The notes below the pieces were generated by a model. That model was not told the origin of the DNA. It did not search any database and saw nothing but the letters and a program-made list of their open reading frames with translations. A program made the position numbers and the translations under genes. From positions 13,149 through 77,148 of the forward strand of contig MU128924.1 in NCBI GenBank assembly GCA_014904985.1: a stretch of DNA of 64,000 nt, in the 5' to 3' direction. Positions 1 through 64,000 of this stretch are shown one piece after another. The first letter of the stretch is position 1. Each line of letters starts with the position of its first letter. The DNA comes from Hydnum rufescens UP504 (taxonomy: Eukaryota; Basidiomycota; Agaricomycetes; Cantharellales; Hydnaceae).

Positions 1-304
1 ACGACAGTGTGGTATATCCATGATTGGCGTGATCGGCTATCTCTATCCTCTGAGTACTCACCATGTTAACCAAGTCGGACATCTCGCTTAAATATTATAC
101 CAACGGCGATATCAGTGCGACAATTTCATTTAGAACTCTCTCTCTCCCATACACAGCATTCATCCTCCATCGTCAGTATCGCCCCCACATCGCCGAAGCT
201 ATCCGGAATCCCTCGCACTTCACACAATCCTGCCCGCTTTCCATCATCGACTCGATGACTGATAGCTGTCGAATTACCAGACGAACATACGTAGCGACTC
301 CGAT
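1..304. other. Unassigned left edge
   Basis: I recognise no gene here. Short open frames exist on both strands, but none shows a known motif or splice pattern. The conserved 5' end of a repeat element begins at about 305-318. The stretch could be the edge of a gene lying outside the window. Confidence 0.3.
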
Positions 305-1229
305 TAATGGACATTGCTCTAATTAGCCATCTCATGCCTTATTGACCTCTGACTCATTACCATCCTCTTCTTCAGGTTTTCCTGGACAATTTTTATTATA
401 TAGTATTTATTTATAATATACATGCTTGGTACTATTGTGTACTGTGCTTGCAGCACCAGCACTTGGCACTTCTTGAGTATTGGCAATTGCCAGTGTTGAA
501 TCTGCATCTTGCTTCCTATCTCCGTAACCACAACAAGCAACTGCCCAAAAAGGCAACCGCACGACCACGCACCTGCCACTGCGGGTGTGTGGTCACAAGG
601 TGAGTATTTTTTCTAGTAGATACAATGGCACAAAAAGAGCAGTGAAAGCTGCTCTTTTTGCGCTGCTTTGGAACATCTTACTAATGTCTCTTTATTTATT
701 TTAGATTGAGGCCTCGTCCAACACACGATGAGAGCCCAAACAGCCATGGGATGTATGGAAACACGACGCAGCAACATGACATCCGGCAACACGACACAGA
801 AACGTGATGCACAACAGCGCAACACAGCAATGCACCAAACAAAGACGTGCCAAACGAAGATGCAACCCATGGTAATGCGACACACAGCAATCCGACCTAC
901 GGCAACGTGCCAAACAAGCATGTGACCATGCCAAATGAGGCCCCCAGGAACCACACACCCGCCACAGCAGGTGTGTGGTACTATATAATGTGAGTCCCCC
1001 CCAGTAACTACAGGCATGCAAAAAGAGCAGTGAAAGCTGCTCTTTTTGCATGGTTTTTGATTCTAACTAATTTAAAAATTTTATCTCGCAGGTCTCAATG
1101 CCCCCACAAATGAATACCGACGCAAAACCCCCATGCCCCCCCATATTGATGCCCAAATGACAGACATCCGTAGGAACCGCCATATGTACACGGGCTCAGT
1201 ACCCCACACCGCCACAGCCACCTTGGTCA
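305..1229 (+). mobile_element. Hairpin-module repeat element, copy 0 (3'-truncated)
   Basis: The first copy of an intron-bearing repeat family begins here with the 5' sequence also seen at about 4112-4310 and, inverted, at about 3894-4095. Two introns read cleanly on the plus strand: 600-704 (GTGAGT donor, TACTAAT branch, TTTTAG acceptor) and 990-1091 (GTGAGT, CTAACTAAT, CGCAG). A GC-rich hairpin precedes each donor (563-594 and 950-979), and an A/T-flanked hairpin lies inside each intron (about 628-663 and 1016-1052). The third exon starts at 1092. Its GC hairpin is cut in half at about 1229, where the opposite-facing 3' end of copy 1 begins. No conserved protein reads through the exons, so the transcript may be non-coding or decayed. 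The family is not one I know; calling it mobile is an inference from copy number and shared ends. Confidence 0.6.
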
Positions 1230-4095
1230 GTCATCTAAGCCTACCTAGTTAGGTACCACTTTTGGGGCAGATAATGGTACCTAAGTAGGTCCCATCACTA
1301 TTCTGGCTGAAATGGCCATTTTATGGTCTGCACCTTCTGGCTCAGAATTGGCCGAAATGGCCGAAAATTGGCAGAAACTGGGACTTAGAGAGCATCTCAG
1401 ACTTGCAGGACAGTGGGCCATGCGGGCTTATTGGGGATAATCACTGGTATTTATTATTATATTCCCCCCTCTGGTGTTTCATTTATAGTTATTTATTTAT
1501 TATCATTATCACTCACCCCAGGTGGGGGCTGTTTTCATTTGGCAGTCTCATGTTTTTTTATCAACTTATGTATTTATTTATTTAAAAATTCAATTAAAAA
1601 AACATACCACACCTGCCCTAGCAGGTGTGGTACCATCTGTTGCTTCCTTGAGACTTTGGATGGGGGGTCGTCCAGTGTTCAGATGTGGGTTCAGGGGCAT
1701 GTTGCTGAGGTGTCGGGCAGCAAAATATTAAGTTAAAAAATTCAAAGCAGCACAAAAAGAGCAGCTATTGCTGCTCTTTTTGTGCCACTTGCAAATAAAA
1801 ATCAAAATCAAAAAACAGACCTTTTGTACCACACACCCACTGAGGGGGCATGGTACTGGGCATTGCTGCCTTGGGGCTTGGATGGGGGCTTGCCTGGCTT
1901 GTCGGTGGCCATTTGAGCGGGCTTGGCTTGGCAGTTCACCATTGTGCGGGTCGTTTGGGGGTCACAGCTGTCTGTTGTCTTCATTTCAGGAGCTTCAAAT
2001 TCAATCCTAGAATTGAATGATAATGAACGTTAGTAAAAAAAATTCAAAGTGACGCCGAAGGGGCAGCTTGTGCTGCTCCTTTGGCATCACTGTAGATGTA
2101 GAAAGTTTAAAAAAAATACCTTGTAGTACCACACACCCACATTGGCGGGGGTGTGGTACTTGTTGTTGTCCGGGGTCATGTACCTTCAACTGCCGGTTTT
2201 CTGTACAGTTCTCGGGTGGGTTGGGGGGGTTTCGGGCACATACTCATTTGGGGGGAAGGAAGATCTAGAATACAAAAATTTGGATCAGTACAAGTTAACA
2301 CAACACAAAAAGAGCTGCCTTCGCAGCTCTTTTTGTGCCGTTGGGGGTGCATTACATTACATACCTTGTATAGAACCACACACCCGCTACTGCGGGTGTG
2401 TGGTTCATCTCTGTGTTTGGCACATCGTTGTTCACAGGGATGTTGTCGTTCTGGCAGGGCTTTGCAGGTCTTCATTTGCGGCAATACCTAAAATGAAAAA
2501 TTATTAGTTAAAAAATTAAAAGCGACACAAAAAGAGCAGCTTTCACTGCTCTTTTTGCACCGTTGGATATGGGAAAATAGCCTCCCTTAAATAGTACCAG
2601 ACGCCCGCCATGGTGGGTGTCTGGTTTGCATTGGTTTTTTGTTCAGCAGGGTTTGGTGGTGCGTTCATCGGGTTTTCTTTTGGCATGGCTTCAGTTGGAC
2701 TCTCGATTAGTAAAAAAATTCAAAGTGACACAAAGGGAGCAGCTTGCGCTGCTCCTTTTGTGTCATTGTACATATAGAAATCAAATAAAAAAATAAAAAC
2801 CTTGTAGGACCACACCCACTGAAGTGGGTGTGGTCCTTGGTTTGTACCGCAGTCATGCGGTTCGTACTTGGTATGGGGCTTGGTCGTCATGTTGGGGGTT
2901 TGAAGTCCCACGGGTTTTGTTTGGCGGGTCCATTGCCATTTTCGTGTGTTTGCTTGGTGGGGTCATGGGTTCAGACAACCTAAAATAACATATAATATGT
3001 TAGTAAAAGGAAAAAAGAAAAGCCACACAAAAGGAGCAGTGTACGCTGCTCCTTTTGCATGGTTATATGCTCACCTTAAAATTACCACACACCTGCCAAA
3101 GCAGGTGTGTGGTTCATCTCTTCATGTGGCACGTTGTTGTTCAGGGGTCCCCTTTGTGGGTGTGTTATCATTGTGGGGGGACTTGCTTCGTGGGTCTTCA
3201 GTCTTCATTTGTGACAATACTGTACCTAGAATAAAAAATCATTAGTTAAAAATAATTAAAAGCGACACAAAAAGAGCAGCTTTCGCTGCTCTTTTTGTGT
3301 TGTCGGGGGTACATATCAAGTATAGAACCACACACCTGCTACTGCAGGTGTGTGGTTCGTCTCTTCGTGTGGTGCATCGTCATTCATGGATCCCATTTGT
3401 GGGTGTGTTATTGTTCTGGGGGGTTGCTTCATGGGTCTTCATTTGTGGCAATACCTATAATAAAATAATATTAGTTAACAAATGTAAAGTGAGGCAAAAA
3501 GAGCAGCTTTCGCTGCTCTTTTTGCGTGGCTCCATCTATTGGGGGGAGGAGACTCACCTTACAGTACCACACCCGCCACAGCGGGTGTGGTTCCTGAGCC
3601 CACTCATTGGGCAGCCTGTTGTTTGTTTTGGTTTTGACCTGGAATAATAAAGGCTACATTAGTATAAAAATTCATAGCAGCGCAAAAAGAGTAGCTTGTG
3701 CTACTCTTTTGCGCTATTGTATCTACTGAGACAAAATGTACCTTATGACCACACACCCACATCAGCGGGTGTGTGGTCATGTGGTTGTGGTCATGCAGCC
3801 ATGGTTATGCACTGTTGCTGCTGCTGCTGTTGCTGTTGTGTCATGGTCGTGTGGTCGCATTTCTGTTCCTGGATGTGGCTGCATAGTTGCGAATTCAACA
3901 CTGGCAATTGCCGATACTCAAGAAGCGCCCAAGCACTGGTGCTGCAAGCACAACACACAATAGTACCAAGCATGTATATTTAAAATAAATACTATATAAT
4001 AAATATTTGTCCAGGAACACCCAAAGAAGGCAATGATAATGAGTCAGAGCCCAATAAGGCATGAGACGGCGAATTGCAGAGTGGATTGGGCCAAT
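1230..4095 (-). mobile_element. Hairpin-module repeat element, copy 1 (minus strand, about ten modules)
   Basis: Read on the minus strand from about 4095 to 1230, this copy has exon-like blocks of roughly 80-145 bp alternating with intron-like blocks of roughly 95-113 bp. Introns with good signals are 3741-3639, 3557-3455, 3074-2980, 2364-2265 and 2119-2007. Donors are mostly GTGAGT or GTATGT, with branch sites of the CTAAT/CTAAC type and TAG or CAG acceptors. Each exon ends in a GC-rich hairpin 5-11 nt before the donor, for example at 3748-3777, 3566-3591, 2374-2406 and 2128-2159. Each intron carries the A/T-flanked hairpin. Donors near 3317 and 2583 have lost the GT, and donors at 2800 (GTTTTT) and 1820 (GTCTGT) are weak. 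The 3' end at 1230-1300 matches, inverted, the tails at about 5660-5750 and 6140-6222. No intact protein frame was found. Confidence 0.62.
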
Positions 4096-4310
4096 TCCGA
4101 TGCGTAGAAGTGGCCCAATCCACTCTGCAATTCGCCATCTCATGCCTTATTGGGCTCTGACTCATTATCATCACCTTCTTTGGGTGTTCCTGGACAAATA
4201 TTTATTATATAGTATTTATTTTAAATATACACACTTGGTACTATTGTGTGCTGTGCTTGCAGTGCCAGTGCTTGGGCACTTCTTGAGTATCGGCAATTGC
4301 CAGCATTGAA
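3894..4310. repeat. Large near-perfect palindrome at a head-to-head junction
   Basis: Copies 1 and 2 of the hairpin-module element meet 5' end to 5' end. The two arms, about 3894-4094 and 4112-4310, are reverse complements with only scattered mismatches by eye. The innermost 26 bp on each side (4069-4094 and 4112-4137) match perfectly around a 17-nt spacer. The arms contain the conserved 5' region of the element, including an AT-rich stretch near the TATATAG motif. Palindromes of this size are prone to hairpin formation and deletion, so the join may be recent or may be an assembly artefact. Confidence 0.85.
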
Positions 4311-5756
4311 TCTGCATCTTGCTTCCATCTCTGCAACCACAACAAGCAACTGCCCGAAAAGGCAAGCACACAACCACGCACCTGCCTCTGTGGGTGTGTG
4401 GTCACAAGGTGAGTATTTTTTTTAGTAGATACAATGGCGCAAAAAGAGCAGCGAAAGCTGCTCTTTTTGCACTGCTTTGGAATTTTTTTACTAATGCACC
4501 TTTATTTATTTTAGATTGAGGCCTCACAATGAGAGCCCAAACGGGAACCCAATGCATGGGAATGTGACATGGCAGTGCAACGCATGGGAACGTGACATGG
4601 CAGCGCAACATATGGCAATGCAACACGGCAGCACAGCATATGGCAACACGACAGCAGCATGATGCATGGGAACGCAACACGGCAGCACAACGTACGGCAA
4701 CACAACACAGCAGCACAGCGTATGGCAACACGACAGCAGCATGACGCACAGCAACGCAACACAGCAGCATGATGCACAGCAACACAACACAGCAACCCAA
4801 CAACACGATATACAGCACCGCGCCAAATGAGGATGCGACCACGTCAAATGATGCACCAGGAATCACACACCTGCCACAGCAGGTGTGTGGTTCCATATCA
4901 GGTGAGTTCCTCCCCCCACTACCTACAGCCATGCAAAAAGAGCAGTGAAAGCTGCTCTTTTTGTGTGTTCTTTAATTTTTAACTAATTTAAAAGTCATAT
5001 CATCTAGGTCTTGAGTCTCTTTGCAAACGAATACCAATGCAAAACCCCCCACAACCCCACTTATTGATGCCCGAATGACAGGGCACAGAGAAGACCCATA
5101 TGACTGGTCGTATGGATGACCTGGAGTACACGGTCCCAGTACCCCACACTCCCACAGTGGGTGTGGGGTACTACAAAGGTATGTCTCTTTTATTTTTTTT
5201 ATTTCTTATTCTTGTGGCGCAAAAAGAGCAGCATAGGCTGCTCTTTTTGCGCTGCATTGCTGTTCTACTAACATTTCATCATTTATTTCTCTAGATTCTG
5301 AACCAGAACCCCCGTGAGCCCCCAAGCAGAACCTGCCAAATGAGACGCAGCAAACAATTACCATGAATGAAGCCCTGCAAATGAAGACCGACCCCTTTAA
5401 GGGAGTGCCCAAATGGAACTGACCCCACCCACTGCGGCAGGTGTGGTGGGTATATGCAGGTGCATGGCCTGCATGAACTATGCCCCCCCCTGTGGTGGCA
5501 AACCCCAGGGGGGGGGGATAATATGTATATAGCGTAATATGTATATAATAATAGTAGTAATAATAATAAATAGTAAACAAACAATAGTAAATAAATAAAT
5601 AATCTAGCACAGCCATGGATTGGCCAATAGATGGCCAAAAAAACTGAATTGGAATGGCTTGATTTCAGCTGTAAGGTCTGGGGGACCTCTTAGGTACCAT
5701 TTTCTGCCCCAAAAGTGGTACCTAAATTAGGTCCCCTATGTGACTGACCAGCCTGA
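4112..5756 (+). mobile_element. Hairpin-module repeat element, copy 2
   Basis: This plus-strand copy has three well-formed introns: 4409-4514 (GTGAGT, TTACTAAT, TTTTAG), 4902-5007 (GTGAGT, TAACTAAT, ATCTAG) and 5179-5294 (GTATGT, TACTAACA, CTCTAG). The GC hairpins lie at 4372-4403, 4862-4892, 5140-5172 and 5424-5456, and the A/T hairpins at about 4434-4473, 4930-4966 and 5216-5253. The second exon (4515-4901) contains an imperfect tandem repeat of CAACA/GGCA-type units. The last exon runs without a further intron into a tail with G- and C-runs, an AATA microsatellite and a terminal inverted repeat of the GGACCT...AGGTACC type at about 5677-5738. It ends near a GACTGACCA motif that recurs at about 6212 and, inverted, at 1230. 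Confidence 0.62.
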
Positions 5757-6222
5757 CCCGGGCAAACTCCCGAATACAAATCCGCCAAATGACACCACTG
5801 ACGATAACCACAAACGAGCCTGTGAATGAAAACTGGCCCCCTTGAGGGAGTGCCCAAATGGAGCTGGCCCCCAATCAGGGCGTGTGAACCCCACCCGCTG
5901 CAGCGGGTGTGGTGGGTATATGCAGGTGCATGACCCACATCAACCATCCCCCCCTGTGGTGGCAGACCCCGGGGGGGGATAATATGTATATAGTGAAATA
6001 TGTATATAATAATAGTAGTAATAATAATAATAATAATAAATAGTAAACAAATAATAATAAATAAGTATATAATCTAGCACAGCCATGGATTGGCCAACAG
6101 ATGGCCCAAAAACTGAATTGGAATGGCCTGATTTCGGCCATATGGTTTGGGGGACCTATTAGGTACCATTTTCTGCCCTGAAAGTAGTACCTAAATTAGG
6201 TCCCCTATGTGACTGACCAGCC
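5757..6222 (+). repeat. Tandem duplicate of the element's last exon and tail
   Basis: This stretch repeats the order seen at about 5300-5756. It has an exon with a GC hairpin (about 5888-5915), a TATATGCAGG motif, a C-run and G-run, AATA microsatellites at about 6010-6045, and the GGACCT...AGGTACC inverted repeat at about 6150-6207. It ends in the same GACTGACCA motif. This looks like duplication of the terminal module only, possibly by slippage or a nested 3' fragment. The Gypsy sequence starts immediately after. Confidence 0.7.
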
Positions 6223-9080
6223 TGAAGGATTCATATGCCCTTCAACCTCTCTGGCAGGTGCGCCAATCCTATTCACGAAAAAGAAAGGTGGTGGGCTTCA
6301 CCTTTGCATTGATTACTGGGCACTCAATTGCATCATGAAAAAGAGTCGCTACCCCATCCCCCTCATCAATGACCTCCTTGATTGCCTTCACAGCACCACA
6401 ATTTATACAAAAATCAATCTTCACAATGGCTACTACAACATCAGAGTTACTGAAAGACACGAGTGGCTCACAGTGTTTCATACACAGTATGGTGCCTATG
6501 AGTGGCTCGTAATGCCAATGGGAGCAGCCAACTCCCCAGCATAGTTCCAGTATTTCATGAACGACTCATTTCAGGATATGGTGGACCTGTTCATCATTGT
6601 ATATCTTGATGACATACTCATCTTCTCCAATTTGCACAAAGAACACCATGAACACATTCGCCATGTACTGCAATGACTCCACAAAAGGAACCTCGGCACC
6701 AAGATCTTGAAGTGTACCTTCCACACAGACACTATTGAGTACCTCAGCATCATCATCACCCCCTGTGGCATCCAGATGGACCCTACAAAATTCAATGTGA
6801 TCCTAAGTTGGCCCACACCCACCTCAGTAAAAGAAGTCCAGTCATTCCTAGGCTTCGTGAACTTCTATTGCTGCTTCATCACAACCTACTCAGACCTCAC
6901 GCACCCCTTAATCCATCTTACAAAAAAAGATGAAACCTTCATATGGAATGACGAGACCCAACAAGCTTTCGAAAGCATCAAAAACACCTTCATATCAGCC
7001 CCCATCCTCTGCCACTTCGACCCCGAATTATGCATCATTGTAGAAACTGATGCATCCAACTACACCATCACCACAATCTTGTCACAAATTGATGAGAACA
7101 ATGAAGTTCAACCTGTCATGTTCTGCTTGTGATCAATGCAAAGTGTGGAACTAAACTATGACATCCACAACAAAGAACTCCTCAGGATCTTCAACACCTT
7201 TTGCACCTGGCAAGCATACCTCAAAGGCACCACTCACACAGTTTCCATCATTATGGACCACAAAAACTTGGAGTACTTCACCTCCATGAAACTCCTCACT
7301 TGTTGACAGGCTCGATGGTTGGAATACCTCTCCTCCTTTGACTACATCATCATATATCGACCAGGACGACTCAGAGGGAAACCAGATGCCCTCACAAGGC
7401 ACCCCAACGTTTATCCACCTGAACAAAACAAAGTATATGCAACCACAAACCCACAAAACCTTCAAGCGATCATTCATGATGCCAAGCCCCTTGACTTGGA
7501 CACAGCTCTTAGCATGTACTTATGAGCAACACTCAATGATCACCCTCTCAACTCTGAAATGACTCTTGCACTGATTTGTGAAGGCACTCACAATGGCACC
7601 CTCACAACACAAGTGCACAAATGCATTGGGACCACCAAAGGTGACTCAACAGCCCCCCCACCCTCTTCTCACTCTCAGAGGATGTGACATTGCTGCTGCA
7701 CAAAGGACGCATCTATGTCCCTGACTATTGTGATCTCCACCTCAACATTCTTCATGCTTCACACAATCACCTCCTCATAGGCCACCCAGGCATTCACAAG
7801 ACCATCCAGCTCATCACACAGAAATACTACTGGCCAGGACTAACAAAAACGGTCAAGGCATATGTATGATCTTGTGTCATATGTGCTCATGCAAAATCCT
7901 CACACCATGCCACATACAGCCCATCATATGCACTCACACAAAATCCTCGCACCACACCACATACAGCCCCCTCAAATTCCTCTCCATTGCTGAATGACCC
8001 TGGAACTCAATCACGATGGACTTCATCACCAGACTCCCACCCTCCTCCTCATTCAACTCCATCCTCATGATCATTGACTGATTCATGAAGATGGGTCTCT
8101 TCATCCCCACAGTCATGACACTTCCTGCAGAAGGACTCACTGACCTAGTCATCAATTGGGTTATATCCAAACATGGTACACCTGCCAACATCATCTCAGA
8201 TTGTGGCTCACTTTTCATTTCCAACTTCTGGAAATCACTTGTGAAGAGACTCGGCATCAAACTCAACCTCTCAACCACATATCACCCTGAGACTGATGGC
8301 CAAACCAAGCACCTGAACCAAATCCTCAAGCAGTACTTGTGAATTTATGTCAACTACCTGCAAGATGACTGGGCGCTACTCCTCCCTCTCACAGAATTCA
8401 CATACAACAACACTGAGCATTCTGTGACAAATGTAACACCCTTCTTTGTGAATAAAGGCTATCACCCCAACCTCAAGATCAACATTGAAGCAGTGCCTTT
8501 GACCAAGGCCAACCAAGCCACGCTTGACCTTCACAACATACACAACCACGTTCATGACCAACTCGTGATTACACAACAACAAAATGAACAGCAAGTAGCT
8601 GGATCACAACCTCTTTTCCCCACTCTTGACATCAGCGATCAAGTATGGCTCAACACACACAACATCAAAACAAAGCAACCATCAAAGAAACTTGACCACA
8701 AGAAACTCAGTCCCTTCCCAGTCACCGAGAAAGTTTCCACACATGCATATCACCTTGGCCTCCCTCACGCCATGAATCAAATCCATAACATCTTTCATGT
8801 GCAACTACTTGAACCTGTTCACCCCGACCCTTCCCAAATCACACCCAACCACCTCCCCCACTGATTGAAATCAACAGCGAACTTGAATACAAAATCACAG
8901 AAATCATTGACAGCAAAATCAATTGTCACCACTGCAGTAATGGCTTAATCTATCACGTGCAATGGTCCAGCTATGAGCATACCAATGATGAGTTCAGCTG
9001 GCTCCCAGCCGCAGAACTTGCAAATGCACAAGAAGCAATAACAGACTTCCATCATTCACACCCCGAAAAACCAGGATGAG
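6223..9080 (+). pseudogene. Ty3/Gypsy chromovirus pol, decayed and lacking its 5' half
   Basis: The reading order is that of a Gypsy polyprotein. Reverse transcriptase comes first (a KKSRYPIPLINDLL segment, then YLDDIL at about 6601), followed by RNase H (a TDAS-type segment near 7050), an integrase zinc-finger region (about 7740-7890) and the integrase core (about 8010-8340, with HGTPANIISD and YHPETDGQTKHLN). A chromodomain-like C-terminus lies at about 8880-9060. The gag, protease and 5' LTR are missing because the element starts abruptly at the neighbouring repeat. The coding frame carries about ten stops. Most are TGA where the family has an arginine CGA codon (about 6674, 7130, 7303, 7523, 7868, 7996, 8078 and 8339), consistent with C-to-T change at CpG. 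Two frame shifts lie near C-runs at about 7660 and 8855. The copy cannot encode an active polyprotein. Confidence 0.9.
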
Positions 9081-9389
9081 AAGTACTCAACTTGGCAGTA
9101 TAAAACTAGCAACAATCATGACAGTGCACTTTCATGACCATTTCCTGCCCTCTTCACATCTCTCTTCCTCTCTCCACATTTCTCTCTCTCTCTCACTGTT
9201 CCTCTCTTCACATGTCTCCCTCGCCTTCAGTGTTTCTCTTCTTTTCTTTCTTTCCCTTTTTCTTCCTTCTTAACCTCTGAACTTCAGTTTACTCTCAGAC
9301 GTCAGAAGATAAAATGAAAATCTTATTATTTTACTTGTTGTCCTTTAAATCATGCTGCTCCCTCGCGATCTCCCACCCCACCTCAGCAT
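9081..9389. other. Non-coding interval with a pyrimidine tract
   Basis: Downstream of the chromodomain lies a stretch rich in CT repeats (about 9160-9270) with no convincing coding frame. It probably belongs to the 3' untranslated part of the Gypsy element. Confidence 0.4.
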
Positions 9390-10345
9390 AAGCCATGACA
9401 TCCCCCCATCACTGTCACACACCATGCACAACACTCGCTTGCAACTTTGCCACAGCTAACCCCCACTCCAACTCCTGCACCCTCACCTCCTCCATCTCCA
9501 CCACTGTGGATGCCTCAGCAGCCACCCACCGTGTGAGAACCACACATTGCGCCAACTCAGACATGGGTTTTTTAGTGCAATTGGTGTGTGTCTGTGCATG
9601 CTCAGTGGGTGACAGGTGGCAAGAAGGGGGAGGAGCCTCTGTGTGTGTCCAGTCCTCAGTTCCGCTGTCAGGCATGTGCCAAGCAGAACAAGAAGTGTTC
9701 CCTTGTGCTGGTGAACCATCGGCACTTGAAGCAGGGTGCTGAGGGTGACAAGGAGCCTTCACAGGCTTCCAGGCAACAATGCATTGTGTTGCCTGAGTCG
9801 AAGGGTTCACCCTCTCATGCAGATGGGGGTGAGGCTGAGGAGGTGGTGCCTGGGGGGCCGTGACTTGAAAAAAAAAATTTTTTACTCACCATCAATGACC
9901 CCTCATCCTCACTCAAAACCAAAGGTGCATCTTTCGATGCACCCCTTGGCACCTCTGCCTTGGCTGCACACCGAGCAACATCCTTGGCATCGCACCACGC
10001 CTCAGCATCAAGACAACACACCTCCTCCTGGGCACATTGAATGCCCATGTTGTTCTCAATCCATTCAACACACAGACACCAAGCTGCAAGTGCCAACCCC
10101 ATCTCAGGCACAAGAGGTGAAACCTCAGGCAGCTGACCTTGCAGATGTACCTGCCACTTTACCACAAATCAGCGCAACTTACAGAAAAAGTTTTTCCTCA
10201 CTCACCTCCCACTTTGCCAACTCAACCTTTGCAGTCACAACTGCCTCCTCAGTCTGGAGGATCTCCATCACCGCCTTTGTCTTGATCAAAGCAAGGATAG
10301 CTTCGTCAGCCATATCGATGATGATGGTACAGAATCAGAAGCAAG
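9390..10345 (-). pseudogene. Possible accessory ORF remnants inside the Gypsy element
   Basis: Minus-strand fragments at 9415-9810 and about 10160-10330 are rich in Ala, Glu and Val, with coiled-coil-like stretches. A plus-strand frame at 9588-9863 has closely spaced cysteines. From memory, Ala/Glu-rich proteins with cysteine clusters are frequent in repeat-rich mushroom DNA and often lie near Gypsy elements; I cannot verify that here. Frames are broken and the strand assignment is uncertain. The fragments lie between the chromodomain and the presumed 3' LTR, so they were probably carried by the element. Confidence 0.3.
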
Positions 10346-10460
10346 CATGACAAACCTGTCCTTTATAGTAACCATCATGGCAACTGCCAAAACTGCCAAA
10401 ACACCCACCTTGTAAACTCGAGTTATGCACTTCGAGGGCTTTGTGCTCAAAGGGGGTACT

Positions 10461-11610
10461 GTTACAAGTCATACTCATAACCTCACTTACATATGCAGAA
10501 TAACAAAGCCAATCGCACCATCACATGACCTTCCCCTTGCCGCCATTGTGCCTTCCTCTTTCAGCACTTCCTATTATATACATCCCTCCTTTATTCAACA
10601 TCCCTTTATTCATAAACCCTTTTGATCTCTAGAAGTATAAGTATGGATGCTGCAGTTCAGGTTTAAACCTGTGGAACCTGAGTTTAAACCTGAACCTGAC
10701 CCAGGTCAGGTTCCATTGGGGTCAGGTTTCATTTTATTTTCTTCAGGTCAGGTTCAGGTTTTGCCCTTGCCCTGAATCCAAAAACCAGTCTGAAACCAGG
10801 TTTAAACCTGAACCTGAAAGGTAGTGTGTAGGTTCCATTCCATGTAAATTGACCATGATTCTGGCACCAAATCTGGCAATTTACACATGTGACTATAGTT
10901 CTGGAGTCAGAAGTCACATGACTTGGCCATCAAATGAGGTAATTGGTGCAGGTCACAAGTCACATGACAGAATGTAGTGACTAAATACCATCTCCAGAAG
11001 ATGTGTGAGCAGTAAATTGAAGTGAAAGGGGGCTAGGAAGGAGATGTGGATCTAAAGCAGGATGTAAAGGGAGTGGCAGAGGCAGAGACTTGAGCAGAGG
11101 GTGTAGATATTCTGTAGTACCCCTGAAAATGTTGGCTTCCCTCATACCTCAGGTTTGAGGTTTAAACCTGAACCTGACCTGAATGAGACCAAACCTCAGG
11201 TCAGGTTCAGGTTTTGCCCTCATGGGTGATTTTGGAACCTGGTCAGGTTTAGGTTTTGCCCAAATTGGGCAAAACCTGACCAAAACCTGACTGTGGCAAC
11301 CATAAGTATAAGTAGTTACTTGATGTACACTTGCTCTTTAGAAGATCGAGAATATATTGTCAACCAATTGATTTATCCTTTTGCGATCTCAGTTATTGCT
11401 TGCAACTCTCATCTTTAACCTTCACATATTAACTCTCAAGAAGCTGGTCTTCCTTGTATGTACTCATCTCTCGTGACCTTATGTAATCCCTGCTTCACAA
11501 CTCTCTCGTCAATTGCCTTAAGGGCATTTCCTTGTATTCAACTCAATTATGTAATCGTACCTCTCATCTCAAGTACAACCCTTAACAATCCTCATTACAT
11601 TCACATGCAG
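10461..11610 (+). repeat. Presumed 3' LTR of the Gypsy element, split by a nested insertion
   Basis: A purine-rich tract (about 10450-10458) is followed by TGTTAC, as expected for a polypurine tract and LTR start. A TATATA-like segment lies at about 10573. The LTR-like sequence is interrupted by an insertion at 10644-11303, resumes at about 11304, and probably ends near 11590-11610 (CCCTTAACA). No second LTR is present in the window to confirm the borders, so both ends are inferred. Confidence 0.45.
10644..11303. mobile_element. hAT-like MITE nested in the LTR
   Basis: The insertion is flanked by copies of AAGTATAAGTA at 10633-10643 and 11304-11314. It has imperfect terminal inverted repeats (left TGGATGCTGCAG, right complement TGGTTGCCACAG). 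Its subterminal regions are full of short motifs related to CAGGTTTAAACCTG and CAGGTCAGGTT on both strands. Many short subterminal repeats plus a target duplication of about 8-11 bp fit a non-autonomous hAT element. There is no transposase frame. Confidence 0.6.
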
Positions 11611-11689
11611 GATGAGTGATCTACTCAACAATCAGATTGTCATCAGCAAGAGCATATCCAGGTATAGAAAACCCATACTTGTTTCCATG

Positions 11690-12090
11690 TATATCCACAC
11701 TGCTTCAGCCCATGAACAATGGTGTCACAGCTGATGAATACAGTACACCAAGAACTCACCCCAAATTATCTTTCACATATATGTCAGGTTGAAGTTCTAT
11801 AAGAGATTCAAGATGCTTACATAGGGTAAATGAGCACATCTATACCACGAGACCCAGAACATACATCCAGTTGCATTGAATTCAATATCCTAGGACATCC
11901 AGGGGCTAGTGCTGGTCTCAACACTTGGCCATAGACATTCCAATTCTGGCACACATGATAGATTGTCCTGAGCCCAAGGTGTGTGACATCTCTAATTTGG
12001 GATGGCCTCATTCCATTATCAAGCATTGTAGCAAGAAGGACTTTCTGCTCATTTGGGATATGGCATCAGTTTCCCTTGATGGGAGGCAGC
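11690..12090 (-). pseudogene. Tc1/mariner (IS630-like) transposase N-terminal relic
   Basis: The minus-strand frame at 11817-12026 reads like a helix-turn-helix transposase N-terminus, with GMRPSQIRDVTHLGLRTIY followed by an RPAL...GCPRIL linker. It is followed by broken segments resembling the start of the catalytic region (about 11700-11815). The DDE catalytic core is absent and no terminal repeats were found. Identification rests on memory of the basidiomycete IS630/Tc1 family pattern. Confidence 0.5.
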
Positions 12091-12094
12091 AATC

Positions 12095-12240
12095 AAGCTG
12101 GCCGGCAACTTCCATAGGACCCCGGAACCCATATCACGAGAACCCATTCAATCCCTGGGGCAAATCTTAGGAGCTCGCGCATCTCACGAAAATAAAAATT
12201 GCCTATCGATTCGAGTTCAGCTCTAATACAGTAATAAGAT
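12095..12240. repeat. Dispersed repeat, copy A
   Basis: The segment containing AAATCTTAGGAGCTCGC and CCTATCGATTC reappears at about 50255-50345 with similar spacing. The sequence is non-coding. It may be a short interspersed element or a fragment of a larger one. Confidence 0.5.
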
Positions 12241-13305
12241 ATATGGGGGGATGCTAGATGATAACATGAAGATCCAAGGGGGGGAGGTGTTCGACTCTTA
12301 AGTCGACACCCAAAGCCACAAAGCCATACATCGGTCTCTGGAAATGTGCTAGAAATGTCCAAAAAATCCCCGATGGAGGCATTTGGGTTTCTGAAGCGAG
12401 TCTTCCCGGACGGAGTGTGGTACAGTACGTGTTAGGGGCGGATACCCATACCGCCAAACGGCCGCATTGCAGGGATGAATGCAGCACCAGTGCCCTGATA
12501 ACGAAGAATCATCCCTTACCTATGCCAATCCTCTTGGTTTTCCCATTTTGACGCCCAAGCTGCTTGGCTACCCTCTCGACGTTCAGTGCATATTGAGAGA
12601 GCTGAAGAAATATTGAATTTGCACACCGCGAGTGTGACCATACTTTCGAAAGTAGCGCCCAAAGAGAAAAGGCACTCACAGGTCTATTCGCATCTGATAT
12701 CATCGAGATCACAGAAACAAAAATGGAGTTGTCATACCCAACTAGAACAGCCCGAGACACCCTCCACACCCATCCTAACACTGTACCTCATTCACTGAAG
12801 GCCTGAAATCAACTTCACCCTCGTACTATCTTCATGTGGAGGCAGGATTCCCATCCTGTTGGAGGGTTCCAGGTGGCAAATACTTCGGGCCTCAGACTTG
12901 CGGCAACCGTGGCGTCGTGCCCATATTGCCGAAGAATTTCCAGCGGAATTTCGGAGGCGTTCTAATTGTCACCGTTCCTGACAGATTCTGTCGGAGCCAC
13001 CGGAAGCATATTTCGTGAATGCAAATTGTATACCCCAGAGGAAGAGACGGTCCTGGGGACACGAATGCTCTCCGATTTCGGCTTGCTTGGGCGGTCCAGG
13101 GAACGTCTCTCGCCTCCTGGCAATGTGTCCGGAAGTCTGAGGCCATCGAGGCTGTTTCCCGAGCATCCGGATCTTCCAACTTCTTATACCGTACGGGGTA
13201 ATTGTGAGAATACCTGAGATCCGTAAACCCCAGAGAAATTTCGAGGGTGGGCACCTGTTCTTATATCCCTATCTACTGGTTGTGACTTTCCTTCCCACGT
13301 CCCCA
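12241..13305. other. Region upstream of the hydrolase; no gene recognised
   Basis: Minus-strand open frames at 12509-12781 (90 codons) and 12892-13254 (120 codons) have plausible amino acid composition but no motif I know. The 3' part must hold the promoter of the plus-strand hydrolase. A divergent minus-strand gene cannot be excluded. Confidence 0.25.
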
Positions 13306-15255
13306 ATGTCTCTTAGCAATTCAGCCGTACGCCCTAAGGAGGCTGACACCTACGCTCCTCCCAACCCAATCCTTCGCTTCCCAGCAATAAATACTCGTCC
13401 AACCTACTCCCCCATCCTTACCCCACCTGCCGTACCGTATGCCTTGCTCCCGACATTGCCTTATGGACCCCGCGAGCAGTCTTCTTTGCCACGCAGTCTG
13501 AGTGCCACCCACATCTTATCAACACACATCGTCACCGCCGCATGGCCGCGTGCACCATCAGATCGTTTCATCGAGTCGGAACACGAGCCTCCACAAAACG
13601 AAAGCAAGCAAGGATCGCAAAGCACGTATTGTGCGAGAGTACGAGTATTTGGATGCTGGAAGGAAGGCCTTTGAAAGTAGAAACCAGCGTGTGCCGAAGC
13701 GCGAAGAAGTTCTTTATAGTGCGTTCAACAGGTACAGACGCAAGGGTCCGTGGCTCCCGGATGGCCTGACTCTCGTTGTTACTCATGCCGTCGGATTTCC
13801 CAAGGAGGTACGCACTCTACCTCATTTTCATGCTTCATCATTAGCGGACCGGAAGCTTGACAGTTCCTCTTCGCGTTTGCGTAGATATGGGAGCCTGCAT
13901 ATGCTAAAATCGTGGAACAAACGGAGCTTCTGGAACTGTCCGGGTGAACGAAATCTGGGCGTACGAGAATCCTAATCATGGCGACAGTGCCATCATCAAC
14001 GCTGGAAAATTCGGTGTCCTTTGTGCGTCAATCCGCCGGTTCATTATAGATGCTGTCGCCGGTCTGATAACTACGAATAGCTGCCTGGGAAGACAAATCG
14101 CGAGATGTCCTCCATTTCTTATTACATTACCTTCCCGTTGATCCTGTGTCGTCGGCCGATCTCCCTCTGCATCTTCCGCGACTTCCTGATGCAGTTGCGG
14201 AGGCACGAAGACAACGTGGTTTTGTCGGGGAGCGCACTCTCGTTGGATTGGCTCACAGCGCCGGTGCTTCAGCCCTGTGCGTGATATAAACTATGTACGA
14301 CCATGGGGATACTGAAGGGATGTCTTTAGGATCAGGGCGGCGATCTGGGAGCCCAAGCTGTTTCACTCCCTTATCGCGCTCGAGCCAATCGTAGTGATGA
14401 ATGGAAAGAGTACGTTGCCCGTGTACGACTCGTGGATCACTGGTGCTCTTGGCAGGCGGGCTAAGTGGTCTTCTCGGTATGTTGGGATATCCTCTCTTCA
14501 CCTGTCGTACGCTAAGCCGGATTCAACAGGACCGAGGCGTATAATTCATACAAGGCCTCTCCATCATTTTCGTACTGGGACCCTACCGTTCTTGAGACGT
14601 TCATAAAATATGGCATTATGGAGGATGACGAACGTGCCCGACGCTGTGAAGCTCAAGGGACCCGTCTTCCTTGTGCGTATTCCTTCATTCGTAGATCCCT
14701 CGGGGTTGTCCCCAGAAGACTGGCTCCTTATCTCTCGCCTTCTCTTGAATATCTCCTAGGAAGCTAGTCTCTTTCAGAACGGGTGTTTTCAGAGGAAACA
14801 TACGAACAATTGGCAATCCTCAATAAAGACATCGAAGTCAGATTCATCTACAGCGGCAAGATGACTGCTGCGTGAGTGTCTGCATTCCATTTTTGGTTTC
14901 TTCCTCTTCTGACTGATGCCATTGATCTTGCTTGGCGTGCACTCAGGACGGCTGGTGAGGTATCCACTGCTCATGTCGCATGGAGAAGGCCGGAAAACAC
15001 TTCGAATATTAAGATTTCCGCTACCCATCTGGTTTGTCCCATAAGCTTATATCGCGTAGAGATCCATCTTGACGTCTTCGTCTCACTAGATGGTGCAAGA
15101 ATCCCCAAGCAAAGTTTGTGCGTAGCCGGCTTATCTGATTTGATTCGTCGCCTCCGTGCAGTCCCCACTAACGCGCTGCACCCGTCATTTTAGCCAAAGC
15201 CATTGTGCAGTTCCTCCAACGGAAGTATGCCTCATCCAGGGAGGCAAAGTTGTGA
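13306..15255 (+). CDS. Alpha/beta hydrolase, LPX1-like, with C-terminal PTS1-like AKL
   Basis: This gene resembles the fungal alpha/beta hydrolases related to yeast peroxisomal lipase Lpx1. The start at 13306 gives a Pro-rich N-terminus (MSLSNSAV...). The core begins with GLTLVVTHAVGFPKE, the oxyanion-side strand and loop. The nucleophile serine lies in LVGLAHSAGAS (about 14255-14270) and the likely catalytic histidine in ATHLMVQESP near the end. I placed exons 13306-13807, 13885-14022, 14081-14276, 14330-14476 and 14530-14672, with further exons to 15255. The last residues, AKL, fit a type 1 peroxisomal signal. Single-base frameshifts interrupt it in an A-run at about 13599, a G-run at about 13943 and probably a G-run near 14783. 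The junction after 14672 also did not resolve. It converges with NUS1 downstream. The gene is either a young pseudogene or affected by sequence error. Confidence 0.75.
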
Positions 15256-15828
15256 GGGAATTGGATTCATGCTATCTCCTATGGCTTTCACAGGAAGTAA
15301 GGTGCAATATTTCATTTGGGAACATTTTCCGGCAGGGCTATCCCAGGTTGCCTACTATTTTTCGGTTTCCCATCCATCTCTGGACTCTACCCCCGTTTCA
15401 ATTCCTCTCTAGACTTCACGTTCCAACGCATTTTTATCATAGAATCGTATAAACACTTTCCCATCATGTTATCCTTGTACAGTACTGGGTCAATGTATGA
15501 TAACATGGCATCACTACCACAGGATGCATACTATACAGTCTATACCGCCCAAGGGCGGCGCCGTTGAGGATGCCACGCGTCCGAAATAAATTCGCATGAG
15601 ACAGGTGATTGTATACTGGAGCAACGGTACGCGGTCAATCGGCCAACCCTGTCGTACTCCCTTGCTCTCTTGTTGTATTGTCTTTGAAGGCCAGGGCCTC
15701 AAAGAGGCGATGCTGTAATTTATACATGCATATAATGCCACTTTTGAAAGTACGTATTGCTGACTAGGTCATAGCGTACATGGATATGCTGGGTGACATG
15801 AACTGCCTCTAGAAGGAAACAATAATGG
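15256..15828. other. Intergenic, between convergent genes
   Basis: This is the shared 3' flank of the hydrolase (+) and NUS1 (-). I see no gene or RNA feature. A CGCCCAAGGGCGGCG palindrome at about 15547-15561 is the only local structure noticed. Confidence 0.4.
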
Positions 15829-17002
15829 CTACTTCCCTTCTCTCATCTCTGCAAGCGCATATTCATCCAATGCGGCCCTGAATGCCCACTCATCAATCGG
15901 CACGTAAGCTTCCCTCTGTATTCCAAAAAGTGATGATAAGGTCTGTGGTGGTGTTGTGTGGCTATCATTTTTGCCATTACAAAAAAATAGCAATGAATCA
16001 AAAAGCCACTGATGGAGAGAGAGCGTAAAAATGAAATGAACTGACTGGATCTCCGTCAACCGGAGTTGCCACGGCGGGAATCCATCAAGCGATCGGTCTA
16101 TCCTCGTCGCGGCACTGTTCAAGTTGTGAACAATCAGGAAATCGGGGGTTGGGAAGTCAGCTGGACAGTGGATATATATATATGGCAAAAGGAAAGCGAA
16201 AAATCATCAATTCACAGTATCCAGTGCAGAAAGTTTTTTTTTAAATTTAAATTCGAGAGTGGGAGGTGGGGAAGGAAGCGCACCTGAAAAGGATTTCATC
16301 CAGTTGGGAAACTGTTACATTGGGAGGTCGTATTGATGATATCGAAAGTCGCTGTTTTGCGCCGCGGACGGCCGCGGGATGCTGCGAGTGGGATTGTGCA
16401 ATTAAACGCGCTGCGTGCGCGATGGCGGGAAAGCCGTTGGAAGATGAGATTATGTGTAGTCGCACGGAGCACGGTGGAGATGATAGTGCTGAAGCAAAGG
16501 GAGGTGGGACACATGGGTCAGAGTGTGTCCCTGGGTGTGTTGTCCACGAACGAGTCTTGTGGAGAGCAGCAGATTGTGGTGTGGAATCGTCCAAGTGTCC
16601 CGAGAATAGGCGTGCCCAGTCGACATTCGAGTTCACACGTGTGGTTCTTGAGAATCCCTACCATGGTGAGTGAGAAAAATGGTGAGTCTCGATATCACGA
16701 CACAGCCTACCCTGTCTGTCGTACACCGTAAGAGTCTCAATGCCAATTTCGCTTGACCAGCCCGCAACCCGTCTAGTAGATTCTAACAGAGCGTGCAGTC
16801 CCTCTTCCTCTAGCTCCATCCTCCCAGTGTCGCGAGGCAGACATCGGAGCACGAGGGCCAAGTGCCGTGGGTGTTGTCTTCGAGGGTAATGCAGTGGCTT
16901 GGGCTCACTGGTGCAAATGGTCTTGTACGCGTATAATACGAATTGGCAGAGAGAGAAAATGGCATGAGAGACTATGAGAGCGACATTGTGCCACAGAGCC
17001 AT
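15829..17002 (-). CDS. NUS1: NUS1-like subunit of dehydrodolichyl diphosphate synthase
   Basis: NUS1 pairs with a cis-prenyltransferase at the ER to make the polyprenol precursor of dolichol. The start at 17002 gives a short N-terminus with a hydrophobic segment (about residues 5-26), as expected for the membrane anchor. PRHLALVL follows, then a GWSSEIGIETLTVYDRQG strand, typical of the NUS1 fold. Downstream segments are QLDEILF (about 16290), PDFLIVHNLNSAATR and GFPPWQLRLTEI (about 16050-16150), and a last exon ending in RAALDEYALAEMREGK at 15829. The family lacks the catalytic motifs of the active subunit. Introns are evident near 16640-16720, 16150-16270 and 15930-16035. The phase does not close at the first and second junctions, so a small indel or an unrecognised intron remains. 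Upstream, the minus-strand cytochrome b2 gene ends 580 bp away. Confidence 0.75.
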
Positions 17003-17581
17003 ACACGCGTCCCAAAAACAAAAAAGGCTTCCGTAATTTGAAGCGTGTCAAGCGGCTTGTACGGCCCGCGCTCTGCCTGCTGTCGCCTGCCTGGCAAACG
17101 GTGCTCGATAAAGACCGATGAATTCTTCCAGTTACCGTCTATCTGTCTATCTATGCTAACCGGACGCGCCGTTGCCCATTCACCCCACCAATCCCACGAA
17201 GCCTGTGCCCAAGCCTAGATGAACATCATGAGCCATGCACCACTCGCTCTATTTGTCTTAGAGACCAATTCCCCTGATTGTTCCTGCGATTCATGCATAG
17301 CACCCCAAACGCACACGTTTTTGGACGCTTCGGCTACTGAAGGGCCGCCTCAACTCTAAATGTTTCCATTGAATCCGGCACACAGTTATCTGCCTCCAAA
17401 AACCTATGCCTTAACATCCCGAGTTGAGGATCCCTATTGCCCCAAAAACTCACACCCCGAGTGTCGCGAGAAAAAGGAAATAATCCTCTATTGCGCAACT
17501 ACGGCTAAAAAGACAACGGGAATGATGGAGGATTCGGTACGAGTCCATATGTGCCCAGGAGTCTCCCAAATTACTTCTGGT
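17003..17581. other. Intergenic, upstream of NUS1
   Basis: No gene is recognised. The stretch contains the NUS1 promoter side and the 3' flank of the cytochrome b2-like gene. A plus-strand frame at 17360-17614 has no recognisable motif. Confidence 0.4.
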
Positions 17582-19384
17582 TTACAACTTCGATCGTACC
17601 GGCGAAGACGATGACGGAACTGGATCGTTCAGCAGAGGCATTAGCGCCTTGGTGTTGAGAAACTGAGGTCCCAGTTCTGCTATTGTGCGGGCCCCAATGA
17701 GACGCATCGTGGTCTCGATCTCATCCCGAAGAACTGACCATGCACAAAAAAAATCAACAAATTATAATCGAAGAATGGAGCGCCCGCCGGCGGGATGGGG
17801 AGAATACGCACTTTGTACGGCGGCTCTTACTCCTTCAGTCCCGTACTGTAGCGCATACATGAACGGTCGTCCGAGGGCCACCCCTCTCGCACCTAGGCAC
17901 AATGCCTTGACGACATCTGTGCCTCTTCTCACTCCTCCATCGACATAAATTTCCACGTGTGGAAGGGCGAAAACCCAGGGATGATCTCGTCGAAGCTCGA
18001 GCAATACATACAAGGCGGGAGGCGTCGTGTCAAGGGACCGCCCACCGTGATTCGAAAGCCAGATGATGTTCACTCCCAGGCTAATCGCCTTTAGTACATC
18101 TTGAACAGATTGGACACCCTTGACTCCGATGAGCATGTCGGGTTCCGGAGATTCATGTGGAGATGAGGAGGTGGGCAGTTGTGCTCGAATCCACGCTATG
18201 TCACTCCAATTCAGGTTTGCATCGATGTAGCCGGCCATTGCACGTCCAACTCCTGCGCCCTTGGAATCTGGCGCGGAGCCGCGGCCTCCGGCTACTCCTA
18301 AGTCCTTCGATCGGATTTAGAGTTTCATTGTCGTCGAGAGTGCGTAGGCGCTTACTAGGACGACTTCATTCTTAACTCTTTCATCTGCTTCACGCTTTCC
18401 TGGCCATGGAGCGTCGACAGTGAGAATGATGGCTTTGAAAATGCGAGCCCCGTTCTTTGGTGAACGCAGAGAAGCGACCTTTTTGATGAGAGCGGATGAT
18501 TTAGGGCGATCACGATTCATGTATAATTGGAAGAAGAAAGGTTGATTATCATGCGTTCGGCCACTGATTATATCGTCGAGACCTGCTGAGGCGTTTGTCG
18601 ATACCTAGTGGAGAGCCTGACGTTGAAGAGAGAGAGTTCATATATAAATTGGACGCACGGTGAAGGGAATTCCTTCGTGACCTGCACCTTCCGCGAAGCC
18701 CACCTCGCCCTGTGGATGCGAGAGTTTGGCCATGCCTGTTGGAGCAATCAAGAGCGGCAAGGCAGCGGGTGTTCCCCCGAGTATGGTGCTTGTGTCGACT
18801 TTGGTAACGTCCACCATGACGCGGGGAATGAGAAGAATGCTATTCCATGTCGCTCGGTTCAAGGCCAGAGCTGGTCATCCAAAACTTTTCCAGTCAGAAC
18901 AAGGGAAAAGCATTGGAAAGGTTATTGCGCCCACTTGACATATCCGTAGCCCCAGAGGAAAAATATGCCCATGCTTTAGGAGACGAGCGTTTCTCGTGCC
19001 ACGTCCTTGAATGACCATGCAGTTTGATGAAGAAGGATATGAAAAGAAGATCGCACACCTCAAAATCCAACAGCGATATCATCTGAGTGAAAGGTGGTAG
19101 CTTCACATTCGTTACCTGCAAAGGTGGAGTATGCGTCTTGAGCGATACGGTACTGGGCTCAACGGCCCCAGCTTCTTCTCTGATGGTAAATTATCCGCTA
19201 GAGCACTGGGAGGGTGGAGCGATTCGTATACTTCTGTGACATCCTGGCCAGCGTACTTCAGGATAATAGCAGCTCCACCAGGATGCTCCCCGAGAAATTC
19301 GGTGACATCGTACGCGAAGCCAGCGATAATGATCCAACAAGACTCCCGAGAATTGTGGCGTGCGACTTCCAGAGCAGAGAGCAT
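17582..19384 (-). CDS. Cytochrome b2-like FMN dehydrogenase ending in SKL
   Basis: The protein fuses a cytochrome b5 heme domain to an FMN-dependent alpha-hydroxy acid dehydrogenase, as in L-lactate dehydrogenase (cytochrome b2). Seven exons fit: 19384-19154, 19115-19059, 19005-18935, 18870-18659, 18604-18356, 18304-17812 and 17733-17582, giving about 487 aa. The heme-binding histidines lie in EHPGG and SLHPP. FMN and active-site motifs are FFFQLYMNRDR, GVKGVQ and LSNHGGRSLDT. The first intron is only 38 bp. One extra base in the AAA at 18990-18992 breaks exon 3; the partial copy at about 25240 lacks this shift. The protein starts directly at the b5 domain with no visible mitochondrial presequence and ends RSKL, a canonical PTS1. 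A peroxisomal lactate or glycolate oxidase-like role is therefore possible, but the substrate is not shown by the sequence. Confidence 0.82.
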
Positions 19385-20290
19385 TGGAACCTCTGTTCAC
19401 GGATCATAAATTTGCTTTTATATACACGAGTGAGGCCACGCCCGGCCCGCGGCCGCCATCTCCGAGCCACCTGAATTGCCTATTGTAGAAGGGTTACAGC
19501 CGTCCTCAGCCTCACGCCAGAGTACACGGTGTGTTCCCTCAAAAATTCATTTCGCAGAAAGGACAAATAGACTGGGGGAGAGCCAGCTAACCATCGGAAG
19601 AAAAATTCAACCTTGTCCTCACTTTCGACCATGAGGCTGGGGATGATCGAATATCAAGGAGAACCGAGTAATACTGTAGCCCACAACCGCTCCAACGTCG
19701 AATTAGTCGAAGTATTACACAATACTCACCCATAGAACAGTCACCAACATTAATGGGTGGCGAACACACCTGTATAAGTCATCACTGTTCCCTTAGACTG
19801 ATCACGAGTCTACTGTTCCCTGTATCCAGACTTATTGGTGATTCCCTGCTACAGTAATAGCCCTAGATCCCTCAGACCATACAGTAATACTGCATAACTT
19901 ATTTCAGACAACAAGAATTGGGATCAAGACAAGTCATCAGTGAAATACGCCAGATCCTGGATGATAATGGCCATTCTACTTGGAGAAGGGGGAAAATGGC
20001 AAGCTAACAATCGACCGAGTAGGAGTTAACGACCGATGGGTACAGGGTGCCAGCCCTGGCGAACGTTCTTCAGGGGTCAGACACAGCCGAATAGACGTTC
20101 CTGCTGCAGTGCCGGCATCGGCAACTTGCGCCACATACCAACCAATAGTCACTCCACAATGACTCAGGGTGCTGAGTTTATAAAGTAATTATCTCCAATT
20201 CAGGTGCCTGGGATCCCTTGTAGAACTTGGGAATCTCTGTCCCTTCTCTGCTCTCGTTAGATTCTTGCTCGCTGGACGTTTTCTACTCCT
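19385..20290. other. Divergent intergenic region
   Basis: This lies between the cytochrome b2-like gene (-) and MFS copy 1 (+), so it holds both promoters. Parts recur, diverged, at about 25800-26460 and 26920-27060 as the matching interval of the second duplication block. No gene is recognised. Confidence 0.5.
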
Positions 20291-22602
20291 ATGGTCTCCG
20301 AGAATGACCCCGAACGCACCCCACTGATCCAAAATGAGCCTCCTACGCCCTTTCCATGGCGCCCTGCATCAGTTCTTTTCATGCTCACTCTAGTCCAACC
20401 CCTGGCGTTTGAGCTCATTTTCCCCTTCATCAGTGAGGTTTTGTTAGTATAATTTATCGAATCTCACAGAGCTTCCTAAGCCTCCTCTTAGACCAGATGC
20501 TTGTTGAGCTAGGGGTCGTGAACGATCCTGAAAGAGTCGGCTTCTACTCCGGTTTTATTGTCCGTGCTTCCTATGAGCTTTGGCGTAGCCTGCCTCTCAC
20601 TCCGTGTCACTCGCCAACGAATCTTACATAGGAATCCATTTTTGGCGTTATGAGTTTTCTTGCGAGTATGTACCAGAGCCGTTCTCTATTGTATCCTGCC
20701 GCTTAAATAGCCGACTGTTGGCTTGCAGTCTTGCCCAGTAGCTATGCATCTGATCGCATTGGCCGCAAGCCTGTCATCCTTGGTGGTACGACAGGCTTAG
20801 CGGTCTCCATCGTTTCGTTCGGAATGAGTCGGACCTTCTCAAGTTTGGTACTCAGTCGCTGTATTGGTGGAGCCCTTGGTGGCACCTTCACGTAAGTGAT
20901 ATATAGATTGCTAGATTGTGCGATTTACGTAATAACGCGACTAACACCTTATCACTCTATCTGATAGTGCCATCAGGACAATGGCGGGGGAGATTACTGA
21001 TCGGTGCGTTTGCTGACTTCCACATTCCACGCTCTTTCTTCGGTTATAACTCAAAGCGTCCCTCCTCCCTACAGATCAAATCAAGATATTGCCTATAGTG
21101 GAATGACCATCACCTATCGCCTGGGCCAGATCATCGGTCTTCCGCTGGGCGGTTTCCTCGCTCACCCCGAACGGCAATTTCCAAACACATTCTTTGACGG
21201 GCCATTCTGGCGGAAATATCCTTTCGTTTTACCGTGTTTTGTTGGCGCAGCGTTTGCACTATTTGCTGTGGCCTTGGGCAGTATTTTTTTAGCAGAGGTA
21301 CGTTGTGGCACCCCTTCATCAAGCCCTCCAGTTTAATCATTTGCCATCGATAGACTCTCCCGTCTGAAGTGCAAAGCAGAAAGAAGCTCGCGAGGTCTCG
21401 CACAACTTCCGTGTCAACTATGGTGGATGGAGAGCTTTCTCTACCTCTCCGCAGTGACCAAGACCAATACGGCAGTATAAACGGGAACCACAATCAGCCG
21501 TCAAATTCGAACTCAAAGCTCGATCACCGGTCTTCACCAGAGGAAATCCCATCTCTATTCTCAGTGCTGACAAAAGACATCGTGGCTCTGATGATTTCGA
21601 ATTTTGCCATGTGCTTAGCGAGCGAAGTCTTGTTTACCTTGTATCCTTTATTTGCTTTCACACCTATTAAATCTGGTAGGTCTATCTTTCCTTCGGTCCA
21701 CGGTCTTTAGTAACTGTAATGTGATCAAGGTGGATTAGGCTTCAATGAAGCCCAGATTGGCGCGTATCTATCCGTTCGCAGCGTGATGCATGTAGCTACC
21801 ATGTTTCTTTTCACACCTATGCATCGCTGGATCGGCCGTTCCTCTGCCCTTCGACTTTATCAGCTTTGCATGGCGACGTGGCCATTGGTGACACTTTTCT
21901 ATCCATTGATGGGCTTCCTTGCTAAACGGGAGGAAGGCCCGTCCGGATCGCTATTCAATGGGGTTATGTTCGCTTTCTTCGTCATTTGGAGGTACGTCCA
22001 ACTCTGAAATAAATGCACCACTCTTCCGATCCTTTCTTATTCCTCAGTTTCGGTGGATTCTGCTGGACGTGAGCAACGCATATTGTCTCGATCCGATCTC
22101 AGTAAAGCCTAACCCTGAGATGTATGCATTTCCCGTTAGATGTACGAGCATGATGACCAATGATGCATGTCCATCGGCTGCAGCACTTGCAGCTGTCAAT
22201 GGTCAGCGCCTCCAATCTCACGTATGGCACTTCTCATCCTGACCTACATTTCTTGCGGGATGCAGGTGTCGTGCAAATGTCGACCATTCTTTCCCAAGCT
22301 ATCGCTCCTGCTTTTTGCACTTCTCTCTTCGCATACTCTATCAAAAGTGACCTTGCAGGGGGTCACCTCGTTTGGGTGGTCTGCTTTGTCATCAGTGTGT
22401 CTCGCCTTTCTATTCTTATTGTTATCACTTGTTTCTCAGGCGAGGTCGTCTCATAGCATGTGCTGGAAGCATACATTCGTTGTTCCTGAATGAAGCGACC
22501 AGCGATTGGCGGATGGAATTAGGGGATCACAGTGAGACGTCTAGTCTTTCAGGATCCGCATCGACGGTGATTGCGGACTCGACAACCGGCGTTTCCAACT
22601 AA
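20291..22602 (+). CDS. MFS transporter, copy 1 (intact)
   Basis: This is a DHA1-type major facilitator permease of about 535 aa. Twelve exons keep frame throughout: 20291-20432, 20492-20559, 20632-20665, 20729-20891, 20968-21003, 21075-21297, 21354-21675, 21730-21991, 22048-22068, 22140-22201, 22266-22394 and 22457-22602. The start is MVSENDPERTPLIQNEP, followed by TM1 (FMLTLVQPLAFELIFPFI). Motif A reads ASDRIGRKP between TM2 and TM3, and a glycine-rich TM5 segment reads LGQIIGLPLGGFLAHP. A hydrophilic central loop with SNSNSKLDHRSSPEE separates the two six-helix halves. The C-terminus is short and Ser-rich. Substrate is unknown; related mushroom proteins are usually called multidrug or general substrate transporters. 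It is the first of six related copies in the window and one of two on the plus strand. Confidence 0.88.
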
Positions 22603-22978
22603 AAAAACCTTTACGAACAATTCGTTGGGTTAACAAGTGTCCGCACCCATTTCTGGAAGGGGGTTCGCCGACCATCACGACATAAACTTGAAATTGAAGG
22701 CATCATCCTCCTTTTTCTGTATCATGATCATTGTATATCCTGAAGAAATGTACATCTTCCTTTTAATTTTCGTGCGCTGGTCTTAAATCGCCAATAGCCA
22801 AACGGAGATCAGCCATTGGTCGGTTGGCATATAAGTGTGTTGGCATCCCTATCATGCGCTGGACTGGACGTACTCTTAGGTGTGTCTGTGGTGCTTACTT
22901 ATTAATAAACACCCCCTTTCCAACTATTGCCCAGGGTTAAATTTGTTGCTTCCCAGGGCCAGAACTGGAGAGATGATT
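22603..22978. other. 3' flank of MFS copy 1
   Basis: This is a non-coding interval conserved, diverged, at about 32330-32715 in the second block. Nothing else is recognised. Confidence 0.5.
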
Positions 22979-23719
22979 GCAGCCCTTTGCACTGAAGTCT
23001 GCGAGGGCTTTTTTTTCTGCTGTTCTAGATTCAGGAATCGAACATCCGATTCAGCACTGTACTAATTTAGTTCACCTATAAAGATTAAGAGAGTGTAGTG
23101 GTTATAGTTCGGTAGGGCTGAGTGTACCTAGTGCGAGTTACGGTATTCGCGCGAGAAGAACTCCCCCTGATTACTAAGCGGGTGAGGACGAATTCGGTAG
23201 ACTGGCGAGACTCGAGTCGCCCAGGTGAATTAAGCAGCAATGGCGGGAAGAACACACAGAGAAGTCCTTAGCATTTAGAGGGCCTAAGCCCGACCTTTTA
23301 TAGTATTTACATGAGGGTAAAGAGCACATGAAAATGGACTGAGGAAAAGAAAAGAATGTCCGACTGCCGGTGGTGCCAGCAAAACAAAGAGGTAAAAGAT
23401 CGCCGGTGAAACTCGGCTACAGGTTTTAGCTAGATTGGCGGATTGACGATTGGCGAGGTCGTCGGCATAGCCTCACAGGGGTCGCGCTTGTCTCCGACAT
23501 CGTACCCGGTCGCTTCCGTATCCGCTCGCTCCAACAGTACCAGCAAAGGACCAGATGGAACAGTGGATGCATATGAATATATTGGGAAGGATTTGCTGGT
23601 ACACTCACCCCTAGTAAACTGTCAGACTCCTGTAAGTTGACTAAGTTAGGGCTGAATCGGATGTTCCTGTATCTAGGGCAGTAGAAGAAAAAAAAAGCCC
23701 TTTCACACTTCGCGTGTAA
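22979..23719. mobile_element. Non-autonomous TIR element (about 740 bp), block 1 only
   Basis: Comparison with the second block (empty site near 32730, ATTG joined to ATCGTG) shows a private insertion here. The ends are inverted repeats of about 70-75 bp, containing AGGGCTTTTTTTTCT, TCTAGATNCAGGA and ACATCCGATTCAGC, with a few indels between them. No transposase frame is present. The exact target duplication is unclear (1-2 bp). The empty-site comparison is the main evidence that this is an insertion. Confidence 0.65.
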
Positions 23720-24105
23720 TCGTGTCAAGTTTGGGATACATATACACTGTGGGATTTTCTTCTGACTATCGATGCCAAGTTGAGAAAGGAAGGATTGGCT
23801 ACCGTACAGGAGAATCCAATAGGGACCCGAAGAGAATGCCTCCAATATATGAGAAGCAGCACGAACAGCAGTTGGGCTGAGCCATATTCGAGACCAAGTT
23901 GGACACAAGAACATATTTAGAGGGTGGTGTCGCTGCAATGAGCCTCGATTGGGGTCTGCCCGGCTTTCAATTTGCAGCAAGCCAGGATCAGTCAGAGCTG
24001 ATATACACTTCAGCAATTATAGGTAGCGCATAAATCGCATCTCTCAGCGTGTCTAAGCATCACATCGCATAGTCTAGGGCAGAGAAAGAAATCGGGTCGA
24101 TGGCA

Positions 24106-25070
24106 TCATCTCCAAATATAAGTTAGCAACAACACAGTACAAATACCAACAGTGATGTCGACAGTGAGGCCGTCTCTTCGACGTCTGGATTGTAATATTT
24201 GCGCAAGAGAGTTGACGCCCGGAAGGGCATCCGCACAGAAGTTGTGCCATGGAATGAATGGAACGGAGACAGGAGACTGAAACCTCCTTATCACCGCACC
24301 CATCCGTGTGTTGATTCCAACAATCGAACTTCGTTGCCGACCGAACTTGGGCTGGCGTTTCGTGTGCTTGTCTGAAGAGAGGTAGAATATGAGAGGGAAC
24401 ATAAAGGCAAGAAAGAAGGGAACTTACAGGAGAATGTCGTCCGTCATCCGATACGAGCTATCGATTCGACTTCGTTATGCACGTAAAGAATCTGCATCCG
24501 ACGATCGTGCAGTTCGGTAAGCACTAATGGAACACAAGAGAATGGTTACAAGATCGCAGGGGACTAAGTGGAAGGGATGCGGCGAACTCGATATCATTTC
24601 GGACATTGCTGAGCAAATTTGTTTTATCCAGCGCAGCCTGTATGTTGGTCTAAGAGCAATTTATCATCAAAACGAGAGGGGCCAAGTCAACGACTTCGTT
24701 CACCTTGGCCCGATGGAAATCTCTGGTGTAATCTTGTAGAGCGTCACGATGTCGTTGTACGGCGTGAAGGGTGCTTTGCGACAGTGGTGATAATGGATCA
24801 TTCAACATGGGCTGCCTTTTCTTCATGAGTCTCTCTGAGCTATAGAAAGGCATTAAGAGAGAGTAACCCGGGTCAGTAGTGAGGCATATTTAGTCCAATG
24901 ACCCCTCTGCTTCGTGTCGGATGTCCTCTCTCCTGGCTACGGATCCACCTGCTTCAAGGTCGCGGCCAAGTGATATTGAGGAGGCGAGACGCGAGTATGC
25001 GGTGAGTTTCCCATCGAAGAGCGATTCGGGCGTTCATGATTGCCGTCGTAGATTGTCATGACTAGCCATT
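24106..25070 (-). pseudogene. GOS1 copy in block 1, broken
   Basis: This is a duplicate of the intact GOS1 at 33116-34090, in the same orientation and exon order. Exon 1 (start codon at 25070) has a TGA where the intact copy has a CGA arginine (QSRTLES), so the protein stops after about 11 codons. The coiled-coil segment STLHAVQRHRDALQDYTRDF (about 24750) and the C-terminal anchor GICTVLLLTYIWR (about 24106-24145) are still readable. One C-to-T change, at a CpG, seems to have started the decay. With the intact copy 9 kb away, this one is probably redundant. Confidence 0.75.
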
Positions 25071-25099
25071 TTGAGAGCGAGGGCCGGGCCCCGGCCGTG

Positions 25100-25545
25100 T
25101 CACGGTGTTCCCCCGAGTACAGTGGTTGTGTCAAGACCACAGCTGGTCACCCAAAATCTTCCAGTCAGGATAAGGGAATGGAATTACAAAAGTCATTGCA
25201 CCCACTTGAAATATCCGTAGCCCCAGAAGAAAAATGTACCCATGCTTTAGGAGAGAGAGCTTCTCGTGCCAGGTCCTTGAAGTACCATGAGATTTGATGA
25301 AGAAGGTATGAAAAAAAAAAATCACACCTCAATCCAACAGCGATATCGTCTGAGTGAGCGGTGGTTGCTTCACATTCGTTACCTGCAAAGGTGGAATATC
25401 CGTCTTGAGTGACACGGTAGTGGTTCAACTGGCCCCAGCTTCTTCTCTGATGTTAAATTATCCGCTAGAGCACTGGGAGGGTGGAGTGATTCGTATACTT
25501 CTGTGGCATCCTGGGAAAATACTTCAGGATAGTAGCAGCTCGGTC
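25100..25545 (-). pseudogene. Cytochrome b2 fragment in block 2
   Basis: This is a partial copy of the N-terminal half of the dehydrogenase at 17582-19384. It keeps the end of the heme domain (DATEVYESLHPPSALADNL, about 25500), the linker and REALSPKAW (about 25240), then is cut at the FMN domain. On its 5' side the HPGG part is replaced by unrelated sequence (about 25545-25860). It cannot make the enzyme, but it shows the frame around 18990 without the extra base. Confidence 0.75.
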
Positions 25546-26464
25546 GGGAGGGTATCTGGTATTCTGGCATCGAGTGGTAGATAAGTCTGGGAGCCTTCCA
25601 GGTCATCAGCAACACCCAGGATAATGGGAGTGATTTCCTTTGGTGGGATTTGCCTGTGGAGGGGTGCTTTGGCATGGTTATCGGCAGACAGCGCTGGCGC
25701 GAGTATGTTGAGGAACAAATAGGGCAGTGGACAAGCAATACATTACTGGTTGGAGACCCAGAAAGGACATGCCAGCAAATAGAATCCACTCGGGGAAGGC
25801 TAGCCAAGCATCGAAGGAGAACCCAACCTCGTCCTCACTTTCAACCATCCAGTGGCTGAGGGTGATCGACGAAAATCGAATATCAGAAAACAGTAATGAA
25901 TAGCTCACAACTGCTTCAACTTCGAAGTATTACCACAGTACTCGTCCCGGAGAACAGTTACCAATGCATGGAAAATATGTCTGGATGATAAGCCATCACT
26001 GTTCCCTGTGTCCAATAGTCCTAGATCCCACAGACTATACAGTAGTACTGTATAATTCAGATAACAAGAATTGGGAGATCAATGCAAGTCATCAGTGGAA
26101 TACAACAGACATCATACCTCTGGGATGATAATATTGAATAATTGGTGCAGAGCCACTTAGATTCACACAACCACAGAAAAGATAGAGCACTTGATCAGAG
26201 CTCCAGGAAATGCTTGAGGGACCTGGGTACACCCGAGAAATTATGCTACAAGGTTGAGCTGACTAAGCAGTGAGCGCTAGAGCCCATTTCCAACCATTCT
26301 ACTTGGAGGAGGGGGAATGGCAAGCTAACATCGGAAAGTTGGAACCAACGACCAATAGCGTACAGAGTGCCAGCCGTGAACGTTCTTCAGTCAGACACAG
26401 CAAAACGTGGCCCGGCTGTCACCGGCAACTTGCGCGCTAAATACCAACCAATGCAATGGCTCTA
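25546..26464. other. Interval between the cytochrome b2 fragment and the MITE
   Basis: Parts of 25800-26460 match the promoter interval of block 1 (about 19560-20160) with many small differences. 25546-25860 is unrelated to block 1 and may be a foreign fragment; a minus-strand frame there has no known motif. Confidence 0.4.
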
Positions 26465-26918
26465 GACTCGTGACAGTACTCTCAGCTTGCTGAGGGACTG
26501 GTACAATGGGGACTGCGACAGGTTGTGGTCGAAACTTATCCGGGCGTCCAATCATATCATTGTTCCACGGAAATTAATCTTAGCTTCAGTTGCTTTTTGA
26601 ACGGCTGTGTGAGTAAGAGGATCATACTTGGGGTGTGGACATAGTGTCCATGCCTCTTATATGCACGGGAATGTTCCGGGTGTAGCTGGAATTCTAGGTA
26701 CCGGTGCTCTCGACGATGGAGCCATCATCTTAATTTTGTGTAGGCGAAGGTAGATTTATTGATTTAACTTAATCAATTCACATTCAAAAGCAACTAAAGC
26801 TAAGATTAATCTTCGTGGGAAAAAGGATATGATTGGACGCCCGATAAGTTTCGACCACAACCTGTCGGCAGTCCCATTGTACAGTCCCTCAGCAAGCTGA
26901 GGGTACTGGTCACGAGTC
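26465..26918. mobile_element. 454 bp MITE with about 140 bp terminal inverted repeats, TA duplication
   Basis: The element starts GACTCGTGACAGTACTCTCA and ends in its near complement, with inverted similarity running about 140 bp into each side. It is flanked by TA on both sides (26463-26464 and 26919-26920). Block 1 has the empty site. TA target choice suggests mobilisation by a Tc1/mariner-family transposase. It has no coding capacity. It lies in the promoter interval about 140 bp upstream of MFS copy 2. Confidence 0.8.
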
Positions 26919-27060
26919 TACAATGGCTCAAAGTGCTGAGTTTATAGAATAATTACCTCTAGTTCAAGTACCTGAGATCCCTTGAAGAACCTGGGAATCT
27001 CCGTGTGCTCTCCTTAGATTCTTGCTCGCTGGACGTTTTCTGCTCCTATGGTCTCCGAGA

Positions 27061-30000
27061 ATGACTATCAGTGACCCTGAACGCACCCCGCTAATCCAAA
27101 ATGAGCCCCCTACCCCCTTTCCATGGCGCCCTGCATCAGTTCTTTTCATGCTCACTCTAGTCCAACCCCTGGCGTTTGAGCTCATTTTCCCCTTCATCAG
27201 TGAGGTTTTGTTCGTGTAATTTGTCGAGTCTCACAGAGCTTCCTAAGTCTCCCCTTAGACCAGATGCTTGTTGAGCTAGGGGTCGTGGACGATCCCGAAA
27301 GAGTTGGCTTCTACTCCGGTTTTATTGTCCGTGTTTTCTATGAGCTGCGGGTGTGGCCTGCCTCTCACTTGGTTGGTATCAACGAATCTTACGTAGGAAT
27401 CCATTTTCGGCTGCATGAGTTTTCTTGCGAGTATGTACAGTCTTTGACCGGCCACTGAACTCTACCGGTCACTGAATCAAATCATCATATCTCTATGAGT
27501 ATCAAATAGAATTGTTCTGTTCCTTTTACATCATGTAGAGGTATTCTCTAGTACTTGATGTTCAAAATTTGAAGGAGATCCAATGTGTGGTTTTCGAGAA
27601 CGGCAGCGCTTAAGGCTTCAAAATGATGATTTCAGCATCCACCAACTTTAAATCACCTCCCCCCCATGTCTGCCCTTGCCCAATTGGTCCCAAATCAGTT
27701 GTCTACACCGTAGACCACATGTCCTACTATAAATCTCCTTATGGGTGCAAGTATTGTTTTGATGTGGGAAAGGGTGGAAATGGGAAAATTTTAATCTCGG
27801 ATAAAACCTGCTTCTTCCTCATCATTGCCTTCCCCGCCAACCCTAATTATCCTCGAGGTACCTACTATAAATGACAAAATCCGCTCTATCTCAAGAACGG
27901 AAGGCCCATATTATCACACGGGAACGAAATGCAAGACACCAACGGGCGGCAGATGCATATAGGGATGCCCTGAAAAAAGGCACGTCTTGAGGGGGGGAAA
28001 TGTCCAAGCCTTCGCTCCATAGCAATAAAGCATGGTGTTGACCCAGGGACTCTTCGGCGCCATGTGGATGGTGGGAAGACCATCGGTGAATCAAACGAGG
28101 CAAGGAGCCATCTCAGCCAGGCAGAAAGCGAAGTGCTCATCTCATTCATCCTGAAAATGGCTGATCGAGGCTTCCCATTAACGGTGCCAAAGATTGCGGA
28201 CTATGCACTCCAAATTGTGCATAAGAACCACCCAGACATTGCAAAGCTTGGTGTGAATTGGGCTCGCCGCTTCGTGACCAAACACTCCGACCGCCTGGCT
28301 TCTCTTTGGAGCTCTGGACTCGACACTGTCCGGGCAGCTGCAATCAATCCAGAAAATCTCAAGCACTATTGGGATATATTAGGTGGTGCCTACGACAAAT
28401 ACAAACCCCGCACCCCAAACATTTATGGCATGGACGAGAGTGGCTATCCAATGGGGGGGAGTGAGTGGGAACGTGTGATTGGTCATAAGGGTACAAAGCG
28501 CCAGAAGCAACGGCGTGATGGTGACAAGGAAAATGTAACTGTACTTGCAACCATCTGTGCTGATGGTACCTCTGTTCCTCCCACCATCATATTCAAGGGC
28601 AAAAACTTTATGAAAGATTGGTTACAAGAAAATCCCCTTGATGCTTCGTGTGTATGGTCCCTCATACCTGATGATTTAGTGACATCAAACCTCCCTCTAC
28701 AGGTATTGTTGCTCCGCAAAAGGGTGGACTGCAAATGAAATTGCCCTTGACTGGCTCAAGTACTTCGAGGAAAAGACACGCGAAAAGTTACTTCACCCTG
28801 GGGAATATCGGTTCCTGCTTCTGGATGGCCATGTTTCCCATGAATCTATTGATTTCATCGACTTCGCCGACAGTCATAACATTGTCGTTATTTGCTATCC
28901 ATCACATGCGACCCATGCCCTCCAAGGACTCGATGTCGTGGTCTTTTCTGTGGCAAAGCGTGCATGGAACACCGCTGTTCAAGAGTACCAGCAAGAGACT
29001 GGCTATAAAATCACAAAAGGAGTGTTCCTCAAGGTTTACGGAAAGGCTCACTTGAAGGCATTCACCCAAGAAAATATACTTGCGTCCTTTCGAAAGACCG
29101 GTGTCCATCCATTCGACCCTACTGTCATTACGCCGGAGCAGATTGCCCCAAGTCTCGAGCTGGCTGCAACAGGGTCGTTGCCGGTCGACCCCCCATCACC
29201 TGTCAAGCGCTTGTTGGGGACATTCCGTGAGGCTCGGGCCAGCACTTCACAAGTGACGGTCATACCTGGAGAAACCACCACCGATCAAGCCAATCCCTCT
29301 CCTCAGCCCACCAATACACCTGTCCAGTTTGCTGAAACCGAGACAAGCACTGGCCAACTCATCATTGACCCTCAGCTACAAACTCCGAGGACACCTACCC
29401 ATTTGCGTGACGTATTCACCTCATCCTCGGCAAATTTCCTTTTCAGCTCATCTCCACTCAAATCATCATCCTGCTTACCACCAAGGATATATCAAAAGCA
29501 TGGCCCAATCCCCTCTATTGACTGGAGCTGTATTACGAGCCCACCAAGATCGAGATCCGAACGTACTGTACGCAAGCTTCTGGAAGCAAACAAACATTTG
29601 CGAGACAACCTCCACACTGCCAAACAATCCCTAGATGCTTACCAGGATGCTGCGGATGTCGCAAATGCACAACTGGCTTTGTCAGGAATGTATCTAGATC
29701 GGGCACGAGAACAATTGGCGCATAAGGAGAACAAGAAGGAGAAGAGTGGGATTCGTCTCCGTGGGGACGGCAAGGCACAAGTCCTAACTGATGCCCAACT
29801 GCGCGAGGCCTTCCGACAGGCACATGATGACCGCGAAGCTGTGCGGGATGCAAAGGAGGTGCGGGCTCAACGGAGATCCCAAGCAAAGCACAAGAAGATG
29901 GAAAATCGTACATTCAAAAAGGAACGGGCCGCAGTGTGGGAGAAGACAAAGGCTGCCAACGAAACTACAGATAAGGCATGGAAGGAGGAGTGTGCAAGGT

Positions 30001-32327
30001 GTCGGGCAGAAGGTATTGGTCTGCCACCTCGCCCAATTATGGCAATGCGGAAGGACGTGTGGGCTGCATTTGATAGAGCGCATGATAGGGAAGGGTTGGA
30101 TAATGCCTCGGGTGATCCTCCGGAGGCCAACAGTGACGGTAGCAGCAGTTCCGAGAACGATTCAGGGGGGGAGTGAAGGGCTCGGATAATGCCGGGAAAA
30201 TGATTCAGTGAGTGGTAACGGGAAAAATCATAACCCCCAGACCATAAACCTTCGTATAACCTCAAATCTAATCCAACACAGTATTAAAGTCACATTGTAC
30301 AAATTGAGACACCACACCACCCTCCAGTACAGTTTATGAAGGAAAAGAATGAATACAAAAGTAGAAAATGGCAAATTGAAATATTTGATTCAGTGGCCGG
30401 TCAAAGACTGTATTAAAGCTATTCTCTATTATATCCTTCGGCTTAAATAGCCGACTGTTTCCCTGTAGTCTTGCCTAGTAGCTACGCATCTGACCGCATT
30501 GGCCGCAAGCCTGTTATCCTTGGTGGTACGGCAGGCTTAGCGGTCTCCATCGTTTCGTTCGGGATGAGTCGGGCTTTCTCAAGTTTAGTACTCAGTCGCT
30601 GTATCGGTGGAGCCCTTGGTGGTTCCTTCACGTAAGTGATATATAGATTGGTAGATTGCGCGGTTTGCGTAATAATGCGACTAACACTCTATCTGATAGT
30701 GCCATCAGGACAATGGCGGGGGAGATTACTGATCGGTGTGTTTGCTGACCTCCACATGGCACGTCCTTTCTTCGGTTATGACTCAAAGCGTCCCTCTCCC
30801 CTCATACAGATCAAATCAAAATATTGCCTACAGTGGAATAACTATCACCTATCGCCTGGGCCAGATCATCGGTCTTCCGCTGGGCGGTTTCCTCGCTCAC
30901 CCCGAACGGCAATTTCCAAACACATTCTTTGACGGGCCATTCTGGCAGAAATATCCTTTCGTTTTACCGTGTTTTGTTGGCGCAGCGTTTGCACTATTTG
31001 CCGTAGTCTTGGGCAGTTTTTTTTTAGAAGAGGTACGTTGTGGCACCCCTTCATCAACTCTTAAGTTTAACCGTTTGCTATCGATAGACTCTCCCGTCTA
31101 AAATACAAAATAGAAAGAAGCTCGCGACGTCTCGCACAACATCTGTGTCAACTGTAGTGGATGGAGAGCTTTCTCTACCTCTCCGCCGCGACCAAGACCA
31201 ATACGGCATTATAAACGGGAACCACAATCAGCCGTCAAATTCGAACTCAAAGCTCGATCACCGGTCCCCACCGGAGGAAATCCCTTCTCTATTCTCAGTG
31301 CTGACAAACGACATCGTGGCTCTGATGATTTCGAATTTCGCCATGTGCTTAGCCAGCGAAATGTTATTTACGTTGTATCCTTTATTTGCTTTCACACCTA
31401 TTAAATCTGGTAGGTCTGTGTCTCTCCTTTGGTCCACGGTCTTTATTAACTGTAATGTTATCAAGGTGGATTAGGCTTCAATGAAGCCCAGATTGGCGCG
31501 TATCTATCCGTTCGTGGCGTGATGCATATAGCTATCATGTTCCTTTTCACACCCATGCATCGCTGGATCGGACGTTCGTCTGCCCTTCGACTTTATCAAC
31601 TTTCCATGATGATGTGGCCATTGGTGACGCTTTTCTATCCATTGATGAACTTCCTTGCTAAACGGGAGGGCGCATCCGGATCACTATTCAATGGGGTTAT
31701 GTTTGCTTTCTTCGTTGTTTGGAGGTATATCCAACTCCAAAATAAATGCACCGCTCTTTTGATCCTTTCTTATCACTCAGTTTTGCTGCATTCTGCTGGA
31801 CGTGAGCAACGCAAAATTTTCTCGATCCGATCTCAGTAAAGCCTGGCCCTGAGATGTATTCATTCCCCGTCAGATGTACGGGCATGATGACCAACGATGC
31901 ATGTCCATCGCCTGCAGCACTTGCAGCTGTCAATGGTCAGCGCCTCCAATCTCACTTCTCATCCCTGATCTACATTTCTTGCGGGATGTAGGTGTTATCC
32001 AAATGTCGACCATTCTTTCCCAAGCTACCGCTCCTGCTTTTTCCACTTCTCTCTTCGCGTACTCTATCAAGAGTGACCTTGCGGGGGGTCGCCTCGTTTG
32101 GGTGGTCTGCTTTGTCATCAGTGCGTCTCGCCTTTCTCTTTTATTGTAATCACTCGTTTCTCAGGCGGGGCTGCCTCATAGCATGCGCTGGAAGCATACA
32201 TTCGTTGTTCCTGAATGAAGCGACCAGCGATTGGCGGATGGAATTGGGGGATCACAGTGAGACGTCTAGTCTTTCAGGATCCGCATCGACGGTGATTGCG
32301 GACTCGACAACCGGCGTTGCCAACTGA
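27061..32327 (+). CDS. MFS transporter, copy 2, with a pogo transposon in intron 3
   Basis: This is the paralogue of MFS copy 1 with the same twelve-exon plan. A 10-bp insertion disrupts the copy 1 start context, but an in-frame ATG at 27061 gives MTISDPERTPLIQNEP, so the protein can still begin. Exons 1-3 lie at 27061-27435 and the remaining exons at about 30470-32327. Between them, a pogo element (27438-30410) has inserted a few bases past the donor of intron 3, leaving GTATGTA intact. Motif A (ASDRIGRKP), the glycine-rich TM5 segment and the C-terminal DWRMELGDHSETSS are all present, and I saw no stop in the exons. If the roughly 3 kb intron is spliced, a transporter of about 530 aa results. 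If not, the transcript would be truncated after about 80 codons. Confidence 0.78.
27438..30410 (+). mobile_element. pogo-family DNA transposon (2,973 bp)
   Basis: Perfect 22-bp terminal inverted repeats begin CAGTCTTTGACCGGCCACTG. They are flanked by TA target duplications at 27436-27437 and 30411-30412, the hallmark of the Tc1/mariner-pogo superfamily. The empty site is visible in MFS copy 1 (about 20672). The left end also contains a second, imperfect copy of the inner TIR (ACCGGTCACTGAATCAAAT at about 27463). One plus-strand transposase gene fills most of the element. Perfect ends and a nearly open transposase suggest recent insertion. Confidence 0.92.
27871..30176 (+). CDS. pogo transposase (DDE superfamily endonuclease)
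   Basis: This is the transposase of the surrounding element. From 27871 the N-terminus reads MTKSALSQERKAHIITRERN, then a helix-turn-helix segment (SLRSIAIKHGVDPGTLRRH). A second DNA-binding region, SEVLISFILKMADRGFPLT to WARRFVTKHSDRL, resembles CENP-B. Catalytic acids appear in NIYGMDESG, FLLLDGHVSH and HALQGLDVVVF. A 55-bp intron (28648-28702) is needed to join NPLDAS to GWTANEIALDWL. The C-terminal third is Lys/Glu/Arg-rich and ends in an acidic Ser-rich tail. One extra A in the A-run at about 27973 shifts the frame before the first helix-turn-helix; without it the gene is about 749 codons. The protein is either inactive through one indel or intact with a base-calling error. Confidence 0.85.
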
Positions 32328-33115
32328 AGAAACTTTTACGAACAATTCGTTGGATTAACAATTGTCGGCACGGATTTCTGGAAGACAGTTATTGTTGAGG
32401 GATTACCGGGTGGGGGAGGGGTTCACCGACCATCACGACCTAGAACTTGAAATTGAAAGCATCATCCTCCTTTTTCTGTATCATGATCATTGTATATTCT
32501 GAAGAAATGTACATCTTCCTTTTAATTTTCGTGCACGCGTCTTAAATCGCCAATAGCCAGACGGAGATCAGCCATTAGTCGGTCGGCACATAGGTGCGTT
32601 GACATCTCCATCATATGCTGGACTGGACGTACTCTCAGCTGTGCCTGTGGTGCTTACTTAAACTCCCCTTTTCCAACGATCGCCCAGAGTTAAACCCGTT
32701 GCTTCCTGGGGCCAAAACTAGAGGGATCATTGATCGTGTCAAGTTTGGGATGCATCGACTCTGTGGGATTTTCTCTGACTATCGATGCCAAGTTGAGGAG
32801 GAAGGGTTGGCTACTCTGCAGGAGAATCCAATAGGGCCTGAAAGAACGCCTTGAATATATGAGAAGTAGCACGAACAGTCGTTGCGCTGAGCCATATTCG
32901 AGACCAAGTTGGACACAAGAACATATTTAGAGGATGGTGTCGCTGCAATGGGGATCGATTGGGGTCTGTTCGGCTTTCAATTTAGAGCGAGCCTGGGTCA
33001 GTCGGAGCTGATATACACTCCAGCAATTATAGGTAATGCATAAATCACATCTCTCGACGTGTCTGAGATTCGTATCGCATAGTCCAGGGAAGAGAAAGAA
33101 ATCGGGTCGATGGCA
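32328..33115. other. Interval between MFS copy 2 and GOS1
   Basis: This non-coding stretch is the block 2 counterpart of 22603-24105 without the MITE. No gene is recognised. Confidence 0.5.
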
Positions 33116-34090
33116 TCATCTCCAAATATAAGTTAGCAACAACACGGTACAAATGCCAACCGTGACGCCGACAATGAGGCCGTCTCTTCGACGTCGGGTT
33201 TGTATCATTTGCGCAAGAGAGTTGATACCAGGAAGGGCATCTGCAGGGAGATTGAGTGATGAAATGAATGGAACGGGGAGAGGGGACTGAAACTTACTTA
33301 TCACCCCACCCATCCGTGTGTTTATTCCAACAATCGAACTTCGCTGCCGACCGAACTCTGCTCGCGTTTCGTGCGCTTGCCTGAAGCGAGGTAGAAGATG
33401 AGAGGGAACATAAAGGCAAGAAAGAAGGGCACTTACAGGAGAATGTCGTCCGTCATCCGATGCGAGCCATCGATTCGACCTCGTTCTGCAAGTAAAGAAT
33501 CTGCATCCGATGATCGTGCAGTTCGGTAAGCACTATAATGGAACACAAGAGAATGGTTACAAGATCTCAGGGGATTAAGTGGAAGGGACGCGGCGAACTC
33601 AATATCATTTCGGACATTGCTGAGCAAGTTTGCTTTATCCAGCGCAGCCTGTATGTTGGCCTACAGAGGCAATTTATCGTCAAAACAAAGGGAGGCAAGT
33701 CAACGACTTCGTTCACCTTGGCTCGATGGAAATCTCTGCTATAATCTTGTAGAGCGTCTCGATGTCGTTGTACGGCGTGAAGGGTACTTTGCGACGGTGG
33801 GGCTAATGGATCATTCAACATGGCTGCCATTTCTTCGTGAGTCTCTCTGAGCTATAGAAAATCAATAAGAGAGGGTAACACGAGCCAATAGTGAGGCATA
33901 TTTAACGGACTTTGTCCAATAACCCCTCGACTTCGTGTTGAATGTCCTCTCTCCTGGCTACGGATCCGCCTGCTTCAAGGTCGTGGCCAAGTGATATTGA
34001 GGAGGCGAGACGCGAGTACGCGGTGAGTTTGCCGTCGAGAAGCGATTCGAGCGTTCGTGACTGACGCCGCAGACTGTCATAACTAGCCAT
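33116..34090 (-). CDS. GOS1: GOS1, Golgi Qb-SNARE (intact copy)
   Basis: Gos1 is a tail-anchored SNARE for vesicle fusion at the Golgi. Six exons splice in frame to about 226 aa, close to the yeast length of 223. The N-terminus is MASYDSLRRQSRTLESLLD and begins the N-terminal helical domain. A middle segment reads STLHAVQRHRDALQDYSRDF. The SNARE motif runs from DSLLAERGRIDGSHRM to RSSIVGINTRMGGVI, with the central glutamine probably in GRQRSS. The C-terminal anchor is LIVGVTVGICTVLLLTYIWR. The first donor lies after DK (GTCCGT), and all other introns have GT-AG ends of about 52-67 bp. A broken paralogue lies at 24106-25070. This is the functional copy in the window. Confidence 0.9.
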
Positions 34091-34111
34091 TTGGGGAGTG
34101 AGGGCTAGGCC

Positions 34112-35849
34112 GTGTCACAGCTGTCACAGTCACAGTTCAGCTTTGTGATGATCTCATTTACCTCGTCGACGTCGATGGTGATGAACTCAGTGGATCTTGT
34201 AGTGATGATGACCGCCTATCTCGACACCAAAAGCATTGTCAGGCTTGGCATGGTATGGTCTTTGACTCGTTTGATATTTATGGGCTCATGGTTCTGATCA
34301 CCTGGTCTGGTCGATAGACCTGCTTTTTCCTTGCGGACGTTATAGGAGGGAGTCGAATAATATGGATTCGTGCTCTGCTAGCTCTTGAGTGCGATCAGTG
34401 CATGATGCCACGCACTTACTTGGGACTACTAAGCAATATGGATACTCGCGCTATTCGACAACTGGCATGCTGTCCATACCGTCTCTCTCAGGTATTCCGT
34501 GGAAGAACATCTGCTCAGTTAACATCACGGGTGATACTGCTTGACCAGGGCATCGAAGGACCTCCGCCGCAGTATGCAGCATCTCTACTTCCTGGAGGCC
34601 GATGGCTCCTGCACACAGCCCGCGGGACAGGTACCAATGATGGATCTCGATCCAGAGTTTCATGCTCGGATCTCTCCATGATTGCCGTCGTCCAGCCATC
34701 CGTGCATTTTTATCTGGAACACGCAGCTGAGACATGGCCAACCCTATGCGATGTTCAGTCAGATTTTGAAAATCATCGTGTCGTCGCGGTAGTTTCGTAC
34801 CTTGGAACGTTTCCCATGTACGTCCCCACACACAGCATCCGCTATTTGCGTTTTTTTGAGCCTTGACGTTGTCTGAAAAGACGCCACATCGAAGTTTTAT
34901 ATGTAACGTGGTCAGTTGACTCCACCGCAGATCCCATGCCGATATGGAGTCGTGTAGCCTCTCTCTCCGTCGAAATTACCAACATAATGCCAGCGATGTC
35001 CACCGAGGGGTGTATTCTGTGCATTCCTCTATCAGACTCTGGTGTTGTCATCTTTTGGGACTGGAGCCTTGGTGTCTGGGCAACAGCAATTACCTTGCAA
35101 GCCGTGAGCTTGAATCTTTCAGGAGGGAATGCGCATCTTGTGTTAAAGATAGAATGGATGGCTAGTTGCGGGGCACCTGGATCAACCCCCCACATATGTA
35201 CACTTTGGACGACACAAATAACAGTATCAATGTTTTTAACATTCCACAAATGGTTCCCACCTCACAGCCATGTCCTCCTTTCCTCGCTCAATCGGTCGGT
35301 TTTCTACAATGGCACAAAGCCCCCCGTCGTGCCTGTGAATTTGGAGTGTTTGCCAGTTACAAGCCACCCCATCTACGACCCTCTTTCCTTTGCGCTATTA
35401 TTGCGTGGAGCATCGATGATCCTGAGAATCAGAAGAGTCTGTGCGTAATTGACTATGGCGGGGAACATCGAGCACAACCCATTGTTCTATACGAGGGACT
35501 TGGGGGAAGTGCACTGTATGACGAGTATGGTACCAACTCGGCTGCAATACAAACGCTGGAAGTGGATGGCCTGGCAGTTCGGACTGGACGACACGGCCTT
35601 GCGCGCATCGTTCGAGCAGACCTCTCCCCAGAGCTGGAATTCCGTGTGCGGTCGTATGCCATGTCCAATCCGCAGCCTACGTCCACCAAATTCGTCGTCT
35701 CAATGCCTGATGAATGGAGCGAGGCAGAGATCTACGATACCTGCACTATATTTGGGCGGGTTCTCATCAGGCAGTACGATGATTCGTCTGATTCTGAGGT
35801 TTCCGAGGACCAGCCTTCTCGTAGTTTTGCTTTGCTGGACTTCATTTAA
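34112..35849 (+). CDS. F-box-like protein, multi-exon
   Basis: The 5' part at about 34190-34255 reads DLVVMMTAYLDTKSIVRLGMV, which resembles an F-box helix pair. It is followed by YLGLLSNMDTRAIRQLACCP and LLPGGRWLLHTARGTG (about 34400-34630), and by segments like GVVIFWDWSLGVWATA (about 35040). Together these fit the many mushroom F-box proteins with a degenerate beta-propeller C-terminus. The terminal frame 35166-35849 is long and ends RSFALLDFI. Such proteins recruit substrates to SCF ubiquitin ligases; the target is unknown. Introns are needed between the blocks at about 34260-34400, 34640-34680, 34810-34930 and 35100-35160, but I did not fix every border. Copies of its 3' end occur at about 46860-47400 and 50755-51110. 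It starts 22 bp from the start of GOS1, on the opposite strand. Confidence 0.55.
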
Positions 35850-36104
35850 ATTTTTGCCGCCATCCTGACTCATCCCTCACGTCGAGTTCATTTCTTTCAA
35901 GGGTCTCGGCGAGGCACTAATACGAAAATTGAGATCACCCTTCTCTACAGATTATTGAATTAACGAATGGCACACTATTATCTCTCGCCTAGTTGGACCT
36001 TCAATGTACATGCTAAAACACCGTTACAACACTGAGATCATCGAGCAGCACCGTCCTTGAGGATCCCAGATCCCCCAGCAGTAATTCAGGCATGCTCGCT
36101 GGTG

Positions 36105-36990
36105 TCAGTCGTCGATGTGGATTATGGGGTGTTCGAGGTTCCCTGGCCATTTGAACTTCCTTGCGCCAATCAGTTGTCGGTTCTCTAAGTGCGAGAGACT
36201 ACACAGCTCCTGCGGATGTTGTGAACAAAAATGTCGACATCGTCGGTCAAAAAAGGAAAACACAAACAAGGGGGAGATAAGAGAACGCACTGAAGACGAA
36301 GCAGATCATATAGACGAAATAGCCACTGGCAATGTCACTCTTGATAGAGAAAGCGAAGAGTAACGTCCCAAACGCGGGAGCGATGGCTTAAGGAACGAGG
36401 GTGGACATCTGAATCATGCCTACGGGTCGACGAGTACGTTGCATGGCAATAATATTGGTCAAAATAGGTGCATTTTTATTCACCGTTAATTCTTGCAACC
36501 TGAGGCCGTTCGAGATACATCAGCGGGCATTATAAAACGTTCCTATCGAGAATAGAGTCCTTTGTTGAGCACTGCTCAGTCATATGACCCCCTTACGTCC
36601 AGGTGAATCCGGAAAAACTGTAGCATAATATGGTCAGAATGAGGATCGACAAAAAAATCTCACTATCATATGCGCACTACCAGAGCAACAAGAAACAGAA
36701 GAAGGCCAGTTCGAACACCCTTCCAGATGGGCCTCCCTCCCTTCTCGCGAGAAAATTTAATACCGGAAAGGGTAGCACAGAGAAGAGCCAGATCGCCATC
36801 GCGTATTTGTATAGGCGAACAGCGGATGAATGTCTGATGAACTTGTGAATGGTAGCGAAAACGAGCATGGTGGCTACGCCCATCATGCCACGAAGCGACA
36901 TACGCACGCCGATATAAGGTTCACTGAAGCCAAATCCACCTGGAGAGGTCAATAGTCAATAAAGTTTGTATTTCGGGAGGGGAAAAGCAA
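36105..36990 (-). pseudogene. MFS transporter copy 3, 3' half only
   Basis: This minus-strand segment matches the C-terminal half of the minus-strand MFS copies. Recognisable parts are GFGFSEPYIGVRMSLRGMMG, VRLYKYAMAIWLFSVLPFP and LNFLARREGGPSG (about 36690-36950), then the last exons towards 36105. The upstream half is missing beyond about 36990. It converges with the F-box-like gene, as the other minus-strand copies converge with F-box tails. Confidence 0.75.
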
Positions 36991-38100
36991 AGATACCGTG
37001 GTGGCAATGATTCGAGCGCCTAAGCTGCACTAGTGAACACGCGACAATAACACCCCAGGCCCATACAACGACCTCACCTGACGCATACCGTCAAGCGAGA
37101 GCGACCTCGTCGCTCGCGGAAACCGGCGCGCGAAGCAATATCGACAGAAAGTACATGGGTACCCCAGGAAGAACAGCCTGGACTAGTGCCTTTCATACAG
37201 AGAAGAGAGTGTGGCAAAAAGATGCGGGTAGGCACTGGGAGCCGCTGGAGCCAGTGCGTGAGCGAGACGATCCGCATTTGGCCTCTGATGGTTTGTGACG
37301 CCTGGCACGATGCCCCTGCTGAGGCGGTAAGGGATACTGAACCACAAGAGTTGAGGACTGGCACCCCCAGCAGCCCCGCTAACCGATACATAAGAGCAAG
37401 TCATGTAAATGACTGGAACGCACTTTATGGAGTTCTTCGGATGGCCACTAATTTCTGGGCCATCTTGAGAACTGATGGTGGTCATAAGCACCTTGGTCGA
37501 CTGGTTCAAGCTGAGAATAGTGGGGCCCTTTGGGTCGAGAAAAATATGTCAGTGAGTAGAATCTCCGCTTACGGCAGCAAATGACGTACCAGAGGGGACC
37601 ACTGCCGACAATGAAAACGTAGTAGTGCGCACGACCGGCCGGCGCGGGAGGAAGTTCCGCTTCGGGGAGAATTCAGTAGGCCCTGTCTGGCGAAAGATGA
37701 CATGGCATGTTGTTAGTGGTGAAGCGGACGAGAGTGTAGGTTCGGAGACGGGGAAAGACTTAGAAGTCACTCGGCATTTATGCAGGCAGCAACTGCAAAC
37801 GCCGAAGAAGCACGGAATTCGGTATCCTGCACAGAACAGGGCACCATTCGGGTTGCATCAGTGGGATAATCGACGCTATCATTCGCCCAACGGAGTATGA
37901 GCTCGCAGTTGGAGTTTTATTTGAAGTTCAAATATTAACGCACCGAATTAGTATGCTGCACCTTGGGGGGAGAGTCGCCTGGGGCGTCAGCGCTGCTACA
38001 GATGTGCATTGGGTACTGAAAATTCAGAATGCGAACTACACTTCGCCGCCAAGCCCCGGGCGTCGTGTTGGATTTGATTTTAAAGCGTAATATGAAGTGA
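36991..38100. other. Unassigned region
   Basis: Several minus-strand frames (37074-37391, 37183-37509 and 37549-37770) and a plus-strand frame (37186-37584) overlap. None has a motif I recognise. It may hold a fast-evolving or broken gene. Confidence 0.2.
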
Positions 38101-38138
38101 GACAAAGGATAAAAATAAGGGGGGTGCCCAACATATTT

Positions 38139-39060
38139 TCACGAGAAGCCCATGTGGAGATTCCGGATTGGCTCGATCCCCCAGATATTCCACTTTCGCA
38201 TCAGAACATGCATACAGCTAATCTTTGGCACCCTGTTCCGACAGCTTCTCAGTCTCCTTCGGGCTCGATGTCCCTTTCCCGAACTTGGCGAAGCACCTCT
38301 CAGAGAGATCCAGATAGTATAGCAGACAAATGTCCCTCGGCAGTTGGGGCACGCCCTTCCGGCGTGGAAAGAGAGTTTGCCGGTCAACCCAATTGACGGA
38401 CAACCGTACATACCAGTAATCGTCAATAGAAGCAACGATGCGGAAGAACAGGTTCGTGGCGTCGTGGCAGCAAGACCATCGGAAGCGGCGTCCTCCGAGT
38501 TGTTGGCCACAATCGAGAGAGTCGCCAATCAACCACATCCTCAATCTCCGAAGCATATTGAGTAGATGACTGCGGTTCCATTGAGAGTATGCATAGCAAG
38601 GGACATCCCGAGGTGACCTTGCACCATGTGTGATTTTCATTGTTAGCGGAGAGAACAGACGATTGTGAGTGATCGCCCAAGATCGGCACAGCAATCCAAT
38701 AATGGTCGAGCCAGTAGTTGGTATGAGGGGGTCGTCGTGGAAAGATCGTAAGGGATGGGCTGGACTTGTCTCGATCAGTTAAAGGTGGGAGTGCCCAAGA
38801 GGTGATGGCCAGCCAGGCTGGTCCGTGACTCCAAAGACAATAACCTCGAATACGATTGAGGGGACTGGACCAAGTTGACAATAGCATGAGAACAATGTGT
38901 CGATTTTAGCAACAATATCGATCATTGAAACCGTCTGCCAAGCTTCATGGAAAGAGTAGCGGGAGGAAAAGACAGAGTCCTCTGCAGAAAACCAAATAAA
39001 ATTACGTAGGACACGAACGTATAGAAGATAATCGTAAGTTTGAGGTACTTTCAGCACCAT
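38139..39060 (-). CDS. Uncharacterised minus-strand coding candidate
   Basis: Overlapping minus-strand frames at 38139-38528, 38218-38694, 38423-38887 and 38779-39060 suggest a multi-exon gene. A start near 39060 would give MVLKVPQTYDYLLYVRVLRNFIW, and one frame ends near 38218 in SERCFAKFGKGTSSPKETEK. Hydrophobic stretches are present but no domain is recognised. Exon borders were not resolved and a random overlap of frames is possible. Confidence 0.25.
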
Positions 39061-40712
39061 AAACCACAGTTTGTCTTCATTTTCCCTGCTGTTCCTATAG
39101 TTCAGTTATCCAGGATACGATGCTCAGTGAGAGCGAGCTGGCGTTCCTGGACCTCCCCCGGCTCCCGTGGTTCTCGGAAGCGGGTGTACATACAACTTGG
39201 CCAGTGAGGCAAGTACTCGAGTGTTATCCCACATGATTTTACGCAAGCCCCCGGCTGTACCGGCCATTGGGAGCCCAGTGCCCGTTTAGCAGGAAATGTG
39301 ACCGGTGGGCTCCCGAAAGGTCTGGCTTGGGAGCTGGGACGGTCATGCATGCAGGTGATGAACTTTCAATAGAAGCCATGAAAACGGCAGAAGAACGGAC
39401 GATGAAGGGATGGCCAAGGAGGTTCTCGTGGCCGCAGAGTCCAACAAGAACGAGTGAAAATGATTCTTGGAGTCTGGAGACGTACATGTAGCGGAGCGAA
39501 ATCAACCTGTGACCGCCCTACCGTGACCTGTGACCATCAGCCTCTACTGTTCTCACTCACCGAGCCGACCGACATATCGAACCGGACAGCGAGGCGAAAG
39601 GGAGAATTCCGATCCAGCGACTTCATTCACCTGACAGGGCCCAGAGTCAGGATTATGAAAACTTTTTCCTTGATTCCAGTAGAAGCTGTCGAGCTTGGAT
39701 TCGACAGCATCACTATTATCCCAGGGGGTCAAGGTGGATGATAAGTACAATTCTTCACTTATCACAGGCAAGTGGAACATTTAGTGAGCATAATTTCCCT
39801 TTTTACCTTGTCTACCCGGATTATTAAATAGCAAAGCTCGAAGTCCAGGCCGAATCCCTCGGAGCTCATCATTGGATTGAGTGCCCTGCATCTTATGCGT
39901 CTCCCAAGCGAGGAGGCCCGGTAATAAACCGAGAGTGTAGGTATCATTTCTGGGGCGTTGCATGTGTTTCTCTGTCATATTCTAAATTATCTTCCACCGC
40001 TCCGCGACAAGAGGAATTAGGGAGCGTTTATATTATTCTACTGTCATTGATTGTTGACATCCTGTGGTCCATAGAATTTTTTTGGGTTCTCCTTCGAAGG
40101 TCCTGTATCATAGTAGTCATGAACATGCCCTGTTCCCAGGTCTCAAGGACACCCGGGTCAGCATAGGAACAGAGACTATGTCATGGCTGCAGTGCGCAGA
40201 TGGCACAATGCAGCCCAATGCACTCACCAAGGTAGGGAGATACAACATCTACCAAGCTGTCATGGGCTGAGCCATGAAGAGTGACATACTCTGGGGCGGC
40301 TTCTTCTGTCTTGGAACAAGAAGTGTGCGGACAACCGCAACCGGTCTTCCCCTACACTTGCTTGGAGAATCCCTTTCACGAACATGAGGGCCGAAAATAA
40401 AGAGTGTCTGCCTCGGCCGAGGGCTCTACAATTGATCCTACCCTCAAAATCATTTGTATTGTCCCTTGATTCTTATCATTCTTGATGTCTACTTCAAGTA
40501 AGGTTTGTGAGTGGTTTTTGCCACATGAGACTGACTATACTAAGGATACAGTAAGGTATCAGCAGATCAATTGAAATGCAAATTGTAGTAATTAAACATT
40601 GCAATTCAACATTGACTGCTTCACCATCCAGTGTTGAGAGGAGATGATTTACATGTATTTACATTGAGTTGCTTTCTGCTCTAAGACTCTTTTCAGTTGC
40701 CGGTGTAGCCTG
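39061..40712. repeat. Left flank of the NLR gene; shares segments with its right flank
   Basis: Segments at about 39505-39760 (CTGTGACCGCC, GTGACCTGTGACC, GACAGCGAGGCGAAAGG) and 40380-40500 (CTGCCTCGGCCGAGGGCTCT) recur in the same order and orientation at about 46425-46640 and 46920-47040. No intact gene lies here. A plus-strand frame at 40064-40270 is unrecognised. These direct repeats bracket the NLR gene. Confidence 0.6.
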
Positions 40713-43700
40713 TCATTCAACATCCAGTGCTTGACATTGTGCCCAGTCCTTCCCACACTTAAGTTGCTGAAAATCAATCTGGGTTTTGCGAGACCCCATA
40801 ATGTGGCAGTTGGGGTGTTCCAGGGATGCACGGTATGCTGCAGGGACCCAGAGGATAAGCTCATCACTAGGTCCCAAAATCCACCCATCCTCAAGTTGAA
40901 AGGAGCATGGTGGGAGTGGGAATAGATGGATAGGATATTGGAGGATGTGTTTGGCCTCTGCAGTGGGCAACTGTGAAATTTTGACAGTATTGTCATGGGA
41001 GCTGGAAGTGATCTGTTTTCCATTGGGCAAGAAAGCAGTGGAGTGGATGTCACCATCATGCCCCTGGCCAACAGTTGGACCCATGTCCACATTCCAGAGA
41101 CGTAGGGTCTTATCTGAGGAGCCAGAGGCAATCTGCTTGCCATCAGGTGAGAAAGCAACAGACCGGATGATATCATCATGTCCCTTCATTGGGTGGCCCA
41201 CACTCTGTCCTGTCTCCACATTCCAAAGTTGTACAGTCTTGTCCTCAGAGCTGGAAGCAATCAGCTTGCCATCAGGTGAGAAAGCAATGGACAAGATGGC
41301 ATCATCATGCCCCTCCATTGGTTGGCCAATGCTTGCACCTGTCTCCACATTCCACAATTGTATAGTCTTGTCTGCAGAGCCAGAAGCAATCTGCTTGCCA
41401 TCAGGTGAGAAAGCAATGGACCAGATGTCACCATTGTGCCCTTCTATTGGCTGGCCAATGCTTGTGCCTGTCTCTGCATTCCAGAGTCGAATGGTCTTGT
41501 CCTTGGAGCCAGAAGCAATTTGCTTGCCATCAGGTGTGAAAGCAATGGAGTTGATGTCACCATCATGGCCTTCCATTGGCTGGCCAATTCTCACACCTGT
41601 CTCCACATTCCAGAGTTGTATGGTCTTGTCCTCAGAACCAGAAGCAATGTGCTTGCCATCAGGTGAGAAGGTAATGGACAAGATGGCACCATCATGCCCC
41701 TCCATTGGCTGGCCAACACTCACACCCATCTCCCCCATCTCCACATTCCAGAGTCGCACAGTGTTGTCATTGGAGCCAGAAGCAATCCACTTGCCATCAG
41801 GTGAGAAAGTAATGGTCCTGATGCCATTATCATGTCCTTCCATTGGCTGGCCAATGCTTGCCCCTGTCTCAACATTCCAGAGTTGTATGGTCTTGTCCTT
41901 GGAGCCAGAAGCAATGTGCTTGCCATCAGGTGAGAAAGCAATGGACCAAATATTCTTCTGCCCCTCTATTGGCTGGCCAACACTTGCACCTATTTCTGCA
42001 TTCCAGAGTCGTATGGTCTGGTCAATGGAGCCTGAAGCAATCTGCTTGCCATCAGGTGAGAAAGCAATGCAGTAGACATCACCTGCATGCCCCTCCATTG
42101 GCTGGCCAACAGTTGCACCTGTCTCTGCATTCCAGAATTGTAGGGTTTTGTCTGCAGAGCCAGAAACAATCTGCTTGCCATCAGGTGAGAAAGCAATGGA
42201 CCAGATGGCATCTTCATGCCCTTCCATTAGCTGGCCAATGCTTGCACCTGTCTCCACATTCCAGAGTTGCACAGTCCCACCACTGGAGCCAGAAACAATG
42301 TGCTTGCCATCAGGTGAGAAAGCAATGGACCAGATGCCATCATGTCCCTCCATTGGCTGGCCAATGCTTGTTCCTGTCTCTGCATTCCAGAGTCGTATGG
42401 TCTGGTCTGAAGAGCCAGAAGCAATCTGCTTGCCATCAGGTGAGAAGGTAATGGCCCCAATAACATCATCATGTCCCTCCAGTGGCTGGCCAATCCTGAC
42501 ACCTGTCTCTGCATTCCAGAGTTGTATGGTCTTGTCCTCAGAGCTGGAAGCAATCTGCTTGCCATCAGGTGAGAAAGCAATGGACCAGATGCAACCATCA
42601 TGCCCTCCATTGGTTGGCCAATGCTTGCACATGTCTCCACATTCCACAATTGTATGGTCTTGTCCTCAGAGCCAGAGGCAATCTGCTTGCCATCAGGTGA
42701 GAAAGCAATGGACCAGATGAAACCATCATGCCCTCCATCAACTGGCCAATGCTTGCACCTGTCTCCACATCCCACAATTGTATCATTTTGTTGCTAGAGC
42801 CAGAAGCAATCTTCTGGCCATCAGGTGAGAAAGCAACAGATAATACCGCAGAACGATGTTCCAAGATCAGCTGAATGTGTGGCCAGTGCTGAAGTTGTCC
42901 CTGAACAAGTTTTGCAACTCCTGGGAATTGACCTTGCCACTGCTGATATAGGAGGGATGATGTGGGAGCAAATGTGAGACCGGACAGGTAGATGTGAGGT
43001 GTGCTTGTTCTGATGGCAGCTCCGAACATGGAGATGAATTGCATTGCATCTCGTCGCAATTCAACAAGGTCCGCAGGAATCTGGGGAATCATGTTAGGAA
43101 TTGGCCCACAGCTTCGGCATATTGAACCTCTGCTTACATGAGAGGTACTAAGTGAGGCTAATGCAATTTGAGGGGAGCTCTGTGTAAGGCTCATCACTTC
43201 CAACCAATGTAGGAAATCCTTCCGAAAGAATGAGTCCACATGGTCTGGAGGAATCTTGGCGGTAGGCGTTGCGGACACATGGAAACACCAGTATCGACAA
43301 GCATAAGACAGATGATTAGGGATGTGCTTTTCTACAAGACCAGTGATGTTATGGATGTCAACATTACGAAGGAATGACGTCGGGAGTTGACAGATATTGA
43401 ATGTCAAGCTCTGGTCCATCACGCGGAAGCATGCCATGGCCATCCGCCAATTCGTTTCTCCTTTGTCGATGTAGAAATCTATGTTATGGTCCGGGTTACA
43501 CAAGAAATCGCGATATGATGTGTGGAGAGGTACAATAGGCTCATGGTCGCTGTGTGTACCGCTAAGGAGCGAGGCAAGATGCTTCACGATTCGTCGTTGC
43601 AACTCCATGTCATCTGGAGTGAGGATGGAGTCGGGCGGAACTAGGTGGACAAGAGTATGCAATGATAAAGGCTCCTGAGCGCATATGATTCGGCCGACGA

Positions 43701-46109
43701 TTGACTTGACTCGTTTTACTGCTATCTCATGCAATGGATTGCAGTGCTCCCTCATTACGGTCCTATAGAGCGCATAGAGCCCTTCGTCACTACGCAGCAC
43801 CGTCCCAATCTGGTCCCGCGGGTCGACGCCAGCATCACTATCACTGGAAATGAAGCGACAGGCAGTAGCAGCCCACTGAAAGGAAGTCCCGGCCATCTGA
43901 ATCAACGCATCCACCTGCTTCTGGTACTTCTCCTTGCGGAGTTCATTCACGTTACGGAGTTCATTGTGCACATACTTCGCAATATCGCGCGAGGTCTGAT
44001 CAGCGGGGATGTCGTCCACAAGCATGATGTCAACCCCAGGTGGCACAGGAGACTGCAATGCGTCCTGAATATCGCGCTCATATCTCGAAGTGACTACGAA
44101 TCGAAGCGACGAAGGAAGCTCTGAGGCTCGCTTTGTTAGAATGGCGAGGGCATCGGTGCGAGCCGTAACGTCCCCGGACTCGTCAAACGCGTCAATGAAA
44201 ACGATGGTCTCCCCCACGGCCTTATCATCCTTAAATGATGCAACGATGAAGTGGCGGAACTGCAATTTGCAGTTCTCGGTTGTTCGTATTGCGGTGTCGT
44301 CCTTGACAGCCTCGAAAAGGCGCTGCTTTCGGGGCTTATCCAGGTCGGCGAGGTCTCGAGCGATCGTACTGAAGAGGTTGGTGAGGTTTGTGAGGGGCTT
44401 ATTTTTGTCGAAGCCATAGTACGACCCCTTGCGTTCAAGTTCCTGAACACGTTTCGCACATGAGCGAAGGATCGACGATTTCCCCGCCCCCGCCGTGCCA
44501 CACAACCAAAGCACACGAGACGATTCGTTGGACCTCAGTGGTATTGAGCTGCTCGGATCAGACGATGGCGTGTCCGCTCCAACAGCCCAACGCACTATCG
44601 CGTCGATGATCTCGGTACGCGTGCCTGTCAAACACCCTTTATCCAGATCGTGGTGGGCCGCTGGGGCATATTTTAGTTCGCTGAGCACCTCCCACTCACC
44701 TGTAGACTATCTTAGAACACAGGTGATGACCGAAGACACAAGACACACTTACGGACTTCCGTTACAACGTCTAAGACGCGATATGTAATGACAGAGCATT
44801 GTATGTTCGCATGATCAATCAGATTCCGTCGGAGTGTATCAAGGGTCGCCTTGTAACTCTCGATCCGTGTATCCACAAGAGAAATCGTGTACTTTCTGAC
44901 ACGGCTGACTGCCGCCCACGCTGATCAGTCTCGGAGTGGGGAGAGCATGCGGGTTTCCACGTACTGAAGGACTTGTCCCTGCAATAGTCCCGAATGAAAT
45001 ACGCACATTCCATTACTTGCCGCAGTATTTGGTTGATGATGTCTTGATCGATCTCCGAGCGTTTCTTCAACTCCTCGGCTTCGTCCCCGAAGGAGCAACT
45101 ATCCGCCATCATCTGCACTAAACCCAGGACCTTCGCGTCTCGCTCACTCTGCGCGGCAGCGATCTAATGGAACACCAGTCAGACAGCATCCAGATACAAA
45201 CCTTGAACGCAGTACCCTATAGACTGCTGAGACAACGCCCCATGCTAACTTGATCCAAGGGTGAGCCTGCTCGGAAATATTTCTTAGTGGTTGCGGGGCA
45301 CAGGTGATTTAGGATGAAACATGCCTCAGCGACGATATCAGCAACCGTTACAAGAGCCCCGAGGCGGCTCAACAACGACTGCCATGCGTTGACTTGGGTT
45401 GTGATTTCTGCTACAAGTGGGGCGGCAGCTTGAATGGGGTCATTGACAACAGCTAGTCCGGCACCTAGCTGCTCGGCAGCCTGGTTCGCATTCTCGACAA
45501 TATCTCCAGTGGATGCGAGAGAGGATGCCACGAGGAGTGTAAGGTCCCCGACTTTTTTGTTTGCGCCATCTTTCAAATCGAGGCGTATCTCTGCAGGCAT
45601 AAAGACCGGGTGTGAGCGTGGCCCATCCTCACATAAACATCAGCGGGTTCACCTTTTTCTGTCGCGGAAGAGAGATCCAAACTACATGATGCAATGAACC
45701 GCCCCGGATAGCCAAGACGGCGCTCGAGCAAAGCTATATCCAGGCTGTAATTAATAGATGTTGGAATAACCAGGCTGCCGAGTGGCTGTCATCAGCCGTG
45801 ATGAAGTATATGTGGGTGAAGTAGACCTACAACTGATCTCCGAAGGGATCTTTCCATGTCACGGCATCCTGTGTTCCCTGGATGTATTCTGACTTTGGCG
45901 AACGAAGTCCAATGATGCTAGGACGGGATTGAATTGGTATGTCAAGCCGATATCGTTTTGAGATACGTAGAAGATGGGTGGTGCATCTGGCCTCTGACGC
46001 AAGGGCCAAATCGGTTGGTTAGATGCGAATTGTGCATTGAACCAGATGGCATACCTGAAATATGCACATGTCGCATTTCCGCAGGTTTCGGCGGGTCTTT
46101 GGACGCCAT
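40713..46109 (-). CDS. NLR: C2-NACHT-WD40 STAND protein
   Basis: STAND NTPases of this kind act in fungal non-self recognition and programmed cell death (HET-E/NWD type). Exons: 46109-46055, 45993-45831, 45774-45653, 45590-45250, 45164-44965, 44908-44753 and 44699-40713. A C2-like N-terminus (SPKSEYIQGTQDAVTWKDPF) leads into a helical region with CAYFIRDYCRDKSF. The NACHT domain has Walker A GTAGAGKSS and Walker B TIVFIDAFDES. About 15 WD40 repeats of 42-46 aa follow (consensus SIAFSPDGKQIASGS), many nearly identical. The C-terminus ends GSRKTQIDFQQLKCGKDWAQC. Three single-base shifts occur: an extra T in a T-run at 45118-45121, and a missing G (minus strand) at about 42602 and about 42732 at repeat junctions. 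Corrected, the frame closes at about 1,674 aa. It is either a recent pseudogene or misread homopolymers. Confidence 0.9.
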
Positions 46110-46409
46110 GATGTGCTGGAGATCAATCTAACTGCTGGATGGTCCAGATATTTAAAGAAGAGGGTCGACGGTGCGCGTCCCAATGGCGAGGAAGCGGTCA
46201 CGAGGCAGTGATCTCGTTTTAATCACAGCGGGATTCAAAAAAACCACTGTTTTCCCACGATTACATATATTCAATCGGTGCAACGAAAATGGCAGGACCA
46301 GGAATGGTGGTGATTTAAGTGGGCAGGACTCTCGCAACCGAAGGGTAGAGGGCAGGAGGAGCGATTATTGGAGGGAGGGTGGACGGTGAGCATGAATTAC
46401 TATATTTAG

Positions 46410-47400
46410 AGTCAGTTGGGCTTGTGACCGCCTTACTGTGACCTGTGACCGCTCCTAGCCCTACCGATGTCTCGAACTAGACAGCGAAGCAAAAGGTGGA
46501 AGGAAATATTACACTGTGGCTCGTTCACCCGACAGGGCCTAGAACCAGGATTACGAAAATGTTTTCCTTCCACTAGGAGCTGGATTCGATAGCATCACTA
46601 TTACTGTATCCCAGGAGCTCAAAGGCGGGAGAATAAGTGCGGCTCTTCGTGCCATCGCTGCCAATTCAAGTAGGATTTCTCCGCAAGAATTTCCCCCTAT
46701 CTCATCTACTGCCTTTCTTCATTCCAAATACCGCAGACCTCCAGGGCCAAATCTCCCAGAAAGATACTCGGATGAATCGAGGACCCCGCATGTTCATTGG
46801 TCTCCACACTAAAGTACAAGGGCCCGACAAATAGATCGAGAGGGTAAGTACCATTCCTTTCTCCAGTGTATGTAACGTATGTGTTTTCTATAATATGCTT
46901 CCTATTTTCAACTACGTCAAGAGGAATCAGACGTGAGGGTGGAAAACGAAGAGCTTCTGCCTCGGCAGAGGGTTCTACCATTGATCCTATCCTCAAAATT
47001 GCTCGGATTGCCCCCTCATTCTTGTCATTCTTTATGCGCACTCTGTGGACCATCCAGGCTTCTCGTTTTGAAACGATAGGGTTGCCATATGTGGTGTCGA
47101 ATACCTCCCTGAGCCCATGGTACGATCTTTTTCACGCCATCTCCTCACATTTCTCCAGTATGCAATATCCAATCCACAGCCAACATCGACCAAATTCGTT
47201 ATCTCCATGCCTGATGAATGTAGTGAGGCGGAGATCTACGATACCTGCCCTATATTCGGGCAGGTTCTCATCAGGCAGTACGATGATTCCTCTGTTTCTG
47301 GACACTCCGAGTGTCAGCCTTGCCTAGCCCGGTTTTGCTGGACTTCATTTGAATTTCGCTCCACTCTGATTTATGCCACGTCGAGTACATTTATTCAAGC
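46410..47400 (+). pseudogene. Right flank repeat and F-box-like 3' tail copy
   Basis: 46425-47040 repeats segments of the NLR's left flank. 47110-47400 is a copy of the end of the F-box-like gene: the frame reads NPQPTSTKFVISMPDE, then SEAEIYDTCPIFGQVLIRQY, matching 35660-35800. It lacks the upstream exons and the original stop. It faces MFS copy 4 on the opposite strand. Confidence 0.65.
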
Positions 47401-47592
47401 CTTTCGACGAGGCACTACCACGAAAATTCAGACCGCGGTTCTGCACAGAGTTTTGAATCAAACAAATCGCGCACTACCGTATCTATCTCTGGCGTGCTTG
47501 GCTTATTCAATGAACATTTTAAAGCACCCTTATAACTCTAATTATCGAGCTGAAGGTGTTCGGTGGCGTCAGTCGTCAATGTGGGTTTTGAA

Positions 47593-49830
47593 TTATTCGA
47601 GGTCCTCGCTGGCCTTTTGGGTCCCTTCGCGCCAATCAGTTGTCGGTTCTGTAAGTGTGAGCGAATGCACAGCTCCGACAGATGCTATAAAGAAAAGAAA
47701 AATGTCAGCATCATCTGTCAAAAACACACGCAAAAGGGAGGCAATGGAACACACTGAAGATGAAGAAGAATATATACAAGAGATAACCATTGGCAATGCC
47801 ACTCTTGATAGAGAAAGCGAAGAGTGATGTCCCAAATGCCGGCGCGATGGCTTGAGGAAGGAGGCTGGACATCTGAATCATGCCTACGGGGCGAAGACCA
47901 TATCGCATCACAATAATATTGATCGAAAGAAGAATTTTCTACTCACCATTGATTCTTGCAAGCCCCGAGGCCGTTGGCGATGCATCGGCGGTCATCATAA
48001 AAATGCATCTAAGGATATATTTGAATAGTGGCCTTGGTTGAGGACCACTCAGCGATATGCCCCACTCACGTCCGGGTGAATCCAGCAAAACTGGTACATA
48101 ATATGGTCAGAATCAGGGCCGACAAGAAATATCCCACTATCATATGCGTACCACCAGAGCAACACGAAACAGAAGAAGGTTAGTTCGAACAACCATCCAG
48201 ATGGGCCTCCCTCCCTTCTGGCCAGTAAATTCAATAGAGGAAAGGGCAGTACAGACAGGGGCCAGATCGCCATCGCATATTGGTGTAGGCGAACGGCAGA
48301 TGAACGTCCAATGAACTTGTGAATGGGAGTGAAAAGGAGCATAGTGGCAACGCCCATCACGCCACGAAGCGACATGCGGGCCCCAATCTGAGCTTCACTA
48401 AAGCCTAATCCGCCTGGACAGGTGAATAGTCAACAATGCGAATATTCGGAGGGGAAGGACAGCGAAACCAGATTTGATGGGTGTGAAAGCAAAGAGCGTA
48501 AATACGCTAAACATCAGTTCGCTCGAAAAACACATTATGAAATTCGAGACCATTAATGAGACCACGCCCTTCGTCAAAACGGAACGCAATGATGGGAACT
48601 GCTCTTCTGCTGGAGATTGATGATCACACTTCGCACTAGTACTAGGGCTGGGCAGTTGATCATCGGACCTGTTCGTAGCGCCATATCGCGCGGTGTCGTC
48701 GCGGAGACCACATGGATGAAACGCATCACGGGAGGTGTCGGAAGATGTTGTCTTTGTCTCGTGTGTCATTTTAGACGGGAGCGTCTATCAAATATTATTA
48801 GCTGATGCAAAGATCAAATAACCACGAGCGAATCACCTCCTGCAAGAAAAACGCGCCAAAGATGGCCGCAGACAACGCAAAGGCTCCGCCAACAAAACAT
48901 GGAAGAACAAACGGGTATTCCCCCCAAAATGGATCGCCAAAAATCGTACGAGGAAACCGCCTTTGGGGGTGAACAAGCAAACCGCCGAGTGCCAAACCGG
49001 CAATCTGCCCGGTACGATAAGTGATAGACATTCCACTGAACATCATGCTTTGATTTGAGCTGTGACAAGGCCAAAATAAGAGATGAAGTTGTGAGTTGAG
49101 GCCGAAAGGTCGTGCAGTGTGACCGGGGAAAAACAAACCGGTCAGTGAGCTCTCCGCCCATGGTCCTAATAGCTCTGGTGATGCAAAATGTAGCTGATGG
49201 CCACATAAATGGGATAGCATAATACGACTCACGTCACAGCACCGCCCAGAGCGCCACCGAGACAGCGACTCAATATCAAACCAGAGAAAGTGCGACTCAA
49301 TCCAAACGAGACGATCGACATCGCGACACCCACCGTACTCCAGAGGATTACGGGCTTGCGGCCAATGTGATCCGAAGCATAACTGCATGGCATAACTGCG
49401 CAGGTAGCTGTAAATCACTTGACCTTCATTGGAAAACGCCCAGTATATGTACTCGCGAGGAAACTCATCCAACTGAAAATCGATTGCTGGGTGGAGTGAT
49501 GGGAGATTACCATCGATTGAACGCTGGATAAGTTCAATGAAAGAAGATGAAGGGCGTACAATGATACCAGAGTGGAAGCCAACACTCTCGGGGTCACCCA
49601 CAATTTCCAAGTCAAGGAGCATTTGATCTAAGTGGGAGTAGAGTAAGCTGAGGACTCAGAGTAATAAAACGCCGAGAAAAGTAGTCACTGATGAAGGGAA
49701 AGATAAGTTCGAATGCCAGAGGTTGTATCAGCGTAAGAAAAAACAGAGTAGATGCAGGGCGCCATGGAAATGGGGTAGGTATGGTCTTCACCAGAGGTGT
49801 TCTCTCAGCGTCACTGTTGTGAGCGGCCAT
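47593..49830 (-). CDS. MFS transporter, copy 4
   Basis: This minus-strand paralogue of the MFS family is diverged from copies 1 and 2 but has the same layout. The start at 49830 gives MAAHNSDAERTPLVKTIPTP, then TM1 FFLTLIQPLAFELIFPFI. Motif A is seen as SDHIGRKPVIL (about 49350, read across an exon). Further segments are SSNQSMMFSGMSITYRTGQ, LALGGLLVHPQRRFPRTIF, a hydrophilic loop with STSAKCDHQSPAEEQFPS (about 48590) and LHQYAMAIWPLSVLPFPLLN. The last exon ends LTEPTTDWREGTQKASEDLE at 47593. I saw no stop or frameshift in the exons I followed, but not every junction was checked. Substrate unknown. It is closest to copy 5. Confidence 0.8.
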
Positions 49831-50754
49831 ATGGCTCTTGCACTGTTGCCGCTGGCAAGAACAAAGCCGCAAATATGTCGCCAGCTGACTTGCTCCGAAG
49901 CAAAATCCAACAGATGCTAAACGGGTAACTTTCAGGAACTGGTGAAATTAAGACCCAAGGCAAAGATAATGCAAGCGCTCGGCATTATAGCACTACTTGA
50001 ATCGATAGGGAATTTTCAATTTTCCAAGCTGATTTATTTTGTGAGTGCCCGGGGTCCGCGATCTGTCGGGAGATGCCGCCTCCTGTTGCCTAGCAAGTGA
50101 ACATGCCAAGAAACCGATGCCAAGGGGGAGGGTCCGGTGCCAGGCCTGCAAGCCGTGTTCTGTGAGCATATTGGTGATGGGGGCAACCCATGGGCAGCTA
50201 CCTATGCCACGCGAGCTTGCTCAAAAATGGCTAGCCGACGGCTTTGCGCGGAACGAAGGTCACAAAAACCAATTCAATCCTCCGGGAAAATCTTAGGAGC
50301 TCGCATATCTCAACGAAATAAAGATTCCCTATCGATTCAAGTAGTGCTGTAATGAACGCATATGACCTCAGTGGTCACAAACTATTTCAGGATCGTCAGC
50401 CTCCAGCCTGAGGCTAGTGTTGCCACAAGTCGCTGTTGTCGAAATCCATTCAGTTGGGGATCGGACCGGATCGGCTCGACTCGGCTTCGGGGCGACTCCC
50501 GGACTAAAATATAGGCAATTTGCAAAAACAACATTCGGGTAGCTCCGACCAAATGTATGCTGTGGCTTCACACCCCCGCCACAAGACCTTCCAGGTCGTC
50601 CTCAATGTCCGCCTGCTGTCTTCGTCGTCTGGGGCTTATGGCTGGCTTCGATACATGCGCTTTTTCGTGACTGCCCGGTAAAGGGCGTTAATACATACAG
50701 TAACGCGCACTATCCGGAGTATCCTCTCACGATGAAACGACGCAACTGCGATAA
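49831..50754. other. Intergenic, upstream of MFS copy 4, with dispersed repeat copy B
   Basis: This holds the presumed promoter of MFS copy 4. The segment at about 50255-50345 matches the repeat at 12140-12240 (AAATCTTAGGAGCTCGC). No gene is recognised. Confidence 0.45.
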
Positions 50755-51110
50755 ATGGTGTGGAACTATCTCCTCGAGGCCACCGTACGGTCTCTCTTGC
50801 ATCATTCCCTCGCATTTCTCCAGCATGCCATGTCCAATTCACACCCAATATCCACCAAATTCGTCGTCTCGATGCTTGATGAACGGAGGGTGGGGATCTA
50901 CAATACTTGCACTATATTCAGGCTTGTTCTCATTAGGCAGTACGATGACACTTCTGTTTCTGGACACCCCAATGGTCAGCCTCGCTGGACTTCGCTGGAA
51001 TTTCGCTGCCACTCTGAATCATGCCTCGCGTCGAATACATTTCTTCACAGGTCTCGATGAGGCACTAACAAAAAAATTCTGGAGTGCGTTTTGGCATAGA
51101 TTCTTAAGTT
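50755..51110 (+). pseudogene. F-box-like 3' tail, second copy
   Basis: This is a further copy of the last part of the F-box-like gene. ISTKFVVSMLDERRVGIYN and TIFRLVLIRQYDDTS match 35680-35800 with several changes, including a small deletion at the SEAEIYD segment. No upstream exons are present. It faces MFS copy 5, repeating the arrangement at 47.3 kb. Confidence 0.65.
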
Positions 51111-51216
51111 AAATGAATGGTACACCATCTATCTCTCGCCTAGTCGGCCCCCTCAATGTACATACTAAAGCGACCCTATAACAGTCTGATCATCGAGCTG
51201 AGGGTACTCGCTGGCG

Positions 51217-53458
51217 TCAGTCATCAGTGTGGGTTCTGGACGATTCAAGGTCCCCCCTGCCCATTTGGGCCCCTTTGCGCCAATCAGCTGTCGGTTCGCT
51301 AAGTGTGAGCGAATGGACAGCTCCGACAGATGCTGTCAACAAAAATGGCGATATCATCGGTCACAGTTGGAAAACACAAGCAAGGGGCAGGCAAGGGAAC
51401 GCACTGAGGATGAAGCAGGCTATATACACGAGATAGCCGTTGGCAATTCCACTCTTGATAGAGAAAGCGAAGAGCGACGTCCCAAACGCTGGTGCGATGG
51501 CTTGAGGAAGCATAGTGGACATCTGAATCATGCCTACGAAGAGTATATCACATGACAATAATATTCGTCAAATAGGCGTTTTTTATTCACCATTGATGCT
51601 TGCAAGCGCCGAAGCCGTTGGAGATGCATCAGTGGTCATTATAGAAATGCAACTATGGATACGTTTGAATAGTGCCCTGGGTTGAGATCCACTCAGTGAC
51701 GTAAACCACTCACGTCCAGGTGAATCCGGCAAAACTTGAGCACAATATATGATCAGAGGGTCGACAAGAAAAATCTCACATCACATGCGTACCACCAGAG
51801 CAACACGAAACAGAAGAAGGTTAGTTCGAACACCCATCCAGATGGACCCTCCTCCCTTCTGGCCAGCAAATTCAATAAAGGAAGGGGCAGTACAGAGAGG
51901 GGCCAGATCGCCATCGCATACTGGTATAGGCGAACGGCAGATGAACGTCCCATGAATTTGTGAATGGGAGAGAAAACGAGCATAGTGGCAATGCCCATCA
52001 CACCACGAAGCGACATACGCGCGCCGATCTGAGCTTCACTGAAGCCTAATCCGCCTGGAGGATTGAATAGTCAATAAAGCGAATATTTTGGAGGGGAAGG
52101 GTAAAGAAACCAGATTTGATGGGTGTGAAAGCAAAGAGAGTGAATACGCTAAAGACAAGTTCGCCCGAAAAACACATGATGAAGTTCGAGACCATCAATG
52201 GGACCACGCCCTTCGTCAAAACGGAAAACAATGATGGGAGCTGCTCTTCGGCTGGAGATCGATGACCACGCATCGCAGGGGGGTGAGCTGTCGATCATTG
52301 GACTGGTTCGTAGCCCCGTATTGCGCGTTGTCGCGGCGGAAGATAGATGGGTGAAACGCATCACTAGGGGAAGTGTCTGAAGATGTTGTCTTCTTCACGT
52401 TTGTCTTTTTACACGGGAGCGTCTATCAAATATTATTAGCTCATGCTAAAACCAAATGACCACGAGAGAATTACTTCCTGCAAGAAAAACGTGCCAAAGA
52501 TGGCCGCAGACAACGCAAAGGCCCCGCCGACAAAACATGGCAGAACAAATGGATATTCATTCCAAAACGTGTTTCCAAAAATCGTATGAGGAAACCGCCT
52601 TTGAGGGTGAACGAGCAAACCGCCTAGTGCCAGACCGACAATCTGCCCGCTACGATAAGTGATGGATATTCCACTGAACATTATGCTTTGATTTGAGCTG
52701 TGACGAGGCCAAAACAAGAGATGAAGCTATGAGCCGAGGCCGAACGGTTGCAACCGGACAAACAAACCGGTCAGTGAGCTCTCCACCCATGGTCTTAATA
52801 GCTCTAATGATGGAAAAGTTTAGCTGACGACTACATAAATGGGATGGCATAATATAACGCACGTCACAGCGCCACCCAGAGCGCCGCCGAGACAACGACT
52901 CAGTATTAAACCAGAGAAAGTGCGGCTCAGTCCAAACGAGACGATCGACATCGCGACACCCACTGTAGTCCAGAGGATTACAGGCTTGCGGCCAATGTGA
53001 TCAGAGGCATAACTGCATGGCATAACTGTGCAGGTAACTGTTAATCACTTGACCTTCATTGGAAAACGCCTGGTATATGCACTCGCGAGGAAACTCATCC
53101 AACTGAAGATCGATTGCTGGGTGGAGTGATGGGAGATTGCCATCAGTTGAACGCGGGATGAGTCTAATGAAAGAAGATGAAGGGCGTACAATGATGCCAG
53201 AGTGAAAGCCAACACTTTCGGGGTCATCCACAATTTCCAAGTCAAGGAGCATTTGATCTGAGTAGGAGGGTAAGCTAAGGACTCAGAATAATGAAGCCGA
53301 GAAAACTAGTCACTGATGAAGGGAAAGATGAGCTCAAATGCCAGAGGTTGTATCAACGTGAGGAAAAAGAGAGTGGATGCAGGGCGCCAAGGAAATGGTA
53401 TGGGTCTGCCGATTTTCACCAGAGGCGTTCCTTCAGTGTCACTGTTGTGAGCAGCCAT
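51217..53458 (-). CDS. MFS transporter, copy 5
   Basis: This is a close paralogue of copy 4. The start at 53458 gives MAAHNSDTEGTPLVKIGRPI. Motif A is in SYASDHIGRKPVILW (about 52980). Further segments are SSNQSIMFSGISITYRSGQ, LALGGLLVHPQRRFPHTIF, the SPAEEQLPSLFSVLTKGVV loop and VRLYQYAMAIWPLSVLPLP. The last exon contains VHSLTLSEPTADWRKGAQMG. The stop used by copy 4 is changed, so the frame runs on about 10 codons to 51217. No disruption was seen in the parts followed. The substrate is unknown. Confidence 0.78.
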
Positions 53459-53814
53459 ATCGCTCTAGCACTGTCACCATAGGCAAGAATAAAGCCCTAT
53501 GGGTCTCAGATATATCACCAGTTACAGGTGGTTTGCTTCGGAGCCTCCGAAGCAAAATGTATCAGAGGCTCCGAAGTACAATTGACTTTGCTGGTGCTAC
53601 GTCAGTAACTGGTAACCACATTTCAAGGAATTCCAAGAGGTTCCGGCACACCTTACAGCTGGTTTCAGAAGAATGGGTATTTTGAAACGCCTGTGCGGTA
53701 CAATGCAAGAAAAAAGAAGTTCAAATCAGCTTTACTTCTTATGCAATAACCGGTCGTTCTTCCTCGTCACCAGGGTGGCGACCGGCGCAGGTTGTGTTCA
53801 TGCAAGAGTGGTTT
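53459..53814. other. Interval between MFS copies 5 and 6
   Basis: This contains a short inverted repeat at about 53526-53552 (TTGCTTCGGAGCC, GGCTCCGAAGCAAA) and a third related piece at about 53562-53578. It cuts off the 3' end of MFS copy 6. No gene is recognised. Confidence 0.4.
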
Positions 53815-55390
53815 GCGTGACAATAATATGTGTCAAAGCAGGGGCATTTTCTATTCATTATTGAGGCAGATCAGCGGTCATTATAAAGTACACACCTATG
53901 GATATATTTGAACAGTGTCCTTGGTTGAGACCCCTCAGCGATATGTACCACTCACGTCCAGGTGAATCCGGGAAAACTGTTCAATATGGTCAGAAGGGGG
54001 GCTTCGATAAAGATCATGTGCATACCTCCAGAGCAACAACAAACAAGAAGGCTAATTCGAACACCCATCCAGAAAATTCAATAAAAGAAAGAGCAGTACA
54101 GAGAAGGGCCAGATCGCCATCGCATATTGGTTTAGACGAACGGCAGATGAACGTCCGATGACTTGTGAAGGGGAGCGAAAACGAACATGGCGGCGATGAC
54201 TATAACGCCTGGAAACGACACATGCGCCCAAATTCGAGCTTCGCCAAAGCTTAATCCGCCTGAACAGGTCAATAGTCGATAAGGCTAATATGCCGGGAGG
54301 GGGTGAGGAACTCAGATTTGATGGGTGAGAGCAAAGAGTGCAAACAAGCTAGAGATTCGCTTAAAAACACATAATGAAATTTGAGACCATCAGTGGGATC
54401 ATATCCTTCGTCAAAATGGAAACCACTGATGGGAACCGCTCTTCTGCTGGAGATCGATGATCGGACATCGGACAAGCTCGTAGTAACGTATTGGACGTTT
54501 TCACCGTAGAAAGTAGATGGATGGAGCCCATCACTACGGGACGTGTCGGAAGATGCTGTCTTCTGCCCTGGTTTTAAGTTCTATCAAATATTATTACAGT
54601 AGCTGATGTCAAAATCAAATAACCACAAACAAGGTTTACTTCCCGGGAGGAAAACGTGGTGAAGAGGCCCGCAGACAACGCACCAACAAACCATGGAAGA
54701 ACAAATGAGTATTCATTCCAGAATCTGTCGTTGAAAATCGTATGTGACCGCCGTTGGGGATGAACGAGTAAACCGCCCGGTGTCAAACGAACAACCTGCC
54801 CGCTACGATACGTGATGGCCTTCCTACTGAAGGTTATTCTTTGATTTGAGCTGAAGCCAAAGTGTGGCGAAGTGTGACGGGAGGCAAATAAACCGGCCAG
54901 CGAGCTCTCCGCCCATAGACCTCATGGCTCTAATGATGGAGAAGTATAGGCAATAGCCACGTAAATGGATGGCATGGTATAACTCGCGTCGCAAAAGCAT
55001 CCAGAGCACCACCAAGACAGCGGCTGTCCAAACGAGACAATAGACATCGCGACACCCACCTTACTCCAGAGGATTACAGGCTTGGGGTCAGTATGATCAG
55101 GGGCATAACTGCATGGCATCCTGTGCAGGTAGCAGTTGATCGAGTGAGCTTCATTCGAAGAACCGTGGTATACGCACTCGCAAGGAAATTCATCTGGGTA
55201 GAATGTTCTAAAATTGTCATCGATTGAGTGCGGGATAAGTCCAATGAAAGAAGATGAAATGATACCAGAGTGAAAGTCAACAGTCTCGTGGTTGATGCAG
55301 GGCGTAGGAGGTCCGATCCAGCAGTGGTGTTCTTTCAGTGTCACTGATATGAGCGGCCCTAATGCTCTAGCACTGGTGCCGTGTGAAGTG
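53815..55390 (-). pseudogene. MFS transporter, copy 6, degraded
   Basis: This is a minus-strand relic of the same family. The start ATG is AGG (about 55352), and a deletion joins the N-terminal tail to the second exon. Motif A is damaged (APDHTDPKPVILW), and the last exons are missing at the 53815 border. GGLLVHPQRRSHTIFNDRFW (about 54750) still identifies it. It is the most decayed of the full-span copies. Confidence 0.85.
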
Positions 55391-55684
55391 AGGTGGCCCA
55401 ATTATCAAAGACAGGCTTTATGACATTCTCCAGAACATGCGTTTACTGAGATCCCCCAGGCCTGAGCCTAGAAGCCTGAAAACGGTAAATATTGTCTTTC
55501 TGTGAGGAGCGCTAGTCTAATTCAATAGAACTTCCAAATTTGGTAGTAGTCGTGACCGTACTTCCCCTCAACAAATTAAAGGGAGCGGACCACGAGCCAC
55601 TAGAGACTCACGGAGCCACGCTTTCGCGTATGTTGGTCCCATGACAATTGCCCAAGATCCCGTTTGGAGAATACCAAGTAAGAA
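55391..55684. other. Promoter interval of the zinc finger-AAA+ gene
   Basis: No gene is recognised. A run of CT-rich sequence and the start context ATGTCTCTGG at 55685 mark the next gene. Confidence 0.4.
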
Positions 55685-58600
55685 ATGTCTCTGGCTCTAC
55701 GTGCTTCAACATTAGCTCAACTAGATCAATTCTCAGCCCGACCGTGCCCCTTCTATAGTTCGGGGAAATGCTACTTTGCCCAGGCTTGCAATTTTCGCCA
55801 TGACATAACCGTCAAGAGCCCCCGTCATATCCGTCCAATTCCGCAAATTTCGTACACCTTGCCAGATGATGAATCGCGTCGCAGCTCCACCGAATCCTCA
55901 GTGTTCTCTGTCCTGGACTTGAATGATTCAGCTTCTCCTGAAAATAAAGGTATCGAACCCGATGTGAACATTCAGGATTTCGCTATCCAAGAAGTCGAAC
56001 AACTTCCTGAGTTCAATTCGCCGATTCAACTCGTAAAGGAACAAGACTATCATTCTTCACGGGGCCCTGAAACTTTAGCATATCTTGCAGAGCTCAAGGA
56101 CTACCACCAGAGACTCCTTAATAATCAGTCCATTCACTCGGCAGTCCAAGAGGTTCCGCACAGCGATGCGAAGGAGTTGGCCTCATCATTGGTATGTGCT
56201 ACATCTTCTCCTCGTAGTCTGCCTCGAGCCAAGTATGTCGATAGTCATCGAAGGGCAATTCACCTGTCATTCTCGAGCGACAACTTTCTCCGCAAGAACC
56301 ACAAATTAACAGTTCAGAGACCCTTTCGACCCTGGACCCTTCACCTAGAGCAGATACTCCAATATTTGGGTCCGTTTCTGTTCGCCATACCGGTTTGCGA
56401 CCGTTAAGATTGGTACGTCCATTGCCCAAACATCGTGTTTACCGACATGTATGAATTAGATTGATTTCAGCCCGAATTGATATCCGCCTCTGCCACACCC
56501 CCTCCAGAATCTTCGTCGGCTTATGATATTATGGGAGACATCCCCTCTCGCATTGAGGGTAATCTCCCCCCGGAGGTTGGGTCTCCTCCACCAACTTCCC
56601 ATGACGTCAGTACCAATTCATCTAGGCCTAAAATGACTGCAAACTCATGCTTATCAGTCTTACGGCGACATGTCCTTATCTGAATTCTACGCTCATGAAC
56701 CTCACGAAGACTCACCGATATTGAGCGTCGGCTTCGTCGATTCACCTCTCGAGTTCACATCACCCCCACGTCGTCCAACACCAACGCCCTCAATAACGAA
56801 TACGGCTCATGATGCCCATGCGACGGTACGTTGCATTTCAATGTGTCTTGATGGCTTTCTCATCTTTCCTGGAGATCAGCCCAGCATGCCCATTGCTACG
56901 GAGCCTATCTATACCACACCTGCAGACGCCACACCGTCGAGATCTCACTCCACTACGGAATCCATCAGGAGTACCACAAGGATTCCCTCGAGATCTAATT
57001 TCTTTCTTCCCGAGGCACTCCCGACAGACCTAGATCGAGTGCCCTCCCCTTCCGTAGCATTCTCGCATAGCCCCCGCGGTCGACCCGAGGCAAGCACAAG
57101 TTCGAACTCCATCCCCTCAGACATAAAGGAACCTTCAATACCTTCGTCAACGAGTCGATTAGGGTCCCCGATATCGTTCGACATGTATCAACACAGCCCA
57201 AATAGTTCTCATGGCCGCCGGGGGCAGCCATCATTCTCGCCTCCCACCGAGGATATGAGCCCTGTCGATTCTCCACGGAACCCGTCGCTGCACAATGTGC
57301 GGTCTTCCCTGTCCCGACGGTCGAGCGCATCTCGGCCACGTGCGAAGTCGGGTTCGGAAGTGGCAAGGATACCGTCTGAGCCATCTATTCCCCCACTTCC
57401 CACAAGTGCTTCCACTGCAACTCATTTCCCTCGTCCGCCTACTGCATTCTCACATTCGCGATCCGTTGCATCCTCGTCGTCTCGACCACATTTGTTCTTT
57501 GCTCTGGCCTCGGACTCTCCCAAACAGGTGTCAAAGCTGTTAAACAGCGGTCAGGCAGATGCAAATGATACTGCAGGGCCGTTTGACCTTCCCGCACTCA
57601 TCTTTAGTCTTTCTAATGACCAACTGGTAAACAAAACCGAAATAGTCAAGACTCTACTCGGGCATGGAGCTGATCCGTCTGTGGTGGAACATCTGGTTCC
57701 GTCACGATCCTCTGCTGACGCTGTTGATCCTGATAATGAGGAACCGGATGAATCTCCCCTTGCGGAGAAAATTCGTAGCGCGATGAATCCAGCCATTCGG
57801 TGGGTTATTCGTTCACGCTTCAATCGATCATGTATGTACCAATCATTTCGACTCTCGACTTGATAGGTATTATCTCGGGAGGCAGGGTGCCCCTACTCAG
57901 AGCCAGGTTGAAGCACTACAGGCTAGCCGTTTTGACCCTCTATTGCGAGCACGTTTCTGTTTGGTTGGACAAGATCTTGCTCTGGCCGAGCTGATGCGTG
58001 CGGTAGCGAGCCATTCACGTCGGAAGAACGATACTGCTTCACTATCGCTTGTGCTTGCTGGTAACGTGGCTGTTTTATGTATTGCTATCGCATTTCTTCA
58101 TGTTCTTTTGTAGGTCCCAGCGGTCACGGCAAGAGTTATTTGGCGTCCAGAAGTGAGATATCCTGCTTGTAGTTGACAACAACTGACGGGAATGATTTAT
58201 AGTCGGATTCCTGCTCGAGGCACCCCAATATATCGTCAATATGACAAATTTGCGGTCACAGGAAGACCTCATGCGAGCCAAGTCCCTTGCCGTGGAGTCC
58301 GACGTAAGACGCATTCCTAACTTTGCCATTCTCGCGCTTTATCTCCGATTCTGGCCCATCAGGACTCGGAAAATCTTCTACACTTCCTCTCGCGTCACCA
58401 AGGTTCCCGATGTGTCGTCATTCTTGAGGTTTGTCCAACCATCCGCCTTGAATGCTGGGATGTGGACTTATATCCGCACGTCTCACAACCACACAGGAGA
58501 TCGAGAAAACAGCAGAAAAACAGGCCCTGCACACACTTCTGATGCCATGGGAACTGGGAAAATTACCAGCTGCTTCCTCTCATGAGGTTATTGAGACATC

Positions 58601-59087
58601 GAAGGTGATCTGGGTGTGCACATCCAATGCAGGGGAGGAACATGTATTCGAATTCAGTCATTCAAAAGACATCAATACGCCTTCCACCCGAAATGAATAT
58701 GCGAAACTGATGGTCCGCATGCGTGGGCGACTAGCGGATGAACTCGGGGTATGTTGATACCACGCGGAATTAGCCTGGAGAAGGCATTTCTGATTTCGAG
58801 TCTCATGATTTCTGAGCGGGTCTTGATTTATATAGGCATCGATCGTATCCCGCGTCAACGCAGTATTGCCTTTCCTTCCATTCACATTGGACGAACAGCG
58901 AGCTCTGGCATCCGAAACACTATCGGAACTTGTATCGCGAGAAGATACACCTCCCGCCTGGCTCAGCCAGAACCGTGTGGCAGACGAGCTTGTTGATCGA
59001 GCGGTTGAAGAATATATGGAGAGAGAAGGTGCACGGTCTATACATCGTGCAGTACAGATGCTTTATGAGGAAGGGATGTATCAATAA
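55685..59087 (+). CDS. CCCH zinc finger-ankyrin-AAA+ (Clp-type) protein
   Basis: Eleven exons join in frame (933 aa): 55685-56191, 56245-56412, 56471-56605, 56658-56825, 56880-57799, 57867-58060, 58114-58152, 58203-58303, 58363-58428, 58497-58748 and 58836-59087. A CCCH finger (CPFYSSGKCYFAQACNFRH, spacing 7-5-3) lies at about residues 21-39. A long Ser/Pro-rich region follows, then ankyrin-like repeats (LLNSGQADANDTAGPFDLPAL, LLGHGADPSVVEH), then a single AAA+ module. The module has Walker A GPSGHGKSYLAS, Walker B VVILEEIEK, sensor 1 VIWVCTSNAG and a C-terminal domain to EEGMYQ. Ankyrin plus one Clp-type AAA+ module recalls CLPB/SKD3 disaggregases. An N-terminal RNA-binding type finger is not part of that family as I know it. 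The first Walker B acid is Glu instead of Asp. A fusion of two genes by annotation is possible, but all phases match. Confidence 0.82.
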
Positions 59088-59411
59088 TCTCAGAGGTATG
59101 GTGGGTATCTTCTAATCATTTCCGAGGTTGCACCCCGCAAGAGTGGATGGGGTGAGTTGATTGTATTCTACAGCAATATTTTTGGCGGGCTTCGTGATGG
59201 ACATTCACAATGACGAATCTGAATGACACCACAGCTTCGTGTTTGATGAGGATATAAACGCCTGAACAGGGAATTTATTTTGAGAGGGTTCAGTAAAGCA
59301 AAAAGTGAGAACGATGGACTGTATTCGAGTACATTCGAAGGAGGCGAGATAAATCCACCGGGTGAACTAGGACGATGGCACGGTGGAAGAGGAGCACAGA
59401 TCAGGTACTTG
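59088..59411. other. Short convergent intergenic region
   Basis: This is the 3' flank shared by the AAA+ gene (+) and the Ser/Pro-rich gene (-). Nothing else was seen. Confidence 0.5.
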
Positions 59412-62198
59412 TCACCTTCCATTCGTGGTGCTGGCCTCTTGGATCCGTTGATCGCATGGACGACGTGGTCGCGGAGGTACCGGTAATGGAGGTCGTTTTG
59501 TCGCGTCCACGATTGGGGTTGATGATGGAGGGGATACCGTTCCACGATAGGCTGATCGTGAGATTGTATGCGAAGAAAGGGAGGGGTCAGTTGAGGGGCG
59601 TGACGGGATTGACAACGGCGATGGCTGAGGTGCTCTTGATGGGGGAAAGTTGCGCGAAGACGTTTCAGACATCCATTTCCTGATCTGTTCTGGACTGGCG
59701 GTGGGACTGCTCATCTTAAGTGGGGAAGGGAGCATATTCACTGGTAGATCGTGTGAATTGACTAGAGATACAGCGTTGTTGGTTGATTGTGGATCGGGAT
59801 TCAGAGTAGATGATTGCCGCCCCTGCCGACCAGGACGTTCGATGGTCGAATGCGGCAGGTATGGAGCGGTTCGTGGCTCAGCTGTGGCCGGGCGAAGATG
59901 CTCGGTGTTGGAAGGCGATCGAAGGGATGGCCCAGAAGTCCGAGTTTGCGTTTGGTCTGCAGACGTTTCGGGTCGACGAGGTAATTTACCATTCCGGGCC
60001 TGTCGCAGAATCGAGGAAGTATGCCCCTTTCCAAAAAGGGGGAGGCCTTTTTTAAAGCTCTGCGAGACGTTTGTTTCGCGGGAGTGAGGCGGAGCGGCTG
60101 AATCGGTAGGTGCTAGGTCGAAGTTGAATTCAGGGGACCCAGCCTTCGTCCCCCACATCGTTGTAGATGCGATAGCTCCACTGCTTGGAGGCGAGGAAGT
60201 TACGACCGTAGTTTGCACCACCAGCGGAAGTATCGTGCGGTCCAATGTTGAGGGATTGGGGGGCTTTGTGTTCGATATCTTTGGCACCACGGGGATCGGA
60301 AGAGATGTGTAGCTTAACTTATCCACTTTGGAAGCGGAGATTTTTGGGGAGACGGACTTCTTAACGACCTGGAGTAGCCCTATTTTCTTTCCACATTCTG
60401 GATTGAGCAATTTGGGGGAGCACATAAAGCACAGTGGAGTAAACATCTAAACATGAATGATCGGTGTGCTCGTCCTGGCATGTTATTTGATCTGCTCACT
60501 TTTTCACCGGTCATCTTTTCACCATTCGATGTCAGGCGGTCTTCAATCGAGTACCTGAATTCCCAGGGTGCTAGACCTTTGCCTTCGGATCCTTTAACGG
60601 CATATGTACCGTTATTTTTGACCGTAAGTGACGATTCTCGGGACATGTAATCGTAGGTAGTGTCACCATTGAGTGACATGCGCCGCAGAGTAGGTGCACT
60701 GTCAAAAGCCTGGATGATATCCGATAAGGATCTCAAATGAGAGTGTGTGAGGGGAACTGCATACCGAGTAATGAAAACACCATGACTGGGTCTCAATCAG
60801 CCGATATTCGGCAATGCCTCCAGGGAACATTACGGAAGGCATGAAAGTCGATGGTACATGGGGCGATATCTCGGCACCACCAGAAGCGCTGGACTCTGGC
60901 GCCGTCTCCGAGAGCTGATCCCCACGTGTGTAGTGATTAAACACGAATTGGGGGTTTATTTCCCTGAACCTCTCCTGTAATATATTGATTCATTAGATTA
61001 GTTGTGCGAACCCAGAAAAGGCTCCTCACCTGATCGATGTACAACTCGACCACCAAATCCTTTAGATGACGGAGGGAGGGCTCGAGGTCAGACGCATCCG
61101 AAGTCCTGGCGTCTGTCGAGCTCGATGCTTCTTTCGCAGGGCCAAAGACAGGTCCAGATAGAATCGCATTGCTTCCACGAGCAGTGCTTGTCGGATTTAC
61201 CATATTTTCCTGACTGTGGCCACTGCTACTCCCCAGTCTGCGATAATTGGCACGAGGATGCCTTGATGCGAGTTGCTCTTGATACAAGGCACCAGGGTGA
61301 GAAGGGGTGCGGTTGGCTAGAGCAGCAACAATTTCAGGATGGTGAACGTGGGAGAGGCGTGGGAATGCGGAAGGCAGATTATTTCCGGCGTTCCCAACTG
61401 GCACATGGAGAGAAGCACAAGAATCACTCCCTTCGAGTGCGAAACTCTCGTGGATGGGACTCCGAAACGATGGATGTTGTACACGTACATCATCCTTGGG
61501 CTGCCTCAGCAGTGGGACCCCGTCGGAGGCAAAACTACTGCGAATCTCGCTACGATCATCAATCGAGGGAGCATAATCGCTACAAGCCACCGAAAGGGCG
61601 AACATGGAGCGTCCAGCAGGTATTGCAATGCCATTTCTAGATGAGGGTCGGGCGGAGAAGGGTGTGCAATGACTAGGGGTATTTTCGGAAGGAGAAAGAA
61701 GAAGAGGTGATGATTGGAAGGAATACTGGGATGCGGTGTCGGCGACGGCAGGCGGCTGTGGTCCACTGTCATATGGTGATCGTAACCTCTCTTCGCTATC
61801 CGCCGCGGGGGCATCGGAGAATTGATCGATCGTAATGGGAGAGAAGTGGGAGAAATTCGGTCGAGTCAGGAAAGCGCTAGGGGTACTACCTGTGCTGAGC
61901 TCAAGAAAATCCTCTCTACAGTCTGCAAGCCCCACCGCAGAATCTGCTGCAGGGGCGGGACGAGTATCAATCAAGGACGGGACAGTGGTGGAAGTTATTG
62001 ACGAGGTATCTGCGGAGGTACGTGTTCCAGAAATCCCCAAGGCGTGGCCGAAGAGGGGACGGGTGAGTTTGGGCTGCTCTTGTCTGAATCAAAAGATATC
62101 GGAATGATTTCCTCATTCCGCGAATTGGGAAGGGGAGACACGCTGAGGACAGGCGAGGACGTAGTGACGGAACTTGGTTCAGCAACCGGACCAAGCAT
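59412..62198 (-). CDS. Ser/Pro-rich conserved protein of unknown function
   Basis: Reading from ATG at 62198, about 874 aa are encoded in exons 62198-61030, 60974-60765, 60709-60500 and 60446-59412, with introns of 53-55 bp. The N-terminal 380 residues are Ser/Pro/Thr-rich and probably disordered. The structured core follows: LKDLVVELYIDQERFREINP, MFPGGIAEYRLIETQSWCF, LTVKNNGTYAVKGSEGKGL, PWEFRYSIEDR and CFMCSPKLLNPECGKKIGLL. The C-terminal 250 residues are again Ser/Pro-rich and basic. I recall this core from other mushroom genomes only as an uncharacterised protein. One missing G in the GGGG at about 62036-62039 shifts the frame between TPWG and ISGTRTSAD; with one more G the frame is continuous. 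No function is proposed. Confidence 0.7.
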
Positions 62199-64000
62199 TC
62201 CAGTGCGACACAGCGACAGAAAGCACTAGAGAATGCCGGATGGTTGTGCGAATCGAAGAAGGTGCAGATGCACAAGAAATGCTGTTCAATTACACAGATA
62301 TAGTATAGAGCCAGCGAAACCGAATAAAAAGCGCGGATGAAGTGGTACGAGCCTACCAGGAAACTGCAGGCAAAGGACTAACAGACACGTTGTCGGTCGC
62401 CGCCAGGTGCGTTGGCCCCGGGTAGCAGCTGGAGGGAAAGAACACACCCTCACAGATCATTGGAATAGTAGAGCCGAAGTGGTAGTTAATTTTGATAAAG
62501 TTGCACCCATGTGGGCTTGTTCTCTTGGTAACAAGATCTAAGCCAGCACCCCCGAAAGTATAGAGGGCCTAAAAAGGGGCAGCTCAGGATTTCTGGCGAT
62601 TTGGGTTGGGGCCTAGAACGCTCCTGAATGGTTTTGGTCCATGCTCGGGAGCTTTGATGGGTGAACTGACCTTGGGGCGGATCCAGAGGCAAGCCAATAT
62701 TGGCAACTAGTGACTTTGGAGACCGCCTCGATCGTGACAAACGTGTTGTCAAGTTGGCAGTCACAATCGGCTGGGGAACAGGTGAGGAGTAAATACAATC
62801 TAGGTCGATCTTTACACATGCAGACTAGGGTCCCTCCTTTCTTGGGACGATTAATAAACCCCCATCAGCATAGCATTCATTATGTCTTTGGTTGCCCACC
62901 AAGTTGCGTTGTCAAGCCCAGTGCATTTTGCCCTCGACGACTACACTATTTTAATTGTATGTAGGATGTCAAAAAAATACGCTATAAATGATGGAGATCC
63001 AGACGAAGTACATAATCATGGGGTGCAAACACTGTGTGCGGTTTCGTTGCAAACGAATCAAGCCTTCGGCAGCACTGAGCTCTCCGACGTATCACACCTC
63101 CTAGCAATTGACCCAAAATTTCGCCTGATAAACTATCTCCCTGATCATTACGTTAACAGGGCGATATACTTCAGCTCGCTGCGCGGTTTTCGCGTAGAAA
63201 AGGAAGTCAGTGCCCGTGGGGGAGGGGGAGACCCGAACTCACTTCTGCACTTGCTGTCCTACCAACATGCTTGGATATATGGTGACCGGCTCTTCTTCAG
63301 TGCGTGCTCGGGCAGCCGATTGCAGGGACTCTATTGGAGATAGCTCACTGACAACCATACTCAGAGACGTTTCCATGGGAAGATGGCAAGAGAACCTACT
63401 AGTCCGAGGACAAGTGCCAAAAAAAGGTACTCGATATTCGGATCAATGGCCTTTCGACCTTGCTTCGTTCACAGCCTGTCACGGTCACTTAAGTAATCCT
63501 TCTCTCCCGGACAGTCGAGTACCTACCGATATCGTATCATCATTGACCACAACTTCGTGAAATCCCGCGCATATTAGACCGCCAGTCAAGTGCTGAGGAG
63601 ATAACGTGAACCGAAGTGAATAGAATATGAAAAATTACGCGCGCTTACTTCCAATTGTTTCCCGGCCTGGACCAATAAATATCTACCCGGAGGAACCTAA
63701 ACAATCAAGCGACCACGTGCCCATCAAGCCGACGGCAGCAGAAATGACCAATGATTCGTACTCTAACTGCAATTCTGTTCCCACTGTTGCGTCCCCAGAT
63801 GTGCAACCCTGGATATCTTGAGCGTCCGTGAATCGTACTTCGAAAGAAGTCAGTCAAAGACGTATAACTTGAACAACGAAGCACGATGCTCACAGAAATT
63901 GAGATCAGTATGGAAGCCGGCCAGAATAGTGTTCTTCTGGCCATATTTTCGCAAGTCTGATGCAGTAGGCGCTAACAAGTGCGGTCTGTGCGTATGTCAA
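62199..64000. other. Right edge; no gene recognised
   Basis: This contains the promoter of the Ser/Pro-rich gene, then mixed short frames. A plus-strand frame at 62882-63343 (153 codons) has no motif I know and no clear splice context. I found no convincing tRNA or repeat. Confidence 0.3.

Follow-up and report, generated by a model that had tools for sequence, protein, structure and literature searches.

The window analysed here, a 64,000-nucleotide stretch of contig MU128924.1 of Hydnum rufescens UP504, has most of its hairpins at one end: with a stem of at least 11 bp, a loop of 3-10 and one mismatch allowed, 30 hairpins start in positions 1-6000 compared to 4 in the remaining 58 kb. The first-pass annotation had described this region as an array of exon-intron modules. 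The array is confirmed, and the whole of it forms the body of a transposon with terminal inverted repeats (TIRs); the annotation had missed this transposon body together with the target-site duplications (TSDs) and the central palindrome seen in other copies. The window copy spans 1219-5755, from the B terminus CACCTTGGTCAGTCA at 1219 to the A terminus, ending in ...TGACTGACCAGCCTG at 5755, and has inverted repeats at both ends (CACCTTGGTCAGTCA and CAGGCTGGTCAGTCA). No TSD was seen around it. Both termini carry a GGTACC hairpin (B type, 1219-1300, minus strand, inner border approximate; A type, 5676-5755, plus strand), and one of 78 non-CpG columns of the A-type terminus is variable in the 10 copies compared. 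On the left, a truncated A-type arm of another copy (321-1218, plus strand, start approximate), with introns predicted at 600-704 and 990-1091, is cut at the B terminus; on the right, the 3' end of a further A-type arm is found at 5756-6224 (plus strand).

The element consists of two divergent arms joined at a central palindrome, and the two strands of the hairpin pattern correspond to these arms. The B arm is a run of exon-intron modules read on the minus strand from 4097 down to 1219, while the A arm (4107-5755, plus strand) contains 3 exon-intron modules, a terminal exon, an AT-rich stretch and the terminus. A palindrome marks the arm junction at 4068-4136. Other copies have at this place a longer palindrome with TATATATA on either side, which the window copy lacks. 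Near the centre, the A and B arms are long inverted repeats of one another. Because the centre and several splice borders are missing, the window copy is probably dead.

Each arm repeats the same order of features: GC hairpin, GT donor, A/T hairpin, CTAAY branch site and AG acceptor. For example, module A1 (plus strand) has a GC hairpin at the 3' end of its exon (4373-4402), followed by a predicted intron (4409-4514, GTGAGT ... CTAAT ... TTTTAG) that includes an A/T hairpin with a GAAA loop (4437-4472). The predicted introns A2 (4902-5007) and A3 (5179-5294), also on the plus strand, have their GC hairpins at 4859-4894 and 5138-5172 and their A/T hairpins at 4934-4963 and 5217-5252. In the B arm, introns are predicted on the minus strand at 3639-3741, 3455-3557, 2980-3074, 2265-2364 (where CTGAT replaces CTAAY) and 2007-2119. 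The A/T hairpins of this arm are located at 3685-3710, 3492-3527, 3263-3302, 3028-3057, 2726-2765, 2528-2557, 2304-2337, 2050-2089 and 1750-1785, and its GC hairpins at 3745-3780, 3564-3593, 3325-3358, 3084-3113, 2806-2837, 2596-2625, 2373-2406 and 2125-2160.

This dual-hairpin layout is real and unusual. The first-pass annotation had counted about 14 A/T and 17 GC hairpins; we find 14 of the former and, counting by eye and including weak ones, about 16 of the latter. Its period of 200-230 bp does not hold: the spacing ranges from 188 to 302 along the minus-strand run and reaches 757 outside it. A hairpin in every exon end and every intron was likewise too strong a claim. Of the 14 A/T hairpins in the window, 10 have both intron borders around them, and the four that do not, near 1750, 2530, 2740 and 3280, lack a consensus donor, branch or acceptor in this copy. 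No donor follows the GC hairpin near 5422.

All 10 introns proposed earlier are of the form GT...YAG and 95-116 nt long, with CTAAY before the acceptor in nine and CTGAT in one; removal of the A/T hairpin shortens these lengths to 57-80 nt. As in spliceosomal introns, donor, branch and acceptor are ordered on one strand. Around 214 hairpins sorted as A/T, some terminal ones wrongly, the four features are found in order in 159 cases on the better strand, picked by score, compared to 0 on the other, where single features amount to 8 GC hairpins, 4 donors, 17 branch sites and 16 acceptors. Among 139 modules chosen for having all signals, 130 have a CTAAY branch, 96 have a branch-acceptor distance of 19-20 nt and the median intron is 106 nt; these lengths are upper estimates, since 33 donors were placed 2-3 nt into the GC stem, probably in error. 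T content is 45% in introns without their hairpin and 12-13% in exons. An alignment of recent A-arm copies took 10 of the 11 listed arms, L005 having failed the ends filter; in it, conservation of the splice signals does not significantly exceed that of the sequence around them (3 of 44 columns variable compared to 114 of 805, CpG removed, p = 0.26). Processed copies were looked for across the genome through two exon-exon junctions, and neither was found.

The element is mobile and has hundreds of copies in the H. rufescens genome. Including the window, we found 302 A-type and 354 B-type ends with up to 3 mismatches, compared to 0 in the reversed-sequence control, and A/T and GC hairpins number thousands genome-wide. 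Perfect TSDs of 7-8 bp flank 13 of 21 two-ended A/B copies; in one more (L046) 7 of 8 bases match, and 7 are without. Of the fetched A/B end pairs, 10 of 15 have perfect duplications (8 bp in six pairs and 7 bp in four), as do L048 (7 bp), L095 (8 bp) and L100 (8 bp), compared to 0 of 4 same-type pairs; none was seen in copy L049. Duplication length is near-constant and varies between 7 and 8 bp. The window also contains an empty site (6531-6580, plus strand) in a Ty3/gypsy-like pol copy; the flanks of the C66:155531-161319 element, once joined, match it at 45 of 50 positions, and the 8-bp duplication of that element occurs there once.

The compensatory stem changes noted in the first pass are borne out, as both stems covary beyond shuffles. 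In the A/T stem (42 modules, after 4 of 46 rows with ambiguous strand were dropped before counting), 92.5% of the cells are paired compared to 86.4% after shuffling, with two-sided changes in 57 cells compared to 25.9 (0 of 500 shuffles). The GC stem (28 modules, after 6 of 34 rows were dropped: one was a duplicate, one was divergent and four had shorter stems paired in a different register) has 90.8% paired cells compared to 85.7% and two-sided changes in 24 cells compared to 9.6 (0 of 500 shuffles). Of the five measures, that of further pair types is unremarkable in both stems (77 of 500 shuffles for the A/T stem and 76 of 500 for the GC stem). The p-values are too small because the modules are related by descent, and hairpin-templated repair could be an alternative source of paired changes. 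A GNRA loop caps the intronic A/T hairpin of 18 of 42 modules in the predicted sense and of 0 of 42 in antisense, which suggests selection on RNA. In the same 42 modules, G-U outnumbers A-C by 53 to 25, though only by 11 to 5 outside CpG-prone contexts. Across 21 lineages, stem pairs 14-18 have 27 G-U compared to 3 A-C, the excess in the inner 13 pairs is not significant, and the sense fold is more stable in 17 lineages.

The arms are probably non-coding. No exon has a reading frame open in all 10 A arms, and their exon 2 lengths are not multiples of three. After splicing at the predicted borders, the longest ORF of these arms has 67-214 codons in a frame that differs between copies, a length matched by at most 1 of 100 shuffles in L009 and L010 and by 4-68 of 100 in the other eight. 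The phase difference seen in exon 3 is borderline (p = 0.05). The ORFs of two of the ten copies and the exon 3 phase count against the non-coding reading and leave coding some residual probability.

No transposase is encoded in the copies seen. With no frame common to the ten A arms, and with stops in the 9-kb copy L095 interrupting every frame before it reaches 150 codons, these copies are non-autonomous. The genome has at least 154 KDZ transposase matches and 90 hAT dimerisation-domain matches, the positions of the latter compared only by eye with the listed ends. Element L100 ends before a KDZ gene and contains none, nor does any other copy compared by eye among the matches listed; the flanks of L050-L052 hold no convincing terminus. 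Among the ends listed, about 100 places for each type, the genome KDZ and hAT searches, L095 and L100 gave no element with a transposase inside, and thus no autonomous partner.

On balance, we favour the reading that this family is a non-autonomous TIR transposon carrying paired, structured, multi-intron and probably non-coding RNA units. Two such units stand back to back around the central palindrome. Transcription would run outward from TATA-flanked promoters beside the palindrome, and each pre-RNA would carry several spliceosomal introns, whose signals we observe and whose splicing we infer. The intronic A/T hairpin would fold in the pre-RNA and loop out about 36-43 nt, so that an intron of ~105 nt may behave as one of 57-80 nt. 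The GC hairpin just 5' of the donor would remain in the spliced RNA, whose hairpins would then be strung along linkers poor in T and rich in A and C. Module duplication is the probable way in which the arms grew, and the element would be moved by a trans-acting transposase, whose source was not found in the searches made. The structured multi-exon repeat RNA suggested by the first-pass annotation is the best reading, supported by its ordered modules, its covarying stems and the shortening of ten introns on hairpin removal, with splicing as the predicted part.

A far more tentative extension of this reading is that the cargo under selection is RNA structure rather than protein: a divergent non-coding gene pair in which the spliceosome frees an often GNRA-capped intron hairpin and strings together one GC hairpin per exon, possibly as a self-made RNA scaffold or decoy through which the element escapes silencing or attracts a factor acting in trans. 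Non-autonomous DNA transposons are generally taken to require hardly anything beyond their ends. A transcript meets no obvious need of such an element, which counts against the favoured reading.

Hairpins acting as DNA are a possible, though unlikely, alternative, in which internal palindromes bind the transposase or extrude as cruciforms, and what resembles splice signals is incidental or left over from a coding ancestor of the element. The element is itself a DNA transposon, and GC hairpins occur without introns both in the distal B arm (5 listed in L046, 1514-1894) and in L073, a 1.0-kb two-ended derivative. The GC stem may act as DNA, since it has no overall strand bias (G-U 19 compared to A-C 15 over all pairs; 8 compared to 1 outside CpG-prone contexts). 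Such palindromes, however, predict neither a signal order kept on one strand (159/214 compared to 0) nor the 18:0 GNRA loops and folding asymmetry of the A/T stem.

We consider it improbable that the arms work like a snoRNA host gene, with dispensable exons and an intronic hairpin freed after splicing as the selected small stable RNA. The exons without a common reading frame, the one structured RNA per intron, the GNRA loops and the stronger covariation of the intronic stem would all fit. Nonetheless, the exonic GC hairpin is also conserved, 36-43 nt is short for a snoRNA, and no snoRNA family was matched in window positions 1-6300 (Rfam, E up to 1). The same Rfam search had miRNA families at 4068-4136 as its top matches, all under gathering scores, the central palindrome of L046 has a 60-bp stem, and the two arms are long inverted repeats of each other near the centre; all three agree with a source of Dicer products, where stems or the long palindrome yield small RNAs silencing either the family itself or other genes. 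This origin is more doubtful still, as the 13-20 bp of a module stem is little for Dicer, and such a source would not call for hairpin classes bound strictly to exon ends or to introns.

Least of all do we expect the intron factory of the first-pass annotation, whose single modules would enter host genes as new introns: each module does have a full set of intron signals, and TSDs and TIRs are recorded for some introner families (PMC9860276), but the ends and duplications belong to the whole element and not to its modules, the two processed junctions are absent, and three isolated exact A/T hairpins (C2:623907, C4:85004 and C2:7606, few out of 2201 places) each sit within a module array and none in a host gene.

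If the transposon with paired RNA units is the true reading, the family, high in copy number, would be one whose exons drift while the order of its splice signals and the covariation of its stems are kept, and would demonstrate that selection for RNA processing can act on a DNA transposon. The family would also offer a large natural variant set of introns with a hairpin between donor and branch site, and with it a direct way of testing how the structure of an intron affects splicing in fungi.

Finally, we compared the family with known systems. Among the publications listed by our literature search, none describes such a hairpin-intron element. In IMG/VR, 0 contigs match the GC pattern. The A/T pattern has hits in 4 contigs, where the sequence is phage-like and one terminator-like hairpin stands unaccompanied by any GC hairpin; these were rejected. 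Among KDZ transposons, the excerpted text of PMC12730594 describes Kyakuja with 5'-CA..TG-3' termini and 7 bp TSDs, without TIRs, and Zisupton with 8 bp TSDs. Our family likewise has CA..TG ends and a TSD of 7 or 8 bp, but differs in having TIRs and no KDZ gene inside the copies looked at; the KDZ descriptions in that excerpt include no hairpin-intron arrays. With introners it shares repeated introns in a transposable-element context, except that the introns looked at remain within the transposon and the 3 sites checked have no new host intron. Host genes of snoRNAs are non-coding, with fast-changing exons and one structured RNA in each intron. The hairpin-intron arms resemble them in these respects and differ in being mobile, in their short single hairpins, in the second hairpin at exon ends and in matching no snoRNA. 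The same excerpt gives hAT transposons TSDs of 8 bp, and hAT7 7 bp (PMC12730594). Our duplications are similarly 7-8 bp. The usual hAT start is unlike the element termini CAGGC and CACCT. Galileo, a foldback element, has a 7 bp duplication, and our family is like it in its long inverted arms, internal repeats and 7-8 bp duplication; what sets the hairpin-intron arms apart from such foldback elements is their ordered splice signals and two hairpin classes.

The relation that the first-pass annotation had described at 305-5760, in which GC and A/T hairpins alternate in a fixed order with splice signals, is borne out. Stems of at least 11 bp are found in 30 hairpins within window 1-6000 compared to 4 in the other 58 kb, and 14 copies of the A/T hairpin lie in the window. 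All ten introns listed at the time run from GT to YAG with a branch-like motif, CTAAY in nine and CTGAT in one. The regularity claimed for the array holds less strictly: modules put at a period of 200-230 bp are spaced by 188-302 bp in the minus-strand run and by up to 757 bp elsewhere, and 4 of the 14 A/T hairpins, all four in the window copy of the element (1219-5755), have no consensus donor, branch site or acceptor at one of these positions.

The array belongs to a mobile element. Used as a DNA query, the plus-strand arm matches at least 246 stretches in the same genome. There are 2201 exact occurrences of the A/T core and 1799 of the GC core, against none for the reversed controls. The right end of this arm forms a sharp border with unique flanking sequence. 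Allowing at most three mismatches over 28 and 23 bases, respectively, the A end type (CAGGCTGGTCAGTCA) is found at 165+137 places and the B end type (CACCTTGGTCAGTCA) at 167+187, with 0 in the controls. Perfect target-site duplications flank 10 of 15 fetched A/B end pairs (7 bp in four, 8 bp in six; five without) and 0 of 4 fetched same-type pairs. Among further copies, perfect duplications are found in L048 (7 bp) and in L095 and L100 (8 bp each), L046 matches at 7 of 8 bases, and neither the window copy nor L049 has one, giving an overall tally of 13 perfect duplications in 21 A/B copies. The ten pairs with duplications are 2.6 to 6.1 kb long by their end coordinates; L095, at about 9 kb, contains a gap in the assembly as well as diverged sequence. 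An empty site of another insertion is found at 6531-6580, where 45 of 50 bases match the joined flanks of a copy on contig C66, with the duplication counted once. It sits in the stop-interrupted Ty3/gypsy-like pol remnants (RVT_1, RNase H, Tf2-1-like SH3) at 6200-8861.

L073 (C27:53200-54340), a derivative of 1.0 kb, has a B end on each side and no target-site duplication; GC hairpins are present in it and no A/T hairpins were seen. In an A/A copy (L080/L081, C283:30414 and 35133), each of the two fetched flanks is the exact reverse complement of the other, reflecting either a large palindrome or a fold-back in the assembly.

The element consists of B terminus, B arm, centre, A arm and A terminus, with the arms divergent (minus strand 1219-4097 and plus strand 4107-5755 in the window). 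The centre of L046 is a palindrome with a 60-bp stem and TATATATA on either side, and similar centres are found in many of the compared loci; the window copy has a palindrome at 4068-4136 in its place. From the centre towards the termini, the recurring unit of each arm is exon, GC hairpin, donor, A/T hairpin, branch site and acceptor, a layout kept over the module run of L031, a more distant copy with different exon sequence. GC hairpin, donor, branch and acceptor stand in this order at 159 of 214 A/T-type hairpins drawn from 153 kb of loci on the better strand, compared to 0 of 214 on the other. In 139 modules chosen for the presence of all signals, introns have a median length of 106 nt, and the branch site is CTAAY in 130 and lies 19-20 nt from the acceptor in 96. 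T content is 12-13% in exons and 45% in introns minus the hairpin. The arms probably grew by module duplication.

Some stretches depart from this layout. The distal B arm of L046 (1514-1894) has five consecutive GC hairpins with A/T hairpins absent, and AT-rich spacers containing CTACTTAGTAG-like words. At 340-440 of L093, another fetched locus, sequence other than the GC hairpin precedes the module donor, perhaps marking a recombination border. Near the A-arm end of the window copy (5483-5560), a C8/G8 hairpin stands before AT-rich sequence (TATGTATATAATAATA) in which transcripts may end.

Both stems covary. In 42 A/T stems, extracted by direct reference to the window and to distant copies, pairing holds in 92.5% of cells (86.4% when shuffled), and two-sided changes affect 11 of 18 pairs and 57 cells (25.9 shuffled, the observed count being reached in none of 500 shuffles; no more than 16 in slid controls). 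For 28 GC stems, pairing is 90.8% compared to 85.7%, with two-sided changes in 24 cells (9.6 shuffled, again reached in none of 500 shuffles; no more than 5 in slid controls) and 6 of 16 pairs, a number of pairs that is not unusual (39 of 500 shuffles). Because repair can give palindromic DNA paired changes, strand-specific signs matter. Read in the predicted sense direction, 18 of 42 A/T stems have a GNRA loop; read on the opposite strand, none of the 42 does. G-U exceeds A-C in this stem by 53 to 25 (p = 0.01 against the observed mutation bias, structural p-values being too small as modules share descent), 11 to 5 outside CpG-prone contexts, 42 to 20 in the outer pairs of the 42-row set and 27 to 3 at pairs 14-18 of 21 lineages; across lineages the bias is not significant in the inner 13 pairs. 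The sense fold is more stable in 17 of 21 lineages (18 versus 2 with loops masked). For the GC stem, the counts are 19 to 15 overall and 8 to 1 outside CpG-prone contexts, and the sense strand gives the more stable fold in 17 of 23 cases (p = 0.035 by sign test and 0.13 by Wilcoxon test). We thus read the intronic A/T hairpin as probably working as RNA; the exonic GC hairpin could function as RNA or DNA. The same A/T stem occurs as a bidirectional terminator-like hairpin in phage-like contigs (L096-L099), a likeness that is convergent.

CpG decay accounts for most differences among ten recent A arms, with C to T and G to A at 0.18-0.22 per site in CpG-type contexts versus about 0.02 elsewhere. 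Outside CpG, hairpins are more conserved (12/196 variable columns versus 114/805, p = 0.002) and the terminus varies at 1 of 78 columns. For splice signals the difference in conservation is not significant (3/44 versus 114/805, p = 0.26), so their support comes from ordered presence across diverged modules and not from these recent arms.

In these ten arms, no exon has a frame open in all copies, exon 2 lengths are not multiples of three, and stop-free frames in single exons reach 4 of 10 copies (exons 3 and 4). After splicing at predicted borders, the longest ORF has 67-214 codons, matched by 1/100 shuffles in L009, 0/100 in L010 and 4 to 68/100 in the other eight. Since its frame differs from copy to copy, no frame is common and variable sites lack a codon-phase pattern (save borderline exon 3, p = 0.05), the arms are probably, not provably, non-coding.

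Putative promoters would drive transcription of the arms, followed by splicing. The A/T hairpin would draw donor and branch site together, shortening the effective intron to 57-80 nt, near the usual basidiomycete intron size. In Cryptococcus, stalled spliceosomes are reportedly linked to transposon silencing. Introns strongly raise mRNA accumulation there (PMC3744415). On both grounds, we speculate that clean introns might shield the element transcript.

Elsewhere in the window, a DDE_1 transposase with a Tc5-type DNA-binding domain (27974-30176) and a minus-strand NPHP3_N-type NTPase with a long WD40 repeat run (40713-44706), by its predicted domains a STAND-type gene, are each split across two overlapping open stretches. 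For one window protein, the best match with a name comes from Cantharellus anzutake (62% over 37% of the query), which places the host probably in or near Cantharellales. KDZ and hAT genes are abundant in the genome, and none was found inside the element in the copies looked at.

Taken together, we interpret the element as a non-autonomous TIR transposon family with structured, multi-intron RNA-like cargo, of which we found no earlier description among the literature records listed. Its CA..TG termini and 7-8 bp duplications resemble KDZ elements, amongst which, in the part of PMC12730594 consulted, Kyakuja has a 7 bp duplication and no TIRs and Zisupton an 8 bp duplication. Introners can likewise be non-autonomous DNA transposons, as stated in an excerpt of PMC9860276; unlike theirs, the introns of this element, where seen, remain within the element.
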